This document shows positions 1 to 64,000 of a stretch of 64,000 nt of DNA, piece by piece; within the stretch, counting starts at the first letter, position 1, and each line of letters opens with the position of its first letter. Origin of the DNA: an uncultured Ruminococcus sp. (lineage in GTDB: Bacteria; Bacillota; Clostridia; Oscillospirales; Acutalibacteraceae); assembly GCA_902776375.1 (NCBI GenBank), contig CACYPV010000003.1, positions 57,417 through 121,416 on the forward strand, in the 5' to 3' direction. Below the pieces are notes generated by a model. The model did no database searches. It was given only the letters and a program-made list of their open reading frames with translations, and was not told the DNA's origin. The position numbers and the translations under genes were made by a program.

Positions 1-1
1 G

Positions 2-1837
2 GGCGAGGCTATCTCGTGGCATTTGGCGTACATTCTCGGTCTGCCCGAGGATTACAGCCACCGCGTTGAGTTTAACGAGATAACCAAAACAGGTGTGCAA
101 AACGGTATGGCGCATCCCAGAGCCATCAACGAGGATCTTGTCAACGCCCAGCAGGCGCGCCGCGTGCTCGACCGCCTTGTGGGCTACAAGCTCAGCCCCT
201 TCATCTCACAGAAGATCCGCAGGGGTCTTTCCGCGGGCAGGGTGCAGTCTGTCGCGCTGCGAATCATCGTCGACCGCGAGAACGAGATAAGAAAGTTCAA
301 GCCTGAGGAATACTGGTCTATCGACGCTAAGTTCATTCCCAAGGGCAGCAGAAGATCCTTTGCCGCAAGCCTTTACGGCGACAAAAACGGCAAGCTCAAA
401 ATCACAAATCAGCAGCAGGCGGACAAGATAGAAGCCGACCTTCAGGACGCGGATTACGTCGTCACCAAGGTCAAAAACGGCACGCGCAAAAAATCTCCCG
501 CACCGCCGTTCATCACCTCTACCTTGCAGCAGGAGGCTTCGCGCAAGCTCGGCTTCCAGTCCCGCCGCACCATGCGCGTGGCTCAGGAGCTTTACGAGGG
601 CGTCGACATCCAAGGCATGGGCGCGACCGGTCTTATCACCTACATGCGTACCGACTCTCTCAGGATCTCGAATTACGCTATAGACGAAGTAACAAAATAC
701 ATCAGGGGCGAGTACGGCGATGATTACCTGCCGCCTAAGCCGCGCTTCTTCAAGTCGCGCAGCAACGCGCAGGACGGTCACGAGGCTATCCGCCCGTCAA
801 TGCCGTCGCTCACTCCCGACAGCATAAAGAGCAGTCTTACCGCCGACCAATACAAGCTGTACAAGCTCATTTGGAGTCGCTTCACCGCTTCCCAGATGGC
901 TGACTGCGTTCAAAAAACCACTCAGGCTGATATCGAGGCAAACGGCTATGTCTTTAAGGCTTCGGGCTATTATGTGACATTCCCGGGCTTTACCGCCCTG
1001 TATGTTGAGGGTAAGGACGAGGCTGAGGAAAAGTCCACCCAGCTTCCCGAGCTGCAAAACGGCATGCCCGTAAAGTGCAAAGAGCTCAAAAAGAACCAGC
1101 ACTTCACGCAGCCGCCCGCAAGGTACACCGAGGCTTCGCTTATAAAGACCTTGGAGGAATACGGCATAGGCAGACCTTCCACGTACGCCGCCACCATAAC
1201 CACGCTCACGAGCCGCGAGTACGTCAAGCGCGAGGCAAAGAGCCTTGTGCCCACCGAGCTGGGCGAGGTCATCACTAAGCTCATGAAGGAGCGCTTCCCC
1301 GAGATAGTCGACGTCAAGTTCACCGCCCAGATGGAGGACAGCCTTGACAAGGTGGAGAACGGCGACGAGCAGTGGGTAGAGCTTTTAAAGGAGTTCTACG
1401 ACGGCTTTGAAAAAACGCTCAAGGACGCTAAAGCCGAAATGGAGGGCGTAAAGCTCAAGCTCAAAGAGGACGAGACCGACATCATCTGCGACAAATGCGG
1501 CAGACAGATGGTCGTCAAGGTGGGCAGATACGGCAAGTTCATCGCCTGCCCGGGCTATCCCGAGTGCAAGAACATCCTTAAATATCAGGAAAAAACCGGC
1601 GTTTCCTGCCCGAAATGCGGCGGCGACGTCATCGTGAAGCAGTCAAAGTCAAAGCGCGTTTTCTACGGCTGTTCCAATTATCCCAAGTGCGATTTCGTCA
1701 GCTGGAACGAGCCCGTGAACGAAATGTGTCCGCAGTGCGGTCAGATCCTTTATAAAAAGAAGGGCAAAAAGCCGACAGTGTTCTGCGCTAACTCCGACTG
1801 CGGCTACACCAGAACAGGAAAAACGGAAGAAAAGTAA
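2..1837 (+). CDS. topA: DNA topoisomerase I (5' end beyond window)
   Basis: Type IA topoisomerase that relaxes negatively supercoiled DNA through a 5'-phosphotyrosine intermediate. The frame is open to the window edge and begins GEAISWHL, the acidic Toprim segment of the family, so the true start lies upstream; the TTG at 23 is internal. The catalytic tyrosine is in ITYMRTDS (codon 641-643). The C-terminus carries three zinc-ribbon repeats with CxxC pairs (from CDKCG near 1488, CPKCG near 1608 and CPQCG near 1732), the usual Firmicutes arrangement. The stop TAA shares one base with the trmFO start, implying translational coupling. Very confident. Confidence 0.97.
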   Translation, partial: GEAISWHLAYILGLPEDYSHRVEFNEITKTGVQNGMAHPRAINEDLVNAQQARRVLDRLVGYKLSPFISQKIRRGLSAGRVQSVALRIIVDRENEIRKFKPEEYWSIDAKFIPKGSRRSFAASLYGDKNGKLKITNQQQADKIEADLQDADYVVTKVKNGTRKKSPAPPFITSTLQQEASRKLGFQSRRTMRVAQELYEGVDIQGMGATGLITYMRTDSLRISNYAIDEVTKYIRGEYGDDYLPPKPRFFKSRSNAQDGHEAIRPSMPSLTPDSIKSSLTADQYKLYKLIWSRFTASQMADCVQKTTQADIEANGYVFKASGYYVTFPGFTALYVEGKDEAEEKSTQLPELQNGMPVKCKELKKNQHFTQPPARYTEASLIKTLEEYGIGRPSTYAATITTLTSREYVKREAKSLVPTELGEVITKLMKERFPEIVDVKFTAQMEDSLDKVENGDEQWVELLKEFYDGFEKTLKDAKAEMEGVKLKLKEDETDIICDKCGRQMVVKVGRYGKFIACPGYPECKNILKYQEKTGVSCPKCGGDVIVKQSKSKRVFYGCSNYPKCDFVSWNEPVNEMCPQCGQILYKKKGKKPTVFCANSDCGYTRTGKTEEK

Positions 1838-3153
1838 TGTATATAAATGTAATAGGCGCAGGACTTGCGGGCTGCGAGGCTGCGATGCAGATCGCCAAAC
1901 GCGGCATTAACGTGCATCTATACGAGATGAAGCCGCAAAAGCGCACCCCGGCGCACAAATCAGACCTGTTCGGCGAGCTGGTCTGCTCCAATTCGCTCAA
2001 AGCCATGCGCGTCGAGAGCGCCGCGGGACTTCTTAAAGAGGAAATGCGCAGGCTCGACTCCTTCCTGATGAAGTGCGCCGACAAATGTCAGGTGCCCGCC
2101 GGCGGAGCATTGGCCGTCGACCGCGAGATATTCGCGCGGCTTGTGACCGAGGGTATCGAAAGCCACCCGAACATCACCGTGATACACGAGGAGATCACCG
2201 AGCTTCCCGACGACGCGATAACCGTTATCGCTACGGGTCCGCTGACCTCCGACAGCCTGGCTAAAGCTATCGAGGAGCGTTTCGGCGATTCGCTCTCGTT
2301 CTTTGACGCGGCGGCTCCTATCGTGACCGCCGAGAGCGTCGACATGGACTTTGCCTTTACCGCCTCGCGGTACGACAGGGGCGGCGACGACGATTACATC
2401 AATTGCCCCATGAACAAGGCGGAGTACGAGGTTTTCTACAACGCCCTTGTCAATGCAGAGCGTGCGCCGCTGCACGACTTCGACGCGAACGATCCGAAGG
2501 TGTACGAGGGCTGTATGCCCGTTGAGGTGCTCGCGCAGCGCGGCGAAGGAACGCTCAGGTTCGGTCCCATGAAGCCCGTCGGGCTCACCGATCCGCGCAC
2601 CGGTCACAGACCGTGGGCGCTGCTGCAACTTCGCAAGGAGAACGCCGCAGGCACGATGTACAACCTTGTCGGCTTCCAGACAAATCTTAAATTCCCCGAG
2701 CAAAAGCGCGTCTTTTCGCTCATCCCCGCGCTTCACAGGGCGGATTTCGTCCGCTACGGCGTAATGCACCGCAACACATTTTTGTGCTCGCCGAAGGTGC
2801 TTGACTCTGATTTTTCTGTTAAAGAAAATAAAACCCTTTTCTTTGCGGGTCAGATCACCGGAGTAGAGGGCTACATGGAAAGCGCCGCCTCGGGTATAAT
2901 GGCGGGCATAAACGCCGCGCGTTTGCTTGAGGGCAAAGAGACTCTCACGCTGCCGCGCACCACTATGATCGGCGCGCTGTCAATGTATATCGCCGACCCG
3001 ACCGTTAAAAAATTCCAGCCCATGGGCGCTAATCTCGGCGTATTGCCGGAGCTTGAAAACAGACCCAGAGATAAAAAGGAACGTGCGGGCGCGTACGCAA
3101 AGCGTGCGCTCGACGACTTAAATAATTTTCTAATTAAGAATAATGGTGAGTAA
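1837..3153 (+). CDS. trmFO: tRNA m5U54 methyltransferase, folate/FAD-dependent (TrmFO)
   Basis: Methylates uridine 54 in the T-loop of tRNA, using methylenetetrahydrofolate as carbon donor and FADH2 as reductant, the Gram-positive alternative to SAM-dependent TrmA. The 438 residues match the family length. The N-terminus IGAGLAGCEAA is the dinucleotide-binding Rossmann motif for FAD, and the family signatures ELVCSNSLKA (about residues 47-56) and GQITGVEGYMESAASG are both present. ATG overlaps the topA stop as TAATG. TopA-TrmFO adjacency is standard in Firmicutes and supports both calls. Confidence 0.97.
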   Translation: MYINVIGAGLAGCEAAMQIAKRGINVHLYEMKPQKRTPAHKSDLFGELVCSNSLKAMRVESAAGLLKEEMRRLDSFLMKCADKCQVPAGGALAVDREIFARLVTEGIESHPNITVIHEEITELPDDAITVIATGPLTSDSLAKAIEERFGDSLSFFDAAAPIVTAESVDMDFAFTASRYDRGGDDDYINCPMNKAEYEVFYNALVNAERAPLHDFDANDPKVYEGCMPVEVLAQRGEGTLRFGPMKPVGLTDPRTGHRPWALLQLRKENAAGTMYNLVGFQTNLKFPEQKRVFSLIPALHRADFVRYGVMHRNTFLCSPKVLDSDFSVKENKTLFFAGQITGVEGYMESAASGIMAGINAARLLEGKETLTLPRTTMIGALSMYIADPTVKKFQPMGANLGVLPELENRPRDKKERAGAYAKRALDDLNNFLIKNNGE

Positions 3154-3154
3154 T

Positions 3155-4138
3155 ATGAAGATAATCGTAGACGCGTTCGGCGGCGACAATGCCCCGCTCG
3201 AAATCATCAAAGGCTCTGCCGAGGCTGTACAGGAGCACGGCGTAGATATCCTCCTTACCGGCAAGGAGAGCACTATCCGCGAGGTCGCGGCTCAAAACAA
3301 CATCTCGCTCGATCACATCGAAATCGAGGACTGCGACGAAGTGATTACCATGCACGACGCAGCCGACAGCGTTATAAAAACCAAGAAGAACAGCTCGATG
3401 GCTGTAGGTCTGCGACTGCTCAGCGAGGGCAGGGGAGACGCGTTCATCAGCGCCGGCAACAGCGGCGCACTCTGCGTGGGCGCCACTTTGGGCGTCAAGC
3501 GCATCAAGGGCATCAAGCGCCCCGCGTTCGCTCCCGTCATCCCGTCCGAAACCGGCTGTCTTATGCTTATCGACGGCGGCGCAAACGTTGACTGCCGCCC
3601 CGAAATGCTGCGTCAGTTCGCCGTTATGGGTTCGGTTTACATGGAAAAGGTAATGAAGATCGCCAACCCGCGCGTCGGACTTGCCAACGTTGGCAGCGAG
3701 GATCACAAGGGCACCGAGCTTTACCGCGAGACCTACGCTATCCTCAAAGACAGCGGCCTTAACTTCATCGGCAATGTCGAGGGCAGAGACATCCCCAAGG
3801 GCGTCTGCGACGTAGTTGTCTGCGACGGCTTCACCGGAAACATGATACTCAAAACCTACGAGGGCGTTGCTTCCGTGCTTATGAAGCAGATCAAGAACAT
3901 GTTTACCGGCAGCGTCAAGGGCAAGCTTGCGGCAGGGCTCATCATGAAGGACTTAAAGGGTATGAAGACTCGCTTTGACTACAACACCTACGGCGGCGCG
4001 CCGATTCTCGGCTCGTCCAAGCCCGTATTCAAGGCGCACGGCGATTCCAAAGCCCGCACCATCAAGAACGCCATCGGTCTGTGCAAGGAATATGTAGAGG
4101 CTAAGGCTATTGACGAGATCAGTTCCTCAATAAAATAA
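3155..4138 (+). CDS. plsX: Phosphate acyltransferase PlsX
   Basis: Converts acyl-ACP to acyl-phosphate, the donor for PlsY in phosphatidic acid synthesis; a peripheral membrane enzyme. I chose ATG 3155, giving the family N-terminus MKIIVDAFGGDNAP, over the in-frame ATG at 3143; GGTGAG at 3145-3150 serves as ribosome binding site and overlaps the end of trmFO. The product is 327 residues, near the usual 330. Internal motifs include SAGNSGAL and CDGFTGNM. In many Firmicutes plsX is followed by fabD/fabG or acpP before rnc; here rnc follows after 12 bases. Confidence 0.96.
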   Translation: MKIIVDAFGGDNAPLEIIKGSAEAVQEHGVDILLTGKESTIREVAAQNNISLDHIEIEDCDEVITMHDAADSVIKTKKNSSMAVGLRLLSEGRGDAFISAGNSGALCVGATLGVKRIKGIKRPAFAPVIPSETGCLMLIDGGANVDCRPEMLRQFAVMGSVYMEKVMKIANPRVGLANVGSEDHKGTELYRETYAILKDSGLNFIGNVEGRDIPKGVCDVVVCDGFTGNMILKTYEGVASVLMKQIKNMFTGSVKGKLAAGLIMKDLKGMKTRFDYNTYGGAPILGSSKPVFKAHGDSKARTIKNAIGLCKEYVEAKAIDEISSSIK

Positions 4139-4150
4139 CGGAGTAACACA

Positions 4151-4825
4151 ATGGAACTTGAAGATAAGATAGGTTATCATTTCAAAAACAAAGAATTGCT
4201 GAACACTGCGCTCACTCATTCGTCCTACGCGAAGGAGCGCAAAAGCCAGCATATCAAATACAACGAGCGGCTCGAATTTTTGGGCGACGCGGTGCTTAGC
4301 GTGATAGTCAGCGACTACATTTTTCTGCACTGCCCCGACCTGCCCGAGGGCGAGCTGACCAAGCTCAGGGCATCGCTGGTATGCGAAAAGTCGCTGTTTG
4401 AGTTCGCCAAGAAGATCGACCTCGGCAGCTTTCTCGTACTCAGCAAGGGTGAGCGCAAGAACGGCGGAGCCGAGCGCCCGTCGATAGTTTCCGACGCGTT
4501 TGAGGCGCTTATCGCCGCGGTGTATCTCGACGGCGGCATCGAGCCCGCCACCAAGCACGTGCTCAACTTTATAATTCCCGCCATCAAAAGCTCAAAAAAG
4601 CCGCAGATGAAGGACTACAAAACTACCCTGCAAGAGATCATCCAGAAGAATCCCGGCGAGCGGCTCGAATACGTCCCGGTGTCCGAAAGCGGCCCCGACC
4701 ACAACAAGCATTTTGTTTTTGAGGTACACCTCAACAGCAACGTCATCGGCAGGGGCGGCGGCAAAAGCAAAAAGGAAGCGGAACAGCAGGCGGCGAGAGA
4801 AGCATTGGAGCTGATGGGCTATTAA
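4151..4825 (+). CDS. rnc: Ribonuclease III
   Basis: Double-strand-specific endoribonuclease that processes rRNA precursors and structured mRNAs. The catalytic domain carries the signature ERLEFLGDAVL (about residues 39-49) and the downstream acidic residues in SDAFEALIAAVYLD. A C-terminal double-stranded RNA-binding domain begins near residue 155 (DYKTTLQEIIQ) and ends with the basic GGGKSKKEAEQQAA helix. At 224 residues it has the standard length. Its stop TAA at 4823-4825 overlaps the proposed ATT start of the next gene. Confidence 0.97.
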   Translation: MELEDKIGYHFKNKELLNTALTHSSYAKERKSQHIKYNERLEFLGDAVLSVIVSDYIFLHCPDLPEGELTKLRASLVCEKSLFEFAKKIDLGSFLVLSKGERKNGGAERPSIVSDAFEALIAAVYLDGGIEPATKHVLNFIIPAIKSSKKPQMKDYKTTLQEIIQKNPGERLEYVPVSESGPDHNKHFVFEVHLNSNVIGRGGGKSKKEAEQQAAREALELMGY

Positions 4826-5825
4826 GTACGGAAACGTCTCGATTTTTATCCCGCACAACGGCTGCCCGCATCAGTGCAGCTTTTGCAATCAAAAGAATAT
4901 AACAGGTCAGGCTTATCAGCCCGCGCCGCGCGATATCGCGGAAACGCTGAAAAAGGCTTTGGCTGATCTGGGTGAAAAAGCCGCTATGACCGAGATCGCG
5001 TTTTTTGGCGGCAGCTTCACGGCTATCGACAAGGACTATATGATATCCCTGCTCGAGGCGGCAAAGCCGTTTTTGAAAGACTTTTACGGCATCAGGATAT
5101 CAACTCGCCCCGACTGTATCGACGATGAAGTCCTCGCCTTGCTTAATGGCTACGGAGTGACCGCGATCGAGCTGGGCGCGCAGACAATGGATAATTCTGT
5201 ATTAGAACTAAACAGGCGCGGTCATACGGCTGAGGACGTTGAATCCGCCTGCAAGCTGATAAAGTCCTGCGGCTTTTCGTTGGGGCTGCAAATGATGACG
5301 GGGCTCTACGGTTCAACACCGGACTCCGACTACGCCACAGCCCTGCGCTTTGTCGCGCTGAAGCCCGACACGGTGCGCGTTTATCCCACCGTCATAATGA
5401 AAAATACCGAGCTCGCGGAGCTTTACACAAGCGGGGCGTTCGTCCCGTATCCGCTTGAAACCTCGGTAGAGCTTTGCGCCGCGCTGATTCTTTTGTTTGC
5501 AAAAGCCGACATTCCTATTATCAGGCTGGGACTGCATTATTCCGACAGTCTGGCGGCAAACTCCCTCGGCGGCGGTTACCACCCCGCGTTCAGGGAGCTG
5601 TGCGAGAACAAGATCTTTTACGACGCGTTTTTAGATAAGGCAAAGGATTATTCTGATAAAGAATTAAAAGTAACGATAAACCCAAAATCCCTTTCAAAGT
5701 TTTTGGGGCAGAAAAAGTCAAACATCAGCAGGCTTGAACAAATGGGGTACAGGCTGAAAATCGGGTTTGACAGATCATTAGACAAGTATGAGCTGAGGGT
5801 ATGCAATGCGATTGAAATCACTTGA
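4821..5825 (+). CDS. Radical SAM protein, Elp3-like, probable ATT start
   Basis: A radical SAM enzyme of unknown substrate. The 4Fe-4S ligating motif CxxxCxxC (CPHQCSFC, codons 4866-4889) is followed by FFGGSFTAID, the SAM-binding GGS region. The first ATG in frame (4959) lies downstream of this motif, so the gene must begin earlier. An in-frame TGA at 4812-4814 leaves no ATG, GTG or TTG; the only plausible initiator is ATT at 4821, giving (M)KYGNVSIFIPHNGC, which resembles the family N-terminus. GGAG at 4807-4810 is 10 bases upstream. It overlaps rnc by 5 bases and smc by 20. The family is certain; the start is inferred. Confidence 0.85.
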   Translation: MKYGNVSIFIPHNGCPHQCSFCNQKNITGQAYQPAPRDIAETLKKALADLGEKAAMTEIAFFGGSFTAIDKDYMISLLEAAKPFLKDFYGIRISTRPDCIDDEVLALLNGYGVTAIELGAQTMDNSVLELNRRGHTAEDVESACKLIKSCGFSLGLQMMTGLYGSTPDSDYATALRFVALKPDTVRVYPTVIMKNTELAELYTSGAFVPYPLETSVELCAALILLFAKADIPIIRLGLHYSDSLAANSLGGGYHPAFRELCENKIFYDAFLDKAKDYSDKELKVTINPKSLSKFLGQKKSNISRLEQMGYRLKIGFDRSLDKYELRVCNAIEIT

Positions 5826-8800
5826 AGTACACGGCTTCAAAACATTTCCCGATAAAACAAAACTGAGCTTTGAGAGCGGCATCACCTCCGTCGTGGGACC
5901 CAACGGGTCGGGCAAGAGCAACATAAGCGACGCCATTCGCTGGGTGCTTGGCGAGCAGGCTCCCAAAAGTCTGCGCTGCTCGCGCATGGAGGACGTTGTT
6001 TTCAACGGCACCGACAACAGAAAAAAGACAGGCTACGCCGAAGTCACCTTGAACATTGATAACTCCGACCGCTTTCTCGACTTCAACGGCGACGAGATCG
6101 CCGTCACACGCCGCTATTACCGCAGCGGCGAAAGCGAGTACCTTATAAACAAAGCCGCCGTCAGGCTGAAGGACATCAACGAACTGTTTATGGATACGGG
6201 TCTTGGACGCGACGGCTACTCGATGATCGGTCAGGGCAAGATCGACAGCATAGTTTCCTCAAAAAGTGAGGACAGGCGCGAGATTTTCGAAGAAGCCGCG
6301 GGCATTTCAAAGTACCGCTACCGCAAGATAGAAGCGGAGCGCAAGCTGAAAAACACCGAGGACAACCTGCTCCGCCTGCGCGATATCGTGACAGAGCTTC
6401 AGGAGCGCGTTGGTCCGCTGAAAAAGCAGAGCGAAAAGGCGCAGCAGTTCTTGACCTACTCAGAGGAAAAGCGCGGGCTTGAAATAGCCTTGTGGCTTTT
6501 GACCCTCGATAAATCACAGGACAGCCTTAAAAAGCAGGACGAAAAAATACTTATAGCGCAGACGCAGTACGACGAAGCCGGTCAGGCGCTGGAGGATATC
6601 CAAAAGGAATCCGAGGAGATATACGACAAAAACGCCGCGCTGTCGGTGCAGTGCGAGAACATACGCGCGCAGATATCCGAGATAGACGGCAAAATAGCCG
6701 AGAAGAACGCGCAGATATCCGTCGCAGAGAACGACATCCTTCACAACACCGAGAACATCGGGCGCGTAAAGGGCGAGATCGAACAGGCGGATAAAAGCGC
6801 CGGCGAGTTTGAAAAAACCATCGCCGAAAAGCAGGCGCGCATCGACGTCCTCGACAGCGAGATAATCTCAAATCAGAAAAAATACGCCCGTGTCAGCGAG
6901 CAGCTAAACGTCATCAACATCGACGCCGGCAAAAACGGCGACGCTTTGCAGGAGCTCACGGCTACGCTCTCGGCGCTGACCTCGCAGTCAGCCGACGCAA
7001 GGGTCATCGACATAACCTCCGACAGCAGCATAAACGAGCTGACGCAGCGGATAGAGTCGTTAAAGACCCAAAACGAAGAAAAAGCCGATCAGCGCGCCTC
7101 GCTCCTTGAAATGTCCGACAAATACACAGCCGATATTTCTTCTGTAAGCGAGGAGATATCATCCCTTGAAAACGCCATTGAAGGGCTGTCTATCAAGCTT
7201 GGATCAAAGGGCAAAAAGCGCGAGCAGCTAAAGGAAGAATACGATAAGCTGACGCTCGATATCCGCGAGCACCAAAGAAAGATATCCTTCCTCGATAACC
7301 TTGAGAAGAATCTGGAGGGCTTTTCCAAAAGCGTCAAGCAGGTAATGGGCGCTTCAAAAAGCGGCAAGCTGCACGGCATTTACGGTCCCGTATCACGCGT
7401 TATTTCCGTGCCGAAAAAGTACGCGGTAGCTATCGAGATAGCTCTCGGCGCCGCCATGCAGAACATCGTAGTAGTCAGCGACGAGGACGCAAAGCAGGCT
7501 ATCCGCTATCTTAAATCGACCGACGGCGGACGCGCCACCTTCCTTCCGCTCAACACTATAAAACCCCGCGAGCTCAAAGAAAGCGGTCTTGACGACTGCT
7601 ACGGCTTTGTGGGCGTCGCGGCGGAACTGTGCTCCTGCGACGGTAAATTTTCCAATATTCTTGGCTCGCTGCTCGGCAAGATAGTTATTGCCGAGGACTT
7701 GAACAGCGCAGCCTCTATCGCCAAAAAATACTCCTACCGCTTCAAGGTAGTTACCCTTGACGGTCAGGTGGTCAACGCGGGCGGCTCTATGACGGGCGGT
7801 TCCTTGGCGCGCAGCACAGGTGTGCTCAGCCGAGCGTCGGAGATAGAGCAGCTAAAAGCCCAAACCGATAAGCTCACCGGCAAACAGCGCGACGCGGGAG
7901 CTGCGCTGGAACAGATAAACCGCGAGTACTCCGCCGCTGAAGCGGAGGCGCTGGGCAGTCGTGCCGAGCTTTCGAATAAACAACAGGAGCTTGTAAGGCT
8001 GCAGGCTGAACACCGCGCCTGCGAAAACGAGCTGCAAGCCGTGAACGATTCTATCGAGAGCGCGCAGGCTGAAATAGAAGATTGCTTCACAAAGATAGAA
8101 GGCTTTAAAAAGAGCAGGGAACAGGCGAGAGACCGCCTTGCCGAGCTGGGCGTTCAGATAGCCGAGGCGGAGCAAAACGTCAACGCCGTAACGGGCAGCC
8201 GCGCCGAGCTTTCAAAGCAGCGCGAGGAGCTTTCCGCAAAACTTCAAAACATCCGCCTTGAGATCGTCACCGCTCAAAAGGACATCGACGCGCTCAATTC
8301 CGAGATAGTCATGGCTAAAAATTCGGGCGCGGATTCCGAGCAGAGGAAGGCTGAGCTCAACGCGCAGATCGCGGCATATGAAAAAGATATAAAGGACAAA
8401 CAGGGCGAGATCGAGCTTTATAAAAAGGAGATCGACAGCCTAAAGAGCACGCAGGACGCTCACGCCAAGCAGATAGAAGCATACAACGGACAGCGTGACC
8501 TGCTTGAAAAAAGGACGGTCGAGATACGTTCGATAGAGCGCAGCAAAACCTCCGAGCGCGAGGTGTCGGGCAGAGAACTTGCAAGGCTAGAGGAGCGCAA
8601 GATAAACCTGCAAAAGGAATACGACACGATAATCTCAAAGCTCTGGGAGGAATATGAGCTCACCCGCCGCGAGGCGGAAAAGGTCGCCGTGCCAATCGAC
8701 AACCAGCCGGCGGCGCAGAAGCGGCTCAACTCATTAAAGCAGAGCATCCGCGCGCTGGGCAGCGTGAACGTCTCCGCCATCGAGGAATACAAGGAAGTGT

Positions 8801-9375
8801 CGGAGCGGTACGAGTTTTTGAGCGTTCAGGTCAAGGACGTCGAAAAGTCAAAGGCTGAGATAGAAAAGCTCATAACTTCGCTTACAAAGCAGATGAAGGA
8901 GACCTTTGTCGAGAGCTTTGAGCAGATAAACCGCAACTTCACCTTTACCTTCAAGGAGCTTTTCGGCGGCGGCACAGCCTCGCTTTCGCTCGCAGACCCA
9001 GAGAATATACTTACCAGCGGAATCGATATAATCGTTCACCCGCCGGGCAAGATCGTCGTCCACCTCGACGCGCTGTCGGGCGGCGAAAAGGCGCTTGTCG
9101 CCATCGCGCTCTACTTCGCGATAATGAAGGTGCGCCCCGCGCCGTTCTGCGTAATGGACGAGATCGAGGCGGCGCTTGACGACGTTAACGTCGCACGCTT
9201 CGCAAGCTATTTGCGGCGGCTTACCGACAAAACCCAGTTTATACTCATCACTCACCGCCGAGGTACCATGGAAGAGGCGGACGTCCTCTACGGCGTTACC
9301 ATGCAGGACGAGGGAATCTCCAAGCTTCTGGAGCTCAGGTCTACCGAGGTGGCGGAAAAGCTGGGCGTAAAATAA
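5806..9375 (+). CDS. smc: Chromosome segregation ATPase SMC
   Basis: Condensin subunit that organises and segregates the chromosome with ScpA and ScpB. The 1189 residues show the full layout: Walker A GPNGSGKSN (31-39), long coiled coil, hinge near residues 515-660 (with GxxxGG-type turns such as NAGGSMTGG), a second coiled coil, then ABC signature LSGGEKALVA near 1090 and Walker B MDEIEAALDD near 1116. The start ATG lies inside the end of the radical SAM gene. The rnc-smc-ftsY order is conserved across Firmicutes. Confidence 0.98.
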   Translation: MRLKSLEVHGFKTFPDKTKLSFESGITSVVGPNGSGKSNISDAIRWVLGEQAPKSLRCSRMEDVVFNGTDNRKKTGYAEVTLNIDNSDRFLDFNGDEIAVTRRYYRSGESEYLINKAAVRLKDINELFMDTGLGRDGYSMIGQGKIDSIVSSKSEDRREIFEEAAGISKYRYRKIEAERKLKNTEDNLLRLRDIVTELQERVGPLKKQSEKAQQFLTYSEEKRGLEIALWLLTLDKSQDSLKKQDEKILIAQTQYDEAGQALEDIQKESEEIYDKNAALSVQCENIRAQISEIDGKIAEKNAQISVAENDILHNTENIGRVKGEIEQADKSAGEFEKTIAEKQARIDVLDSEIISNQKKYARVSEQLNVINIDAGKNGDALQELTATLSALTSQSADARVIDITSDSSINELTQRIESLKTQNEEKADQRASLLEMSDKYTADISSVSEEISSLENAIEGLSIKLGSKGKKREQLKEEYDKLTLDIREHQRKISFLDNLEKNLEGFSKSVKQVMGASKSGKLHGIYGPVSRVISVPKKYAVAIEIALGAAMQNIVVVSDEDAKQAIRYLKSTDGGRATFLPLNTIKPRELKESGLDDCYGFVGVAAELCSCDGKFSNILGSLLGKIVIAEDLNSAASIAKKYSYRFKVVTLDGQVVNAGGSMTGGSLARSTGVLSRASEIEQLKAQTDKLTGKQRDAGAALEQINREYSAAEAEALGSRAELSNKQQELVRLQAEHRACENELQAVNDSIESAQAEIEDCFTKIEGFKKSREQARDRLAELGVQIAEAEQNVNAVTGSRAELSKQREELSAKLQNIRLEIVTAQKDIDALNSEIVMAKNSGADSEQRKAELNAQIAAYEKDIKDKQGEIELYKKEIDSLKSTQDAHAKQIEAYNGQRDLLEKRTVEIRSIERSKTSEREVSGRELARLEERKINLQKEYDTIISKLWEEYELTRREAEKVAVPIDNQPAAQKRLNSLKQSIRALGSVNVSAIEEYKEVSERYEFLSVQVKDVEKSKAEIEKLITSLTKQMKETFVESFEQINRNFTFTFKELFGGGTASLSLADPENILTSGIDIIVHPPGKIVVHLDALSGGEKALVAIALYFAIMKVRPAPFCVMDEIEAALDDVNVARFASYLRRLTDKTQFILITHRRGTMEEADVLYGVTMQDEGISKLLELRSTEVAEKLGVK

Positions 9376-9393
9376 TCATAAAGGACTTTTGAT

Positions 9394-10305
9394 ATGGGAA
9401 TTTTCAGTAAAATAAAGGAAGGCTTAAAAAAGACAAGAACAGCGGTCGTCAGCCAGATCGACCAAATGCTCAAATCACATTCTAAAATCGACGAAGAGCT
9501 TTTTGAGGAACTTGAAGAGCTGCTCGTCATGGGCGACGTTGGCGTTGACACCGCCGGAAAGATTTGCGACGAGCTGCGCAAGCTCGTAAAGGACAACAAC
9601 GTCACCGACCCTGCCGCCATAAGCTGGCTGCTGCGCGACACGGTGACTAAAATGCTCGAGGGCGGCGAGGATCTTGACCTCTCGACCATTCCCTCGATAA
9701 TCCTTGTCATCGGCGTCAACGGCGTGGGCAAAACCACCACTATCGGCAAAATGGCAAAGCAGCTCTCGGACGAGGGCAACCGCGTTATCCTCGCGGCGGC
9801 TGACACCTTCCGCGCGGCGGCTATAGACCAGCTCGATATCTGGGCTCAGCGCGCGGGCTGCGAGATCATCAAGAACAAAGAGGGCAGTGACCCCGCGGCA
9901 GTCGTTTTTGACGCTATCGCGGCGGCAAAGGCGCGCGGCGCGGACGTTATTATCTGCGACACCGCGGGCAGGCTGCACAATAAAAAGCACCTGATGGACG
10001 AGCTGGCGAAGATCAACCGCATCATCGACCGCGAGCTTCCCGACGCGGCAAAGGAAAAGCTGCTCGTGCTCGACGCTACAACGGGTCAGAACGCCGTAAA
10101 TCAGGCGGAACAGTTCAGAGAGGCTACAGGTATCACGGGCATAGTGCTCACAAAGCTCGACGGAACCGCAAAGGGCGGCGTAGTGCTCGCCATCAAGGAC
10201 GGCTTGGGCATCCCCGTAAAATACATCGGCGTGGGCGAGCAGATAGACGATTTGCAGCCCTTCAACGCGCTTGACTTCTCACGCGCACTGTTCGGCGAGG
10301 AGTAA
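9394..10305 (+). CDS. ftsY: Signal recognition particle receptor FtsY
   Basis: GTPase that docks SRP-ribosome complexes at the membrane for co-translational insertion. The NG domain is complete: N-domain four-helix bundle (about 1-95), Walker A GVNGVGKTT (107-115), ADTFRAAA, the DTAGRLHNK G3 region and TKLDGTAKGG. At 303 residues it lacks the long acidic A domain of enterobacterial FtsY, as is normal in Gram-positive bacteria; the N-terminal lysine-rich segment may contact membrane lipid. It lies 18 bases after smc. Confidence 0.98.
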   Translation: MGIFSKIKEGLKKTRTAVVSQIDQMLKSHSKIDEELFEELEELLVMGDVGVDTAGKICDELRKLVKDNNVTDPAAISWLLRDTVTKMLEGGEDLDLSTIPSIILVIGVNGVGKTTTIGKMAKQLSDEGNRVILAAADTFRAAAIDQLDIWAQRAGCEIIKNKEGSDPAAVVFDAIAAAKARGADVIICDTAGRLHNKKHLMDELAKINRIIDRELPDAAKEKLLVLDATTGQNAVNQAEQFREATGITGIVLTKLDGTAKGGVVLAIKDGLGIPVKYIGVGEQIDDLQPFNALDFSRALFGEE

Positions 10306-10308
10306 AAG

Positions 10309-10905
10309 ATGAAGTTTATTATAGCTACCAACAACGCGAAAAAGCTTGTTGAAATGGAGCGTATTTTAAATCCGCTCGGAATAGAAGCGGTCTCCGCAAA
10401 GGAGGCGGGAGTAGTTTTGGAAGAGGTCGACGAAACAGGCACGACCTTTAGCGAAAACGCTTTCCTCAAAGCGAACGCCGCCTTTGAAAAGACCGGAATG
10501 CCCGCAGTCGCCGACGACTCCGGTATCTGCGTCGACGCGCTGGACGGCAGACCCGGCATATTTTCGGCGCGCTACTGTCCCGAGCTCTGCAAGACAGACG
10601 AGGACAGGACCCAGCGCATCCTCGATGAAATGAAGGGCGTTCCCGAGGGCAAGCGCGGCGCGCATTACACCTGCGCCATCTGCTGCATTTTGCCCGACGG
10701 CAGCAAGCTCGAGATCGAGGAGATCTGCGAGGGCACGATAGGCTACGAGTTCATAGGCACCGGCGGCTTCGGCTATGACCCGATATTCATGCAGGGCGAC
10801 AAGACCTTCGCGCAGCTTTCGGCTGAGGAAAAGGACAAGGTCAGCCACCGCGGAAAAGCCCTGCGCGCCTTAAAAGCGAAGCTGGAAGAGTATTTGAAAG
10901 GATAA
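10309..10905 (+). CDS. rdgB: XTP/dITP pyrophosphatase (RdgB/HAM1)
   Basis: House-cleaning enzyme that hydrolyses XTP, ITP and dITP to the monophosphate and pyrophosphate, keeping deaminated purines out of nucleic acids. The N-terminal substrate-binding motif ATNNAKKLVEM and the catalytic region ADDSGICVDALDGRPGIFSARY are intact, as is GGFGYDPIF near residue 150. The 198-residue length is typical. It starts 3 bases after ftsY and continues the same operon. Confidence 0.97.
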   Translation: MKFIIATNNAKKLVEMERILNPLGIEAVSAKEAGVVLEEVDETGTTFSENAFLKANAAFEKTGMPAVADDSGICVDALDGRPGIFSARYCPELCKTDEDRTQRILDEMKGVPEGKRGAHYTCAICCILPDGSKLEIEEICEGTIGYEFIGTGGFGYDPIFMQGDKTFAQLSAEEKDKVSHRGKALRALKAKLEEYLKG

Positions 10906-10908
10906 TAT

Positions 10909-11214
10909 ATGTTAAACAGTAAACAAAGAGCATATTTAAGAGGAATGGCGAACACGCTTGAAACCATCCTTATCATAGGCAAGGGCGAGATCACCGATAA
11001 TATCGTCATGCAGGCGGACACTGCGCTGACAGCCCGCGAGCTCATCAAGGGCAAGCGGCTTGAATCAAGCGCCTACACCTCGCGCGAGTGCGCCGATATC
11101 CTCGCCGAAAGGTGCGGCGCGGACGTGGTTCAGGTCATAGGCTCAAAATTCGTACTTTACCGACCTAACCCCGACGAGCCCGTCATCAAGCTGCCCAAGG
11201 CAAAGAAGAATTAA
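10909..11214 (+). CDS. yhbY: Ribosome assembly RNA-binding protein YhbY (CRM domain)
   Basis: Small RNA-binding protein of the CRM family, associated with the large ribosomal subunit during assembly. The sequence opens MLNSKQRAYLRGMAN, typical of YhbY, and contains the GKGEIT loop (residues 25-30) corresponding to the conserved GxxG RNA-binding turn. The 101-residue length matches. In other Firmicutes yhbY is followed by nadD then yqeK; here nadD is missing and yqeK follows after 3 bases. Confidence 0.95.
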   Translation: MLNSKQRAYLRGMANTLETILIIGKGEITDNIVMQADTALTARELIKGKRLESSAYTSRECADILAERCGADVVQVIGSKFVLYRPNPDEPVIKLPKAKKN

Positions 11215-11217
11215 GCC

Positions 11218-11784
11218 ATGCAGCAGGATTATAAGGAAATTATCAGGGGCATGATGGGGGACTACCGCTACACGCACAGCCTCAACGTCGCCAAGGAAGC
11301 CTTAGCTTTGGCTAAGCTTTACGGCTGCGACGAGCAAAAGGCTTACACCGCGGGCATCCTCCACGATATCACCAAGGAGCTCCCCAAGGATGAACAGTTG
11401 CAAATCATAAAAAACGGTGGTATAATCTTAGACGATGTGCAGAAAAACGCTCCAAAGCTTTGGCATTCCATAAGCGGCAGCGTTTATGTGCAGACACATC
11501 TCGGCATAACGGACAGCGATATCATCAACGCCATCCGCTACCACACCACAGGCAGGGCGGGCATGTCGCTGCTTGAAAAAATAATCTACACCGCCGACTA
11601 CACCTCAGCCGAGCGAAACTACGACGGCGCTGATATCATGCGAAGCAAATCGCGCGAAAGCCTTGAAGAGGCGATGATATTCAGCTGTCAGTACACTTTG
11701 CAAAAGCTGTCAGAGAACAGGGCGGCTATCCACCCCGACCAATTGTTTTGTTACAACGAGCTCGTATTGAGCAGGAAAGGATAA
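11218..11784 (+). CDS. yqeK: HD-domain nucleotide hydrolase YqeK
   Basis: Metal-dependent HD phosphohydrolase; characterised homologues cleave diadenosine tetraphosphate (Ap4A) symmetrically to ADP. The metal ligands are visible as H in YTHSLNVA, the HD pair in GILHDITKEL and the downstream H of AIRYHTTGR, followed by D in YTADYTSAER. The product is 188 residues, the expected size. It sits between yhbY and rsfS as in many Firmicutes, so the name is supported by context as well as motif. Confidence 0.93.
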   Translation: MQQDYKEIIRGMMGDYRYTHSLNVAKEALALAKLYGCDEQKAYTAGILHDITKELPKDEQLQIIKNGGIILDDVQKNAPKLWHSISGSVYVQTHLGITDSDIINAIRYHTTGRAGMSLLEKIIYTADYTSAERNYDGADIMRSKSRESLEEAMIFSCQYTLQKLSENRAAIHPDQLFCYNELVLSRKG

Positions 11785-11788
11785 ATAT

Positions 11789-12148
11789 ATGACATCATTA
11801 GATCAGGCGCTTCTTGCAGTCAAAGCGCTCGACGGCAAAAAGGGCGTCAACATTCAGGTGATCGAGATCAGCGACATCTCAGTTCTCGCCGATTATATGG
11901 TCATAGCCACGGGCACAAGCTCTACCCACGTTAAGGCGCTCGCCGACGAGGTGGAGTATCAGCTTGACAAGGCGGGAGTTTCGGTCAGCCACATCGAGGG
12001 CTACCGTTCCAACACATGGATATTGCTCGACTATGTGGACGTTATCGTAAACGTTTTTGACAACGAGGCGCGCGCCTTCTACGACCTTGACCGCATGTGG
12101 CAGGACGGCAAGCCCGTCGACATCAGCGGCGTAATTACCGAAAACTAA
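11789..12148 (+). CDS. rsfS: Ribosome silencing factor RsfS
   Basis: Binds protein L14 on the 50S subunit and blocks subunit joining when nutrients are scarce; also a late assembly factor. The 119 residues carry the family features ADYMVIATGTSSTHVKALADEV (start quoted in part), HIEGY and WILLDYVDVIVNVF. It follows yqeK by 4 bases, the common order, and precedes leuS with a 27-base gap. No separate promoter is evident between them. Confidence 0.96.
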   Translation: MTSLDQALLAVKALDGKKGVNIQVIEISDISVLADYMVIATGTSSTHVKALADEVEYQLDKAGVSVSHIEGYRSNTWILLDYVDVIVNVFDNEARAFYDLDRMWQDGKPVDISGVITEN

Positions 12149-12175
12149 AAGATCAAATCTCATGGAGGGATCATT

Positions 12176-14587
12176 TTGAAATACAATCATAAGGCTATCG
12201 AGCCTAAATGGCAGAAGATCTGGGAGGACAAGGGCGTTTTCCACGCGTCCGACGACCCTTCAAAGGAAAAATTCTACGCTCTCATCGAGTTTCCGTACCC
12301 CTCGGGTCAGGGACTTCACGTAGGACATCCGCGCCCCTACACCGCGCTTGACACCGTTGCAAGAAAGAAAAGACTGCAGGGTCTCAACGTGCTTTATCCC
12401 ATCGGCTGGGACGCCTTCGGTCTGCCCACCGAAAACTACGCTATCAAAAACCACATCCATCCCGAGGTCGTTACCAAGAACAATATCGCCCGCTTTAAAA
12501 AGCAGATCCAGTCGCTGGGAATCTCCTTTGACTGGAGCCGCGAGATCAACACCACCGACCCCGACTATTATAAGTGGACGCAGTGGATATTCATCCAGCT
12601 CTTCAAGCGCGGTCTGGCTTACAAAAAAGAGATGAACGTTAACTGGTGCACCTCCTGCAAATGCGTTCTCGCCAACGAGGAAGTCGTAAACGGCGTGTGC
12701 GAGCGCTGCGGCAGCGAGGTCGTCCACAAGGTAAAATCCCAGTGGATGCTCAAGATCACCGCTTACGCCGACAGGCTTATCAACGACCTCGATCTTGTCG
12801 ATTATCCCGAGCGCGTAAAAGCCCAGCAGAAAAACTGGATAGGCAGAAGCACCGGCGCCGAGGTCGATTTCGGCACCACCACCGGCGATACCCTTACCGT
12901 ATACACCACACGCGCTGACACGCTTTACGGCGCTACATACATGGTTATCTCTCCCGAGCATCCGCTCATTGAAAAGTGGGCTGACAAGCTTGAGAACATG
13001 GACGAGATACGCGCTTATCAGGCGGCTGCCGCAAGAAAGTCCGACTTTGAGCGCACTGAGGTAGCCAAGGACAAAACCGGCGTTAAGCTTCAGGGCGTTC
13101 GCGCTATCAACCCCGTAAACAACAAAGAGATACCCATCTTTATCTCCGACTACGTGCTCGTATCCTACGGCACCGGCGCTATCATGGCGGTTCCGGCTCA
13201 CGATACCCGCGACTGGGAATTCGCGAAGAAATTCGATCTTCCCATCATCGAGGTCGTCAAGGGCGGCAATGTTCAGGAAGAAGCCTTTACCGACTGCGCG
13301 ACCGGTATCATGGTCAATTCCGGTATGCTCGACGGCCTTTCCGTTGACGATGCAAAGGTCAAGATCATCGACTGGCTCACCAAAGAGGGCAAGGGTCACG
13401 CCAAGGTCAATTACAAGCTGCGCGACTGGGTGTTCTCACGTCAGCGTTACTGGGGCGAGCCCATCCCGATCGTTTGCTGCGACAAGTGCGGCTATGTTCC
13501 GATCGACGAAAGCGAGCTTCCGCTCAGGCTTCCTATGGTAGAGAGCTACGAGCCCACCGATACGGGCGAATCGCCTCTTGCCAAGATGACCGATTGGATC
13601 CGCACGACCTGCCCGAAGTGCGGCGGACCCGCAACTCGTGAGACCGACACCATGCCCCAGTGGGCAGGTTCCTCATGGTACTACCTGCGCTACATGGATC
13701 CCCACAACAGCGAGGGGCTCGCTTCCAAGGAAGCCCTTGATTACTGGTCGCCCGTTGACTGGTACAACGGCGGCATGGAGCACACCACCCTCCATCTGCT
13801 CTACAGCCGTTTCTGGCACAAGTTCCTCTATGATATCGGCGTTGTGCCCACCGTAGAGCCCTACGCCAAGCGCACCTCGCACGGCATGATCCTCGGCGAG
13901 AACGGCGAAAAGATGAGCAAGTCCCGCGGCAATGTAGTAAACCCCGACGACATTGTGAACGAGTACGGCGCCGACACAATGCGCCTGTACGAGATGTTCA
14001 TCGGCGACTTTGAAAAGGCTGCTCCGTGGAGTCAGGCGAGCATTCGCGGCTCGCGCCGTTTCCTCGAGCGTTACTGGAATTTGCAGAACAATCTGATCGA
14101 CGGCGATTCCATCCGCCCCGAGCTCGAATCCGCGTTCCACAAGACCATCAAGAAGGTCGGCGACGATATCGAGAACATCAAGTTCAACACCGCTATCGCC
14201 GCGCTTATGGCGCTTATCAACGATATTTCCAACGTCAAATCCATCAACAGGGAAGAGCTGCGTATCTTCTCGATCCTGCTCAACCCCTTTGCTCCTCACA
14301 TCACCGAGGAAGTATATGAAGCCAACAAACTCGGAACCGGCATCCTTGCGGAAGCCGAGTGGCCTGAGTACGACGAGTCAAAGTGCGTCGACGAAAGCGT
14401 TGAGATCGTAGTTCAGGTAAACGGCAGGATCAAGGCAAAGCTCAACGTTCCCGTTGACGCCGACAAGGATACGATGCTTGCTTTAGCAAAAGCCGACGAA
14501 AAAGTTCAGGCGGCGCTTGAAAACATGAACGTTATCAAGGAGATCGTAGTTCCCAAAAAGCTTGTAAATATTGTTGTAAAGCCCTGA
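12176..14587 (+). CDS. leuS: Leucyl-tRNA synthetase
   Basis: Class I aminoacyl-tRNA synthetase charging tRNA-Leu. At 803 residues it has the HIGH-type motif [11 protein letters not shown] near residue 44, an editing (CP1) domain with [13 protein letters not shown] and the [15 protein letters not shown] region, and KMSKS in [10 protein letters not shown] near 579. The start is TTG at 12176, with GGAGGG at 12164-12169 six bases upstream; the nearby ATG at 12162 stops after five codons. No T-box leader is visible in the short gap after rsfS, so it is probably co-transcribed with the upstream operon. Confidence 0.97.
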
Positions 14588-14594
14588 TCAGAAA

Positions 14595-15659
14595 ATGTTT
14601 ACAAAAGATAAAACCAATGTGTGCAAAGGCGTGGGAATACTTCTTTTGCTTTTTCACCACATGTTTACCAAAAGATGGCTCTTAAACGATCTGTATCTTA
14701 TTTCAAACGATCCGGATACTGTTGAGCTTATCGCGAAAGGAATGCGGGTATGCGTTTGGCTGTTCGCCTTCCTTTCCGCCTACGGGCTTACCTTAAAGTA
14801 TTCGAAGCTGTCGAAGGACAAGCGCAGGTGGTTCATACCAAGGCAGTGGCTGTCGCTTATGAAGCCGTTTTGGCTCATTTTCCCGATAGAATTATTATTA
14901 AAGCTTATCATTGAGAATAATGTCCACTTGATTTATCAAAACAACTTTTGGTATTTTCTGTACGACTTTTTCGCGGTGGCGGATATTTTGAAAACCCCAA
15001 AGCTGATGGGCGTTTTCTGGTACATGAGCTTTGCGCTGCTTGTTGTGTTGTTTATACCGCTCATAAACAAGTTTTGTTCGTTTTGCGGTTACGCCTCGCT
15101 GCCTATAACGTTTATCGCTATACAACTCATGCGCGACGGCATAGTTACCTTTAACGGAGGAAGCTATCTGGACTATTTGTTCGTGGTAGTATGCGGTGTG
15201 CTTATAGCGCAAAAGGATATTTTTAACCGCATAGCCGCGATCAAGCTGCATATCTTATGGCGGATAGTCATTTCGGTTTTGCTTGCCGCCGCCTCTTATG
15301 GGGCGCTGTGGTTTAGATTGACTTATCTTTCAAAAGACCCGCTTCATCTGGGCGGGGTGTTCAGCGGCGCGGCCGCGGTTATGATCTGTTTGTTGTTCGG
15401 CGTGTTCATCACCTTTAAACCGCTTTGCTTTGTATTGGGATTCCTCGGCAAGTATTCGGGTCTGATGTTTTTGCTGCATGTTATCTTTATCTCGATGCTT
15501 CCGGATGTTGTATGTATCACACCGATCGCATCGGTCGATTTCCTAATCCTTCTTGCCGAAAGCTTGGCGGCGGCTATCCTGATAGATTTGTTCAGAAGGT
15601 TGATTCGTTACGACAAATGGTTTGAAAAGCTTATCGGGCTTTGCAAAAGGCGTGCCTAA
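14595..15659 (+). CDS. Acyltransferase-3 family membrane protein
   Basis: Integral membrane protein of the Acyl_transf_3 (OafA-like) family, whose members O-acylate cell-surface glycans. The N-terminus NVCKGVGILLLLFHHMF contains the family HH motif in the first membrane helix, and about ten hydrophobic segments span the 354 residues, ending in a basic cytoplasmic tail (RRLIRYDKW..GLCKRRA). It begins 7 bases after leuS but has no functional link to it and looks like an insertion in an otherwise conserved housekeeping order. The acceptor and acyl donor cannot be told from sequence. Confidence 0.82.
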   Translation: MFTKDKTNVCKGVGILLLLFHHMFTKRWLLNDLYLISNDPDTVELIAKGMRVCVWLFAFLSAYGLTLKYSKLSKDKRRWFIPRQWLSLMKPFWLIFPIELLLKLIIENNVHLIYQNNFWYFLYDFFAVADILKTPKLMGVFWYMSFALLVVLFIPLINKFCSFCGYASLPITFIAIQLMRDGIVTFNGGSYLDYLFVVVCGVLIAQKDIFNRIAAIKLHILWRIVISVLLAAASYGALWFRLTYLSKDPLHLGGVFSGAAAVMICLLFGVFITFKPLCFVLGFLGKYSGLMFLLHVIFISMLPDVVCITPIASVDFLILLAESLAAAILIDLFRRLIRYDKWFEKLIGLCKRRA

Positions 15660-15744
15660 AGCTAGTTTTTTGACTGACAGATTTTTCATTTTAGAGCGAT
15701 TATCTTTTAAAAAAATAAAAATCTTCTAAATTTCTACATTTCTA

Positions 15745-15773
15745 TTGACAATAATAGCTACATATTGTATAAT
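15745..15773 (+). promoter_or_regulatory. Sigma-A-type promoter for rpsU
   Basis: TTGACA at 15745-15750 and TATAAT at 15768-15773, separated by 17 bases: an exact consensus match. It lies in an AT-rich gap and faces rpsU, whose start is about 57 bases downstream. Nothing else is evident in the 170-base gap after the acyltransferase gene. Confidence 0.9.
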
Positions 15774-15829
15774 AGCTTTGCAAATTATGCATATTACCCA
15801 TGCCTTTTGGCAGATGGGAGGGAAGATAG

Positions 15830-16006
15830 ATGGCAGAGATTAGATTAAAAGAGAATGAATCTCTTGAAAGCGCTTTAAGACGCTTCAAAAAGCAGTGTGC
15901 CCGCGCGGGCGTTATTGCTGAAGTTCGCAAAAGAGAAGCTTATGAAAAGCCTTCCGTAAAGCGCAAAAAGAAATCTGAAGCGGCTCGCAAACGCAAATAC
16001 AGATAA
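15830..16006 (+). CDS. rpsU: 30S ribosomal protein S21
   Basis: A 58-residue basic protein of the small ribosomal subunit involved in initiation near the 3' end of 16S rRNA. Translation gives [19 protein letters not shown] followed by [17 protein letters not shown] and a very basic tail ending AARKRKYR, the S21 pattern of Firmicutes. GGGAGG at 15817-15822 is the ribosome binding site, eight bases upstream. The gene has its own consensus promoter and is followed closely by an intrinsic terminator, which should uncouple much of its expression from aroQ. Confidence 0.96.
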
Positions 16007-16012
16007 CAAACC

Positions 16013-16041
16013 AAGCGGACAGTCAGCCTGTCCGCTTTTTG
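16013..16041 (+). terminator. Rho-independent terminator after rpsU
   Basis: Stem GCGGACAG (16015-16022) pairs with CTGTCCGC (16028-16035) around a 5-base loop, extended by AA/TT and followed by a T run. It lies 6 bases after the rpsU stop and just upstream of the aroQ ribosome binding site. Confidence 0.9.
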
Positions 16042-16057
16042 TTTAGGAGGTTTATTT

Positions 16058-16492
16058 ATGAAAAGACTGCTTGTTATTCTGGGGCCCAACCTCAACATGG
16101 TAGGCATCCGCGAAAAAGGAGTTTACGGCACCGAGACAGCCGAAACCATTGCCGAGGAGATAATGCGTTACGCCGAGGACAACGGCTTTGAGTCCGAGGT
16201 CTACCAGTCAAATCACGAGGGCGACCTTATAGACAAAATACACGCCTCTCGCCTTGAATTCGACGGTGCGGTAATAAACGCCGGCGCGCTGACCCACTAC
16301 AGCTACGCCCTGCGCGACGCCATCGCCTGCGTCAACATCCCTTATGTTGAGGTGCATATGTCGAACATCCACGCGCGCGAGGAATTCAGGCATAAATCAG
16401 TGATCGCGCCCGTGTGCGTCGGACAGATAGCGGGCTTCGGCAAGCACAGCTATTTCCTTGCTATCAACGCGTTAAAGGATATCTTGAAATGA
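16058..16492 (+). CDS. aroQ: Type II 3-dehydroquinate dehydratase
   Basis: Third step of the shikimate pathway: trans-dehydration of 3-dehydroquinate to 3-dehydroshikimate, usually as a dodecamer. The 144 residues show the type II signature GPNLNMVGIREKGVYG, with the catalytic Tyr in the flexible loop, QSNHEGDLID, INAGALTHYSYALRDA, and the histidine in VHMSNIHAREEFRHKS. AGGAGG precedes the ATG. It overlaps the next gene by the ATGA arrangement; aroQ, an M24 peptidase and efp in this order are common in Clostridia. Confidence 0.97.
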   Translation: MKRLLVILGPNLNMVGIREKGVYGTETAETIAEEIMRYAEDNGFESEVYQSNHEGDLIDKIHASRLEFDGAVINAGALTHYSYALRDAIACVNIPYVEVHMSNIHAREEFRHKSVIAPVCVGQIAGFGKHSYFLAINALKDILK

Positions 16493-17571
16493 AAGAATTA
16501 TTCGATAAAAGAATAAACACGGTCAAAGCTTTTTTGAAAAAAGCCGAAGCCGCCCTTATAACAAATGAGGTGAATATCGGCTATTTCACGGGCTTTTTCC
16601 ACAGCGAGGGCGCGCTGCTGGTAACTCAAAACAGCGTGACACTGTTTGTGGATTTCCGTTATATCGAGGCGGCGCAGAAGAAGGCGCGCTGCAAGGCGGT
16701 CTGCTTTCAAAAGCTCAGCGGCAGCCTGCTTGAAGCGCTTAAAGCCGAAAGCGTAAAAACAGTTATCGCGGAAGCGGAGCACATGACCGTAAGCCGCTTT
16801 GATTTCTTCAAAAAAACCTTTGCCGAGAATGATATCGACTTTACAGCCGACGGAACTCTTGACAAACAAATTGGCAAGAGCCGAATAATAAAGGACAAAA
16901 CCGAGTTTGAAAAGATCGCCAAAGCGCAGCAGATAGCCGAGCAGGCATACCTTGAGCTGCTCAACGATATAAAGCCCGGCGTGAGCGAGCGCGAGCTTTC
17001 CGCAAAACTTGAATACTACATGAAGCTGCGCGGCGCCGAGGATATATCTTTTGACCTGATAACCATCACAGGCAAAAAGACCTCGCTTCCGCACGGCGTT
17101 CCTTCATTCGATACGGTAGCCGAGGGCGACTTCTTCACCTGCGACTTCGGCGCTGTGTACGAGGGCTATCACAGCGACACCACGCGTACTGTCGCCGTGG
17201 GTCATGCTACCGACGAAATGCGCGGCATTTATGAAATCGTCCTGCGCGCCCAGCTTGCGGCGCTTGAAAAAATCAAGCCAGGCGCAAAATGCAGCGAGGT
17301 CGACAAAACCGCGCGCGACATTATAACCGAGGCGGGCTATGGCGAATACTTCGGTCACTCGACCGGACACGGCGTAGGGCTGGATATCCACGAGCTGCCC
17401 TTTGTTTCGTCAAAAAGCGATACTTTGCTCTCAAAGGGCATGGTCATCACTGACGAGCCGGGGATTTATCTGCCCGGCAAGTTCGGCGTGCGCATTGAAG
17501 ACATGCTCTGCGTTACCGAAAACGGTTATCACAACTTTGTGAATTTACCAAAAGAATTGATAATTCTATAA
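16489..17571 (+). CDS. Xaa-Pro aminopeptidase-like M24 peptidase
   Basis: Metallopeptidase of the M24B family, expected to remove N-terminal residues preceding proline. I use ATG 16489 (MKELFDKRINTVKAF), which overlaps the aroQ stop as ATGA, rather than an earlier frame-open start inside aroQ. The N-terminal creatinase-like domain (about 1-125) precedes the catalytic pita-bread fold. The metal ligands are visible: D in FFTCDFGAVYEGYHSDTTRT (two Asp), H in GHSTGHGVGLDIHE, E in ITDEPGIYLPGKFGVRIED. At 360 residues it has the normal length of the short Firmicutes enzymes. Confidence 0.93.
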   Translation: MKELFDKRINTVKAFLKKAEAALITNEVNIGYFTGFFHSEGALLVTQNSVTLFVDFRYIEAAQKKARCKAVCFQKLSGSLLEALKAESVKTVIAEAEHMTVSRFDFFKKTFAENDIDFTADGTLDKQIGKSRIIKDKTEFEKIAKAQQIAEQAYLELLNDIKPGVSERELSAKLEYYMKLRGAEDISFDLITITGKKTSLPHGVPSFDTVAEGDFFTCDFGAVYEGYHSDTTRTVAVGHATDEMRGIYEIVLRAQLAALEKIKPGAKCSEVDKTARDIITEAGYGEYFGHSTGHGVGLDIHELPFVSSKSDTLLSKGMVITDEPGIYLPGKFGVRIEDMLCVTENGYHNFVNLPKELIIL

Positions 17572-17576
17572 AGTAC

Positions 17577-17605
17577 TTGCATTTTTTTCCAAGATTATGT
17601 ATAAT
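17577..17605 (+). promoter_or_regulatory. Sigma-A-type promoter for efp
   Basis: TTGCAT at 17577-17582 and TATAAT at 17600-17605 with a 17-base spacer, in the 79-base gap between the aminopeptidase gene and efp. The efp start is about 45 bases downstream and is preceded by AGGAGG at 17637-17642. Confidence 0.82.
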
Positions 17606-17650
17606 AAATTTAACCAAGAGTTTTATATTCTACTATAGGAGGTAATTACA

Positions 17651-18208
17651 ATGATTTCAGCAGGTGATTTCAGAAACGGCGTAACATTCGAAATGGATGG
17701 GCAGGTTGTTTCCATCATCGAATTCCAGCACGTAAAACCGGGAAAGGGCGCTGCGTTCGTCAGAACCAAAATCAGAAACGTTATCACGGGAGCTGTTGTT
17801 GAAAAAACCTTTAACCCCAACGACAAATATCCTACCGCGTTTATTGAGAGAAAGGACATGGAGTACAGCTACGCCGACGGCGATCTGTATTACTTCATGG
17901 ACACCGAAACTTGGGAGCAGATCCCCATCAACAAGTCCGTGCTCGGCGACAACTTCAAGTTCGTTAAAGAGAACATGGTTTGCAAGATTCTCAGCTACAA
18001 GGGCAATGTTTTCGGTGTAGAGCCGCCCAACTTTGTTGAGCTTCAGGTAACCAAGACCGACCCCGGCTTCAAGGGCGATACAGCTACCAACGCCACCAAG
18101 CCCGCTACTCTCGAGACAGGCGCTGAGATCAAGGTCCCGCTGTTCATCGACGAGGGCGAAGTGATCCAGATCGATACCCGCACCGGCGAGTACATGGGCA
18201 GAGCATAA
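17651..18208 (+). CDS. efp: Translation elongation factor P
   Basis: Rescues ribosomes stalled at polyproline stretches by binding between the P and E sites. The 185 residues form the three OB-like domains; the tip of domain I is VKPGKGAAF, placing the lysine that is post-translationally modified in other bacteria at position 32, as in Bacillus. The C-terminal signature [12 protein letters not shown] is intact. It has its own promoter and is followed after 18 bases by the zinc-ribbon gene. No modification genes (epmA/epmB type) are seen in the window. Confidence 0.97.
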
Positions 18209-18226
18209 TTTTTACAGGAGTATACT

Positions 18227-18724
18227 ATGGATCTTACAGAAAAAATCGCTTATATCAAAGGACTTGCCGACGGACTTTCGCTTGACGAAAACAAGCCCGA
18301 GGTCAAGCTGATCAACGCTATCATCGACCTTCTTGACGACATCGCATACGATGTTCAGGACGTTCAGGAGCTTTATGACGAGCTCAGCGAAGAGGTCGAT
18401 GAGATAGATCAGGATCTTGCCGATGTTGAGGAAGAAGTATTCGGCGACGACGATGACGATGACTTTGATGATTTCGACGATTACGATGATTACGACTTCG
18501 ATGACGATGACGCTTTTTACGAGGTGACTTGTGATAAGTGCGGCGAGACCATCAACATTTCCGAGGACGTTCTTCTTGAGGGCGAGATAACCTGCCCCAA
18601 GTGCGGCGAGCAGATCGAGTTCGACTTCTCCGACATTTTCAGCGCTGAAGATGATGACTGCGACTTTGACTGCGATTCCTGCGAATTCAAAGAAAGCTGC
18701 GGCGACGAAGGCGACGAAGAATAA
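18227..18724 (+). CDS. Acidic zinc-ribbon protein, CD1247-like
   Basis: Function unknown. The N-terminal 60 residues (MDLTEKIAYIKGLADGL onward) are helical and resemble the CD1247 N-terminal domain found in Clostridia. A strongly acidic tract of Asp with Phe and Tyr follows (about residues 70-102, encoded by imperfect GAT/GAC repeats at 18447-18518), then a zinc ribbon with CDKCGE and CPKCGE (CxxC pairs about 105-128), and a second Cys-rich acidic tail (CDFDCDSC). It follows efp closely, and that pairing recurs in Clostridia as far as I recall. A regulator or metal-binding adaptor is possible, but nothing here proves it. Confidence 0.72.
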   Translation: MDLTEKIAYIKGLADGLSLDENKPEVKLINAIIDLLDDIAYDVQDVQELYDELSEEVDEIDQDLADVEEEVFGDDDDDDFDDFDDYDDYDFDDDDAFYEVTCDKCGETINISEDVLLEGEITCPKCGEQIEFDFSDIFSAEDDDCDFDCDSCEFKESCGDEGDEE

Positions 18725-18741
18725 TATTATTCACTCACATC

Positions 18742-18776
18742 CACCCCTTGTGTATTATGACAAGGGGTGTTTTTTT
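18742..18776 (+). terminator. Rho-independent terminator overlapping the yunB start
   Basis: CACCCCTTG (18742-18750) pairs perfectly with CAAGGGGTG (18761-18769) around a 10-base loop, followed by a T run to 18776. It ends the efp transcript. The 3' arm contains AGGGGTG, which would serve as ribosome binding site for the TTG at 18775, so the same hairpin may both terminate transcription and hide the yunB initiation site. Confidence 0.9.
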
Positions 18777-19431
18777 GCTTGCAAAAAGGTTAAAAAGAAA
18801 GGCTTTTTTCAAAAAGCGCAGGCGGCTTATCATCATTTTGCTGTGTTTTGCTTTGCTTATAATCGCTGTCCGCTCCTTTGAAAAGAAGATCTCTGATTTC
18901 AGCAGCAGTTACTTTCCGCAGTTCGCGCGGCAGGAAACTTCAAAATGCGTTGGCAGCGCAGTCGAAAAGGTGCTAAGTGAAGGAAAGTATTCTTACAGTG
19001 ACTTCGCCGAAATAAAGTACAGCGGGGGAAGGGTGAGCGCTATAGAGACCGACGCCGCCAATATCAACGCCTTTAAAAACAAAGTAGTAGCCGCCGCCGA
19101 GGAACAGGCGGAAAAGATACACAACAGCGTCATGCACATCCCGCTTGGCGCGTTCACGGGGCTGAGCCTCATCGCTAATCACGGTCCCAAAATACCGCTC
19201 AGTTACTGCCTTACCGGCAGTTTTTCCGCGGAGCTTGTAAGCACGTTCGAGACCTCGGGAATAAACCAAACCATACATCATATCCGCCTTATCGTCACCT
19301 CAAAAATAGTCACCGCCTCGGTGGATTACAAGGATACCCTTACATTTTCAACCGATTACGAAATCGCGCAATCAGTGCTTGTCGGGGACATTCCCACAAC
19401 ATATGGTGGATATTACACGCCTATTCGCTGA
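18775..19431 (+). CDS. yunB: Sporulation protein YunB
   Basis: Membrane-anchored protein required for efficient sporulation in Bacillus; its exact role is unknown. A basic N-terminus (LAKRLKRKAFFKKRRR) leads into one transmembrane segment (IIILLCFALLIIAV), and the rest is extracytoplasmic. The family motif HIPLGAFTGLSLIANHGPKI is visible near residues 118-137, followed by the usual beta-rich tail. I chose TTG 18775 because the AGGGGTG just upstream fits a ribosome binding site; ATG 18757 is possible but has none. About 218 residues. No clear promoter of its own is seen, so expression may depend on readthrough or on a sporulation sigma factor I cannot recognise. Confidence 0.85.
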   Translation: MLAKRLKRKAFFKKRRRLIIILLCFALLIIAVRSFEKKISDFSSSYFPQFARQETSKCVGSAVEKVLSEGKYSYSDFAEIKYSGGRVSAIETDAANINAFKNKVVAAAEEQAEKIHNSVMHIPLGAFTGLSLIANHGPKIPLSYCLTGSFSAELVSTFETSGINQTIHHIRLIVTSKIVTASVDYKDTLTFSTDYEIAQSVLVGDIPTTYGGYYTPIR

Positions 19432-19460
19432 TAAAAAACGAAATATTGTGAAAAAATATA

Positions 19461-19489
19461 TTGAAAAGACTTGCAATATGTGCTATAAT
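19461..19489 (+). promoter_or_regulatory. Extended -10 promoter for the miaB-mutSL operon
   Basis: TTGAAA at 19461-19466 and TATAAT at 19484-19489, 17-base spacer, with TG at 19481-19482 forming an extended -10 element. It lies in the 97-base gap after yunB and faces miaB, whose TTG start is 40 bases further on. Confidence 0.87.
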
Positions 19490-19528
19490 AACACAGTTAA
19501 TCAAAATGGGTGAGTAGGTGTATGTGTA

Positions 19529-20938
19529 TTGGATAATACGATAAAGGCGGAGCTCCTGTCCGAAAAGCAGTCGGAATATATGAGTTTGATCGCCGAGATC
19601 ATGGAGATACGCAAGCGCGGCGAAAAGCCGCTGGCGTTCATCCGCACCTACGGTTGTCAGCAAAATGTAGCCGACAGCGAAAAGATCAAGGGCATGCTTG
19701 CCCGTTCGGGTTTTGACTTCACCGATACGCCCGACGACGCCGACTTTATTCTCTTCAACACCTGCGCCGTGCGCGAGCACGCCGAGGACAGGGTGTTCGG
19801 CAATGTCGGCGCGCTTAAAAATATCAAGCGCAGGCATCCTCAGATTCTTATCGCCCTGTGCGGCTGCATGATGGAGCAGGAGCACGTCGCAAACCGCATT
19901 TACAACAGCTTTCCGTTTGTAGGCTTAGTGTTCGGCACCCATTCGCTGCACCACTTTCCCGAGCTTCTTTACTCGGCGCTGGTTGACGGCAGGCGCGTGT
20001 TCGAGCGCGGCAACGACGACAAAAAGCTGTACGAGGGCTTTCCCGTGCGCCGCGACGGCAGCTTCAAGGGCTGGCTGCCCATTATGTACGGCTGCAACAA
20101 CTTCTGCACCTACTGCATTGTGCCGTATGTTCGCGGCAGAGAGCGCAGCAGGGAAAAGGACGTTATTCTTAGCGAAGCCCGTCAGATGATAAAGGGCGGC
20201 TTCAAGGACATAACGCTGCTCGGTCAGAACGTGAATTCCTACGGCAAAACCTTGGAAGACCCCGTCACATTCGCAGAGCTTATCCGCGAGATCGATTCTA
20301 TCGACGGCGACTATTGGCTGCGTTTTATGACCTCGCATCCCAAGGACTGCTCACGTGAACTTATCGACGCGATAGCCGGCGGAAAGCATATAAGCAAGCA
20401 CTTGCACCTGCCGTTCCAAAGCGGCTCCGACAGGATATTAAAGGCGATGAACCGCCACTACGACCGCAAAAAATACCTCGATATCATCTCTTACGCCAAG
20501 GAGCGCATAGATGACGTTTCCCTTACAAGCGACATCATCGTCGGCTTCCCGGGCGAGACCTACGAGGATTTTAAACAGACCTTATCGCTTATACGCGAGG
20601 TCGAATTCACCTCGCTTTTCACCTTCATCTATTCGCCGCGCAAGGGCACGCCCGCAGCCGAATACGACGACCCGATTTCCGCCGAGGAGAAGGGCAAGTG
20701 GTTCAAGGAGCTGCTCGACGTTCAGGAGGAGATCGCAGCCAAGCGCTGTTCCTCTATGGTCGGAAAGACCGAGCGCGTGCTGATCGAGGGTGTAAAGGAA
20801 AAGACAGGTGAACTGAATGCGCGCACGAGTGGCAACATAATCGTTGAGCTAGACGGCGGACAAGACCTTATCGGCACATTCCAAAAAGCAAAGATAACAA
20901 AAGCCCGCAACTGGATATTAAAGGGCGAATTAGTATAA
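19529..20938 (+). CDS. miaB: tRNA-2-methylthio-N6-dimethylallyladenosine synthase MiaB
   Basis: Radical SAM methylthiotransferase that adds a methylthio group to i6A37 of tRNAs reading UNN codons. Domains in order: UPF0004 domain binding the auxiliary cluster (Cys in TYGCQQN, FNTCAVRE and LCGCMMEQE), radical SAM domain with CNNFCTYC near residue 190, and a C-terminal TRAM domain for tRNA binding. At 469 residues it is the expected size. The start is TTG 19529 with AGGTG at 19516-19520. Its substrate is made by MiaA, encoded six kilobases downstream in the same direction. Confidence 0.96.
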   Translation: MDNTIKAELLSEKQSEYMSLIAEIMEIRKRGEKPLAFIRTYGCQQNVADSEKIKGMLARSGFDFTDTPDDADFILFNTCAVREHAEDRVFGNVGALKNIKRRHPQILIALCGCMMEQEHVANRIYNSFPFVGLVFGTHSLHHFPELLYSALVDGRRVFERGNDDKKLYEGFPVRRDGSFKGWLPIMYGCNNFCTYCIVPYVRGRERSREKDVILSEARQMIKGGFKDITLLGQNVNSYGKTLEDPVTFAELIREIDSIDGDYWLRFMTSHPKDCSRELIDAIAGGKHISKHLHLPFQSGSDRILKAMNRHYDRKKYLDIISYAKERIDDVSLTSDIIVGFPGETYEDFKQTLSLIREVEFTSLFTFIYSPRKGTPAAEYDDPISAEEKGKWFKELLDVQEEIAAKRCSSMVGKTERVLIEGVKEKTGELNARTSGNIIVELDGGQDLIGTFQKAKITKARNWILKGELV

Positions 20939-20954
20939 AACGGAGGAATATGAA

Positions 20955-21356
20955 ATGGATATCATCACAATGGCAAGAGAGCTCGGCAAGGCTCTGCAGC
21001 AGGAAGAAACCTATATCAACTGGCAGAACGCACAGCATGTAGCCGACGCTGACCAAGAGCTGCAAAAGCTTATCGGCGAGTTCAATCTAAAGCGCATGAT
21101 CATCAACGACGAGGCGGGCAAGAAGGACAGAGATCAGGAAAAGCTCACCCAGGCTAACAAGGAAATGCGCGAGGTTTATTCCAAGATCATGTCAAACGAC
21201 AACATGATTGCCTACAACGACGCTAAATCGGCATTTGACGCGGTTCTCAACCGCATAAGCGCAATCATTCAGCAAAGCGCTCAGGGCGCCGATCCCGACA
21301 CCGCCGATCTGGCGGACTGCACGGGAAGCTGCAGCACCTGCGGCGGCTGCTCGTAA
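20955..21356 (+). CDS. YlbF/YmcA family protein with C-terminal cysteine cluster
   Basis: A 133-residue, mostly helical protein of the YlbF/YmcA family. In Bacillus, YlbF, YmcA and YaaT form a complex that carries iron-sulfur clusters and helps RNase Y mature mRNAs. Position between miaB and mutS matches Bacillus ymcA. The C-terminus DCTGSCSTCGGCS has four cysteines spaced CxxxCxxCxxC, a plausible cluster-binding tail. I cannot tell from sequence alone whether this is the YlbF or the YmcA partner, so no symbol is given. Confidence 0.85.
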   Translation: MDIITMARELGKALQQEETYINWQNAQHVADADQELQKLIGEFNLKRMIINDEAGKKDRDQEKLTQANKEMREVYSKIMSNDNMIAYNDAKSAFDAVLNRISAIIQQSAQGADPDTADLADCTGSCSTCGGCS

Positions 21357-21368
21357 AACAAAACTATC

Positions 21369-21392
21369 ACAGGGAACCCGTGCGGTTCCTGT
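21369..21392 (+). other. Imperfect hairpin between ylbF-like gene and mutS
   Basis: ACAGGGAACC (21369-21378) can pair with GGTTCCTGT (21384-21392) with one bulged G and a 5-base loop. No T run follows, so it is not a convincing intrinsic terminator. It could stabilise or attenuate the message between the two genes. Confidence 0.45.
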
Positions 21393-21430
21393 TGATAACG
21401 ACAGTATTTCTTATAGAAGGGTGTGAGATA

Positions 21431-24022
21431 ATGGCAGAGCTGTCACCGATGATGAAGCAGTATTTTGAAATAAAAGAGGCTAACAAGGACTGTATCCTGT
21501 TTTACCGTCTCGGCGATTTTTACGAAATGTTCTACGAGGACGCCAAGATAGCATCCAGAGAGCTCGAGCTCACACTCACCGGCAGAGACTGCGGTCAGGC
21601 GGAGCGCGCGCCGATGTGCGGAGTGCCCTTCCACAGCTGCGAGGGCTACATCGCCCGACTTGTCGCAAAGGGCTACAAGGTCGCCATTTGCGAACAGACC
21701 GAGGATCCCAAAGCCGCTAAGGGGCTTGTAAAACGCGACATCATCCGCGTCATCACCCCCGGCACCGTAATGGAGCAGAGCATGCTTGAAGAGGGCAAAA
21801 ACAACTATATCTGCTGCATGTATTCCCAAGACAAGATCATCGGTCTTTGCTTTTGCGATATTTCTACAGGAGAATTATACGCGACCGAGATCAAGGGCAA
21901 GGATTCCTTGAACATCCTTACTAATCAGCTCACCTCATACAGCCCGCGCGAGATCTTGGTCGGCGGCGATATCATAAACATCAAATCGCTGCCCGCGTTC
22001 ATTAAGTCAAAGCTTTCCGCCGGCGTTGAAATGCTTGACGACAGCAGCTTTGAGCACGACCTTTGCGCTCAGATAACGCTCGATCAGTTCGGCGCCGAGT
22101 ACAACACTATCAAGGACATTCCGGTGCTTATCTCGACCGTCGGCGCGCTTATCGCGTATCTTAAGGAAACGCAGATGTCCGGCCTCGAGCGCATCAGCCA
22201 TATCGAGCTGTACTCGGAAGCGCAGTACATGCGGCTCGATTTCAATACCCGCCGCAATCTTGAGCTTACGCAGACAATGCTCACTAAGGAAAAGCGCGGC
22301 TCGCTGCTTTGGGTCATCGACAAAACCAAAACGGCTATGGGCAAGCGCCTTATCCGCTCTTGGCTCGAGCACCCGCTTATGAATATTTCAAAGATCAACA
22401 ACCGCCAGTCGGCTGTTGAGGAACTTGTGAACGACAATGTGCTCAGGCTCGAGATCACCGAAGCGCTTACGGGCATTTTCGATATTGAGCGGCTTATGAC
22501 AAAGATGGTCTACGGCTCGGCTAATGCGCGCGACCTTCGCTCGCTTTGCTCCGCTACCGAGAATCTTCCGCGGTTATCTTCGCTTATCTCCGACTGCCGC
22601 TCATCGTATTTGAAGCTCGTTTACAATAATATCGATACACTCGAGGATATCCACGACCTTATAGATAAAGCCATTATTGACAATCCGCCGTTCACCATCC
22701 GCGAGGGCGGCATGATAAAGCGCGGCTACGACAGCGAGCTTGACCTTGTGGTGTCCGACATGACAAATTCAAAGGACATCCTAGCCAAAATCGAAGCCGA
22801 CGAACGCGAAAGAACGGGGATACCCAAGCTGCGCGTCGGCTACAACAAGGTTTTCGGCTACTATATCGAGGTCACCAATTCATACAAATCTCAGGTGCCC
22901 GAAACCTACATCCGCAAACAGACTCTTACTAACTGCGAGCGCTTCATCACTCCCGAGCTAAAGGATATAGAGTCGCGCATACTCGGCGCGAAGGACAGAA
23001 GCGTGGCGATGGAATACGCCATATTCGACGGCATAAGATTAAAGGTCGCCGAGAACCTGGAGCGCATCCAAAGGACGGCAAAATCCATAGCGGCGCTTGA
23101 CGTTATCACCTCGCTTGCTAACGTCGCGTCCGACAACCGCTATGTGCGTCCGGACGTTACGCAGTCAACCGCTATACATATAAAGGACGCGCGTCATCCC
23201 GTCGTCGAGGTACTGCTGAAGGACGCGCCGTTCGTTCCGAACGACGTTCACCTCGACAGCAAAAACGACCGCGTGGCTATAATCACGGGTCCCAACATGG
23301 CGGGCAAATCCACTTACATGAGGCAGACGGCGCTTATCGTACTGCTTGCGCAGATGGGCAGCTTTGTCCCGGCGTCATCGGCACAGATAGGCATTGTCGA
23401 CAGCATTTTTACCAGAGTAGGCGCCTCCGACGATCTGGCTTCGGGTCAGTCCACCTTCATGGTCGAGATGAGCGAGGTCGCGCATATCGTTAAGTCCGCC
23501 ACCTCAAAAAGTCTGCTTATCCTCGACGAGATAGGCAGGGGAACCTCGACCTTTGACGGAATGAGCATTGCGAGGGCGGTGCTGGAATTCTGTGCTGACA
23601 AAAAGAAGCTCGGCGCGAAAACCCTGTTCGCCACCCACTACCACGAGCTGACCGTCATGGAAGAATTGCTCGACGGCGTGAAAAACTATAACATAGCCGT
23701 TAAAAAGCGTGGCGACGACATAACCTTCCTCAGAAGGATCGTTCCCGGCGGAGCGGACGACAGCTACGGCATTGAGGTCGCAAAGCTCGCGGGCGTTCCG
23801 AATTCGATAATCAACAGGGCAAAGGAAGTCCTATGTGAACTCGAAAGCAGCAAAGGGGAGAGCCGCACAGATCAACACGCAGAAATTCCGCAGGACGGTC
23901 AATTGTCCCTGCTCGCGGCAGCGCAGAGCCCCGTTATTGAAAAGCTTCAAAACGTGGATCTCAATACGCTTACACCGATAGAATCCATGAATCTGCTCTA
24001 CGAGCTTAAAAAGATGATTTGA
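21431..24022 (+). CDS. mutS: DNA mismatch repair ATPase MutS
   Basis: Recognises base mismatches and small loops and recruits MutL. The start is ATG 21431 (MAELSPMMKQYFEIK) with GAAGGG upstream; an earlier frame-open start has no ribosome binding site. The 863 residues contain the mismatch-contacting segment GDFYEMF (the Phe and Glu insert into DNA), the connector, lever and clamp domains, Walker A GPNMAGKSTYMRQ near 619, TRVGASDDLASGQSTF and Walker B LLILDEIGRGTSTFDG, then a dimerisation tail. The gene is followed by mutL after 39 bases. Confidence 0.98.
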   Translation: MAELSPMMKQYFEIKEANKDCILFYRLGDFYEMFYEDAKIASRELELTLTGRDCGQAERAPMCGVPFHSCEGYIARLVAKGYKVAICEQTEDPKAAKGLVKRDIIRVITPGTVMEQSMLEEGKNNYICCMYSQDKIIGLCFCDISTGELYATEIKGKDSLNILTNQLTSYSPREILVGGDIINIKSLPAFIKSKLSAGVEMLDDSSFEHDLCAQITLDQFGAEYNTIKDIPVLISTVGALIAYLKETQMSGLERISHIELYSEAQYMRLDFNTRRNLELTQTMLTKEKRGSLLWVIDKTKTAMGKRLIRSWLEHPLMNISKINNRQSAVEELVNDNVLRLEITEALTGIFDIERLMTKMVYGSANARDLRSLCSATENLPRLSSLISDCRSSYLKLVYNNIDTLEDIHDLIDKAIIDNPPFTIREGGMIKRGYDSELDLVVSDMTNSKDILAKIEADERERTGIPKLRVGYNKVFGYYIEVTNSYKSQVPETYIRKQTLTNCERFITPELKDIESRILGAKDRSVAMEYAIFDGIRLKVAENLERIQRTAKSIAALDVITSLANVASDNRYVRPDVTQSTAIHIKDARHPVVEVLLKDAPFVPNDVHLDSKNDRVAIITGPNMAGKSTYMRQTALIVLLAQMGSFVPASSAQIGIVDSIFTRVGASDDLASGQSTFMVEMSEVAHIVKSATSKSLLILDEIGRGTSTFDGMSIARAVLEFCADKKKLGAKTLFATHYHELTVMEELLDGVKNYNIAVKKRGDDITFLRRIVPGGADDSYGIEVAKLAGVPNSIINRAKEVLCELESSKGESRTDQHAEIPQDGQLSLLAAAQSPVIEKLQNVDLNTLTPIESMNLLYELKKMI

Positions 24023-24061
24023 TCATTTTAAACTTACTATAAACCGAAAGGCGGTGACACC

Positions 24062-26017
24062 ATGAAATCGATAAACGTACTGGACAAGCACGTCGCTGAG
24101 CTTATCGCGGCGGGCGAGGTCGTTGAGCGCCCGGCTTCCGTAATAAAGGAGCTTGTTGAAAACGCGATCGACGCGGGCGCGAAGCACATCACCGTCGAGA
24201 TAAAAAACGGTGGCTCGACCTTCATGAGGGTCACCGACGACGGCTGCGGCATATCTAAGGACGACGTAAGGACCGCGTTCCTTCGCCACGCCACCAGCAA
24301 GGTCAAGGAGGAACAAGACCTTGACAGCATCGCGACCCTCGGCTTCAGGGGCGAGGCTCTCGCTTCCATTTCGGCGGTGTCGCGGCTGAATCTTATCACA
24401 CGCAATGTCGATGAGGAAACCGGCTCCTCGTATGTTATCGAGGGCGGCGAGGAAATAAGCTTTGACGACGCGGGCTGTCCCGCGGGTTCGACCTTTGTTA
24501 TCCGCGACCTGTTCTATAACATCCCCGCCCGCGCAAAGTTTCTGAAAAAGGACGTTTCCGAGGGCAACGCCGTTTCGAACATCATCGACAAAACCGCGCT
24601 TTCTCACCCCGAGATCGCATTCACTTATATCCGCGACGGCAAGCAGGCGCTGAAAACCTTCGGCGACGGCAAGCTTATCTCGGCTATATATTCCGTTTTC
24701 GGCAGAGAATTTGCAGGCGGGCTTATCCCCGTCGACTATCAGCTCGATAATATCCGCATAGGCGGTTACATCTCAAAGCCTGTGCATGCAAGACCAAACC
24801 GCAACATGCAAAACTTCTTCATCAACGGCAGATACGTCAAGTCGCGCACGGCTATGGCGGCGCTGGAAGAGGCCTTTAAGCACTCTGTTATGGTCGGCAA
24901 ATTCCCGTCCTGCGTGCTGAATATCGAAATGCCGTTTGACACCATCGACGTCAACGTCCACCCTGCGAAGATCGAGGTGCGCTTCACAAATGAGCGACCG
25001 GTATTCGACGCGGTATACCACGCGGTAAAGTCGGCGCTTATGAAGTTTGACACGCAAAAGCAGGCAACGTTCACTCAGCAGCCGGCATATCACGCCGTGA
25101 ATTCGTTCAACCCGTTCCGCAATGCCGACGCGGTTTTGAACAAGCCGCAAAAGCAGGAGCCTGCGCCCAAGCCTGCGGCAAAGCCCGATCCCATACAGGA
25201 GCTTGACCTCGGCTTTCTTGATAAGCTCACTACAAGCCCTCTGGATAAAGCAGCTGTGTCGGACGTCGATCCCTTTGATCTTATATCAAAGCAGGCTGTC
25301 CGTTCGGCAAAGAAGCAGGCTGAGTATGACAACAGCTTCGTTCCGGATAAGGAACCGGTTTTTGTCAACGAGCCGCATGCGCCCGTACAACAACCCGCCG
25401 AGCCTGAAAAATCCGACCCTCAGCCCGCGCTGTTCGAGCAGCCGGAGGAAGAGCTAAAATATATAGGCGAGGCGTTCGACACGTACATCATCGTTGAGCG
25501 AAACGGCAAAGAGCTTATGTTTATCGACAAGCACGCCGCTCACGAGCGCATCATCTACGAAAAGCTAAAGGCGGACAAGGCGGGCTCGTCCATGCAGCTC
25601 CTTTTGCAGCCTATACCGGTTACTCTGGGCAAGGAAGAATACAACGCCGCGATAAACAACCTTCAAATGTTCCGCGACTGCTCCTTTGACGTTGAGGATT
25701 TCGGTAATTCCACCGTAATAGTGCGCAGCGCGCCGCAGTATATCGAGGCGGCTGAAATAGCCGACTGCGTGACCGAAATGGCAGACTACATAGCGCAGGG
25801 CAAGAACGATATCTTCGCCGAAAGAATGGATTGGTTCTATCACAACGTCGCATGCCGCAGCGCGATAAAAGCCGGCAACAAAAACTCCGCGCAGGAGCTT
25901 ATGAGCATTGTAAAGACTTTAGAGGAAAACCCCGACATCCGTTACTGCCCCCACGGCAGACCCATCACGATAGTAATGAAAAAAAGCGAAATAGAAAAAC
26001 AATTTGGCAGGGCGTGA
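24062..26017 (+). CDS. mutL: DNA mismatch repair endonuclease MutL
   Basis: GHKL-type ATPase that couples MutS to strand removal. N-terminal ATPase motifs are ELVENAIDAGA, DDGCGI and GFRGEALAS. A proline- and charge-rich linker (about residues 345-465) joins the C-terminal dimerisation domain, which carries DKHAAHERIIYE near residue 488, a match to the metal-binding endonuclease motif DQHAxxExxxxE. This suggests nicking activity of its own, as in bacteria lacking MutH. AAAGGCGGTG precedes the ATG. 651 residues. Confidence 0.97.
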   Translation: MKSINVLDKHVAELIAAGEVVERPASVIKELVENAIDAGAKHITVEIKNGGSTFMRVTDDGCGISKDDVRTAFLRHATSKVKEEQDLDSIATLGFRGEALASISAVSRLNLITRNVDEETGSSYVIEGGEEISFDDAGCPAGSTFVIRDLFYNIPARAKFLKKDVSEGNAVSNIIDKTALSHPEIAFTYIRDGKQALKTFGDGKLISAIYSVFGREFAGGLIPVDYQLDNIRIGGYISKPVHARPNRNMQNFFINGRYVKSRTAMAALEEAFKHSVMVGKFPSCVLNIEMPFDTIDVNVHPAKIEVRFTNERPVFDAVYHAVKSALMKFDTQKQATFTQQPAYHAVNSFNPFRNADAVLNKPQKQEPAPKPAAKPDPIQELDLGFLDKLTTSPLDKAAVSDVDPFDLISKQAVRSAKKQAEYDNSFVPDKEPVFVNEPHAPVQQPAEPEKSDPQPALFEQPEEELKYIGEAFDTYIIVERNGKELMFIDKHAAHERIIYEKLKADKAGSSMQLLLQPIPVTLGKEEYNAAINNLQMFRDCSFDVEDFGNSTVIVRSAPQYIEAAEIADCVTEMADYIAQGKNDIFAERMDWFYHNVACRSAIKAGNKNSAQELMSIVKTLEENPDIRYCPHGRPITIVMKKSEIEKQFGRA

Positions 26018-26021
26018 TAAA

Positions 26022-26972
26022 TTGAGCGATCCCATCAAGGTCGTTTCCGTTGTGGGGCCGACCGCCTCGGGAAAAACAAAGCTGTCCGTAGAGCTTGCAA
26101 AAAGCTTCAACGGCGAAATAATCTCGGCGGACTCCATGCAGATCTACAAGGACATGACCATAGCTACCGCAAAGCCGTCAGTCGAAGAAATGCAGGACAT
26201 TCCGCACCACCTTATGGATTTTCTTCCGCCCGACAGCACTTACTCGGTGGCGATGTTCACCGAGGACGCAAAGCGCTGTATCGAAGATATTTCCGGCAGA
26301 GGAAGGCTGCCGATCATCGTGGGCGGCACAGGACTTTATGTCGATTCACTTTTGAACAACATTCGTTTTTACGACGGCGCCCGCGACGAAGAGCTCACAA
26401 AAAGATTGTGGGATGAATACAACGAAAACGGCGTTGAGCCGCTGCTAAATCAGCTCGAAAGCGTCGACCCCGTATCGGCACAAAAGCTGTCGGCAGAGAG
26501 AAACCCAAAACGCATAATCCGCGCCATAGAGTTTTATCACACCACCGGCTCGACCATCACCGAACAAAACGAAAGATCAAGGCTTATACCAAGCCCGTAT
26601 AAAGCCATAAAAATCGGGCTTTCATTCAACGACAGACAAAAGCTTTACGACCGCATCGATCTCAGAGTAGATTTGATGCTCAGGCAAGGGCTTTTAGAGG
26701 AAGCAAAGGAAGTGCTTTCCTCGCCGCTCAGCGCTACCTCTGTCAAGGCTATCGGCTACAAAGAGCTTGCACCCTATATCAACGGGGAAGATACCCTGGA
26801 CAATTGCGTCGAAAAGCTAAAACGCGAAACCAGACGCTACGCCAAGCGTCAGCTAACATGGTTCCGCCGCGACAAAGACATCAACTGGCTGTATGCAGAT
26901 GAATATGATTCTTTTGAAGAATTATTCACGGCAGCCGTTTCCATCATAAACAAAGGACTGACTTATGGATAA
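26022..26972 (+). CDS. miaA: tRNA dimethylallyltransferase MiaA
   Basis: Transfers a dimethylallyl group to N6 of adenosine 37 in tRNA, making the substrate for MiaB. P-loop VGPTASGKTKLS is at the N-terminus; ISADSMQIYKDM, GGTGLYVDSLL and KAIGYKEL are further family motifs, and the basic RRYAKRQLTWFRRD helix contacts tRNA. I chose TTG 26022 (MSDPIKVVSVV), 4 bases past the mutL stop, with AGGG upstream; TTG 26004 inside mutL is the alternative. About 316 residues. Confidence 0.94.
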   Translation: MSDPIKVVSVVGPTASGKTKLSVELAKSFNGEIISADSMQIYKDMTIATAKPSVEEMQDIPHHLMDFLPPDSTYSVAMFTEDAKRCIEDISGRGRLPIIVGGTGLYVDSLLNNIRFYDGARDEELTKRLWDEYNENGVEPLLNQLESVDPVSAQKLSAERNPKRIIRAIEFYHTTGSTITEQNERSRLIPSPYKAIKIGLSFNDRQKLYDRIDLRVDLMLRQGLLEEAKEVLSSPLSATSVKAIGYKELAPYINGEDTLDNCVEKLKRETRRYAKRQLTWFRRDKDINWLYADEYDSFEELFTAAVSIINKGLTYG

Positions 26973-28245
26973 ACTTTTATTCAAGCGAATACTCGTCGCC
27001 GCGCTCACGGTGCTCGTCTTAGTTTACGTGACGTACCGTCTTATCAGCGCGAACTTCGAAATGTATCCCACGGAAAACGCCGTTCAGGCGACCGTGACGG
27101 ACTCTATCAGAACGGAAGGCTTTATTATCCGCGACGAAAGAATAATCAATAACGATTCAAACGGCGTTTTGTCCTACTCCGTTTCCGACGGCGACAACGT
27201 GAACGCCGACAGCGAGATAGCAAAGGTTTTCTCCACACAGGAGGACGCTGCCGCCAACAGTCAGGCTGACGCTGTTGACAGACGTATCGAGACCCTGACC
27301 GAAAGCCAGAAGAACACTCTTACAGGCGCGGTGAGCGTTGACGTTATCAACAACAACATCAAAAGCAACCTTATAGACTATCTTTCCGCCGTCAACGACT
27401 TTGACGTCAAGGACGCAATGTCGGGCGCCGACAAGCTGATGACATCTATCAACCAGCGTCAGCTCCTTACCGGCAAGATACTCAACTTCAACACGCAGAT
27501 ATCCACGCTTACGGCTCAGTCGCAAAACCTGAGAAACTCTTCGGGCGAGAGCAAGGGCAGCATCAAGACCCCGTGCGCGGGATATTTTACAGAGTTCTTT
27601 GACGGCTACGAAAACGCGTATCCCTATTCTAAGGTCGCGGACATGACGCTCGACGAATTCCGCAGTATCAGGATCGGCACGATACCCGACAATACCGCGG
27701 GAAAGGTCATAGGCAATGTTAAATGGTATGTCGCCTGCGAGGTCACTCCGGATCAGGCTTCTTCGCTTAATATCTACGACGGAAGCATTACCGTGCTGTT
27801 TTCCGAGGCGTCGACCGAGCCGATACCCGCAAAGCTTATCAAGATACAAAACAACAACGACGACAACGCCCTTGTGGTGCTCGAGTGCAACTACATGAAC
27901 CGCGGACTGCTCGAAGCCAGGCACGAGCCCATAGAAATAGGCATGGGCACCTTCTCGGGTCTGCGCGTAAGCAAGCGCGCTATACACGACGACTACGTGA
28001 CAAAGGTCACCTACGACGAAAACGACAAGCCTCACAGAGAGCGCAAAAAGGTACAGGGCGTTTACGTCCTTTACGGCAGCGAGGTCCAGTTTAAGCAAGT
28101 AGCTATTTTGTATTCCACAAAGGATTATGTTATCTGCGACACCTCGCCGGAGGATAAGGTGCTGTTCAACGGCGAAACCATATCGCTGTATGATAAAGTA
28201 ATTGTAAAAGGAGACGATTTGTATGACGGAAAGGTTATTTCGTGA
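26965..28245 (+). CDS. HlyD-like membrane-anchored adaptor in division operon
   Basis: A 426-residue protein with one N-terminal transmembrane segment (ILVAALTVLVLVYVTYRLI, about 9-27) and an extracytoplasmic region resembling HlyD-type periplasmic adaptors: a split lipoyl-like beta domain (TEGFIIRDERI..SDGDNV) flanking a helical segment (about 85-190), then beta-barrel modules. No partner transporter lies nearby. It overlaps miaA by 8 bases and ylmE by 23, so it is firmly within the operon leading to sepF and divIVA. I recall similar genes at this place in other Clostridia. A role at the cell envelope or septum is an inference from position. Confidence 0.72.
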   Translation: MDKLLFKRILVAALTVLVLVYVTYRLISANFEMYPTENAVQATVTDSIRTEGFIIRDERIINNDSNGVLSYSVSDGDNVNADSEIAKVFSTQEDAAANSQADAVDRRIETLTESQKNTLTGAVSVDVINNNIKSNLIDYLSAVNDFDVKDAMSGADKLMTSINQRQLLTGKILNFNTQISTLTAQSQNLRNSSGESKGSIKTPCAGYFTEFFDGYENAYPYSKVADMTLDEFRSIRIGTIPDNTAGKVIGNVKWYVACEVTPDQASSLNIYDGSITVLFSEASTEPIPAKLIKIQNNNDDNALVVLECNYMNRGLLEARHEPIEIGMGTFSGLRVSKRAIHDDYVTKVTYDENDKPHRERKKVQGVYVLYGSEVQFKQVAILYSTKDYVICDTSPEDKVLFNGETISLYDKVIVKGDDLYDGKVIS

Positions 28246-28936
28246 CGTTGAATATAATTACAAACAGATAAACGAGCGCATCGCAGAGGCTGCGGAAAAA
28301 TCCGGCAGAAAGCGCGAGGACATCACCTTTTTAGCCGCCACAAAAACCGTAGCGCCCGAGGTGATAAACCACGCGATCTCGCTGGGGCTTGATCATATCG
28401 GCGAAAACCGCGTTCAGGAGCTTTTGTCAAAATACGAGGCTTATGATTTGAGCCGCTGCTCGCTGCAGTTCATCGGACATCTGCAGTCAAACAAAGTCCG
28501 GCAGATAGTCGACAAGGTAGACCTTATCCAGTCGGTGGATTCAATGAAGCTCGCGACCGAGATATCAAACCAGTCAATAAAGCGCGGCAAGGTTTCGGAC
28601 ATCCTTGTCGAGGTCAACATCGGCAGGGAAGAGAACAAGTCCGGCGTATTTGAAGAAAATCTTGAAGAATTGCTGTGCAATATCTCCGAATTGAAGGGCG
28701 TTTCGGTCAAAGGACTGATGACCATACCTCCGATTTGTGAAAATGAACACAAAATTCAAAAATATTTTTATAATATGCACAAGTTATTTATTGACATTTC
28801 GGAAAAAAAATTAGATAATGTAAGTATGCATATACTCTCTATGGGTATGTCCGCCGATTTCTATGAAGCGATTCTGGAAGGCGCTAACATGGTTCGTATT
28901 GGCTCTGCACTTTTTGGTGCGAGAAACTATACATAA
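28223..28936 (+). CDS. ylmE: PLP homeostasis protein YlmE (YggS/PROSC family)
   Basis: Pyridoxal-phosphate-binding protein with an alanine-racemase-like TIM barrel; homologues buffer PLP and affect amino acid pools rather than catalyse a known reaction. The PLP lysine is in FLAATKTV (about residue 38), followed by IGENRVQELLSKY, FIGHLQSNK and the C-terminal SMGMSADFYEAI and VRIGSALFG phosphate-binding segments. 237 residues. The gene begins inside the preceding adaptor gene and precedes sepF by 17 bases, as in the Bacillus ylm cluster. Confidence 0.95.
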   Translation: MTERLFRDVEYNYKQINERIAEAAEKSGRKREDITFLAATKTVAPEVINHAISLGLDHIGENRVQELLSKYEAYDLSRCSLQFIGHLQSNKVRQIVDKVDLIQSVDSMKLATEISNQSIKRGKVSDILVEVNIGREENKSGVFEENLEELLCNISELKGVSVKGLMTIPPICENEHKIQKYFYNMHKLFIDISEKKLDNVSMHILSMGMSADFYEAILEGANMVRIGSALFGARNYT

Positions 28937-28953
28937 TACAGGAGGAAAAACCA

Positions 28954-29442
28954 ATGGCAGGTATCGTGAACAAATTTAAACGTATGTGGGACGCTCCCGA
29001 CGACGAATACGAGTACGACGAGTACGGTTACTCCGAGGAAGGCATCGACGATTTCGATGATACTCCGGCTCCGAGAGACCGCGACAGGGATCGCGACAGA
29101 GACCGTGACCGTCAGCCCGTTTCCGCTCCCAAGAACAAGGTGGTAAACATCAACGCCACCGCAAAGCTTCAGGTTGGCATCTTCAAGCCCGAGCGTTTTG
29201 GTGAAGAGACCCGTTCTATTGCCGACGATCTTATGAAGACCCACACCGTTGTGCTCAATCTTGAGGACACAAACAAGGATATGGCTAGAAGGATACTCGA
29301 CTTCCTCAGCGGCGTTGCTTACGCCAACAACGGAAAGATCAAAAGAGTTGCCACAAACACATACATTATTATTCCGAGCAATGTCGATCTGACAGGCGAC
29401 GATCTGTTGGACGAGCTTGAAAACAGTGGCGTATACTTCTGA
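28954..29442 (+). CDS. sepF: Cell division protein SepF
   Basis: Membrane anchor and bundler of FtsZ filaments in Gram-positive bacteria. Residues 1-13 (MAGIVNKFKRMWD) form the expected membrane-binding amphipathic helix. A long acidic, Tyr-rich linker is followed by a run of six Arg-Asp dipeptides (about 41-53), then the globular SepF domain (about 60-162) with KPERFGEETRSIADDL and FLSGVAYANNGKI. AGGAGG precedes the ATG. The RD tract is unusual and is listed separately. Confidence 0.95.
   Translation: MAGIVNKFKRMWDAPDDEYEYDEYGYSEEGIDDFDDTPAPRDRDRDRDRDRDRQPVSAPKNKVVNINATAKLQVGIFKPERFGEETRSIADDLMKTHTVVLNLEDTNKDMARRILDFLSGVAYANNGKIKRVATNTYIIIPSNVDLTGDDLLDELENSGVYF
29074..29112 (+). repeat. Arg-Asp hexanucleotide repeat inside sepF
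   Basis: Thirteen codons encode (Arg-Asp)x6-Arg from degenerate six-base units of the form AGA/CGN/AGG followed by GAC/GAT. Codon choice varies between units, so this is an old or protein-level repeat rather than a fresh slippage tract. It forms a mixed-charge segment in the flexible linker of SepF. Confidence 0.85.
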
Positions 29443-30172
29443 TAACGATAAGCTGTTTTTGTCCAAGCTGGACGACGGCATATATCTCTGCGACAAGCGT
29501 CGGCAGCCATACTTCTTTTCGTTTCTGACCGAAAGGGAACAGGCTGTAGCTAAGGCGCATTTTGACAGCATAAGTTTTAGCAGCTACGCCTTCAACGGCG
29601 GCTATGATGACGCCGAACGCAGAGTTTTAGGAGTGTTTTATGAAGATGAAACGCCTTTTCCCATTGCGGCGATAGAGTTTAAGTTCCGCAAAAACGATAA
29701 ACTCACCCACAGAGATTTTCTCGGCGCGCTTATGTCGCTTGGCATCGAGCGCGAAACGGTCGGCGATATCCTTGTCGAAGACGGCAGAGCCGTTGCGTTT
29801 GTCAAGGATGAGATCAAAGACTACGTTACCTCTCAAATCTTCAAAATAGGCAACGCGGGCGTAAAGATTTCCGACGCCGATACCGGCAAGCTCCCAAACG
29901 GGCGCGGCTTTGAGGAAAAGGAGTACACTGTACCGTCGCTAAGGCTCGACGCGGTCGTTTCAGCCGTTACCGGGCTGTCGCGTGAAAAGTCGAAGAATCT
30001 GATTCTTTCGGGCAGTGTATCGCGAAACCATCTGGAATGTTCAAATTGCAGCAGACAGATGGAAGAAAAAGATGTACTTACTGTTAGGGGTAAGGGCAAA
30101 TATGTTATTAACGGTGTTCGGGGAGAAACAAAGAAACACCGTATAAAAATTTCAATTGTTCATTATAGATAA
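29417..30172 (+). CDS. ylmH: S4-domain RNA-binding protein YlmH
   Basis: RNA-binding protein with a C-terminal S4 domain; homologues bind ribosomal particles and have been linked to rescue of stalled 50S-peptidyl-tRNA complexes. The S4 domain spans about residues 175-250 (LRLDAVVSAVTGLSREKSKNL, quoted in part, then GSVSRNH and KDVLTVRGKGKY). The start is uncertain: TTG 29417 or GTG 29426, both overlapping the end of sepF. In Bacillus ylmG separates sepF and ylmH; here it is absent. Confidence 0.9.
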   Translation: MKTVAYTSDNDKLFLSKLDDGIYLCDKRRQPYFFSFLTEREQAVAKAHFDSISFSSYAFNGGYDDAERRVLGVFYEDETPFPIAAIEFKFRKNDKLTHRDFLGALMSLGIERETVGDILVEDGRAVAFVKDEIKDYVTSQIFKIGNAGVKISDADTGKLPNGRGFEEKEYTVPSLRLDAVVSAVTGLSREKSKNLILSGSVSRNHLECSNCSRQMEEKDVLTVRGKGKYVINGVRGETKKHRIKISIVHYR

Positions 30173-30187
30173 GGAGTGTAGAAGAAA

Positions 30188-30877
30188 ATGCTTACGATTG
30201 ATGAAATCAAAAACATCAGCTTCAGGAAGGCAAACCGCAACAGCGGCTACAGAGCTGAGGACGTCGACGCTTTTATTGATGAGGTGATCGCGACATTTGA
30301 GCAGCAGAAGAAGGAAAAGACCAATCTTGTACATAAGATCGACAGACTGGCTACCCGTCTGGAGGAGTACAAGGAGGACGAGGAGACCGTAAGAAACGCT
30401 CTGCTCACATCTCAGAAGATGTCCGACGCCTGCATCAAAGAGGCTAAGGAAAAGGCTGCGAAGATCATCAGAGAAGCCGAAGAGAAGTCCGAGACAATGA
30501 TCGCCGAGGCAAGCCAGACCGCGGCTCGCGAGAAGGAGAAGTACATTTATCTCCAGTCCGACGCTGTTGACCTCAGAAACCAGCTTATCGAGCTGTACAG
30601 CAGACACATCAAGTCTATCGACGATCTGCCCACAGCTTCTGATGTTGAAAAAACAAAGAAGGAGCTTGATGAAAAATATCCCACCGAGCCCTTAGAGCAG
30701 CCCGCTCCCAAGGCAGAGCCCGAGGCAAAGCCCGCTGCAGCTGCTCCGGAAGCCGCTCCCGCGCCCAAGACCGAGGCTCCCAAGGTGACCGACGCTACTA
30801 CCCGCGTTGCAATCAAGCGCCCGGGCAAGTTCAATCACCTCAAATTCGGTGATAACTACGACGTTTCCGACGAATAA
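30188..30877 (+). CDS. divIVA: Cell-pole and septum protein DivIVA
   Basis: Coiled-coil scaffold that recognises negatively curved membrane at the septum and poles. The N-terminal lipid-binding domain (MLTIDEIKNISFRKANRNSGYRAEDVDAFID, about 1-31, quoted in parts) is standard. A long coiled coil follows (about 35-165), then an Ala/Pro/Glu-rich linker (about 175-205) and a short basic tail (RVAIKRPGKFNHLKFG). At 229 residues it is somewhat longer than Bacillus DivIVA because of that tail. It lies 15 bases after ylmH. Confidence 0.94.
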   Translation: MLTIDEIKNISFRKANRNSGYRAEDVDAFIDEVIATFEQQKKEKTNLVHKIDRLATRLEEYKEDEETVRNALLTSQKMSDACIKEAKEKAAKIIREAEEKSETMIAEASQTAAREKEKYIYLQSDAVDLRNQLIELYSRHIKSIDDLPTASDVEKTKKELDEKYPTEPLEQPAPKAEPEAKPAAAAPEAAPAPKTEAPKVTDATTRVAIKRPGKFNHLKFGDNYDVSDE

Positions 30878-30922
30878 ACGTCAGTTCATATAATGTAATT
30901 TTAATTGGAGAGAGCAAGTAAT

Positions 30923-33700
30923 ATGTGTAAAGATTGTAAGGATTATAACGCTACCCTGAATCTTCCCAAAACCGATTTCCCGATGCGTGCGGGTCTGCCT
31001 AAAAGCGAGCCCGTTATGCTTAAGCAGTGGGAGGATGAAAAGGTATATGAAAAGCTGATGGAGCTCAACGAGGGCAAGCCTCTGTTTGTGCTTCACGACG
31101 GACCGCCCTACGCCAACGGCGATATCCATCTGGGTCACGCGCTCAATAAGATTCTTAAGGATTTCATCGTTCGTTACAAGAACATGGCGGGCTTCAAGTC
31201 CCCGTATGTTCCCGGCTGGGACACTCACGGACTTCCCACCGAGCTCAAAGCCAGACAAAAAGCGGGTATCGGCAGCTCTGCCGACATTTCAACTGTCGAG
31301 CTGCGCAAGCTCTGCGAGGAATTCGTAACGGGTTATATTAACGACCAGCGCGAGCAGTTCAAGCGTTTGGGCGCGATAGGCGAGTGGGATCATCCTTACA
31401 TTACCTTAACACATGAATTCGAGGCGGAGCAGATCAAGGTGTTTGCCGAAATGGCGGACAAGGGTTATATCTACAGAGGCTTAAAGCCTGTTTATTGGTG
31501 CCCCGAGTGCAAAACCGCGCTAGCCGAGGCTGAGATCGAATACGCAGAGGATCCCTGCCATTCCATCTACGTAAAGTTCAAGGTCACCGATGACCTCGGC
31601 AAGCTTGCCGCACTGGGTGTCGACCCCGATAAGGCTTATTTTGTGATTTGGACCACCACCACTTGGACGCTCCCCGCGAACGTCGCTATCTGCGTAGGTC
31701 CCCGCTTCGAGTACTCCGTTATCAAGCACGGCGAAGAATACTACATCATGGCGACCGACCTTTATCAGTCCGCTATGGCTGAGGCTGAGATCGCCGATTA
31801 CGAGGTCGTTGCCACCATCAAGGGCAGCGAGCTCGAGTATATGAAGACCCAGCATCCGTTCCTTCCGCGTGAGTCGCTTGTTATCGTCGGCGAACACGTC
31901 ACTTTGGAAAGCGGTACAGGCTGCGTACATACCGCTCCCGGTCACGGCGTAGACGACTACAACGTATGCCGCAACTACCCCGAGATCCCCGTTATCTGTC
32001 CTGTTGACGGCGACGGTAAAATGACTGCCGAAGCGGGCGAGGAGCTCGCGGGTCTGACAACGGATCAGGCTAATAAGAAAATAGCGATCAAGCTTGACGC
32101 TTCCGGCGCGCTGTTCGCTCTTAAAAAGATCATCCACCAGTATCCGCACTGCTGGAGATGTAAATCTCCCATCCTTTTCCGCGCTACAGATCAGTGGTTC
32201 TGCTCGGTCGACGACTTCAAAGAGCAGGCTGTTGACGCTATCAACACCGTTCAGTGGATCCCCGCGTGGGGTCAGGACAGGATCACCTCGATGGTGCGCG
32301 ACAGAAAAGACTGGTGTATCTCTCGTCAGCGCAAATGGGGCGTGCCTATCCCGATCTTCTACTGCAAGGACTGCGGCGAGCCCTATATCGATAAGGACGC
32401 TATGCTTGCGGTCGCCGACCTGTTCGGCAGGGAAGGCTCAAACGCGTGGTTTGACCACGACGCTTCCGAGATCCTTCCCGAGGGCACAAAGTGTCCCAAG
32501 TGCGGCGGTACATCCTTTGACAAGGAAAAGGATATCATGGACGTTTGGTTCGACAGCGGTTCCTCACATACCGCAGTCTGCAAGCGCCGCGGCTATCTTT
32601 CTTTCCCCGCAGACCTGTATCTCGAGGGCAACGATCAGTACAGAGGCTGGTTCCAGTCTTCTCTGCTCACATCTGTCGCCACTACGGGCGTCGCTCCTTA
32701 TAAGACGGTGCTCACTCACGGCATGATCCTCGATATGGAAAAGCGCAAAATGAGTAAATCCCTCGGCAACGGCATTTCTCCTCAGGAGGTAATCAAGCAG
32801 TTCGGCGCCGACGTTCTCCGTCTGTGGGTCGCTTCCTGCGACTATCAGTCCGACGTTAACATCTCTATGGAGATACTCAAACAGCGCAGCGAGGCTTACA
32901 GAAAGATCAGGAACACTGCCAGATACATTCTCGGCAACCTTTCCGATTTTGATCCCGCGACTGATATGGTCGAGCTGAGCGAGCTTATGCCCATTGACAA
33001 GTGGGCGTTGGCGACCCTTAACGACCTCATCGAAAAAGTCAGGGATTCTTACGATAATTACGAGTTCCACATCGTATATCACAGCATCCACAACTTCTGC
33101 GTAGTAGATATGTCTAACTTCTATCTGGACGTTCTCAAAGACAGACTTTACACCGAAAAGGCTGACAGCCTGTCAAGAAAAGCCGCGCAGACAGCTATAT
33201 ATCTTATCCTCAGCGCAATGACAAAGATGCTCGCGCCGATCCTTGCGTACACTGCAGACGAGATCTGGAGATACATGCCGCACGGCTCCTCAGATAACGC
33301 CGAGCATGTCATTTACAACGAGATGCCCGATAAGCTCGACATCGACGTTGAGGACGGCTTTATGGCTTTCTGGGACGAGATCCACGCGCTCAGAGACGAC
33401 GTTAAAAAGGCGCTCGAGCCCATTATCAAGGAAAAGACTATCAAGAGCTCGCTCGAGGCTAAGGTAACGCTTAGCGCCGGAAACGATAAGCTTGATTTCC
33501 TCAAAAAGGCTGAGCCCGAGCTCGCAGCGGCGTTCATCGTCAGCGAGGTCGAGATCGTTGACAACGGCGGTGAGCTGAGCATCGAGGTCGCAAAGGCTGA
33601 AGGTGAAAAGTGCGAGCGCTGCTGGTCGATCAGCAAGACTGTAGGACAGAACAGCACTCATCCCACGCTTTGCGCGCGTTGCTGTGAGATTTTGAAATAA
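30923..33700 (+). CDS. ileS: Isoleucyl-tRNA synthetase
   Basis: Class I synthetase charging tRNA-Ile. At 925 residues it shows the HIGH-type motif [16 protein letters not shown], the editing domain with [12 protein letters not shown] and [16 protein letters not shown] in [10 protein letters not shown] near residue 608, and a C-terminal zinc finger with CERCW and CARCC, typical of the bacterial type I enzyme. I chose ATG 30923 with GGAGAG ten bases upstream instead of TTG 30905, which overlaps that site. No T-box is visible in the 45-base gap after divIVA. Confidence 0.97.
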
Positions 33701-33723
33701 TCTTATTCTTAAACAAAATAATC

Positions 33724-33760
33724 ACAAATCGGTGCAGTATTATTCGCACCGATTTGTTTT
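33724..33760 (+). terminator. Rho-independent terminator after ileS
   Basis: ACAAATCGGTGC (33724-33735) pairs with GCACCGATTTGT (33746-33757), 12 base pairs with a 10-base loop and a T run. It closes the division operon, although lspA starts only 13 bases later with no evident promoter, so some readthrough is likely. Confidence 0.9.
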
Positions 33761-33773
33761 AAGGAGAGTTTTT

Positions 33774-34256
33774 ATGCCTTATATCGCGCTTGCAATCGGC
33801 GTTGCGCTGGCGGGTATCGACCAGCTTTTCAAGTATCTTATCACCTCAAATATGCTTCAGGGTGAGGAGATCAAGGTGTTCGGCGACGTTTTCAAGATCA
33901 CCTATGTAAAAAACGACGGCGTCGCCTTCGGCATGTTTTCGGGCATGCAATGGATATTCATTGTGCTTACCGTAATTATGCTCGGCGTGATTATCTTTTA
34001 TATGTTCAAAAAACGCCCCGACAGCAAGCTTTTCTACTTCTCCGTAGCGCTTATAGTCGGCGGAGGGCTCGGCAATCTTGTCGACCGCGTGATATATCGT
34101 TATGTGGTAGATTACCTCAGCCTTTCGTTTTTCCCGCCCGTATGCAATTTCGCAGATTACTGCATCACTATAGGCGTGGTGATTTTGGCTGTTTATCTGG
34201 TGTTTTTCTCCGATAAAGATAAAAAAGAAAAGCTGAAAGAACACGCCGATGACTGA
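33774..34256 (+). CDS. lspA: Lipoprotein signal peptidase
   Basis: Membrane aspartyl protease that cleaves the signal peptide of prolipoproteins after lipid attachment. I use ATG 33774 (MPYIALAIGVALAGID), with AAGGAGAG five bases upstream. The 160 residues form four membrane segments; the conserved NDGVAFG (about 44-50), GNLVDRV and CNFADYCIT carry the two catalytic aspartates. Adjacent rluD overlaps by 8 bases; lspA-rluD is a conserved pair. Confidence 0.95.
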   Translation: MPYIALAIGVALAGIDQLFKYLITSNMLQGEEIKVFGDVFKITYVKNDGVAFGMFSGMQWIFIVLTVIMLGVIIFYMFKKRPDSKLFYFSVALIVGGGLGNLVDRVIYRYVVDYLSLSFFPPVCNFADYCITIGVVILAVYLVFFSDKDKKEKLKEHADD

Positions 34257-35166
34257 GCATAGCCTTATTTGCGATGAAAACGGCGTAAGACTCGACAAAT
34301 TCCTGTCCTCGGCGGATATCGGGCTTTCGCGTTCTATGGCGGTAACGCTTATAGAGGACGAAAAGGTTACCGTGAACGGCAAGCCCTCCAACAAAAAGCA
34401 AAAGCTCATGATCGGCGACTCGGTCACAGTGCAGATCCCCGATCCCGTTCCGTACGAGGCAAAGGCGGAAAACATTCCGCTGGATATAGTTTACGAGGAC
34501 GGCGACCTGCTTGTCGTGAACAAGCCGAAGGGGATGGTGGTTCATCCCGCCGCAGGAAATTATGATGGCACCCTAGTAAACGCTCTGCTTTACCACTGCG
34601 GCGACAGCTTGTCCGGCATAAACGGAATTATGCGCCCGGGCATTGTCCACCGCATCGACAAGGATACAAGCGGTCTGCTCATCGTCGCGAAAAACGACAA
34701 TTCCCATCAAAAGCTTGCCGAGCAGATAAAAGAACATTCCTTTACCCGCGAATATCAGGCGGTAGTTTTCGGTACGATAAAAGACGACCGGGGAACAGTA
34801 GACGCGCCTATCGGCAGACATCCCGTTGACCGAAAGAAAATGTGCGTCACACAGAAAAACAGCAAAAACGCCGTGACCCATTATGAAGTGATAAGCCGCT
34901 ACAAGGGCTACACGCATATAAGGTGCATACTCGAAACCGGCAGGACGCATCAGATACGCGTTCACATGGCGCATATCGGTCATCCCGTGGCGGGCGACCT
35001 CGTTTACGGTGTCAAAAACGAGAAGGTGAGCTTTGAAGGGCAATGTCTGCACGCCGGAAAAATCGGATTTATCCACCCTTCAACAGGTAAATATATGGAA
35101 TTCACCGCCGATTTACCGCCATATTTTAATGAGTTTTTAATAAAGCTGAGTAATATCAGTAAATAA
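34249..35166 (+). CDS. rluD: 23S rRNA pseudouridine synthase, RluD family
   Basis: Isomerises uridine to pseudouridine in large-subunit rRNA. An N-terminal S4 domain (about 1-75) precedes the catalytic domain, whose key motif HRIDKDTSGLLIVAKND contains the nucleophilic aspartate. GRTHQIRVHM and HPVAGDLVYG are family signatures. 305 residues. Several RluA-family members exist in Firmicutes and the exact target uridines cannot be read from sequence, so the symbol is by family and by the lspA neighbour. Confidence 0.88.
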   Translation: MTEHSLICDENGVRLDKFLSSADIGLSRSMAVTLIEDEKVTVNGKPSNKKQKLMIGDSVTVQIPDPVPYEAKAENIPLDIVYEDGDLLVVNKPKGMVVHPAAGNYDGTLVNALLYHCGDSLSGINGIMRPGIVHRIDKDTSGLLIVAKNDNSHQKLAEQIKEHSFTREYQAVVFGTIKDDRGTVDAPIGRHPVDRKKMCVTQKNSKNAVTHYEVISRYKGYTHIRCILETGRTHQIRVHMAHIGHPVAGDLVYGVKNEKVSFEGQCLHAGKIGFIHPSTGKYMEFTADLPPYFNEFLIKLSNISK

Positions 35167-35190
35167 ATAGTAAAAAATTCAAAAAAACAC

Positions 35191-35219
35191 TTGAATTATA
35201 ATTCCTTTTATGATATTAT
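35191..35219 (+). promoter_or_regulatory. Sigma-A-type promoter for rplS
   Basis: TTGAAT at 35191-35196 and TATTAT at 35214-35219 with a 17-base spacer, in the AT-rich start of the 185-base gap after rluD. It leaves an untranslated leader of roughly 125 bases before rplS. Confidence 0.82.
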
Positions 35220-35236
35220 ATTTTAGTGTTTGAGAC

Positions 35237-35331
35237 CGTCGTTACTCTCGACGCGATTCACAAAAACGGCTTTGCCGTCAATATGAAGCTGATAGTCCGC
35301 TGCCGATATATTTTTTTGGTATGAATATCGG
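35237..35331 (+). promoter_or_regulatory. Structured leader of rplS
   Basis: Three consecutive hairpins can form: CGTCG/CGACG (35237-35241 with 35249-35253), ACGGC/GCCGT (35266-35270 with 35274-35278) and CCGATAT/ATATCGG (35303-35309 with 35325-35331), the last just ahead of the GGAGG at 35341-35345. L19 leaders are known in Firmicutes and act in ribosomal protein autoregulation, but I cannot confirm that this matches that family. Confidence 0.5.
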
Positions 35332-35351
35332 GTAAAACTAGGAGGATAAAA

Positions 35352-35699
35352 ATGGACGCATTAAAAACCATCGCTGCAAGCTCAGTTAAGGAATCTACCC
35401 CTGAGTTCAGCATCGGCGATACCATCAGGGTATCCGTCAACATTCGCGAAGGCGAAAGAGAGAGAATTCAGATGTTCGAGGGCACTGTCATCGCTAAAAG
35501 AGGCAGTGGCGTAGCAGAGACCTTCACCGTAAGACGTGTTGCTTACGGCGTCGGCGTAGAAAGAGTATTCCCGCTGCATTCCCCCAACGTAAAGGACATC
35601 AAGGTTGTTCGTTACGGTAAGGTTCGCAGAAGCAAGCTCTACTATCTGCGTGACAGAGTTGGTAAGGCTGCTAAGGTCAAGGAACAGATCCGTAAGTAA
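35352..35699 (+). CDS. rplS: 50S ribosomal protein L19
   Basis: Large-subunit protein at the interface with the 30S subunit. The 115 residues carry the family signatures [22 protein letters not shown] (shown partly), [21 protein letters not shown] and the C-terminal [16 protein letters not shown] is six bases before ATG 35352. The gene has its own promoter, a structured leader and a terminator, so it is largely an independent unit. rplS next to a signal peptidase and rbgA is a typical Firmicutes arrangement. Confidence 0.97.
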
Positions 35700-35714
35700 T
35701 TCTCGAATAGTCTG

Positions 35715-35742
35715 AAAGGGAACTGCTTCGGTTCCCTTTTTT
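35715..35742 (+). terminator. Rho-independent terminator after rplS
   Basis: AAAGGGAAC (35715-35723) pairs with GTTCCCTTT (35731-35739) around a 7-base loop, followed by T residues. It begins 16 bases after the rplS stop. Confidence 0.92.
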
Positions 35743-35777
35743 ACTAGAAATAACTGTTGTGCAAAGCAGGTGAATAT

Positions 35778-36461
35778 ATGAGTTTAGATGTAAAAACCGA
35801 AAGCAACGAAAAAAATATGGCAGACGAAAAATTTCAAAAGGAATTCAAGGCTGCTTTTGACAACTCGTCCGATTCAAACAAGATAACGAAGTTTAATGCC
35901 ATGAATCCCGAAGGCGGCGTTTCCGGAGTTTTTGACTGGATACGCTGTGTTATCATAGCGATATCTATCGTCGTGTTCTGCCTGACATTCGTTTTCAGGC
36001 TTGTCGAGGTTGACGGAAGCTCAATGATGGACACCCTGTCAAACAGCGACAAGGTCATCGTTACCAACCTGTTTTACACTCCTAAGAATAATGATATAAT
36101 AGTTATATCCCATGCTTCGGATTATAACAAGCCCATCATCAAGCGTGTTATCGCGACCGAGGGGCAGACTGTCAGACTAGATTACCAAAACGACAGGATA
36201 TTTGTCGACGGAGTTCAGCTTGAAGAGCCATATATCAAGGGATCGACGTTCTCCAATAACATCAGCGATCTTTATATGGAGCACGACAGCAACGGCAACT
36301 TCGTTATTCCCGAGGGCAAGCTTTTTGTGATGGGCGATAACAGAGTCGTTTCGCTCGACAGCAGAAACGAAAAAATCGGAATGATCGACGTCAAGGACGT
36401 TATAGGTAAGGCGCAGTTCGTAGCGTGGCCGTTCAATCATTTCGGATATATTTACGACTGA
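35778..36461 (+). CDS. lepB: Signal peptidase I
   Basis: Membrane serine protease that removes signal peptides from exported proteins. I chose ATG 35778 (MSLDVKTESN) with AGGTG upstream. A cytoplasmic N-terminal extension of about 50 residues precedes one transmembrane segment (CVIIAISIVVFCLTFVF). The catalytic Ser is in DGSSMMDTL near residue 81 and the general base Lys in IIKRVIA near 121; MGDNRVVSLDSR is the third signature. 227 residues. Terminators flank the gene on both sides, but no promoter was recognised in the short gap. Confidence 0.94.
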   Translation: MSLDVKTESNEKNMADEKFQKEFKAAFDNSSDSNKITKFNAMNPEGGVSGVFDWIRCVIIAISIVVFCLTFVFRLVEVDGSSMMDTLSNSDKVIVTNLFYTPKNNDIIVISHASDYNKPIIKRVIATEGQTVRLDYQNDRIFVDGVQLEEPYIKGSTFSNNISDLYMEHDSNGNFVIPEGKLFVMGDNRVVSLDSRNEKIGMIDVKDVIGKAQFVAWPFNHFGYIYD

Positions 36462-36470
36462 TATAAAGGG

Positions 36471-36502
36471 GCTTATTTCCTTATCGGAAATAAGCTTCTG
36501 TT
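36471..36502 (+). terminator. Hairpin terminator after signal peptidase gene
   Basis: GCTTATTTCC (36471-36480) pairs with GGAAATAAGC (36486-36495) around a 5-base loop; the following TTCTGTT is only a weak T tract. It is a perfect 10-base-pair stem 10 bases after the stop codon, so termination is likely but may be partial. Confidence 0.75.
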
Positions 36503-36521
36503 AATAAAGCGAGGTTTTATT

Positions 36522-37400
36522 ATGGCTGATATGCAGACCATCCAGTGGTTTCCGGGGCACATGACCAAAACAAAACGGCAGATACAGGCAAGCTTAAAGC
36601 TTGTGGACGCGGTCGCCGAAATAATCGACGCGCGTATTCCCGTGAGCAGCCGCAACCCCGACCTGAACAAGCTTATACAAAACAAGCCCCGGGTCATCCT
36701 TATGAACAAATGCGATATGGCAAACAAAACCGCCACAAAGATGTGGATAGATCATTACGCCAAGCAGGGGATAACCGCTATAGCGGTCGACTGCAAAAGC
36801 GGAAGGAATCTGAACAGATTTCCCTCAGCCGTTAATGAGGTGCTGCGCGAAAGAATTGAGCGCTTGCAGTTAAAGGGCATGAAAAACCCCATGATGCGCA
36901 TAATGATAGTCGGCATACCGAATGTCGGAAAATCATCATTTATAAACAAAATCGCCAAGCAGAACAGGGCAAAGGTAGAGGACAGACCCGGCGTGACGCG
37001 CGGCAATCAGTGGTTCACTATAAGCAAAAACCTTGAAATGCTCGATACCCCCGGCGTATTGTGGCCGCGCTTTGACGATCAGATCGTGGGCGAGCATTTG
37101 GCGTTCACAGGCGCAGTCAAGGATCAGGTCATCGACACCGAGCTGCTTGCTGTTCGTCTGCTCGACTTCCTCAAAAAGCTCAAGCCCGAGGATTTCATCA
37201 ACAGATTCAAACTGGACGATATGCCGCTCGAAGATACCGATTCATACGAGCTGCTGAGAATAATAGGAAAAAAGCGCGGCATGCTCGTTTCGGGAGGAGA
37301 GATCGACACCGAACGCGCCGCGACTATGCTGCTCGATGAATTCAGAGCGGCAAAGCTAGGCAGAATAACAATAGAAATGCCTAACGGAGAATTGAAATGA
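36522..37400 (+). CDS. rbgA: Ribosome biogenesis GTPase RbgA (YlqF)
   Basis: Circularly permuted GTPase needed for late assembly of the 50S subunit. The permuted motif order is visible: G4 MNKCD (about 63-67) comes before G1 [10 protein letters not shown] (about 131-140), followed by G3 DTPGVLWP. The opening IQWFPGHM is the family signature, and a C-terminal helical RNA-binding domain follows. 292 residues. It ends in an ATGA overlap with rnhB, as in Bacillus. Confidence 0.97.
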
Positions 37401-37996
37401 ATTGGTTAGAATTTGAAGAACTGGCATTTGAAAAAGGCTATAAAAGCGTTTGCGGAGTTGACGAGGCGGGCAGAGGTCCGCTTGCTGGCCCCGTTTGCGC
37501 TGCCGCCGTGATCTTGCCGCGCGGCATGATCATCGAGGGCGTGAACGATTCCAAGAAGCTCAGCGAGAAAAAGCGCGAGGCGCTGTTTGAGGTCATAAAG
37601 GCTGAGGCGGCTTCATATTCTATAGCGTACGCGAGCGTGCAGGAGATCGAAGAAATGAACATTCTGAACGCCACTATGCTCGCCATGAAACGCGCGGTCG
37701 AAGGGCTTGATATCAAAGCTGATTTCGCTATGATCGACGGCAACCGACTGCCTGATCTGTCTATTGACAGCGAGTATATAATAAAAGGCGACGCAAGGTC
37801 TATGTCTATAGCCTGCGCCTCGATTTTGGCAAAGGTGTCAAGGGACAGGCTGCTTTATGAGTACGCTGAGGAATACCCGCAGTATCATTTTGACAAGCAC
37901 AAGGGCTACGGCACCAAGCTGCATGTTGAAGCGCTGAGGGAGTACGGCCCGTGCCCGTACCACCGCATGAGCTTTTTGGGAAAGATATTGAAATGA
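37397..37996 (+). CDS. rnhB: Ribonuclease HII
   Basis: Removes RNA from RNA-DNA hybrids and initiates excision of misincorporated ribonucleotides. The catalytic signature [14 protein letters not shown] (about 19-32) supplies the Asp-Glu pair, with further Asp in AMIDGNRL and [11 protein letters not shown] region; HKGYGTKLH is the C-terminal motif. 199 residues. It overlaps rbgA and yraN by four bases each, giving a tightly coupled trio. Confidence 0.97.
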
Positions 37997-38367
37997 GCAT
38001 TTTTTCAAAGAAACAAACAGGCGACGCGGGGGAGAATTTCTGCGCTAAATATCTGAAAAAGCATGGATATAAAATTCTTTCAAGGAATTATAAGAAGCCT
38101 TACGGCGAAATAGATATAATCGCATTCAAAAACGGCGTGCTCTGCTTTGTCGAGGTAAAGACCCGTAACGACCAATCCCTGACAAGGGCGTACGAGGCGG
38201 TCGACTACCGCAAGCAGCAGCGCATCATCAAGGCGGCGCAGGCGTATTTGATAGATAACCCCAACGATTATATGTGCCGTTTTGACGTTTGCGAGGTGTA
38301 TATCGTCAAGGACACTTTAAAGGTGCTGGAAATAAACTACATAGAAAACGCTTTTGAAATGAGGTAA
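37993..38367 (+). CDS. yraN: UPF0102 endonuclease-fold protein YraN
   Basis: Small protein with a restriction-endonuclease-like fold; a nuclease role is suspected but not established. I use ATG 37993 ([16 protein letters not shown]), overlapping the rnhB stop. Family motifs are GxxGE near the start, [15 protein letters not shown] (core GEIDII) and CFVEVKTR, which carry the predicted metal-binding acidic residues. About 124 residues. The rnhB-yraN pairing is widespread. Confidence 0.93.
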
Positions 38368-38372
38368 AGTCC

Positions 38373-39302
38373 ATGCGCATAGCCGACCTGCACTGTGATA
38401 CTCTGTATAAAAACGTGACGGAAAATATCCCCTTGAACGATAAACGCAACGAGGTTTTATTTGACACAGCTCCCGAAAACCGTAAGCTGCAGTGCTACGC
38501 CATATGGCTGCCCGATACCTATACGGGAGCACAGGCGGAACAAACTGTTTTTACCGCCGCAAAACGGCTTGAAAGCGAGTGTAAGCGGCTGGGGATAAAG
38601 CTTATAAAGCGCGGAGAGCCGTTTAAAAAAGAATTTGAAAGCCACACAAATACCGCGTTTTTCACGATAGAAAACGGAAAGGCGCTCAACGGTAAGCTTG
38701 AAAATGTCAAAGCTTTTGCGGATTTGGGCGTTCGCATGATGACCCTGACTTGGAACGCAAGGAACCTTATCGGCGACGGAGCGGATGTTGAGAACGGGCA
38801 GGGCTTGACCGCCTTCGGCAGAGAGGTGATCCCCGAGATGGAGCGGCGGGGGATGATTGTTGATATTTCCCACGCAGGCGAAAAGCTGTTTTGGGACGTC
38901 GCCGAAGCAGCAAAAAAGCCTTTTGTCGCTTCACACTCAAACGCCTTTTCCGTAACCGGGCACAGGCGCAATCTAAGGGACGACCAGATAAAGGAAATAA
39001 TAAATAGAAAAGGATTGTTCGGGTTGAATTTTCACAACGCCTTTCTTAATAATGATCCCGAAAAAGCCTCGGTCAACGACGTTTTGTGCCACGCCGAACA
39101 CTTTTTATCGCTCGGCGGCAGTGACTGCCTGTGCTTTGGCAGCGACTTCGACGGCGGCACCTTGCCCGAAGGCTTTCAAAACAGCCGCGTTTACGACAAA
39201 ATATATACGGAATTTTTACGGCATAATTACGAAGAAGAGCTAATTAGAAAGATTTTTTACGGTAATGCGCTGAATTTCTTCGAAAACTTTGACAATCAAT
39301 GA
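38373..39302 (+). CDS. Membrane dipeptidase family (peptidase M19)
   Basis: Zinc-dependent dipeptidase of the renal dipeptidase family. The metal ligands are recognisable: HxD in ADLHCDTLY, Glu in FFTIENGKAL, His in DISHAGEK and SHSNAF, and Asp in CFGSDFDGG. No signal peptide is present, so it is likely cytoplasmic and may act on short peptides or D-amino-acid-containing dipeptides. 309 residues. It follows yraN by 5 bases, an accidental-looking neighbour rather than a known functional link. Confidence 0.92.
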   Translation: MRIADLHCDTLYKNVTENIPLNDKRNEVLFDTAPENRKLQCYAIWLPDTYTGAQAEQTVFTAAKRLESECKRLGIKLIKRGEPFKKEFESHTNTAFFTIENGKALNGKLENVKAFADLGVRMMTLTWNARNLIGDGADVENGQGLTAFGREVIPEMERRGMIVDISHAGEKLFWDVAEAAKKPFVASHSNAFSVTGHRRNLRDDQIKEIINRKGLFGLNFHNAFLNNDPEKASVNDVLCHAEHFLSLGGSDCLCFGSDFDGGTLPEGFQNSRVYDKIYTEFLRHNYEEELIRKIFYGNALNFFENFDNQ

Positions 39303-39317
39303 ATTTTGTAGTAAAAT
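39289..39317 (+). promoter_or_regulatory. Sigma-A-type promoter for thrC
   Basis: TTGACA at 39289-39294, overlapping the end of the dipeptidase gene, and TAAAAT at 39312-39317, with a 17-base spacer. thrC starts about 39 bases downstream of the -10 element. Confidence 0.83.
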
Positions 39318-39355
39318 AAATAGTTGTTTATGTTTAAAATGAAAGGAAGATTTGT

Positions 39356-40864
39356 ATGTTATATAACAGCACGCAAAACGCCTCCGAGGTCGTCTCCGCG
39401 GCACAGGCTATCGCGCAGGGAATTTCCAAGGACGGCGGACTGTTTGTTCCGCAGGAGTTCCCGAAATATGACGGCGAGGTTTTCAAGGCGCTCCTCAAAA
39501 TGGATTACAAGGGAAGGGCTAAGAAGGTCTTTTCGGACTTTCTGACTGACTTTTCCCAAGCTGAAATAGACGATTGCGTCGAGAAGGCGTACACAGCCGC
39601 GAAGTTCGGCGGCGAGAACCCTTCGCCCATGGCTTATACCAAACTCGGCGAAACCGAGCTGAATATCCTCGAGCTGTGGCACGGTCCCACCTGCGCCTTC
39701 AAGGATATGGCTTTGCAGATCCTTCCGCACCTTCTGACAAAATCCCTTAAAAAGACATACGACGGCAAGGAAGCTGTCATTCTGGTAGCCACCTCCGGCG
39801 ATACCGGTAAGGCGGCGCTCGAAGGCTTCAAGGATGTTGACCACACAAGGATCATCGTTTTCTATCCCGTGGACGGCGTCAGCCCCATGCAGAAGCACCA
39901 GATGAACACGCAAGAAGGCAGCAACGTCACCGTATGCGCTATCAAGGGCAACTTTGACGACGCGCAGACCGGCGTAAAGAAGATCTTCACCACACCTGAG
40001 ATCGCTGAAAAGCTCGCGGAGAACGACATGCTGTTCTCTTCCGCTAACTCCATCAACTGGGGCAGACTGCTGCCGCAGATTGTTTACTACATCTCCGCTT
40101 ACTGCGACATGGTGAACGACGGCAAGATCGCTTTCGGCGACAAGATCAACGTTGTCGTGCCTACCGGCAACTTCGGCAACATCCTCGCATCTTACTACGC
40201 GAGCCTCATGGGACTTCCCGTCAACAAGTTCATCTGCGCGTCTAACTCCAACAACGTGCTGACCGATTTCATCAACACCGGCGTTTACGATAAAAACAGA
40301 AAGTTCTACACCACTATGTCGCCCTCAATGGATATCCTTGTGTCCAGCAACCTTGAGCGTCTGCTTTACAAGCTCTGCGGCAACAGCGACGAGGTGACTC
40401 GTGAGTGGATGACCGCGCTCAAGACCGTCGGTAAGTACGAGGTGAGCGACGAGGTCAAGGCTGTTATCAACGAGAAGTTCTTCGGCGGCTTCTGCGACGA
40501 TGCGCAGACTCAGGATACTATCAGCAGACTGTTCGCTCAGGAGGGCTATCTGTGTGATACCCACACTGCCGTCGCGGTCAAGGTGTACGAGCAGTATGTT
40601 GAGAATACCGGCGACGCTACGCCCGCGATCATCGCTTCGACAGCCAGCCCCTACAAGTTCTCAAAGGCAGTTTTACAGGCTGTCGCTCCCGATACCGAGC
40701 TGCCCGAAAGCGAGTTTGAGATGGTCGATAAGCTCAACGAGCTTACAAAAATGCCCGTTCCCGCTCCGCTTGCGAGCCTAAAGGACAAAAAAGCCAGATT
40801 CTCTGACGTTTCGGCAGTCGACGATATGCCGCAGTATGTGCTGTCGGCGCTCGGCATAGAGTAA
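39356..40864 (+). CDS. thrC: Threonine synthase
   Basis: PLP enzyme converting O-phosphohomoserine to threonine, last step of the pathway. The 502-residue length and opening MLYNSTQNASE mark the long class of threonine synthase. The PLP lysine is in CAFKDMALQ (about residue 116), and the phosphate-binding loop in PTGNFGNILA. Other family motifs are ATSGDTGKAALEG and SANSINWGRLLPQ. It has its own promoter and overlaps the following gene by one base (TAATG). Confidence 0.97.
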   Translation: MLYNSTQNASEVVSAAQAIAQGISKDGGLFVPQEFPKYDGEVFKALLKMDYKGRAKKVFSDFLTDFSQAEIDDCVEKAYTAAKFGGENPSPMAYTKLGETELNILELWHGPTCAFKDMALQILPHLLTKSLKKTYDGKEAVILVATSGDTGKAALEGFKDVDHTRIIVFYPVDGVSPMQKHQMNTQEGSNVTVCAIKGNFDDAQTGVKKIFTTPEIAEKLAENDMLFSSANSINWGRLLPQIVYYISAYCDMVNDGKIAFGDKINVVVPTGNFGNILASYYASLMGLPVNKFICASNSNNVLTDFINTGVYDKNRKFYTTMSPSMDILVSSNLERLLYKLCGNSDEVTREWMTALKTVGKYEVSDEVKAVINEKFFGGFCDDAQTQDTISRLFAQEGYLCDTHTAVAVKVYEQYVENTGDATPAIIASTASPYKFSKAVLQAVAPDTELPESEFEMVDKLNELTKMPVPAPLASLKDKKARFSDVSAVDDMPQYVLSALGIE

Positions 40865-41553
40865 TGTCGCTGTTCGCGCTCGGCGACCTTCACCTGTCAC
40901 TGGGGGAAGATAAGCCGATGGACGTTTTCTCCGGCTGGAACGATTATGTTCAGCGGCTTGAGGAAAACTGGAAAAAGCTTGTGACTGGGGACGATACCGT
41001 CGTTATTGCCGGCGATATTTCCTGGGCAATGAAGCTTGAGGAAACGCTGGTCGATTTCAAATTCATCGACAGCCTGCCCGGAAAAAAACTGTTTCTCAAA
41101 GGTAACCACGACTACTGGTGGTCGACTAAAAGCAAGATGGACGCTTTTTTGCGGGAAAACGCGCTCGACTCAATACAGATCCTTTTCAATAACGCTTACC
41201 GCGTGGGCGACTACGCAGTTTGCGGGACGCGAGGCTGGTTTTTGGAAAACGACACGCCCGAGGATATCAAGGTGCTCAACCGCGAGGCGGGCAGGCTTAG
41301 GATGTCGCTCGACGAGGCGGTAAAGCTCGGCGGCGAGATAGTAGCTTTTCTGCATTATCCGCCTTATTACAGGGGGATAGAGTGCGCTGAAATCATGGAT
41401 GTGCTGCTGGAATACGGCGTAAAAAAGTGTTATTACGGACACATCCACGGCAAAAAGAATTTCCGTCTGGCGCACGAGGGCGATTACAAGGGGATCGATT
41501 TTAGGCTGATTTCCTGCGATAAAGTCAGTTTTATGCCGTATTTAGTCAGATAA
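40864..41553 (+). CDS. Calcineurin-like metallophosphoesterase
   Basis: Two-metal phosphoesterase of unknown substrate. The motif series is complete: GDLHLS (D-x-H), GDISWAM (G-D), GNHDYWW (GNHD), FLHYPPYY (H) and GHIHG (GHxH). 229 residues, no signal peptide, so presumably cytoplasmic. It is translationally coupled to thrC, which need not imply a shared pathway. Substrates in this superfamily range from nucleotides to phosphoproteins, and the sequence does not decide between them. Confidence 0.9.
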   Translation: MSLFALGDLHLSLGEDKPMDVFSGWNDYVQRLEENWKKLVTGDDTVVIAGDISWAMKLEETLVDFKFIDSLPGKKLFLKGNHDYWWSTKSKMDAFLRENALDSIQILFNNAYRVGDYAVCGTRGWFLENDTPEDIKVLNREAGRLRMSLDEAVKLGGEIVAFLHYPPYYRGIECAEIMDVLLEYGVKKCYYGHIHGKKNFRLAHEGDYKGIDFRLISCDKVSFMPYLVR

Positions 41554-41567
41554 AAGCGCAATTTAAC

Positions 41568-41596
41568 TTGATTTCACGAAATATTTGTGATACAAT
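41568..41596 (+). promoter_or_regulatory. Extended -10 promoter for tig
   Basis: TTGATT at 41568-41573 and TACAAT at 41591-41596 with a 17-base spacer and TG at 41588-41589 (extended -10). It probably drives tig-clpP-clpX. No CIRCE or CtsR-like repeat was seen near it. Confidence 0.82.
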
Positions 41597-41628
41597 AAAT
41601 CGATATATAAAAAATGGAGGAATTAAAA

Positions 41629-42909
41629 ATGGCACTGAAAGAATGCACAAAGAAGGAAGAAGCTAATAAGTTTGAGCTTGTCGTTTCTGTTGACGGCGAG
41701 ACATTCGAGAAGGCTATCGAAAAGGTATATAAAAAGCAAGTCAAGAAAATCAATATACAGGGCTTCAGAAAGGGCAAGGCTCCCCGCAGGATCATCGAGA
41801 AGATGTACGGCACAGAGGTGTTCTACGACGACGCTATGCAGGATTGCTATCCCGACGCGCTTTATGACGCGGCTAAGGAAGCAGACGTAAAGATCGTTGC
41901 GGTAGATTCTCTTGAGGCTGTAGAAGCCGGCAAGGACGGCTTTACCTTCAAGGCTGAGGTGATCGTTGAGCCCACAATGGAGATCGAAAACTACAAGGGC
42001 ATCGAGGTAGAGAAGAAGTCTACCGAAGTCACCGAAGAGCTTATCGACAAAGAGATCGAGCAGGTCCGCGAAAGAAATTCAAGACTTGTCACCGTTGAGG
42101 ACAGACCCGCCGAGAACGGCGACACCGCTGTTATCGACTTTGAAGGCTTTGTAGACGGCGAGGCTTTTGAAGGCGGCAAGGCAGAGGGCTACAACCTTTC
42201 TCTCGGCTCCGGCAACTTCATCCCCGGCTTTGAGGAGCAGATCGTTGGTCACAGCACCGGCGAGGAGTTCACAATCGACGTCAAGTTCCCCGAGGAGTAT
42301 TCTTCCGAGGCACTTGCCGGTCAGGACGCTCAGTTCAAGATCACTCTGCACGAGATAAAGACCAAGGAGCTTCCCGAGGTTGACGACGAATTCGTTCAGG
42401 ACGTTTCCGACAAGGAGACCCTTGCGGAATACAGAGAAGAGCTTAAGACGACCGTTGAAAAGCGCCTGAAGGACGAGGCTGAAAAGGACGTTGACAATCA
42501 GATCTCAGAAAAACTCATGGAGCTGCTCGAGGGCGAGATCCCCGAGGCTATGTATGAGAACCAGACCAACGACATGATAAGAGATTTCGAGATGCGTCTG
42601 CGCGCTCAGGGCATGGATGTCAACACCTACATGCAGTACATGGGCATGGACGTAAACGCTCTTAAGGACATGTACAAAGGCGAAGCTGAGAACAGAGTAA
42701 AGCTCAGACTCGCGCTTGAAACCATCGCAAGAAAAGAAAACATCGAAGTGACCGAGGCTGATCTTGAGGACGAGTACTCCAAGATGGCTGAGTCTTACAA
42801 AATGGATATCGACAAGGTAAAGGCTGCCGTTCCCGCCGATTCTCTCACCGAGGACGTAAAGGTTCATAAGGCGCTTGATCTTGTCAAGAACAGCGCGGTA
42901 ATCAAATAA
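41629..42909 (+). CDS. tig: Trigger factor
   Basis: Ribosome-bound chaperone and peptidyl-prolyl isomerase meeting nascent chains at the exit tunnel. I use ATG 41629 with GGAGG eight bases upstream. The ribosome-binding domain has [17 protein letters not shown] (about 44-60), the FKBP-type domain lies near 155-240 ([14 protein letters not shown]), and the helical substrate-binding domain makes up the rest. 426 residues, standard. tig-clpP-clpX is a conserved protein-quality-control order. Confidence 0.97.
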
Positions 42910-42961
42910 TTGTATAAAATTTGATTATCTGCCAACAAATAAACAGAAAGGTCTTGATAAT

Positions 42962-43543
42962 ATGCCACTGGTACCATATGTAGTTGAGCAAACCAACCGA
43001 GGCGAGCGTTCTTATGATATTTACTCCCGCCTTTTGAACGACAGGATCGTCATGCTCAATGAAGAAGTCAACAGCGCGACTGCCAGCATCATCGTGGCGC
43101 AGCTGCTTTACCTTGAAAGTCAGGATCCCACAAAGGATATCAGTCTTTACATCAACAGCCCCGGCGGCAGTGTAACTGACGGATTCGCGATATACGACAC
43201 CATGAAATACATCAAGTGCGACGTATCCACCATTTGCATGGGCATGGCGGCAAGCATGGGCGCTTTCCTGCTCGCTGCCGGAACAAAGGGCAAAAGGATC
43301 GCCCTTCCCAACAGCACAATCATGATACACCAGCCTCTCGGCGGCTATCAGGGTCAGGCGACCGATATGGAGATCCATACCAAGTACATGCTTGACACAA
43401 AGGCTCGTTTGAATCAGATATTGTCCGAAAACACGGGCAAGCCGCTGGACGTTATCAAAAACGACACGGAGCGCGACAACTTTATGACCGCGCAGCAAGC
43501 TATGGAATACGGCTTGATCGATAAGGTGATTGAAAAAAGATAA
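42962..43543 (+). CDS. clpP: ATP-dependent Clp protease proteolytic subunit
   Basis: Serine peptidase forming the tetradecameric Clp chamber with ClpX. The catalytic Ser is in [12 protein letters not shown] (near 98), His in MIHQPLGG (near 123), and Asp further on in [10 protein letters not shown]. The N-terminal [16 protein letters not shown] is the usual propeptide and axial-loop region. 193 residues. It lies 52 bases after tig and 14 before clpX. Confidence 0.98.
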
Positions 43544-43557
43544 GGTGAGGGAAACTC

Positions 43558-44889
43558 ATGGCTAACAAAAACAACGACAAGGAGATATTCTGTTCATTCT
43601 GCGGCAAACAGCAGGACATGGTAGTACGAATGATACAGGGCAACGGCGCTTATATCTGCGACCGCTGCGTCAACCTGTGTATGAATATACTTGAACAGTC
43701 GGGTGAGATCGAGCGCGAAAACACCAAAAGAAACAGTCTTGCGCCCAAGGATCCCGATGCTTCTGCCGAGCTTTTAAAGCCAAAGGAGATCAAGGCTATT
43801 CTTGATGAATATGTCATTGGGCAGGATCACGCAAAGGTCACGCTCAGCGTGGCGGTTTATAACCACTACAAGCGTGCGTTCGCCAAAGACGAAACAATAG
43901 ATTTTGCCAAGAGCAACGTGCTGCTGCTGGGTCCCACCGGCGTCGGCAAAACGCTGCTCGCCCAAACGCTTGCAAAGGCGCTTGACGTGCCCTTCGCCAT
44001 AGCGGACGCCACCACTCTCACCGAGGCGGGCTATGTAGGCGAGGATGTTGAAAACATCCTTTTAAAGCTGATACAGGCGGCGGACTACGATATCGAACGC
44101 GCCGAGCGCGGCATAATCTATATAGATGAAATAGATAAAATCGCCCGTAAGTCTGAAAACCCCTCGATCACCCGCGACGTAAGCGGCGAGGGCGTACAGC
44201 AGGCATTGCTGAAAATCGTTGAGGGCACCGTTGCTAACGTTCCTCCGCAGGGAGGCAGAAAGCACCCGCAGCAGGAGTTTTTGCAGATCGATACCAAAAA
44301 TATCCTCTTTATCTGCGGCGGCGCCTTTGACGGCTTGGAAAAGATCGTTGAAAAGCGTAAGGGCAACTCGGTGATCGGATTTGAGTCGCTTATCCAGTCG
44401 AAGGCGGAGATAGACTCTACCGACTGGATGAAGGACGTTACCGCGCATGATCTGGTAAAATACGGCATTATCCCCGAGCTTATCGGCAGACTTCCCGTTA
44501 TTACCGCTCTTAGCGGACTTGACACCGACGCGCTTATCAAGATACTCACAGTCCCCAAAAACTCCATCGTATCACAGTACAAAAGGCTGTTTGAGCTTGA
44601 CGAGGTTGAGCTTTTCTTTGAGGACGAGGCGCTTAGAGCTATCGCCGAGAAATCTCAGGCGCAGCGCACCGGCGCAAGAGGACTGAGAGGTATAATGGAA
44701 GGTATTTTGACTGATCTTATGTTTGAGACTCCGTCGGACAGCACCATTGAGAAGATCATCATCACAAAGGATGTCGTTACGGATAAAGCACAGCCGCAGA
44801 TCGTGCGCAAAAAAGAGAAGCTGTCGTTTCCCGTAAAGCTCTCTAAAAAGGACCCCTCAAAGCGTTCCAAGCGCAGCTCTGCTTCATAA
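43558..44889 (+). CDS. clpX: ClpX unfoldase
   Basis: AAA+ ATPase that recognises, unfolds and delivers substrates to ClpP. The N-terminal zinc-binding domain has CSFCG and CDRCVNLC. Walker [12 protein letters not shown] lies near residue 123, the pore loop in GYVGED, Walker B in IIYIDEIDK, and the ClpP-docking IGF loop in GNSVIGFES. 443 residues with a basic C-terminal tail. A long hairpin separates it from lon. Confidence 0.98.
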
Positions 44890-44921
44890 ATGAACCTAAG
44901 CGGTAAGTTGTATACTGCTTT

Positions 44922-44975
44922 CGGGCAATACTGCCTACCGGCTTTTGCCGCAGCGTAGTATTGCCCGCTTTGTTA
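44922..44975 (+). terminator. Long hairpin terminator between clpX and lon
   Basis: CGGGCAATACT (44922-44932) pairs with AGTATTGCCCG (44957-44967), enclosing a second small stem CGGC/GCCG (44939-44942 with 44947-44950). The sequence after it, CTTTGTTATT, is a moderate T tract. No promoter consensus was found between it and lon, so lon may depend on partial readthrough. Confidence 0.72.
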
Positions 44976-44998
44976 TTAGTACGAAAGGAATTACTTAA

Positions 44999-47317
44999 AT
45001 GAACGAAAAGAATACAATGACTCTTCCCGTTCTGCCTTTACGGGGGATGGTTGTATTTCCAAAATCCGTTATACATTTTGACGTCGGCAGAAAGCAGAGC
45101 ATTTCCGCCATAACTCGCGCTATGAAGGAAAACCAGCTTATTTTCCTCGCTACCCAAAAGGATCCCGCGGTGAACGACCCCAAGCTGATCGACCTTTACA
45201 GCGTAGGCGTAGTAGCTAAAATTGCTCAGGTATTAAAGCAGCCTGACGACATCACCAGAGTGGTGCTTGAGGGCAAATACCGCGCAAAGGCGCTTGCTCC
45301 CGTGTTTGACAATAAGCTTATGCTGGCGGAGCTTTTGCCGCTGTCTGAGCAGATAATGCCGCTGACCGCCGCCGACGCCGCTATGATCCGCTCGGTAAAG
45401 ACCCAGTTTGAAAAGTATCTGGACGTTACGGCTAAAATGCCGCCCGATATCATTTTCAAAGTGGCGCTCTGCAAATACCCCGGAGAGCTTGCCGACTACA
45501 TAGCGTCAACAATGTTTCTTGATTATCAAACCAAGCAAAGCATTTTGGAGATCCTCGACCCCTCTGAACGTCTTGACACAGTGCTTGACGTGCTTATTGA
45601 TGAAACCTATATCAGCAAGCTTGAGCGCGAGATCGAGGCAAAGGCAAAGGCAAGAATCGACGAAAACCAGCAAATCTATTTTTTACGTGAGCAAAAGCGC
45701 GCTATAGAGGAACAGCTCGGCGAGGAGGACGACCCCTCAGCCGACGCGGAGGATTACGCGGAGCAAATAGAAAAGCTGCAGCTCGATAAAAAGACCGAGG
45801 ACGCGCTTTTCAAGGAATGTCGCAAGCTAATGAAAATGCCCTATGGCAGCCAGGAAGCTTCCGTTATCCGCACATATCTCGACACCGTGCTCGACCTTCC
45901 GTGGCATGTTTCAACCGAGGACAAAATAGTTCTGCCTAAGATCCGCAAGGAGCTCGATAAGTCGCATTACGGCTTGGAGAAGATAAAGGACAGGATAATA
46001 GAGCAGCTTGCCGTCAGAAAGCTCAGCGACAAGCAAAAGGGGCAGGTCATCTGCTTCGTAGGTCCTCCCGGTGTGGGCAAGACGTCAATCGCGCAGTCCA
46101 TAGCTAAGGCTATCGGGCGCAACAGCCAGCGCATAGCTCTTGGCGGCGTGAAGGACGAGGCGGAGATACGCGGACACCGCCGCACCTATATCGGCTCTAT
46201 CCCGGGACGTATAATGAGCGCCGTGCAAAACGCGGGCTCAAACAATCCGCTGCTAATACTCGACGAGATCGACAAGCTCGCCGGCGACTACAAGGGCGAC
46301 CCGACCTCGGCTCTGCTCGAGGTGCTCGACATAGAGCAAAACAACAAGTTCGTCGACCACTATATCGACGTGCCGTTCGATCTGTCGAACGTAATGTTTA
46401 TAACCACCGCGAATGATATCAACATGATCCCCGCGCCTCTTAAAGACAGAATGGAGATCATCGAGATCAACAGCTACACGCGCGAGGAAAAGTTCCACAT
46501 CGCCAAAAAGCATTTGATACCGAAGCAGCTCGATTTGTGCGGATTTTCTTCTAAAGAAATAAAATTCACCCAAAAAGCGATTTACGCGCTTATCGACTAC
46601 TATACAAGGGAATCCGGCGTGCGTACACTTGAAAGAGAGATCGCGTCTATCCTCAGAAAATGCGCCGTTAAAAAGCTTGACGGCGAAGCCGAGGAATTCA
46701 AAATAGACGATAAGATGGTCGAGGAGCTTCTCGGTAACAAGAAGTTCTTACCAGACACCCTGTCTAAAAAGGACGAGATCGGCGTAGTGAACGGTCTTGC
46801 GTGGACCTCTGTCGGCGGCGAGCTGCTGCCTATCGAGGTAGCGGTCATGGACGGCACGGGCAAAATCGAGCTCACGGGCTCGCTGGGCGACGTTATGCAG
46901 GAATCCGCAAAGGCGGCTATAACCTGCATCCGCAGCCACGCAAAGCTTCTGGGCGTCGACCCTGATTTCTATAAAAATAAGGACATCCATATCCACGCTC
47001 CCGAGGGCGCGGTTCCGAAGGACGGCCCGTCGGCAGGCATCACGATGGCTACGGCTATATATTCGGCGCTGTCGTCAACTCCCGTCAGGCACGACGTAGC
47101 CATGACCGGCGAGATAACGCTGAGGGGCAAGGTGCTTGCTATCGGCGGACTTAAAGAGAAAAGCATGGCGGCATTCAAAAACGGCATAGACACCGTGTTT
47201 ATCCCCAAGCAGAACGAGCGCGATATCAGCGATTTCGATCAGGTTATCAAGGACAAGATCAACTTTATCGCTGTTGAGAATTTTACCGAAGTCATTTCGG
47301 GCGCGACCGCTCACTGA
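44999..47317 (+). CDS. lon: ATP-dependent protease Lon
   Basis: AAA+ serine protease degrading misfolded and regulatory proteins. The N-terminal LON substrate domain (about 1-200) and coiled coil lead to Walker A GPPGVGKTS near 355, Walker B LLILDEIDKL and the protease domain with the catalytic serine in PKDGPSAGITMA near 678 and the lysine in the following GLKEKSMAAFK segment. 772 residues, the standard bacterial LonA length. It is followed by engB after 9 bases, as in many Firmicutes. Confidence 0.98.
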   Translation: MNEKNTMTLPVLPLRGMVVFPKSVIHFDVGRKQSISAITRAMKENQLIFLATQKDPAVNDPKLIDLYSVGVVAKIAQVLKQPDDITRVVLEGKYRAKALAPVFDNKLMLAELLPLSEQIMPLTAADAAMIRSVKTQFEKYLDVTAKMPPDIIFKVALCKYPGELADYIASTMFLDYQTKQSILEILDPSERLDTVLDVLIDETYISKLEREIEAKAKARIDENQQIYFLREQKRAIEEQLGEEDDPSADAEDYAEQIEKLQLDKKTEDALFKECRKLMKMPYGSQEASVIRTYLDTVLDLPWHVSTEDKIVLPKIRKELDKSHYGLEKIKDRIIEQLAVRKLSDKQKGQVICFVGPPGVGKTSIAQSIAKAIGRNSQRIALGGVKDEAEIRGHRRTYIGSIPGRIMSAVQNAGSNNPLLILDEIDKLAGDYKGDPTSALLEVLDIEQNNKFVDHYIDVPFDLSNVMFITTANDINMIPAPLKDRMEIIEINSYTREEKFHIAKKHLIPKQLDLCGFSSKEIKFTQKAIYALIDYYTRESGVRTLEREIASILRKCAVKKLDGEAEEFKIDDKMVEELLGNKKFLPDTLSKKDEIGVVNGLAWTSVGGELLPIEVAVMDGTGKIELTGSLGDVMQESAKAAITCIRSHAKLLGVDPDFYKNKDIHIHAPEGAVPKDGPSAGITMATAIYSALSSTPVRHDVAMTGEITLRGKVLAIGGLKEKSMAAFKNGIDTVFIPKQNERDISDFDQVIKDKINFIAVENFTEVISGATAH

Positions 47318-47326
47318 GAGGTTAAT

Positions 47327-47917
47327 ATGAATTTTAATGAAGTAAATTTTGAATTCGCTGCGGGAACCGTCAAGCAGCTTCCGCCGTCGGATATTCCCGA
47401 GATCGTTTTTTCGGGTCATTCAAACGTAGGCAAATCATCGCTTATCAATAAGCTTGTACAGCGCAAGGCGCTCGCCAGAGTAAGCGCCCAGCCGGGCAAG
47501 ACCGCGACTATCAACTTTTACCGCCTTCCGGAGTTTCGTCTGGTCGACCTGCCGGGCTACGGCTACGCCAAGGTCTCCAAAGCGGAAAAAGAGCGCTGGG
47601 CGTCTTTGGTTGAAGGTTATCTGTCGGCACAGCGAAACATCAAGCTTATAGTACAGATCATCGACATCCGTCATAAGCCAACAAAGGACGACTACGACAT
47701 GATGACGTTCCTGTACAACAGCAACGCGCCGTTCGTTATTGTGCTTACCAAAAAGGACAAGCTGAAAAAGACAGCCTACGAAAAGCGCATAGAAGAAGCG
47801 CTTGACGAGCTGCAGGACTATGAAGGAATACAGCTCATACCGTTTTCTGCTATAGACGGAAGCGGACTTGACGATATAAAAGAGGTAATTGAGGAATATA
47901 TAACAGAGGAGGAATAA
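47327..47917 (+). CDS. engB: Ribosome biogenesis GTPase EngB (YsxC)
   Basis: GTPase essential for 50S assembly in Bacillus. G1 SGHSNVGKSSLINKL (core GHSNVGKSS, about 28-36), G3 DLPGYGYAK and G4 TKKDKL are clear, and the switch region has QPGKTATINFY. 196 residues, normal. lon-engB adjacency is classical. Two bases separate its stop from the lysA start. Confidence 0.97.
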   Translation: MNFNEVNFEFAAGTVKQLPPSDIPEIVFSGHSNVGKSSLINKLVQRKALARVSAQPGKTATINFYRLPEFRLVDLPGYGYAKVSKAEKERWASLVEGYLSAQRNIKLIVQIIDIRHKPTKDDYDMMTFLYNSNAPFVIVLTKKDKLKKTAYEKRIEEALDELQDYEGIQLIPFSAIDGSGLDDIKEVIEEYITEEE

Positions 47918-47919
47918 CA

Positions 47920-49194
47920 GTGGAGAAAAAGCCGTTTTTGACGCTTGAGCAGGCAAAGGACATCATTAAGGACGTTCCCACGCCGTTCCACGTGTATGAT
48001 GAAAAGGGGATAAGAGAGAACGCGCGCGCGCTCAACAAGGCGTTTGCATGGAATAAGGGCTACAAAGAGTACTTTGCAGTTAAGGCGACTCCCAATCCCT
48101 TTTTGATGAAGATCTTGCAGGAGGAAGGCTGCGGCATGGACTGCTCGTCCTATACCGAGCTTCAATTGTGCGAAGCGTGCGGCATCACCGGCAGCGATAT
48201 CATGTTCAGCTCAAACGTCACTCCTGTTGAGGACATGAAAAAGGCTTACGAGCTGGGCGCGAATATCAATCTTGACGACTACACCCATGTCGAGTTTATC
48301 AAGAAGGTCTGCGGCGTGCCGAAGACTATTTGCTGCCGTTATAATCCGGGCGGAATATTCAAGCTCGGCGACAGCATCGAAAATGTTCAGGTCATGGACA
48401 ACCCCGGCGAATCAAAGTACGGCATGACCGAGGAGCAAATGGTCAAGGCTTTTCTTGAGCTTAAGGAAGCCGGCGCCGAGGAATTCGGAATCCACGCGTT
48501 CCTCGCTTCCAACACTGTTTCCAACGATTATTATCCCGAACTCGCGTCTATTCTTTTCAAGCTTGCGGTTCGCCTGCACGAAAAGACCGGCGTGCATATC
48601 AAGTTCGTCAACCTCTCGGGCGGCGTAGGCGTTGACTATAAGCCCGAGGACAGCAAGAACGATATCGCGGTAATAGGCGAGGGCGTTCGCAAAAAATTCG
48701 AAGAGATCCTTGTGCCCGCAGGCATGGGCGACGTTGAGATTTACACCGAGCTGGGCAGATACATGCTCGCGCCCTACGGTGCGCTTATCGCCACGGCTAT
48801 CCATGAAAAGCACATTTACAAGGAATATATCGGTCTTGACGCGTGCGCGGCTAACCTGATGCGCCCCGCGATGTACGGCTCCTATCACCACATCACCGTG
48901 CTCGGCAAGGAGAACGCACCCTGCGACCACAAATACGATGTGACAGGTGGTCTGTGCGAGAACAACGATAAATTCGCTATTGACCGCATGCTGCCGAAGA
49001 TCGACATCGGTGATATCCTGTACATACACGATGCCGGCGCACACGGCTTTTCAATGGGCTACAACTACAACGGCAAGCTCCGCAGCGCCGAGGTGCTGTA
49101 CTGCGAGGATGGCAGCCACAAGCTTATCCGCCGTGCGGAAACACCAAAGGATTACTTTGCGACCTTCGATTTTTCGGATTTTAAATTTGAATAA
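47920..49194 (+). CDS. lysA: Diaminopimelate decarboxylase
   Basis: PLP enzyme that decarboxylates meso-diaminopimelate to lysine. The PLP lysine lies in YFAVKATPNPF (near residue 53), HAFLASNTV contains the histidine stacking on the cofactor, and GGVGVDYKPE and ELGRYMLAP are the phosphate- and substrate-binding segments. 424 residues. The GTG start at 47920 has a strong AGAGGAGGAA site. It belongs to the fold-type III group shared with ornithine/arginine decarboxylases; DAP is the most likely substrate, but a carboxynorspermidine-type relative cannot be fully excluded. Confidence 0.88.
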   Translation: MEKKPFLTLEQAKDIIKDVPTPFHVYDEKGIRENARALNKAFAWNKGYKEYFAVKATPNPFLMKILQEEGCGMDCSSYTELQLCEACGITGSDIMFSSNVTPVEDMKKAYELGANINLDDYTHVEFIKKVCGVPKTICCRYNPGGIFKLGDSIENVQVMDNPGESKYGMTEEQMVKAFLELKEAGAEEFGIHAFLASNTVSNDYYPELASILFKLAVRLHEKTGVHIKFVNLSGGVGVDYKPEDSKNDIAVIGEGVRKKFEEILVPAGMGDVEIYTELGRYMLAPYGALIATAIHEKHIYKEYIGLDACAANLMRPAMYGSYHHITVLGKENAPCDHKYDVTGGLCENNDKFAIDRMLPKIDIGDILYIHDAGAHGFSMGYNYNGKLRSAEVLYCEDGSHKLIRRAETPKDYFATFDFSDFKFE

Positions 49195-49203
49195 TACGGC
49201 AAC

Positions 49204-49242
49204 GCCTCATGTCTTTCGTTTTGATCGACATGAGGCTTTTTT
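49204..49242 (+). terminator. Rho-independent terminator after lysA
   Basis: GCCTCATGTC (49204-49213) pairs with GACATGAGGC (49227-49236) around a 13-base loop, followed by six T. It lies between lysA and the convergent feoB and is oriented for lysA; read from the minus strand it lacks a T tract. Confidence 0.92.
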
Positions 49243-49244
49243 AA

Positions 49245-51089
49245 TTAAATAAATACTGCTATTATATGCGATACAACAGCGCAGATTATGATACCGCTTA
49301 TCGTCGGTATAGCCATTGCGAGCACCGTGTGTTTAATGCTGCCTGTTTCCTTTTTAATCGTCAGGCAGGTGGTCGAGCAGGGAAAGTGCAGCACTGTCAT
49401 TATTATCATGCAGACAGCGGTCGTAACAGTCCAGCCGTTTGCGGTGAACAACGCGTACAGTTGTTCATATCCGCTGTAATCGCACATAGTTCCGCTTGCC
49501 ATGTACGACATCATTATTATCGGTATGACTGTTTCGTTGGCGGGAAAGCCCAAAATGAACGCCATTACAATAACGCCGTCCAGCCCGATAAATTTGCCGA
49601 ACGGGTCGAGAAAGTCGGTGCAGTGTTCTAAAACGGAAGTGTTGCCGATATACACGTTCGCGCAAAGCCATATCACCGCGCCCGCGGGAGTCGCGACTAT
49701 TGCAGCCCTGCCGAGGACGAACAGCGTTCTGTCAAGAAACGAGCGGCAAACGGTTTTTATGATCTGCGGCTTGCGGTAGGGAGGGAGCTCCAACACAAAG
49801 CCGGAGGGAGCTCCCTTTACAATCGTCATACTCAACAGCTTTGAAGCCAGCAGCGTGAGTAACACGCACATAACTATGATGAACACTAGCAGCAAAGTGA
49901 CTTTTACCGACGCAATTATGCCGCTTGATACGCCTGCAAAATACATCATCAGAATCGCTATAAGTATAGGCAGCCTGCCGTTGCAGGGCATAAAGTTGTT
50001 GGTCAGCACAGCGATAAGGCGCTCGCGCTTTGTTTCGATAATGCGGCAGCCGGTCACCCCGCAGGCATTGCAGCCTATACCCATCATCATGCACAGGCTC
50101 TGCTTGCCGTGAGCGCCGCTTTTTGCGAAAAATCGGTCAAGGTTGAAGGCAATCCGCGGCAAATATCCGGCGTCCTCAATAAGCGAAAACAAGGGGAAGA
50201 AGATCGCCATAGGCGGCAGCATGACCGACACTACCCAGCTCAGCGTTGTGTATACTCCGTCAATCAGTATGCCCGAGATAAAATGCGGAAGTTTGATAAA
50301 TCCGCAAAACCGGCTCAAATATGTTTTAATCGCTTCAAAGAGCGAGCTCAGCCACTCGCTCGGATAATTTGCGCCCACAGCCGTCAGCCAAAACAGCGCG
50401 GCGCACAGCAACAGCATTATGGGTATGCCCGTCGCCTTTGAGGTCAGCAGTTTGTCGAGCTTTTCCGTGCGGCGCCTGACTTTGTTTATTCCGGACTGCG
50501 ACACGCAGGTTGTAAATATCTTGTCGGCTACGGTATTATCATCGGATATTGGGTCGTATTCGCGGATCAGCGCAGTCTTTTGGCAGGTGATGTTTCCGGT
50601 GCATACATCCATACAGGCTGCTTTAAGCTCCCGCAAGCCCTGCTTTTTGACAGCGGAGCACTTTACAACAGGCGCGCCGAGCATTGCCGATAGCAGTTTA
50701 TCGTCGACGCTTATCCCGCTGCGGCGGGCTTCGTCGCAAAGGTTAAGGCAGATCACGGCTCTTTCGTACATAGACAGCACCTGCACGGCAAAGCGCAGAT
50801 TGCGCCTGAGCGCGCCGGAATCAAGCACCAACACGACGCAGTCGTAGTTATTATTAAGCAGGCAGTCGCGCGTGATAGTTTCTTCCTCGGAAAAGGCAGA
50901 CAGGGAATAGGCGCCGGGCAGGTCTGTGACGGTAAACTCGTTTTGCATATATTTAAAGCTTCCTTCACAGCGTTCGACCGTCTTTCCCGTCCAGTTGCCG
51001 GTGTGTTGTTTAAGCCCGGTCAGCGCGTTAAATACGGTGCTTTTGCCGACATTCGGATTGCCCGCCAGCGCTATCGTGTATCTACTCAT
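49245..51089 (-). CDS. feoB: Ferrous iron transporter FeoB
   Basis: GTPase-coupled membrane transporter for Fe(II). The cytosolic G domain has G1 GNPNVGKST (11-19), G3 DLPGAYSL and G4 NLCD, followed by a GDI-like helical region and a membrane domain of about eight or more segments with two Gate repeats (family cysteines in MGIGCNACGVTGC). At 614 residues it is at the short end of the family. It is encoded opposite to its neighbours and overlaps feoA by 8 bases. Confidence 0.96.
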   Translation of the reverse strand: MSRYTIALAGNPNVGKSTVFNALTGLKQHTGNWTGKTVERCEGSFKYMQNEFTVTDLPGAYSLSAFSEEETITRDCLLNNNYDCVVLVLDSGALRRNLRFAVQVLSMYERAVICLNLCDEARRSGISVDDKLLSAMLGAPVVKCSAVKKQGLRELKAACMDVCTGNITCQKTALIREYDPISDDNTVADKIFTTCVSQSGINKVRRRTEKLDKLLTSKATGIPIMLLLCAALFWLTAVGANYPSEWLSSLFEAIKTYLSRFCGFIKLPHFISGILIDGVYTTLSWVVSVMLPPMAIFFPLFSLIEDAGYLPRIAFNLDRFFAKSGAHGKQSLCMMMGIGCNACGVTGCRIIETKRERLIAVLTNNFMPCNGRLPILIAILMMYFAGVSSGIIASVKVTLLLVFIIVMCVLLTLLASKLLSMTIVKGAPSGFVLELPPYRKPQIIKTVCRSFLDRTLFVLGRAAIVATPAGAVIWLCANVYIGNTSVLEHCTDFLDPFGKFIGLDGVIVMAFILGFPANETVIPIIMMSYMASGTMCDYSGYEQLYALFTANGWTVTTAVCMIIMTVLHFPCSTTCLTIKKETGSIKHTVLAMAIPTISGIIICAVVSHIIAVFI

Positions 51090-51321
51090 ACGCTTTCACC
51101 AATATTTTTTCGCAGTCGCTTTTGCGCAGCGCGACGGTCACACCGTTCACTCTATATGCCGTAGGGTCAGAAAACGGGCTCCTAAACAGGCAAACGATCT
51201 CTTCGCCCTGAGCAATGCCCAAATCCTTTACGCGCTTTACAGACGCGTTTTCGGCGGCAAATGAATGGATCACAGCTTTGCTGTTCGGCGCAAGGTCGCA
51301 AAGGCGTATTATACTGCTCAT
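51082..51321 (-). CDS. feoA: Ferrous iron transport protein FeoA
   Basis: Small SH3-like cytosolic partner of FeoB. The 79 residues contain the family pattern VKRVKDLGIAQGEEIVCLF and YRVNGVTVALRKSDCEKI. The start ATG 51321 has TTGGAG upstream on the minus strand. It shares a divergent gap of about 118 bases with the EamA gene. I found no recognisable Fur or DtxR-type operator there, so iron regulation is not shown by the sequence. Confidence 0.93.
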   Translation of the reverse strand: MSSIIRLCDLAPNSKAVIHSFAAENASVKRVKDLGIAQGEEIVCLFRSPFSDPTAYRVNGVTVALRKSDCEKILVKAYE

Positions 51322-51381
51322 ATCATCAACTCCAAATTCTCACTGCCATACTATGAGGTAAAGATAAATTTGTGCAGGAAC

Positions 51382-51410
51382 TTGTTTTTTTCGGCGCTCT
51401 GTGATAGAAT
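51382..51410 (+). promoter_or_regulatory. Extended -10 promoter for the EamA gene
   Basis: TTGTTT at 51382-51387 and TAGAAT at 51405-51410 with a 17-base spacer and TG two bases before the -10. It lies 30 bases upstream of the EamA start and rules out the longer reading frame that begins at 51401. Confidence 0.8.
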
Positions 51411-51439
51411 GTAGTGGACTAAAAAAAGGAGGGATGAGC

Positions 51440-52381
51440 ATGGAGAAATCAAATAATATCCGCAGCAGCGTTTACCTGTCGCTGACCGCCGTTATTTGGG
51501 GCGTCGCCTTTGTCTTTCAGTCGATGGGCAACGACAGCATGGAGCCGTTTTCCTTTACCGCCTCGCGTTATTTTCTGGGATTTTTGTTTCTTGTCCCTAT
51601 CCTTATCATAAAGTATCATCATCCGCGTTTTCTAGCCGATAATGACGAGATACCGCTAAAAAAAATACCGAAAAAACTGACCATTATAGGCGGCGTGCTG
51701 TGCGGCTTGGCGCTGGGCATAGCGACTATGTTTCAGCAGTATGGCGTAAAGTACACTACTGTGGGAAAGGCGGGCTTTATTACTACACTGTATATCATTC
51801 TGACTCCCATTTTCGGGCTGTTTTTACGCCGCAGGTGTCACTTTACTGTGTGGATAGGCGCGACAGCCGCACTGTTCGGCATGTATCTGCTATGTGTAAA
51901 GGACGGGTTTTGTGTTGAATTCGGCGATATGCTCGTGTTTGTCTGCGCCGTATTCTACACCTTTCACATAATGATAATCGATCATTTCGCGCCTAAAACG
52001 AACGGCGTGCTACTCTCGTGTTTACAATTCTTTGTCAGCTCGGTTTTGTGCGGTATATTGGCATTTATCTTTGAATCGCCGTCGCTCACTCAGCTTCAGG
52101 ACGGCTTGATACCTGTGCTGTACACGGGGATAATGTCGAGCAGCGTGGCGTACACCATGCAAATACTCGGGCAGCGCAACTTCAACCCGACCATAGCCGC
52201 AATGATCATGAGCTTTGAGTCGGTCATTTCGGCTATAGCCGGATATTTCGCGTATCAATGGGGCTTTTTGACAGTTGAGCAAAGCCTGAGCGCTTTGCAG
52301 ATAATCGGCTGCGTTATAATGTTTGCGGCGGTAATTTTCGTTCAGCTCCCATTCGACAAATTAAAACGACGAACAGATTGA
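51440..52381 (+). CDS. EamA/DMT-superfamily transporter
   Basis: Ten-helix membrane transporter of the drug/metabolite superfamily with two EamA repeats (about 15-150 and 160-300). The start is ATG 51440 (MEKSNNIRSSVYLS), six bases after AGGAGGG at 51427-51433. The first helix contains AVIWGVAFVFQSMG, typical of the family, and ESVISAIAGYFAYQWG marks the second repeat. The substrate is unknown; relatives export amino acids or metabolites. 313 residues. Its end overlaps the promoter of the B12-regulated operon. Confidence 0.88.
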   Translation: MEKSNNIRSSVYLSLTAVIWGVAFVFQSMGNDSMEPFSFTASRYFLGFLFLVPILIIKYHHPRFLADNDEIPLKKIPKKLTIIGGVLCGLALGIATMFQQYGVKYTTVGKAGFITTLYIILTPIFGLFLRRRCHFTVWIGATAALFGMYLLCVKDGFCVEFGDMLVFVCAVFYTFHIMIIDHFAPKTNGVLLSCLQFFVSSVLCGILAFIFESPSLTQLQDGLIPVLYTGIMSSSVAYTMQILGQRNFNPTIAAMIMSFESVISAIAGYFAYQWGFLTVEQSLSALQIIGCVIMFAAVIFVQLPFDKLKRRTD

Positions 52382-52406
52382 CGAATCCGCCGCTTTGTGA
52401 TATTAT
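52378..52406 (+). promoter_or_regulatory. Promoter of the cobalamin-regulated operon
   Basis: TTGACG at 52378-52383, overlapping the EamA stop codon, and TATTAT at 52401-52406, 17-base spacer, with TG at 52398-52399. Transcription would begin near 52413, about 40 bases ahead of the riboswitch core. Confidence 0.82.
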
Positions 52407-52439
52407 AAATAAAACATAATAAAATACAGCTTGCGCGTT

Positions 52440-52560
52440 CTGTTCTTCGGAACGGGTAATAGGGAATGCGGTCAGAATCCGCAGCAACTTTCATTACCGT
52501 GTGCTGTCTTTGAACAGCGAGTCGGGTTACTTCCGCGCAGGCTTGGATCTGTATCCTTGG
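52440..52560 (+). promoter_or_regulatory. Cobalamin (B12) riboswitch
   Basis: Aptamer that binds adenosyl- or other cobalamin. Seen in order: GGTAAT (52455-52460) pairing with ATTACC (52493-52498); conserved AGGGAA at 52461-52466; hairpin TGCGG/CCGCA (52467-52471 with 52479-52483) with the GGTCAGAATCC loop region; hairpin GCTGT/ACAGC (52503-52507 with 52514-52518); and a B12-box-like GAGTCGGGTTACTTCCGC at 52519-52536. The order and spacing match cobalamin riboswitches, although several core positions differ from the commonest consensus. It precedes a secreted DUF4430 gene by about 100 bases, which fits B12 control of uptake. Confidence 0.86.
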
Positions 52561-52570
52561 ATAAGAAGGA

Positions 52571-52650
52571 GCACAGCCGAAAAACGCCGCATTTTTCACG
52601 ACTTGCGGTTTGTTCTGTTGTGCTTTTCTTTATAGAAAAGCATTTTTTAT
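52571..52650 (+). terminator. Riboswitch expression platform with terminator hairpin
   Basis: GCTTTTCT (52622-52629) pairs with AGAAAAGC (52634-52641) followed by ATTTTTTATT, an AT-rich intrinsic terminator 24 bases before the first start codon. Upstream, GCACA (52571-52575) can pair with TGTGC (52619-52623) enclosing a CCGCA/TGCGG stem (52587-52591 with 52604-52608); this larger structure shares bases with the terminator and is a candidate alternative fold. The exact switching is inferred. Confidence 0.7.
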
Positions 52651-52664
52651 TTGGAGGACTATTT

Positions 52665-53663
52665 ATGAAAAAGCTATTATCTATCATTCTTGCAATGGCG
52701 CTGTTTGCATCGGCTTTCGGCACAATAAGTGTAAGCGCAGAGGAAAACGCCGACGCCGTTCACGTTGTTGTGAAAAACGGTACGTTCAATACAACTGACG
52801 GAGCACCTTGGCAGGGCGTGCTGCTCGATACGACCGTGACGCTCAACGATGAAGATTCATTGGAATCTGTCATTGAGCGCGCGATCACCGAAAACAGCTA
52901 TGAATTCACTGTATCGCAGTACGGCTACATTTCCTCAATAAACGGTCTTGCAGAGTACGCCGTAAACGGAAGCGGCGGCTGGATGGCGACTCTTAACAAC
53001 TGGTTCACAGCCGACGGAACAACCGCCTATACTGTTGCGAACGGCGGCTTGCAGGCGGGCGACGAGATCGTTATGATGTACACCTGCGCTTGGGGCGCTG
53101 ACGTAGGCAGCCTTTACGGAGATTTTACTACCACGCTTTCTGCAGATGAATTTGGATTCAGAGGTTCTTATATTTCAGAAGCGACAACGCAGGAGTTCTT
53201 CGTGCCTGATATCCATGAATACAATATTGAAATCAACTATCCCGAGGATACGATCACGTTTTTCGCGGTGCCGACAAACAAAAACTATCAGGCAAGAGTT
53301 TATAAAAATGAGTATCAGCCCGAAACCGACGGAGCGGATTATCGCGGCGGAAAGAACGTACCTGTTAAAGACGGGGATGTTATATATATCGGCGTAGGCA
53401 ATCCCGCGTGGCCCACTATGAACAGCTGGGCAGGCACAGCGGAAGAGACCGTGTATACCTTCCGTGTGAAATACAAAATGCTCACAGGCGACCTTAATTC
53501 AAACGGAGTTTTGGATATTGACGACGTAACTGTTTTACAGCGTTACTTAGCGGAATTCGTGGAGCTGACCGATGAACAGTTGAAAGCTGCTGACATGAAT
53601 TCAGACGGCAGCGCAGATATCAACGACGCTACAGAGATACAGCGCAAGCTTGCCGCAAATTGA
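52665..53663 (+). CDS. Secreted DUF4430 (transcobalamin beta-like) protein with dockerin
   Basis: Predicted exported B12-binding protein of 332 residues. ATG 52665 follows GGAGG at 52653-52657. A signal peptide (1-25, cleavage after SVSA) precedes a DUF4430 domain (about 28-165) with SGGWMATLNNWF and GDEIVMMYTCAWGADVG; this family is related to the C-terminal beta domain of intrinsic factor and transcobalamin. A beta-sandwich-like region (about 166-270) follows, then a type I dockerin (about 274-332) with two calcium loops, DLNSNGVLDIDD and DMNSDGSADIND. It is the first gene after the cobalamin riboswitch. Cobalamin binding is inferred from family and regulation, not shown. Confidence 0.85.
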   Translation: MKKLLSIILAMALFASAFGTISVSAEENADAVHVVVKNGTFNTTDGAPWQGVLLDTTVTLNDEDSLESVIERAITENSYEFTVSQYGYISSINGLAEYAVNGSGGWMATLNNWFTADGTTAYTVANGGLQAGDEIVMMYTCAWGADVGSLYGDFTTTLSADEFGFRGSYISEATTQEFFVPDIHEYNIEINYPEDTITFFAVPTNKNYQARVYKNEYQPETDGADYRGGKNVPVKDGDVIYIGVGNPAWPTMNSWAGTAEETVYTFRVKYKMLTGDLNSNGVLDIDDVTVLQRYLAEFVELTDEQLKAADMNSDGSADINDATEIQRKLAAN

Positions 53664-53690
53664 TTTGATTGTTTATAAGGGGCGAAGGGT

Positions 53691-54776
53691 GTGTCAAAGC
53701 TTAACAGGATCATAATTACCGCATTGCTCATAATATCGCTGCTGAGCGGCACACTTTCCGCTTCGGCGCTATCAATCGAGCAGGAACAAAAGCTATGCGA
53801 TACGGGCGAGTATTTGAAGAATAATATAACGCCGCAGGTGGGCTCTATCGGCGGCGAGTGGGTCGTTATCGGTCTTTCGCGCAGCGGAATGTTCAGCGAA
53901 GCGCAAAAGCAGGCGTATTGCGATGCGGTCAAAGCTTACGCAGCCTCAAAGGGCACAAACCGCCTGCACAGCAGGAAATCAAGCGATAATTCGCGCGTTA
54001 TCCTCGCGCTGTCCGCTGTCGGAAAAGACCCGGGGAGCATTGCCGGGTACGACCTCACCGAACCGCTCGCAGATTTTGATTTTGTCAAAACGCAGGGGAT
54101 AAACGGCGTTATCTGGGCTCTAATCGCCTTGGATTCCTGCAATTATTATCTGCAAAATGACTGCCGCGATCAAATGCTCGGCGAGCTTTTAAGCGCCCAA
54201 CACATCGACGGAAGCTGGGGGCTGGACGAAAATGCAGACCCCGATGTTACCGGAATGGCTTTGCAGGCGCTTGCTCCTTATCGCAAGTATGACACCAATA
54301 TCCAAAATGCTGTTGAAAAGGCGCTTTTATGGCTCGATTCTTTATCGTTTGATCTTCTCAGCCCAGAGAGCTGCGCGCAGCTTATTGTTGCGTATACAAC
54401 TCTCGGTATTGCCCCTAACACCGGTCTGATCGACAGCATGATGCGTTACTCCGTCCCGAACGGGTTCGCGCACACATTAAACGGCGAATACAATCAAATG
54501 GCAACAGAGCAGGCTTATTACGCGCTTGCGGCGTGCCGCCGCTTTGAAAACGGAGAAAACGCGCTTTATGATATGAGCGACGTTGCCGACTACACCGTTC
54601 TTGATTTGGACGGCGACGCGCAAGAGAGCATCAACGACGCAACGTATATCCAGCGCTATTTGGCTGAATTTGAGGTCAGCTTTACAACGCCGATGAAACG
54701 CACGGCGGATCTGAATAAAAACGGCAAGGTCGATATCGGCGACGTAACGCTGTATCAGCAGTATCTTGCTCGGTAA
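53691..54776 (+). CDS. Secreted alpha/alpha-barrel (intrinsic-factor alpha-like) protein with dockerin
   Basis: Exported 361-residue protein starting at GTG 53691 with AAGGGG upstream. Signal peptide 1-26 (cleavage near SASA). Residues about 30-285 are a helical barrel of the terpenoid-cyclase/prenyltransferase-repeat type, with repeats such as IDGSWGLDENADPDVTGMAL and NQMATEQAYYALAACRRF; the alpha domain of intrinsic factor and transcobalamin has this fold. No DDxD-type cyclase site is evident, so binding seems likelier than catalysis. A dockerin follows (about 300-361): DLDGDAQESIND is an irregular first calcium loop, DLNKNGKVDIGD a normal second. It sits between two DUF4430 genes in the B12-regulated operon. 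Confidence 0.82.
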   Translation: MSKLNRIIITALLIISLLSGTLSASALSIEQEQKLCDTGEYLKNNITPQVGSIGGEWVVIGLSRSGMFSEAQKQAYCDAVKAYAASKGTNRLHSRKSSDNSRVILALSAVGKDPGSIAGYDLTEPLADFDFVKTQGINGVIWALIALDSCNYYLQNDCRDQMLGELLSAQHIDGSWGLDENADPDVTGMALQALAPYRKYDTNIQNAVEKALLWLDSLSFDLLSPESCAQLIVAYTTLGIAPNTGLIDSMMRYSVPNGFAHTLNGEYNQMATEQAYYALAACRRFENGENALYDMSDVADYTVLDLDGDAQESINDATYIQRYLAEFEVSFTTPMKRTADLNKNGKVDIGDVTLYQQYLAR

Positions 54777-54785
54777 GGATCGTTT

Positions 54786-55634
54786 ATGATTAAGTTTTTG
54801 AACAAGTACAAATGGGTGATTACCGGCGTCATTTTGGCGGCGGTATTGCTCGTTATTGCCTTTATTAGCGGAGGAAATGTCGAGGAAGCAAAAAAGCAGG
54901 CAGAAGTAACGACAGCTGCGGCAACATCCGACAGCGCCGATACAACAGCTTTGACGCATAACAAAATTGCGGAGGAAGCAACACAAAACAGCACTGCCCC
55001 AACTGAAGCCGCTTCAACTGTAGAAACGACGTCGCTAAATGCGACCGAAAGCCTTACCGCAACGTCCGCCGTTCATACTGCGCAGACCACTACTTCTGCG
55101 CAAAGCTCCGCCGCTGTTGAAAAGCCGACAGAAAAGACTTCGGCTCCTGCCGCACCTGTACCCGTGACAAAACCTCAGGAGCAAAAGCCGACCGAAGAAA
55201 AACCGACCGTAAGCGCAAAAAAGCGCTGCACTATATCAATATCCTGCGCAACGCTGCTGAATAATATAGACAAGCTCAAATTAGATGACCGCGAGCTTGT
55301 ACCGGATGACGGTTGGATATTAAAGCCGACGACTGTATTTATCAACAGCAACGATACAGTTTTTGACGTGCTGAAACGGGTGTGCAAAAATAAAAAAATA
55401 CATATGGAATACAGCAATAACCCCGTGTATAATTCAGCATATATCGAGGGTATCGGCAATCTGTATGAGTTTTCCGCAGGCTCAAATTCCGGCTGGATGT
55501 ACAGGGTGAACGGATGGTTCCCAAATTACGGCTGTTCGCAATATTCGCTTAAAGACGGCGATACTATAGAGTGGATGTACACCTGCAACCTCGGTTATGA
55601 TATAGGCGGCAGCAACGCGCGGGGGAATGATTGA
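54786..55634 (+). CDS. Membrane-anchored DUF4430 protein with Thr/Ser/Pro stalk
   Basis: A 282-residue surface protein. One N-terminal transmembrane anchor (WVITGVILAAVLLVIAFI, about 10-27) with no clear cleavage site is followed by a long low-complexity stalk rich in Thr, Ser, Ala and Glu, then Pro/Lys-rich (about 30-146), and a C-terminal DUF4430 domain (about 147-282) with NSGWMYRVNGWF and GDTIEWMYTCNLGYDIGG. This closely parallels the domain of the first gene in the operon. The layout suggests a receptor held above the membrane to pass ligand to the ECF transporter encoded directly downstream; that role is inferred. Confidence 0.83.
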   Translation: MIKFLNKYKWVITGVILAAVLLVIAFISGGNVEEAKKQAEVTTAAATSDSADTTALTHNKIAEEATQNSTAPTEAASTVETTSLNATESLTATSAVHTAQTTTSAQSSAAVEKPTEKTSAPAAPVPVTKPQEQKPTEEKPTVSAKKRCTISISCATLLNNIDKLKLDDRELVPDDGWILKPTTVFINSNDTVFDVLKRVCKNKKIHMEYSNNPVYNSAYIEGIGNLYEFSAGSNSGWMYRVNGWFPNYGCSQYSLKDGDTIEWMYTCNLGYDIGGSNARGND

Positions 55635-56520
55635 TATGAAGGACGCTTTTTCAAAAATGCACCCCGTAACAAATCTGATTTTCTTCGCGGCTGTTATAGC
55701 TTTTTCAATGTTTTTGATGCATCCCGTGTGCCTAATGCTGACGCTTATCTGCGCCGTATTATACGCGGTGTACCTGAGCGGGAAGAAGGCTGTGCTGTTC
55801 GGACTCAGATTCTTACTGCCGACCGCGCTGTTTTTGATAATCATCAATCCGCTGCTGAATCACAGGGGAGTTACTATAATCGAGTATCTGCCGTGGGACA
55901 ATCCGCTCACGCTGGAATCGATCATTTACGGCTTTGCGGCGGCTATGGTCATCTGTTCGGCGGCGATGTGGTTCCATTCGCTCAACCGCGTTATGACCTC
56001 GGACAAGCTGATTTTTTTATTCGGAAGGATAGCTCCGGCGCTCGGCATGGTGCTGTCAATGGCGCTGCGCTTTATCCCGCGCTTTGCCGAACAATTCAGG
56101 CAGACAAGGCTTGCGCAAAAGCAATTCTCGGCTGAAAAAACCTCGCTAAAGGGGCGCGTAAAGTCAGCGGCTGCGGTATTTTCGACCGTTATAAGCAGCT
56201 CTATGGAAAACGCGATCGATACCTCCGACTCGATGAAAAGCAGGGGCTACGGCTTAAAGGGGAGAACCTCATACAAGCGTTTCCGCTTTACCCGCGATGA
56301 CGCTTTAGCGGTCGCTGTCATGCTCGCGGATATCGCCGCACTGATCACAATGCTTGTTTTCGGCAAACTGAAATTCAGATATTTTCCGTCCATCAAGGGC
56401 AATATTTGGGATATCTACGCGGTTTTGTTTTACATTTTATACTTGATTCTTTTGTTGACGCCGATACTGATAAGCGGAAAGGAGGGGTACAAATGGAAGC
56501 GGTCAAAGTCAAAAATCTGA
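55627..56520 (+). CDS. ECF transporter transmembrane subunit (EcfT)
   Basis: Membrane coupling subunit of an energy-coupling factor vitamin importer, linking the ATPases to the substrate-binding S component. The 297 residues contain N-terminal membrane helices, a cytoplasmic helical region with the coupling motif SMKSRGYG (family consensus S/A-R-G) near residue 203, and further helices at the end. The start ATG 55627 overlaps the preceding stop by 8 bases; ATG 55636 is an alternative. The gene overlaps the ATPase/S gene by 28 bases. B12 as cargo is inferred from the riboswitch and DUF4430 neighbours. Confidence 0.85.
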   Translation: MIDMKDAFSKMHPVTNLIFFAAVIAFSMFLMHPVCLMLTLICAVLYAVYLSGKKAVLFGLRFLLPTALFLIIINPLLNHRGVTIIEYLPWDNPLTLESIIYGFAAAMVICSAAMWFHSLNRVMTSDKLIFLFGRIAPALGMVLSMALRFIPRFAEQFRQTRLAQKQFSAEKTSLKGRVKSAAAVFSTVISSSMENAIDTSDSMKSRGYGLKGRTSYKRFRFTRDDALAVAVMLADIAALITMLVFGKLKFRYFPSIKGNIWDIYAVLFYILYLILLLTPILISGKEGYKWKRSKSKI

Positions 56521-59102
56521 GCTTCCGGTATCCCGAAACGGGTGTTGACGTGCTTCGTGACGTCAGCTTTACGGTGCAGCGCGGCGAATTCGTCACACTC
56601 TGCGGACTTTCCGGCAGCGGCAAAAGCACCCTGTTGCGTCAGCTAAAGCCCGCGCTCGCTCCGCACGGTGTCAGGCAAGGCGAAATATATATAAACGGCA
56701 ATGAGCTATCAACGCTTTCGCCACGCGAACAAACACAGCTTATCGGCTTTGTTCAGCAGTCGCCCGACAATCAAATCGTGACCGACAAGGGGTGGCACGA
56801 GCTGTCCTTCGGACTGGAAAGCTTGGGTCACAGCGAAAACGTTATACGGCGCAGAGTTGCCGAGACGGCAACGTATTTCGGTCTGCAGCAGGTCTTTGAC
56901 AGCGAGGTCTCAACGCTGTCGGGCGGTCAGAAACAGCTTTTGAATCTGGCTTCGGTAATGGTGATGCAGCCCGAGCTGCTTTTGCTTGACGAACCGACCT
57001 CGCAGCTTGACCCGATCGCCGCTGCCGAGTTTTTGGCTTGCCTGCAAAGGATAAACCGCGAGATGGGCACGACTGTCATCATCACAGAGCACAGGCTTGA
57101 AGATATTTTGCCGCTCAGCGACAGGGTTTTAGTGTTGGAAAACGGGGAATTGATCTGTGACGATTTACCGAAAAACACCGGCAAATGCCTAAAAAAGGCT
57201 AAAAGCGACTGCTTATTGTCAATGCCGGCGCCTATGCGCATTTGGGACGCGGTGTCAATAGGGGAGACCGATTGCCCCGTAACGGTGGCTGAGGGCAGAG
57301 CGTGGCTGAACGATTACGCTTCTGCTCACAAAATGCATGAGCTCGATAAAGAAGTTATCCCCGCGTGCGGAGAAACGGCAATAAAGCTTAAAAACACATA
57401 TTTTCGGTATGAAAAAAGCTCCCCGGACGTTATTCAAAACCTCAGTTTATCAATACAACGAAGCGAGTTTCTTTGTCTTTTGGGCGGAAACGGAACGGGG
57501 AAAAGCACGCTGCTAAACCTGATAAACGGAACGCTGAAGCCTTATCGCGGAAAGATTATTTCTAATAAAGAATTATGTTTGTTGTTGCCGCAGAATCCTC
57601 AGACTATGCTTAACGGCAAAACCGTAAGGGAATCCTTGTGCTCGGTATTTGACGGAAAGCAGCTTGAAGAGACCGAAAAGGAGCAAAGGCTCAAAAACGC
57701 CATTGGCATATGCGGTATCGGCGATTTGCTCAGCAGACATCCGTTCGACCTTTCAGGAGGCGAAATGCAGAAAGTCGCCCTTGCAAAGCTGCTGCTGCTA
57801 AAGCCGACAGTCCTGTTGCTTGACGAGCCCACAAAGGGGCTTGACTCTGCGTTCAAGGCGGTGTTTGCCCGCATAATCCGCAAGCTCACTTCCGACGGCT
57901 GCGCCGTGGTCATGGTGAGCCATGATGTTGAATTCTGCGCCAAATACGCGCACCGCTGCGTTATGCTGTTCAATGGCGAGATCGTCGCCGAGGGAACGCC
58001 GCGCGAATTTTTCAGCGGCAACGGGTTTTATGCCACCGCCGCCTCGCGTATCTCGCGCGGAGTAATAGACGGAGCGGTAACCGCAGAGGACGTTATATAT
58101 TCCTGCACGGGCGAAAATAGGGAAGAGGACATTGAATTCTTTGACGATCCGCCCGAGCTTACCGATTATCAACCTGTAAAAACCGAAAGGCAGAAGCTTC
58201 CCAAATACAAAACATTTCTGGGCTTAGGCGGCTCGTTATTGCTGGTTTTCGGCATTCTGGAAAACCTTGATTATCTGCCTTTTATTCCTGCGCACAGCCT
58301 GCCGTTTTGGCTGAATTTCTGTTTTATAGCCATTCCGGTCATATTGATAACGGCGGCGTTCGGCAGGCGCTCGGCAAAATCCATCGACGCTTTTTTTGAA
58401 AAAAAGAAGCTTGCGAAGCGCACTATAGCCGCGGCAATTATGATACTGCTGCTTATCCCCGCGACGATTTATATCGGCAACGTTTACCTTTACGATCAAA
58501 AATATCTTTTTATATCGCTGTTGGTGCTGTTTGAGTGCATGCTGCCGTTTTTTCTGGTGTTTGAGGGCAGAAAACCGCAGGCGCGCGAGCTTGTGCTTAT
58601 AGCGGTTTTGTGCGCGCTGACAGTCGCCGGACGCACGGCGTTTGCCGCTCTTCCGCAGATAAAGCCCGTGATCGCTCTGGTTATCATCAGCGGCGCGGCT
58701 CTCGGCGGAGAAACGGGATTCGTAGTCGGTGCAACGTCAATGCTTGTTTCTAACGTTTATTTCGGGCAGGGTGCTTGGACCCCGTGGCAGATGTTCGCGG
58801 CTGGCATTATCGGCTTTATATCGGGAGTTTTGTTTCAAAAGGGCTTTTTGGAGCGGAACCGCACGGTCATTTGCGTGTACGGGTTCTTGATCACTGTGAT
58901 TATCTACGGAGGGATAATGAACTTTTCTTCGTGGGTGCTTTCACATTCCACCGCAAATTTCGAAACTATTCTGGCTTTTTACGTACAGGGCTTACCGTAC
59001 GATATCATCCACGGCTTCTCTACGGCGATGTTCTTATTCTTCCTGGCAGAACCTATGCTTGAAAAGCTCGGCAGAGTAAAAACAAAATACGGGTTAATTT
59101 AA
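56493..59102 (+). CDS. Fused ECF ATPases (A and A') plus S component, probable cobalamin importer
   Basis: An 869-residue fusion. ATG 56493 follows GGAGGGG. ABC domain 1 (about 1-250): Walker A GLSGSGKST (38-46), signature LSGGQKQ near 142, Walker B LLLLDEPTS. ABC domain 2 (about 290-530): Walker A GGNGTGKST near 331, LSGGEMQK near 418, VLLLDEPTKG. After a linker, residues about 570-869 form a hydrophobic region with many membrane segments, including RELVLIAVLCALTVAGRTAF and a GGETGFVVGATSMLVSN segment typical of ECF S components. With EcfT this makes a complete dedicated transporter in two polypeptides. Cobalamin as substrate rests on the riboswitch and neighbours. Confidence 0.85.
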   Translation: MEAVKVKNLSFRYPETGVDVLRDVSFTVQRGEFVTLCGLSGSGKSTLLRQLKPALAPHGVRQGEIYINGNELSTLSPREQTQLIGFVQQSPDNQIVTDKGWHELSFGLESLGHSENVIRRRVAETATYFGLQQVFDSEVSTLSGGQKQLLNLASVMVMQPELLLLDEPTSQLDPIAAAEFLACLQRINREMGTTVIITEHRLEDILPLSDRVLVLENGELICDDLPKNTGKCLKKAKSDCLLSMPAPMRIWDAVSIGETDCPVTVAEGRAWLNDYASAHKMHELDKEVIPACGETAIKLKNTYFRYEKSSPDVIQNLSLSIQRSEFLCLLGGNGTGKSTLLNLINGTLKPYRGKIISNKELCLLLPQNPQTMLNGKTVRESLCSVFDGKQLEETEKEQRLKNAIGICGIGDLLSRHPFDLSGGEMQKVALAKLLLLKPTVLLLDEPTKGLDSAFKAVFARIIRKLTSDGCAVVMVSHDVEFCAKYAHRCVMLFNGEIVAEGTPREFFSGNGFYATAASRISRGVIDGAVTAEDVIYSCTGENREEDIEFFDDPPELTDYQPVKTERQKLPKYKTFLGLGGSLLLVFGILENLDYLPFIPAHSLPFWLNFCFIAIPVILITAAFGRRSAKSIDAFFEKKKLAKRTIAAAIMILLLIPATIYIGNVYLYDQKYLFISLLVLFECMLPFFLVFEGRKPQARELVLIAVLCALTVAGRTAFAALPQIKPVIALVIISGAALGGETGFVVGATSMLVSNVYFGQGAWTPWQMFAAGIIGFISGVLFQKGFLERNRTVICVYGFLITVIIYGGIMNFSSWVLSHSTANFETILAFYVQGLPYDIIHGFSTAMFLFFLAEPMLEKLGRVKTKYGLI

Positions 59103-59139
59103 AAACGGTACTGTGACTTATCATCATAGTACCGTTTTT
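59101..59139. terminator. Bidirectional terminator between the ECF operon and map
   Basis: AAAAACGGTACT (59101-59112) pairs perfectly with AGTACCGTTTTT (59128-59139) around a 15-base loop. The A and T runs at the two ends let it work on both strands, ending the B12 operon and the convergent map gene. Confidence 0.93.
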
Positions 59140-59143
59140 GATA

Positions 59144-60016
59144 TCAATAGCTTATTATTTCGTAACCGTCCTCGGTAACAAGGACTTGTATCTCCCACTG
59201 AGCGGAAGGGGAGCCGTCTTTGGTGTATATGGTCCAGCCGTTTTCCTCGTCGGTGTAAATATCGGGCTTGCCTAAATTGATCATCGGTTCTATAGTGAAG
59301 CAAAAGCCCGGGACCATCAGCATTTCGGTGCCCTTTTCCGTAACGTAGCTGACCCACGGTTCCTCGTGGAATTCAAGTCCGATCCCGTGTCCGCCTACCT
59401 CTCTGACTACGGAACAGCCGTTAGCCTTTACATAATCATTGACCGCCTGCGCCATATCGCCGAGGAAGCCCCAAGGCTTTACCTCCTTTAAGCCCTCCTG
59501 CAAAGCCTGCTTCGCGACAGCTACCAAGCGCTTTTTTTCTTCGTCAACTTCGCCTATCAGGAACATGCGGGACGAGTCGGAGTAGTAGCCGTTGAGGTTG
59601 GTGGAAACGTCCACGTTGACGATATCGCCGTCCTTTAGGATGATATCCTCGGACGGTATGCCGTGACAAACTTCGTTATTGATCGAGGTACAAACGCTTT
59701 TGGGGAAGCCCTCGTAGCCCAGCGGCGCGGGTACGCCTCCCATTTTAGTGGTGACCTCGTTGACCCAGCGGTCGATCTCCGCAGTTGAAATGCCGGCCTT
59801 GATGTGCTCGGCGACGTAATCGAGTACCGCGATATTTATTTTGGCGCTCTCTTTGATCTTCTCGATCTGCTCTGCGGTTTTTATAATGCTGTGATCGGGT
59901 ACGATATGTCCCTCGCTCTCGATCTCCTCGATCCTTTCGTCAAAATCGATATGACACTTTTTATATTTTTTTCCGCTGCCGCACCAGCAAGGGTCGTTTC
60001 TTCCCGGTTTTTTCAT
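59144..60016 (-). CDS. map: Methionine aminopeptidase, type I, with SEC-C motif
   Basis: Removes the initiator methionine from nascent proteins. The N-terminal extension GRNDPCWCGSGKKYKKCH is a SEC-C zinc motif (about 5-22), common in MAPs of Clostridia and likely to aid ribosome binding. Metal ligands in the catalytic domain are Asp in NVDVSTNLNGYYSDSSR (two), His in GHGIGLEFHEE, Glu in FTIEPMI and Glu in WEIQVLVTEDG. 290 residues. It is transcribed divergently from cwlD with its own promoter. Confidence 0.97.
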   Translation of the reverse strand: MKKPGRNDPCWCGSGKKYKKCHIDFDERIEEIESEGHIVPDHSIIKTAEQIEKIKESAKINIAVLDYVAEHIKAGISTAEIDRWVNEVTTKMGGVPAPLGYEGFPKSVCTSINNEVCHGIPSEDIILKDGDIVNVDVSTNLNGYYSDSSRMFLIGEVDEEKKRLVAVAKQALQEGLKEVKPWGFLGDMAQAVNDYVKANGCSVVREVGGHGIGLEFHEEPWVSYVTEKGTEMLMVPGFCFTIEPMINLGKPDIYTDEENGWTIYTKDGSPSAQWEIQVLVTEDGYEIISY

Positions 60017-60048
60017 TTTATATCCGCTTCCTTTCTAAGTTCATTTGT

Positions 60049-60077
60049 ATTATAGCACTTTGTTAAAATAACTACAA
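60049..60077 (-). promoter_or_regulatory. Extended -10 promoter for map
   Basis: On the minus strand, TTGTAG (complement of 60072-60077) and TATAAT (complement of 60049-60054) with a 17-base spacer and a TG extension before the -10. It lies about 33 bases upstream of the map start. Confidence 0.82.
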
Positions 60078-60094
60078 GAGATATTTTGTTTTTG

Positions 60095-60123
60095 TTGCCA
60101 ATATCGGGAAAATGATGTATAAT
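60095..60123 (+). promoter_or_regulatory. Sigma-A-type promoter for cwlD-radA
   Basis: TTGCCA at 60095-60100 and TATAAT at 60118-60123 with a 17-base spacer. The -35 elements of this and the divergent map promoter are only 17 bases apart, so the polymerases may interfere with each other. Confidence 0.8.
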
Positions 60124-60164
60124 TATTTCGGCGGCATGCATATGTCTTGGGCAGAGGTGTTGCT

Positions 60165-60872
60165 ATGAAGCATAAAAAACTGCTGACCGCCGCGGCGATA
60201 GCGCTGTCACTGTCGGTATTCGTGTTTCTTATGATGAGATCGACCGGTAAAATAACGCAAACAGCTATGACTGATCCCGCAGAACGCAAGACCCGCGTTA
60301 TCATAGACCCGGGGCACGGCGGCGAGGACGGCGGAGCTGTGGTCGGTAATATTCTGGAAAAGAATATTAATCTTGATATTTCCCGCGACACTGCCGATTT
60401 ACTCAGGCTCATGGGCTTTGACGTCAGCATGACGCGCAGCAATGACAACGCGCTGACCGATGAGGGAGAGGACGTTAAAAAGCGGAAGTACAACGACATG
60501 CGGCTGAGGCTGAGCATGTACAATTCCTCGCCGGATAACGTGATAATCAGCATCCACCAAAACAAGTTTTCGAACGCCTCTTCAAAGGGCGCGCAGGTTT
60601 TTTATTCACCGAACAACGACCTGAGCGCGCGGCTTGCCGAAAGCATAAGGCTATCGACGGTATCTCAGTTACAGCCCGATAACAGCCGCGAGTGCAAGGC
60701 GGCGGGCAAAGAGATTTATTTATTGAAAAACACCGATAATCCCGCGGTAATCGTGGAGTGCGGTTTTTTATCCAACTCGCAGGAACGGCAAAAGCTGCTC
60801 GATACCGAGTATCAAAAGCAGCTTGCTCTTGCCGTAGCGACGGGATTTTTGGATTATTATAACAACAATTAA
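60165..60872 (+). CDS. cwlD: N-acetylmuramoyl-L-alanine amidase CwlD-like
   Basis: Zinc amidase of the Amidase_3 family. In spore formers CwlD strips peptide side chains from cortex muramic acid as the first step to muramic delta-lactam. I use ATG 60165, with AGAGGTG upstream. A basic N-terminus and one transmembrane or signal segment (LLTAAAIALSLSVFVFLMM) export the enzyme. Zinc ligands and catalytic residues are visible in IDPGHGGEDGGA, NLDISRD (Glu of EKNINLD), IISIHQNKF and VIVECGFLSN. About 235 residues. The sporulation role is inferred from size and family. Confidence 0.88.
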   Translation: MKHKKLLTAAAIALSLSVFVFLMMRSTGKITQTAMTDPAERKTRVIIDPGHGGEDGGAVVGNILEKNINLDISRDTADLLRLMGFDVSMTRSNDNALTDEGEDVKKRKYNDMRLRLSMYNSSPDNVIISIHQNKFSNASSKGAQVFYSPNNDLSARLAESIRLSTVSQLQPDNSRECKAAGKEIYLLKNTDNPAVIVECGFLSNSQERQKLLDTEYQKQLALAVATGFLDYYNNN

Positions 60873-60886
60873 TCGGAAGTGAAAAA

Positions 60887-62248
60887 ATGGCAAAGATCAA
60901 AAGCGTATACATTTGCTCGGAATGTGGATATGAGTCGCCTAAGTGGTACGGAAAATGCCCCGGCTGCGGTGAATGGAACACAATGAACGAGGAGATCAAG
61001 GACACCGCAAAAGCCGCTCCCACGGCGAAAACAAGGTCTTTACACACATACGCAAAGCCGTATTCCATAAACGACATCTCGACCGAAGATGAGCACCGCT
61101 ACGACACGGGCTGCAAGGAGCTAAACCGTGTGCTCGGCGGCGGCATAGTAAAGGGCAGCCTTATCCTTTTGGGAGGCGACCCGGGAATAGGCAAGTCGAC
61201 GGTGCTTATGCAAATCTGTCAATTCATGGGCGACAGCCTGAAAATACTTTATGTTTCCGGCGAGGAAAGCAAGCGGCAGTTGAAGCTGAGGGCGTTAAGG
61301 CTCGGCGTGAATTCGCCTAACCTGTATGTCATGACCGAGACTGACGTTGAGGTAGTTTGTGAACAGATTAAGACAGAGAAGCCCGATTTGGTGATGATCG
61401 ACTCTATCCAGACCATGAATCTTACCGAACTCAGCTCGTCGCCCGGCAGCGTAACGCAGGTAAGAGAGTGCACCAACATGCTCATGCGCACGGCTAAAGG
61501 GCTTGATATCCCGATGTTCGTTGTGGGTCATGTCAACAAAGAGGGCTCGATAGCCGGTCCAAAGGTGCTTGAGCATATTGTCGATACCGTGCTTCACTTT
61601 GAGGGCGACAAGCAGATGGCGTGCAGGATCTTGCGCGCGGTCAAAAACCGCTACGGCTCAACCAATGAGATAGGCGTGTTTGAGATGACCGACAAAGGCT
61701 TGCAAGAGGTCGAAAATCCCTCTGTAATGCTGCTTTCAGGCAGACCGACCAATGTTTCGGGAACCTGCGTTACCTGCACCATCGAGGGCTCGCGCCCGAT
61801 ACTCGCGGAAACTCAGGGTCTTGCCACGCAAAGCGGCTACGGCAACGCGCGAAGAATGGCTACAGGCTACGACTACAACCGCCTTTCAATGCTGCTTGCC
61901 GTGCTTGAAAAGCGGGCGGGTTACTTTTTCTCAAACAACGACACCTACATCAACATCGTCGGCGGTCTGCGCGTGGACGAGCCCGCGATAGATCTGTCGA
62001 TAGCGATGGCGCTCATTAGCAGCCTGAAGGATACGCCCGTTGATGAAAAGGCGGTCGTGTTTGGCGAGATCGGCTTGGCAGGGGAGATACGCTCCGTTTC
62101 GCAGGCGCAAATGAGGATAAACGAAGCGGTAAGGCTGGGCTTTACCAAAATCGTTCTGCCTTTCCACAACCTTAAAGGCGTTAGCTGCGACGAGGCTGAG
62201 CTTATCGGAGTTAAAAATATACGCGAAGCTTTTGAGGCGATAAGCTGA
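60887..62248 (+). CDS. radA: DNA repair protein RadA
   Basis: RecA-related ATPase and branch-migration helicase used in recombinational repair. Zinc finger CSECG..CPGCG (about 9-27), Walker A GGDPGIGKST near 97, the RadA signature KNRYGSTNEIG near 255, and a C-terminal Lon-like domain with LSIAMALISSLKD. 453 residues, standard. It follows cwlD by 14 bases and overlaps the next gene by one base. Confidence 0.97.
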   Translation: MAKIKSVYICSECGYESPKWYGKCPGCGEWNTMNEEIKDTAKAAPTAKTRSLHTYAKPYSINDISTEDEHRYDTGCKELNRVLGGGIVKGSLILLGGDPGIGKSTVLMQICQFMGDSLKILYVSGEESKRQLKLRALRLGVNSPNLYVMTETDVEVVCEQIKTEKPDLVMIDSIQTMNLTELSSSPGSVTQVRECTNMLMRTAKGLDIPMFVVGHVNKEGSIAGPKVLEHIVDTVLHFEGDKQMACRILRAVKNRYGSTNEIGVFEMTDKGLQEVENPSVMLLSGRPTNVSGTCVTCTIEGSRPILAETQGLATQSGYGNARRMATGYDYNRLSMLLAVLEKRAGYFFSNNDTYINIVGGLRVDEPAIDLSIAMALISSLKDTPVDEKAVVFGEIGLAGEIRSVSQAQMRINEAVRLGFTKIVLPFHNLKGVSCDEAELIGVKNIREAFEAIS

Positions 62249-62892
62249 TGAAAACCGTTGTAATGAGCGATCTTTACCCTTGCTTTTGCCATGCGTTAAA
62301 TAAATATGGGTACAATATAATTCCTGCAAAGAAATATACAGCTTTTAATAAATCAGAACAGCAGCACGCCGATATGCAGGTTTTGAAGATAAAGGACAGA
62401 GTGTTCACGATCGAAGACTGCATGAAAACAGCAGGTGAAAAATATCCGGAAAATGTCAGGCTCAACTGCCTGTATCTAAACGGCTGTCTTTACGGAAAAC
62501 TCAGCGCCGCGGATACTGCAGTGCTGGACTATTGCAAGAACAACGGTATCAAAACGGTCAATGTAAACCAAGGCTACGCGCGGTGCTCAACGCTTATCGT
62601 TGCACAAAACGCCGCAATAACAGCGGATAAGTCCATAGAAAAAGCCTTGAAAAGCAACGGGGCAGAGGCGCTGCTGATTTCAGAGGGCAATATCCGCTTG
62701 GAAGGCTTTGATTACGGCTTTATTGGCGGCGCTTCATTCACCGATGAAAATACCGTATATTTCTTTGGAAATGTAAAAAAACACCCCGATTATGAGAAAA
62801 TCAAGGTGTTTTGTGATAGATATAATTCGAATATAGAAATATTATGTGAGAACGAGCCGCTTACGGATATCGGCGGAGCTGTTCTTATTTGA
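62248..62892 (+). CDS. DUF6873-like protein, possible GME fold
   Basis: Function unknown. The 214-residue protein has no signal peptide or membrane segment. From memory it resembles the DUF6873 family, annotated as having a guanidine-modifying-enzyme (GME) type fold; supporting features are QGYARCSTLIV, the NAAITAD segment, ISEGNIRLEGFDYGFIGGAS and the terminal LTDIGGAVLI. The Cys in YARCS and the acidic C-terminal turn could form an active site, but no reaction is known to me. It begins in the last base of radA and ends directly against the convergent recombinase gene. Confidence 0.62.
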   Translation: MKTVVMSDLYPCFCHALNKYGYNIIPAKKYTAFNKSEQQHADMQVLKIKDRVFTIEDCMKTAGEKYPENVRLNCLYLNGCLYGKLSAADTAVLDYCKNNGIKTVNVNQGYARCSTLIVAQNAAITADKSIEKALKSNGAEALLISEGNIRLEGFDYGFIGGASFTDENTVYFFGNVKKHPDYEKIKVFCDRYNSNIEILCENEPLTDIGGAVLI

Positions 62893-63873
62893 CTATGATT
62901 TTTTGCCGTTGAAATCAGCCAAGGGGTTGGACTCAGCGGCATTTTTCATTTGCTCGCTGCTGAGGTGGGTGTATATCTCGGTGGTGCCCAGGTTTTCGTG
63001 TCCGAGCACTTCCTTTAGCACGCGCACGTCAACGCCGCCGTGCTGATACATAAGTGTAGCGGCTGTGTGGCGAAGCTTGTGGCAGGAGTAGCCCTGAGCG
63101 CTCAGACCGATTTTTTCAAGATATTTGTACACCATAGCCTGTATTGTTTTAACCGACATACGGCGGTGATTTCGGCTGATAAACAGGGCGTTTTTGTCCT
63201 TGACCTCGTCAACGGGGCGCACGCGCATGTAATCGTTTATAGCATTAATGCAAGCGCTGTTAAGGTAGATAATGCGCTCTTTATTGCCCTTGCCGAGCAC
63301 GCGGATGGTGTTGTCGGTGCGGATGTCTGTGTAATTCAGACCCGCCATTTCGGAAACACGCAGACCGCAGTTGAGGAACAGCGTGATTATAGCGTAGTCG
63401 CGCTCACGGTTGTCACCGTCAACAGCGTTCAACAGTTCGATACTTTGTTCGAGCGTGAGATACTTGGGGAGAGATTTTTTTCTTTTAGGCACTTCAAGCT
63501 CTTCGATAGGATCCTTTTCAAGAAAATGCTTTTTTTGCGTGATGAATTTAAAAAAGCCTTTAAGACTGGAGCATTTACGCGCGCGGGAAGAGGCGTTGTT
63601 GCCGCGCTCACGCTGTAAATAGTTCATGTACTCGTATGCGTCGTTCAAATCGATCTTTTTAAGAAACGGCAGATCGATATCGTCGATCGTGATAGATTCA
63701 AAATCCACGTCAGAGCCGACAAGCCTGCGGTATTGTTTCATAAATCTGAAGAAGGTGCGCAGGTCAAGAAAATACTCGTCAACGGTCTTGGGGGATTTCT
63801 GACGAATAGTCTGCTGGTAAAAAAGATACTCTTTAAGAATGGGAAAAGCCTCGTCCTGAAAACGAACAGACAT
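62893..63873 (-). CDS. Tyrosine recombinase, XerC/XerD-like
   Basis: Site-specific recombinase of 326 residues from ATG 63873 (MSVRFQDEAF), with GGAG upstream; GTG 63882 is an alternative. The N-terminal SAM-like DNA-binding domain (about 1-115) precedes the catalytic domain, where the catalytic set is complete: Arg in CGLRVSEM, His-x-x-Arg in HKLRHTAAT, His in GHENLG and the nucleophilic Tyr in TTEIYTHLS. No phage or integron genes lie nearby, so it is probably the chromosome-dimer or a general Xer recombinase; whether it acts alone (XerS/XerH type) or paired cannot be told. Nothing more is recognised in the 127 bases to the window end. Confidence 0.88.
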   Translation of the reverse strand: MSVRFQDEAFPILKEYLFYQQTIRQKSPKTVDEYFLDLRTFFRFMKQYRRLVGSDVDFESITIDDIDLPFLKKIDLNDAYEYMNYLQRERGNNASSRARKCSSLKGFFKFITQKKHFLEKDPIEELEVPKRKKSLPKYLTLEQSIELLNAVDGDNRERDYAIITLFLNCGLRVSEMAGLNYTDIRTDNTIRVLGKGNKERIIYLNSACINAINDYMRVRPVDEVKDKNALFISRNHRRMSVKTIQAMVYKYLEKIGLSAQGYSCHKLRHTAATLMYQHGGVDVRVLKEVLGHENLGTTEIYTHLSSEQMKNAAESNPLADFNGKKS

Positions 63874-64000
63874 AAAAATCACTCCGTTGCTTTGATAAAT
63901 CTAGCCCTGAGCAAAACTCAAAAAACCTGACAAACAGTGAGTCTTTCTCAGATAATAATTTAATTTATCACTCAAAAATATAGAAACAGCCAGCCAAATA

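Follow-up and report, generated by a model that had tools for sequence, protein, structure and literature searches.

A cobalamin-riboswitch operon from an uncultured Ruminococcus encoding a putative split transcobalamin-like trap and a CbrT-like ECF importer

The stretch of DNA analysed in the present study (64,000 nucleotides of contig CACYPV010000003.1, hereafter the window) contains five tightly packed genes on the plus strand behind a cobalamin riboswitch. Their products are a DUF4430-dockerin protein (P1), an alpha/alpha-toroid-dockerin protein (P2), a membrane-anchored DUF4430 protein (P3), EcfT (P4) and an A-A'-S fusion (P5). The locus raises the question of what two secreted, dockerin-bearing proteins and a membrane-anchored one do in the company of a transporter. 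The explanation that we regard as probable is a cobalamin-repressed operon in which P1 and P2 would form a split transcobalamin-like trap on a surface scaffold, which would pass its ligand to the receptor P3 and further to a CbrT-like ECF importer.

Organisation of the operon and its leader

A sequence-only reading had described a riboswitch-led run of five co-directional genes with these domains, and the Rfam search, gene calls and Pfam comparison confirmed it. The gaps between the P1 and P2 genes and between the P2 and P3 genes are 27 and 9 nt, and the P3/P4 and P4/P5 genes overlap by 8 and 28 nt, respectively. For P1 and P5, an ATG start was picked by eye from Shine–Dalgarno-like sequences; the list of open reading frames begins both further upstream, at TTG.

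The leader (plus strand) contains a short-class cobalamin aptamer at positions 52,418–52,552. With 39.6 bits against a gathering threshold of 31.5, RF00174 is the sole Rfam match at this threshold within the window. A search of the 2.64 Mb genome at E ≤ 0.001 returned RF00174 in the operon leader alone, under stricter filters with which weak matches can be lost. Our own model R1 gave 83.2 bits; of its 18 training rows, one is the window and the others come from the order survey, and with only 10 base pairs it depends largely on sequence. Its purpose was the placing of hits, and the genome searches with RF00174 serve as an independent check. A promoter-like element, TTGACG-17-TATTAT with TG before the second hexamer (52,378–52,406), was found by consensus scan only. 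A terminator-like hairpin followed by a T run (52,620–52,643) precedes the Shine–Dalgarno sequence of the first gene, and an alternative long pairing was predicted. Similar sites also turn up elsewhere, with 18 promoter-like elements versus 7.8 in shuffled sequences and 15 terminator-like elements versus 9.7. It is likely, judging by the leader, that B12 represses the operon via the riboswitch.

Capture proteins, receptor and importer

P1 (52,665–53,663), with a signal peptide recognised by eye, carries DUF4430 at about 52,806–53,105 (25.0 bits, cut-off 23.8) and a Dockerin_1 match over threshold at about 53,487–53,651. A cadherin-like beta domain at about 53,181–53,396, absent from the earlier reading, was also seen as a sub-threshold Pfam match. 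P3 (54,786–55,634) consists of an N-terminal transmembrane segment and a Thr/Ala/Pro-rich stalk, both recognised by eye, and a DUF4430 domain at 55,239–55,604 (80 bits). As PF14478 exceeds the cut-off in both proteins, both contain the beta domain of the DUF4430/transcobalamin C-terminal family, and the best PDB match of the DUF4430 profile (A6) was the beta domain of transcobalamin-2 (E = 8e-5). Searched as single sequences against the PDB, P1, P2 and P3 gave dockerins and weak hits, one weak cyclase match and one match at E = 0.78. In the DUF4430 tree, domains from the first position of operons and domains fused to toroids neighbour each other, and the receptor-position domains, including that of P3, make up their own set. 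The 15 nearest neighbours of the P1 domain comprise 13 first-position and two fused (L136, L161) domains; the R. bromii domain is not among them.

In P2 itself (53,691–54,776; signal peptide by eye), Pfam detected only the C-terminal Dockerin_1 (about 54,603–54,767) and no barrel, and 29 of the 35 aligned homologues matched the Prenyltrans or SQHop family. The predicted model (pLDDT 96.4) matched alpha/alpha toroids in Foldseek, and by this model P2 contains a toroid domain (53,769–54,560) of a fold shared with terpene cyclases. The nearest structure was the terpene cyclase MstE (E = 4.7e-4), with transcobalamin at rank 8 (E = 1.8e-3), and toroid profiles searched against the PDB reached cyclases, not transcobalamin. 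The Cobalamin_bind family (PF01122) had no match in P2 and matched one of the 35 members at E = 0.048. Class II cyclases are characterised by the motif DxDD; at the equivalent place, the fourth residue is non-acidic in all 35 aligned toroid rows. On this ground, and because relatives fuse the toroid to DUF4430, P2 was rejected as a plain terpene cyclase. The earlier proposal that the secreted halves hold transcobalamin-related domains stands, for the beta domain by profile and for the toroid by a fold also common to terpene cyclases.

P4 (55,627–56,520) belongs to the CbiQ/EcfT family, and P5 (56,493–59,102) contains two ABC domains and an ECF S-component (about 58,443–59,102). The components A, A', T and S of a dedicated ECF module are encoded together. 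The sole PDB match of the S-component at E ≤ 0.001 was chain A of 6FNP, ECF-CbrT (E = 8.6e-10, residues 7–177 of 182). By sequence, the S part is homologous to CbrT, a proven B12 ECF S-component; transport by the present protein is putative. The genome encodes one B12-binding protein (PF02310) over the cut-off, which is MetH-like, and a profile search of the genome for CbiC, CobS and FecCD/BtuC gave no match, so that a BtuCDF system was not recognised. The operon is likely the genome's B12 importer, because a MetH-like protein is present and CbiC, CobS and a BtuC-type permease have no match. The host, a relative of Ruminococcus, is probably a B12 auxotroph; R. bromii has been reported as unable to make B12 (PMC6231298). 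The B12 uptake role suggested earlier is supported by the riboswitch, the CbrT-like S-component and likely auxotrophy with a MetH-like protein.

Fused relatives and competing explanations

In R. bromii and its kin, the counterparts of P1 and P2 form one DUF4430-cadherin-like-toroid-dockerin chain in the same riboswitch-led operon, and the counterpart of P3 is separate. Identity to the R. bromii chain is 39% for the DUF4430-cadherin region of P1 and 46% for the P2 toroid. This fusion supports the suggested pairing of the two secreted halves. In the genome survey that had been proposed, a riboswitch lay upstream in 23 of the 25 named relatives with split (17) or fused (8) order, the first gene being cut by the contig end in the other two. 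A DUF4430-dockerin gene lies directly upstream of 18 of the 20 assessable split toroid-dockerin genes, and in two surveys, 43 of 79 and 35 of 80 loci have the toroid and DUF4430 in one fused chain. No riboswitch was found within 1.5 kb in 23 of the 74 assessable loci of the order survey or in 30 of the 65 assessable loci of the named scan, although some of these loci have one further upstream. The named scan used the short-class model only, and at least 35 of its 65 loci have a riboswitch. The order survey and the named scan share two records (L034/L151 and L033/L176), and their counts are not additive. In the toroid tree, fused and split forms are intermingled within one dockerin clade of 33 tips (support 0.976), which suggests that the switch between them occurred more than once.

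The model of the fused R. bromii protein (pLDDT 95.8) had human transcobalamin as its top Foldseek match. The transcobalamin matches of this 535-residue model are modest (TMq 0.26–0.37, TMt 0.33–0.48, 309–337 columns including gaps), and macroglobulin-type and cyclase matches have near-equal E-values (CD109 at rank 2, 3.6e-5).

It seems that P1 contributes the beta (DUF4430) half and P2 the alpha/alpha-toroid half of a bacterial trap resembling transcobalamin, and that the two are secreted as separate proteins. Their dockerins would carry them to a cell-surface scaffold, where they may close jointly on a corrinoid, as the fused R. bromii protein presumably does alone. The stalked receptor P3 would take the ligand, presumably B12 by sequence evidence, and hand it to the CbrT-like S domain, powered by the EcfT-A-A' module; the direction of this relay is likewise conjectural. 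The genome contains 59 dockerin and 7 cohesin matches over the cut-off, and the dockerins of P1 and P2, of cellulosome type, carry its prevailing (V/A)T..Q motif (by eye). More tentatively, and with somewhat less than even confidence, a split "intrinsic factor" can be pictured on a cohesin scaffold, its beta and alpha halves joined through dockerins beside other docked proteins, closing on B12 and feeding the stalked receptor. If this is true, a surface machine of the cellulosome type would also serve to trap a vitamin.

Within the same B12 system, P2 might instead pair with P3, P1 being an independent first binder and closure between P1 and P2 being absent. The P2 and P3 genes are adjacent, and in other genomes the toroid is fused to a different set of DUF4430 domains directly before ecfT (24 domains, TD_ecf); of the 72 tree neighbours of these domains, 60 belong to the set itself, and the remaining 12 include 10 receptor-position domains. 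Against this, the nearest relatives in which a fusion occurs join P1 to P2 and keep P3 apart, and a pairing of P2 with P3 is considered unlikely, if the strongest of the competitors. Somewhat less probable still is that the same machinery takes cobinamide, another cobamide or heme. A heme ECF system reminiscent of the present operon reportedly exists in L. sakei. Another is known in S. lugdunensis (PMC7299338), and ECF-CbrT also imports cobinamide (PMC5997447). Against these ligands stand the cobalamin riboswitch, the CbrT-like S-component and the MetH-like protein, on which heme was rejected as first choice, and, for cobinamide, a genome without a CobS match to finish it. A third competitor makes P2 a secreted toroid, cyclase-like or carbohydrate-related, that is only co-regulated with a B12 importer. 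It would agree with the cyclase profile and fold matches of P2 and with dockerins being best known on glycan-cleaving enzymes (PMC6118326), but is made very improbable by the frequent toroid-DUF4430 fusions, the altered DxDD place and the signal peptide of P2. The trap proposed for P1 and P2 remains the preferred explanation.

Comparison with known systems

In Gram-negative systems, BtuB/BtuFCD and Bacteroides BtuG/BtuH, B12 is caught outside and then imported, as proposed for the present operon; we know of no part of them homologous to the operon proteins, and FecCD/BtuC has no match in this genome. ECF-CbrT of Lactobacillus delbrueckii (PDB 6FNP, PMC5997447) shares the homologous S-component and the A, A', T module, whereas here A, A' and S form one chain and extracellular candidate binders and a receptor are added. 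The R. bromii operon (L132, L133, L137) shares the riboswitch, the dockerin and the gene order from the receptor onward, and differs in combining the P1 and P2 counterparts in one protein.

The view that such a Gram-positive relay is largely undescribed was overstated. Burroughs et al. 2007 (PMC1796856) described proteins of low-GC Gram-positives with transcobalamin-type SLBB (beta-grasp) domains and toroids, encoded in operons with CbiO/CbiQ, and proposed that the two domains bind B12 jointly, that the proteins scavenge B12 and that paralogous extracellular SLBB proteins form complexes. Those proteins resemble the present ones in both domains, in secretion, in CbiO/CbiQ-like operon genes, in several paralogous extracellular SLBB proteins per operon and in hosts mostly without B12 synthesis enzymes. 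They are described as two-domain fusions, not as domains separated onto two docked proteins, and the main text of that paper nowhere mentions riboswitches, dockerins, cohesins, cellulosomes, CbrT or a split. What the present sequence analysis adds is the association with a riboswitch in several relatives, the identification of the S-component with CbrT, the division of DUF4430 into a capture and a receptor lineage, and the splitting of the halves onto two dockerin proteins in a cohesin-bearing genome. Cellulosome-type docking modules are thereby placed on likely vitamin-capture proteins.

Identifying the B12 transport systems of many gut genomes has been called an open problem (PMC6593275). 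The operon, common to R. bromii, offers a concrete, testable system that combines relatives of human B12 carriers, a B12 switch and a CbrT-like importer. Animal intrinsic factor, transcobalamin and haptocorrin likewise consist of an alpha/alpha toroid and a beta domain of the same superfamilies; they are single chains in toroid-beta order, whereas in the window the two domains are encoded by separate genes and in the R. bromii fusion the order is beta-toroid, and they differ from P2 in the PF01122 match. A Gram-positive bacterial source has been proposed from which animals took over these carriers (PMC1796856), and the operon bears on this proposed origin.

Gene content, leader and predicted substrate of the operon

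The five genes of the operon, encoding proteins P1–P5, occupy positions 52665–59102 of the plus strand. Pfam searches assigned DUF4430 and a dockerin to P1, along with a cadherin-like match below threshold, and recognised the dockerin alone in P2; in P3 a membrane anchor and stalk precede a strong DUF4430 match, P4 is EcfT, and P5 is a fusion of two ATPases and an S-component (A-A′-S). The signal peptides, the P3 anchor and stalk, and the choice of start codon for P1 and P5 rest on inspection by eye. Gene calling, Rfam and Pfam bear out the placement of the five genes and a cobalamin riboswitch made in the sequence-only reading.

The riboswitch (RF00174) was located by an Rfam scan of the window at 52418–52552, with 39.6 bits against a gathering score of 31.5. 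A search of the 2.64 Mb genome with stricter filters gave no other RF00174 match at E ≤ 0.001, so the odds of its chance placement within a few hundred bases of the operon are estimated at roughly 1 in 10,000. Consensus scans detected a promoter-like site upstream of the riboswitch and a hairpin with a T-run at 52620–52643, ahead of the first gene, beside which an alternative long pairing is also predicted. The predicted leader would suit a transcription-terminating off switch, with the reservation that promoter and terminator consensus matches are not proof and that the same scan gives similar sites elsewhere in the region. The end of an EamA-family transporter gene (51401–52381), not obviously part of the system, overlaps the promoter-like site, and the protein encoded at 49245–51089 on the minus strand resembles by eye the ferrous iron transporter FeoB (GTPase and membrane domain).

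At E up to 0.001, the PDB contains a single homologue of the P5 S domain, chain A of 6FNP (E 8.6e-10, residues 7–177 of 182). This structure is the ECF-CbrT of L. delbrueckii, for which B12 transport has been demonstrated (PMC5997447). The genome encodes one B12-binding protein above the family cut-off, and the presence of S-methyl_trans, Pterin_bind and both B12-binding domains within the 628 residues read identifies it as MetH-like. Searches of the genome for CbiC, CobS and FecCD gave no match; 7, 11 and 13 of 14 control genomes, respectively, were positive. Since CbiC and CobS matches are absent at a completeness of 98.9%, the organism is likely a B12 auxotroph, and the operon is the sole candidate B12 importer among the families searched. 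The role in B12 uptake proposed from the sequence alone is strongly supported by the CbrT-like S domain, the riboswitch, the MetH-like protein and the likely auxotrophy, and is considered very probable.

Predicted folds and the likeness to animal B12 carriers

Matches to the Prenyltrans or SQHop families were found in 29 of 35 aligned P2 homologues. The AlphaFold2 model of P2 (pLDDT 96.4, pTM 0.93, 55 sequences in the alignment) matches alpha/alpha toroids, with the cyclase MstE at the top (E 4.7e-4); transcobalamin appears from rank 8 (E 1.8e-3), and bovine 2bb6 is at rank 24 (TMq 0.67). Thus, the alpha/alpha barrel anticipated for P2 was recovered as a toroid, and the modelled fold agrees with transcobalamin, yet is not specific to it.

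A profile of 33 DUF4430 domains found transcobalamin-2 (5no0, E 8e-5) as its best and sole PDB match below 0.001, followed by more transcobalamins (0.0013) and haptocorrin (4kki, E 0.0052). In the comparison with intrinsic factor, a fused R. bromii protein (model with pLDDT 95.8, pTM 0.79, 72 sequences in the alignment) had human transcobalamin 7qbe_C as its top Foldseek match (E 3.4e-5) and intrinsic factor at rank 14; the matches span 309–337 columns, and macroglobulin-type and cyclase toroids score near-equal E-values. Separate fragments of human intrinsic factor, according to Fedosov and colleagues, reportedly reassemble around cobalamin, which makes a B12 trap in two pieces plausible.

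Relatives of the operon and the pairing of its proteins

Of 245 genomes from the order, 76 carry the toroid, the window's genome counted, and a profile search found it in 63 of 299 genomes of a phylum sample. Two sets of loci with two records in common were compared: an order survey of 79 neighbourhoods from 75 genomes, and a named set made up of the best 80 of 539 confirmed loci. DUF4430 lies on the toroid's strand in 74/79 order-survey loci and 76 of the best 80 of 539 named loci, and is joined there by ecfT, ABC and S genes in 53/79 and 58/80, many loci ending at a contig edge. Toroid and DUF4430 share a single ORF in 43/79 and 35/80. Of the 74 assessable order-survey loci, 51 have a riboswitch (RF00174 or R1, our own short-class cobalamin riboswitch model) no more than 1.5 kb upstream of the cluster, as do at least 35 of 65 assessable loci among the best 80 of 539 (R1 alone). 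At E ≤ 0.001, RF00174 occurs in 55/76, 41/49 and 28/30 genomes of three sets (48, 29 and 27 above the gathering score). Two same-strand cobalamin riboswitch matches precede the toroid operon in L040, L042, L045 and L049; L034/L151 (the same record) and L149 have the order toroid, DUF4430, A-A′, S, ecfT, the usual position of ecfT being ahead of the ATPases; long ORFs with DUF4430-toroid-DUF4430-toroid repeats in L158, L144, L145 and L167 are candidate multi-copy B12 binders in one chain.

The exact gene order of this operon was found in 17 of the best 80 of 539 named loci, and an order in which one DUF4430-toroid-dockerin gene replaces the first two genes in eight (three of R. bromii); neither occurs in the 79 order-survey loci. 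R1 precedes 23 of these 25 split- or fused-order loci, the first gene being truncated at the contig end in L142 and L182. The fused chain of R. bromii (L132) reads DUF4430, cadherin-like, toroid, dockerin, equivalent to P1 minus its dockerin and then P2, with 39% identity to the DUF4430-cadherin region of P1 and 46% to the P2 toroid. Twenty-five toroid-dockerin genes lack a fused DUF4430; five of them are placed at the end of a contig, and 18 of the 20 assessable have a DUF4430-dockerin gene directly upstream. The exceptions are L173 and L130, in the latter of which DUF4430 and dockerin are in separate frames. In the toroid tree, fused and split forms are intermixed inside the dockerin clade, which suggests that the switch between them occurred more than once.

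A FastTree phylogeny of 250 DUF4430 domains (114 columns, no formal test, some near-identical records) was read by three nearest neighbours. Those of receptor-position domains are themselves receptor-position in 275/288 cases; those of first-position domains (162) include 108 first-position, 32 toroid-fused and just 3 receptor-position domains, and of those of DUF4430-toroid fusions (129), 76 are fused and 37 first-position, and none is receptor-position. The nearest 15 of P1 comprise 13 first-position and two fused domains (L136, L161), and those of P3 are receptor-position throughout. Because the counterparts of P1 and P2 are fused and the tree separates the receptors, P1 and P2 probably form one functional unit, with P3 as a putative separate receptor. 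Some evidence speaks against a unique pairing, and the toroid may, less probably, pair with a receptor-type DUF4430: elsewhere, toroid and DUF4430 form one chain immediately ahead of ecfT, and the neighbours of such DUF4430 domains are in 60 of 72 cases each other, followed by 10 receptors. The pairing of P1 with P2 proposed earlier is supported by the R. bromii fusions and the 18/20 adjacency. A putative two-protein B12 trap formed by P1 and P2 is, on balance, somewhat favoured.

The genome contains 59 dockerin matches at E ≤ 0.001, including those of P1 and P2; at E ≤ 0.1 it also has 12 matches to cohesin, of which 7 exceed the cut-off. Compared by eye with 54 of the 57 other dockerins, those of P1 and P2 both carry the genome's prevailing (V/A)T..Q pattern, the first repeat of P2 being degenerate. 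We take these positions to be those of recognition, and P1 and P2 may co-dock on one scaffold. Cohesins were found on contigs C12, C34, C35, C11 and C6 (L192–L199); together with the 59 dockerin matches they indicate a cellulosome-type system.

Comparison with described systems

For numerous gut genomes, identifying the systems that transport B12 is presented as an open problem in PMC6593275. R. bromii, according to PMC6231298, is unable to make B12, and the expression of its B12-dependent methionine genes goes down in co-culture. Among the matches listed from the open-licence literature, to which subscription papers mostly do not belong, there is no report of, or experiment on, a split docked form; none of the DUF4430 papers among them concerns bacterial B12 uptake, judged by titles and the starts of abstracts, and the accessible parts of PMC3766115, PMC2667541, PMC8123684, PMC4350170 and PMC6118326 give no account of such a system.

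The accessible part of Burroughs et al. 2007 (PMC1796856) describes, in low-GC Gram-positives, secreted SLBB domains (the transcobalamin-type beta-grasp) fused to toroids, in operons with CbiO and CbiQ and in hosts usually without key enzymes of B12 synthesis. Also proposed there are joint B12 binding and scavenging by SLBB and toroid, complexes that paralogous SLBB proteins might form with each other, and a transfer to animals. The type of system is, therefore, already known as a prediction, and this operon adds a variant of it, the split docked form.
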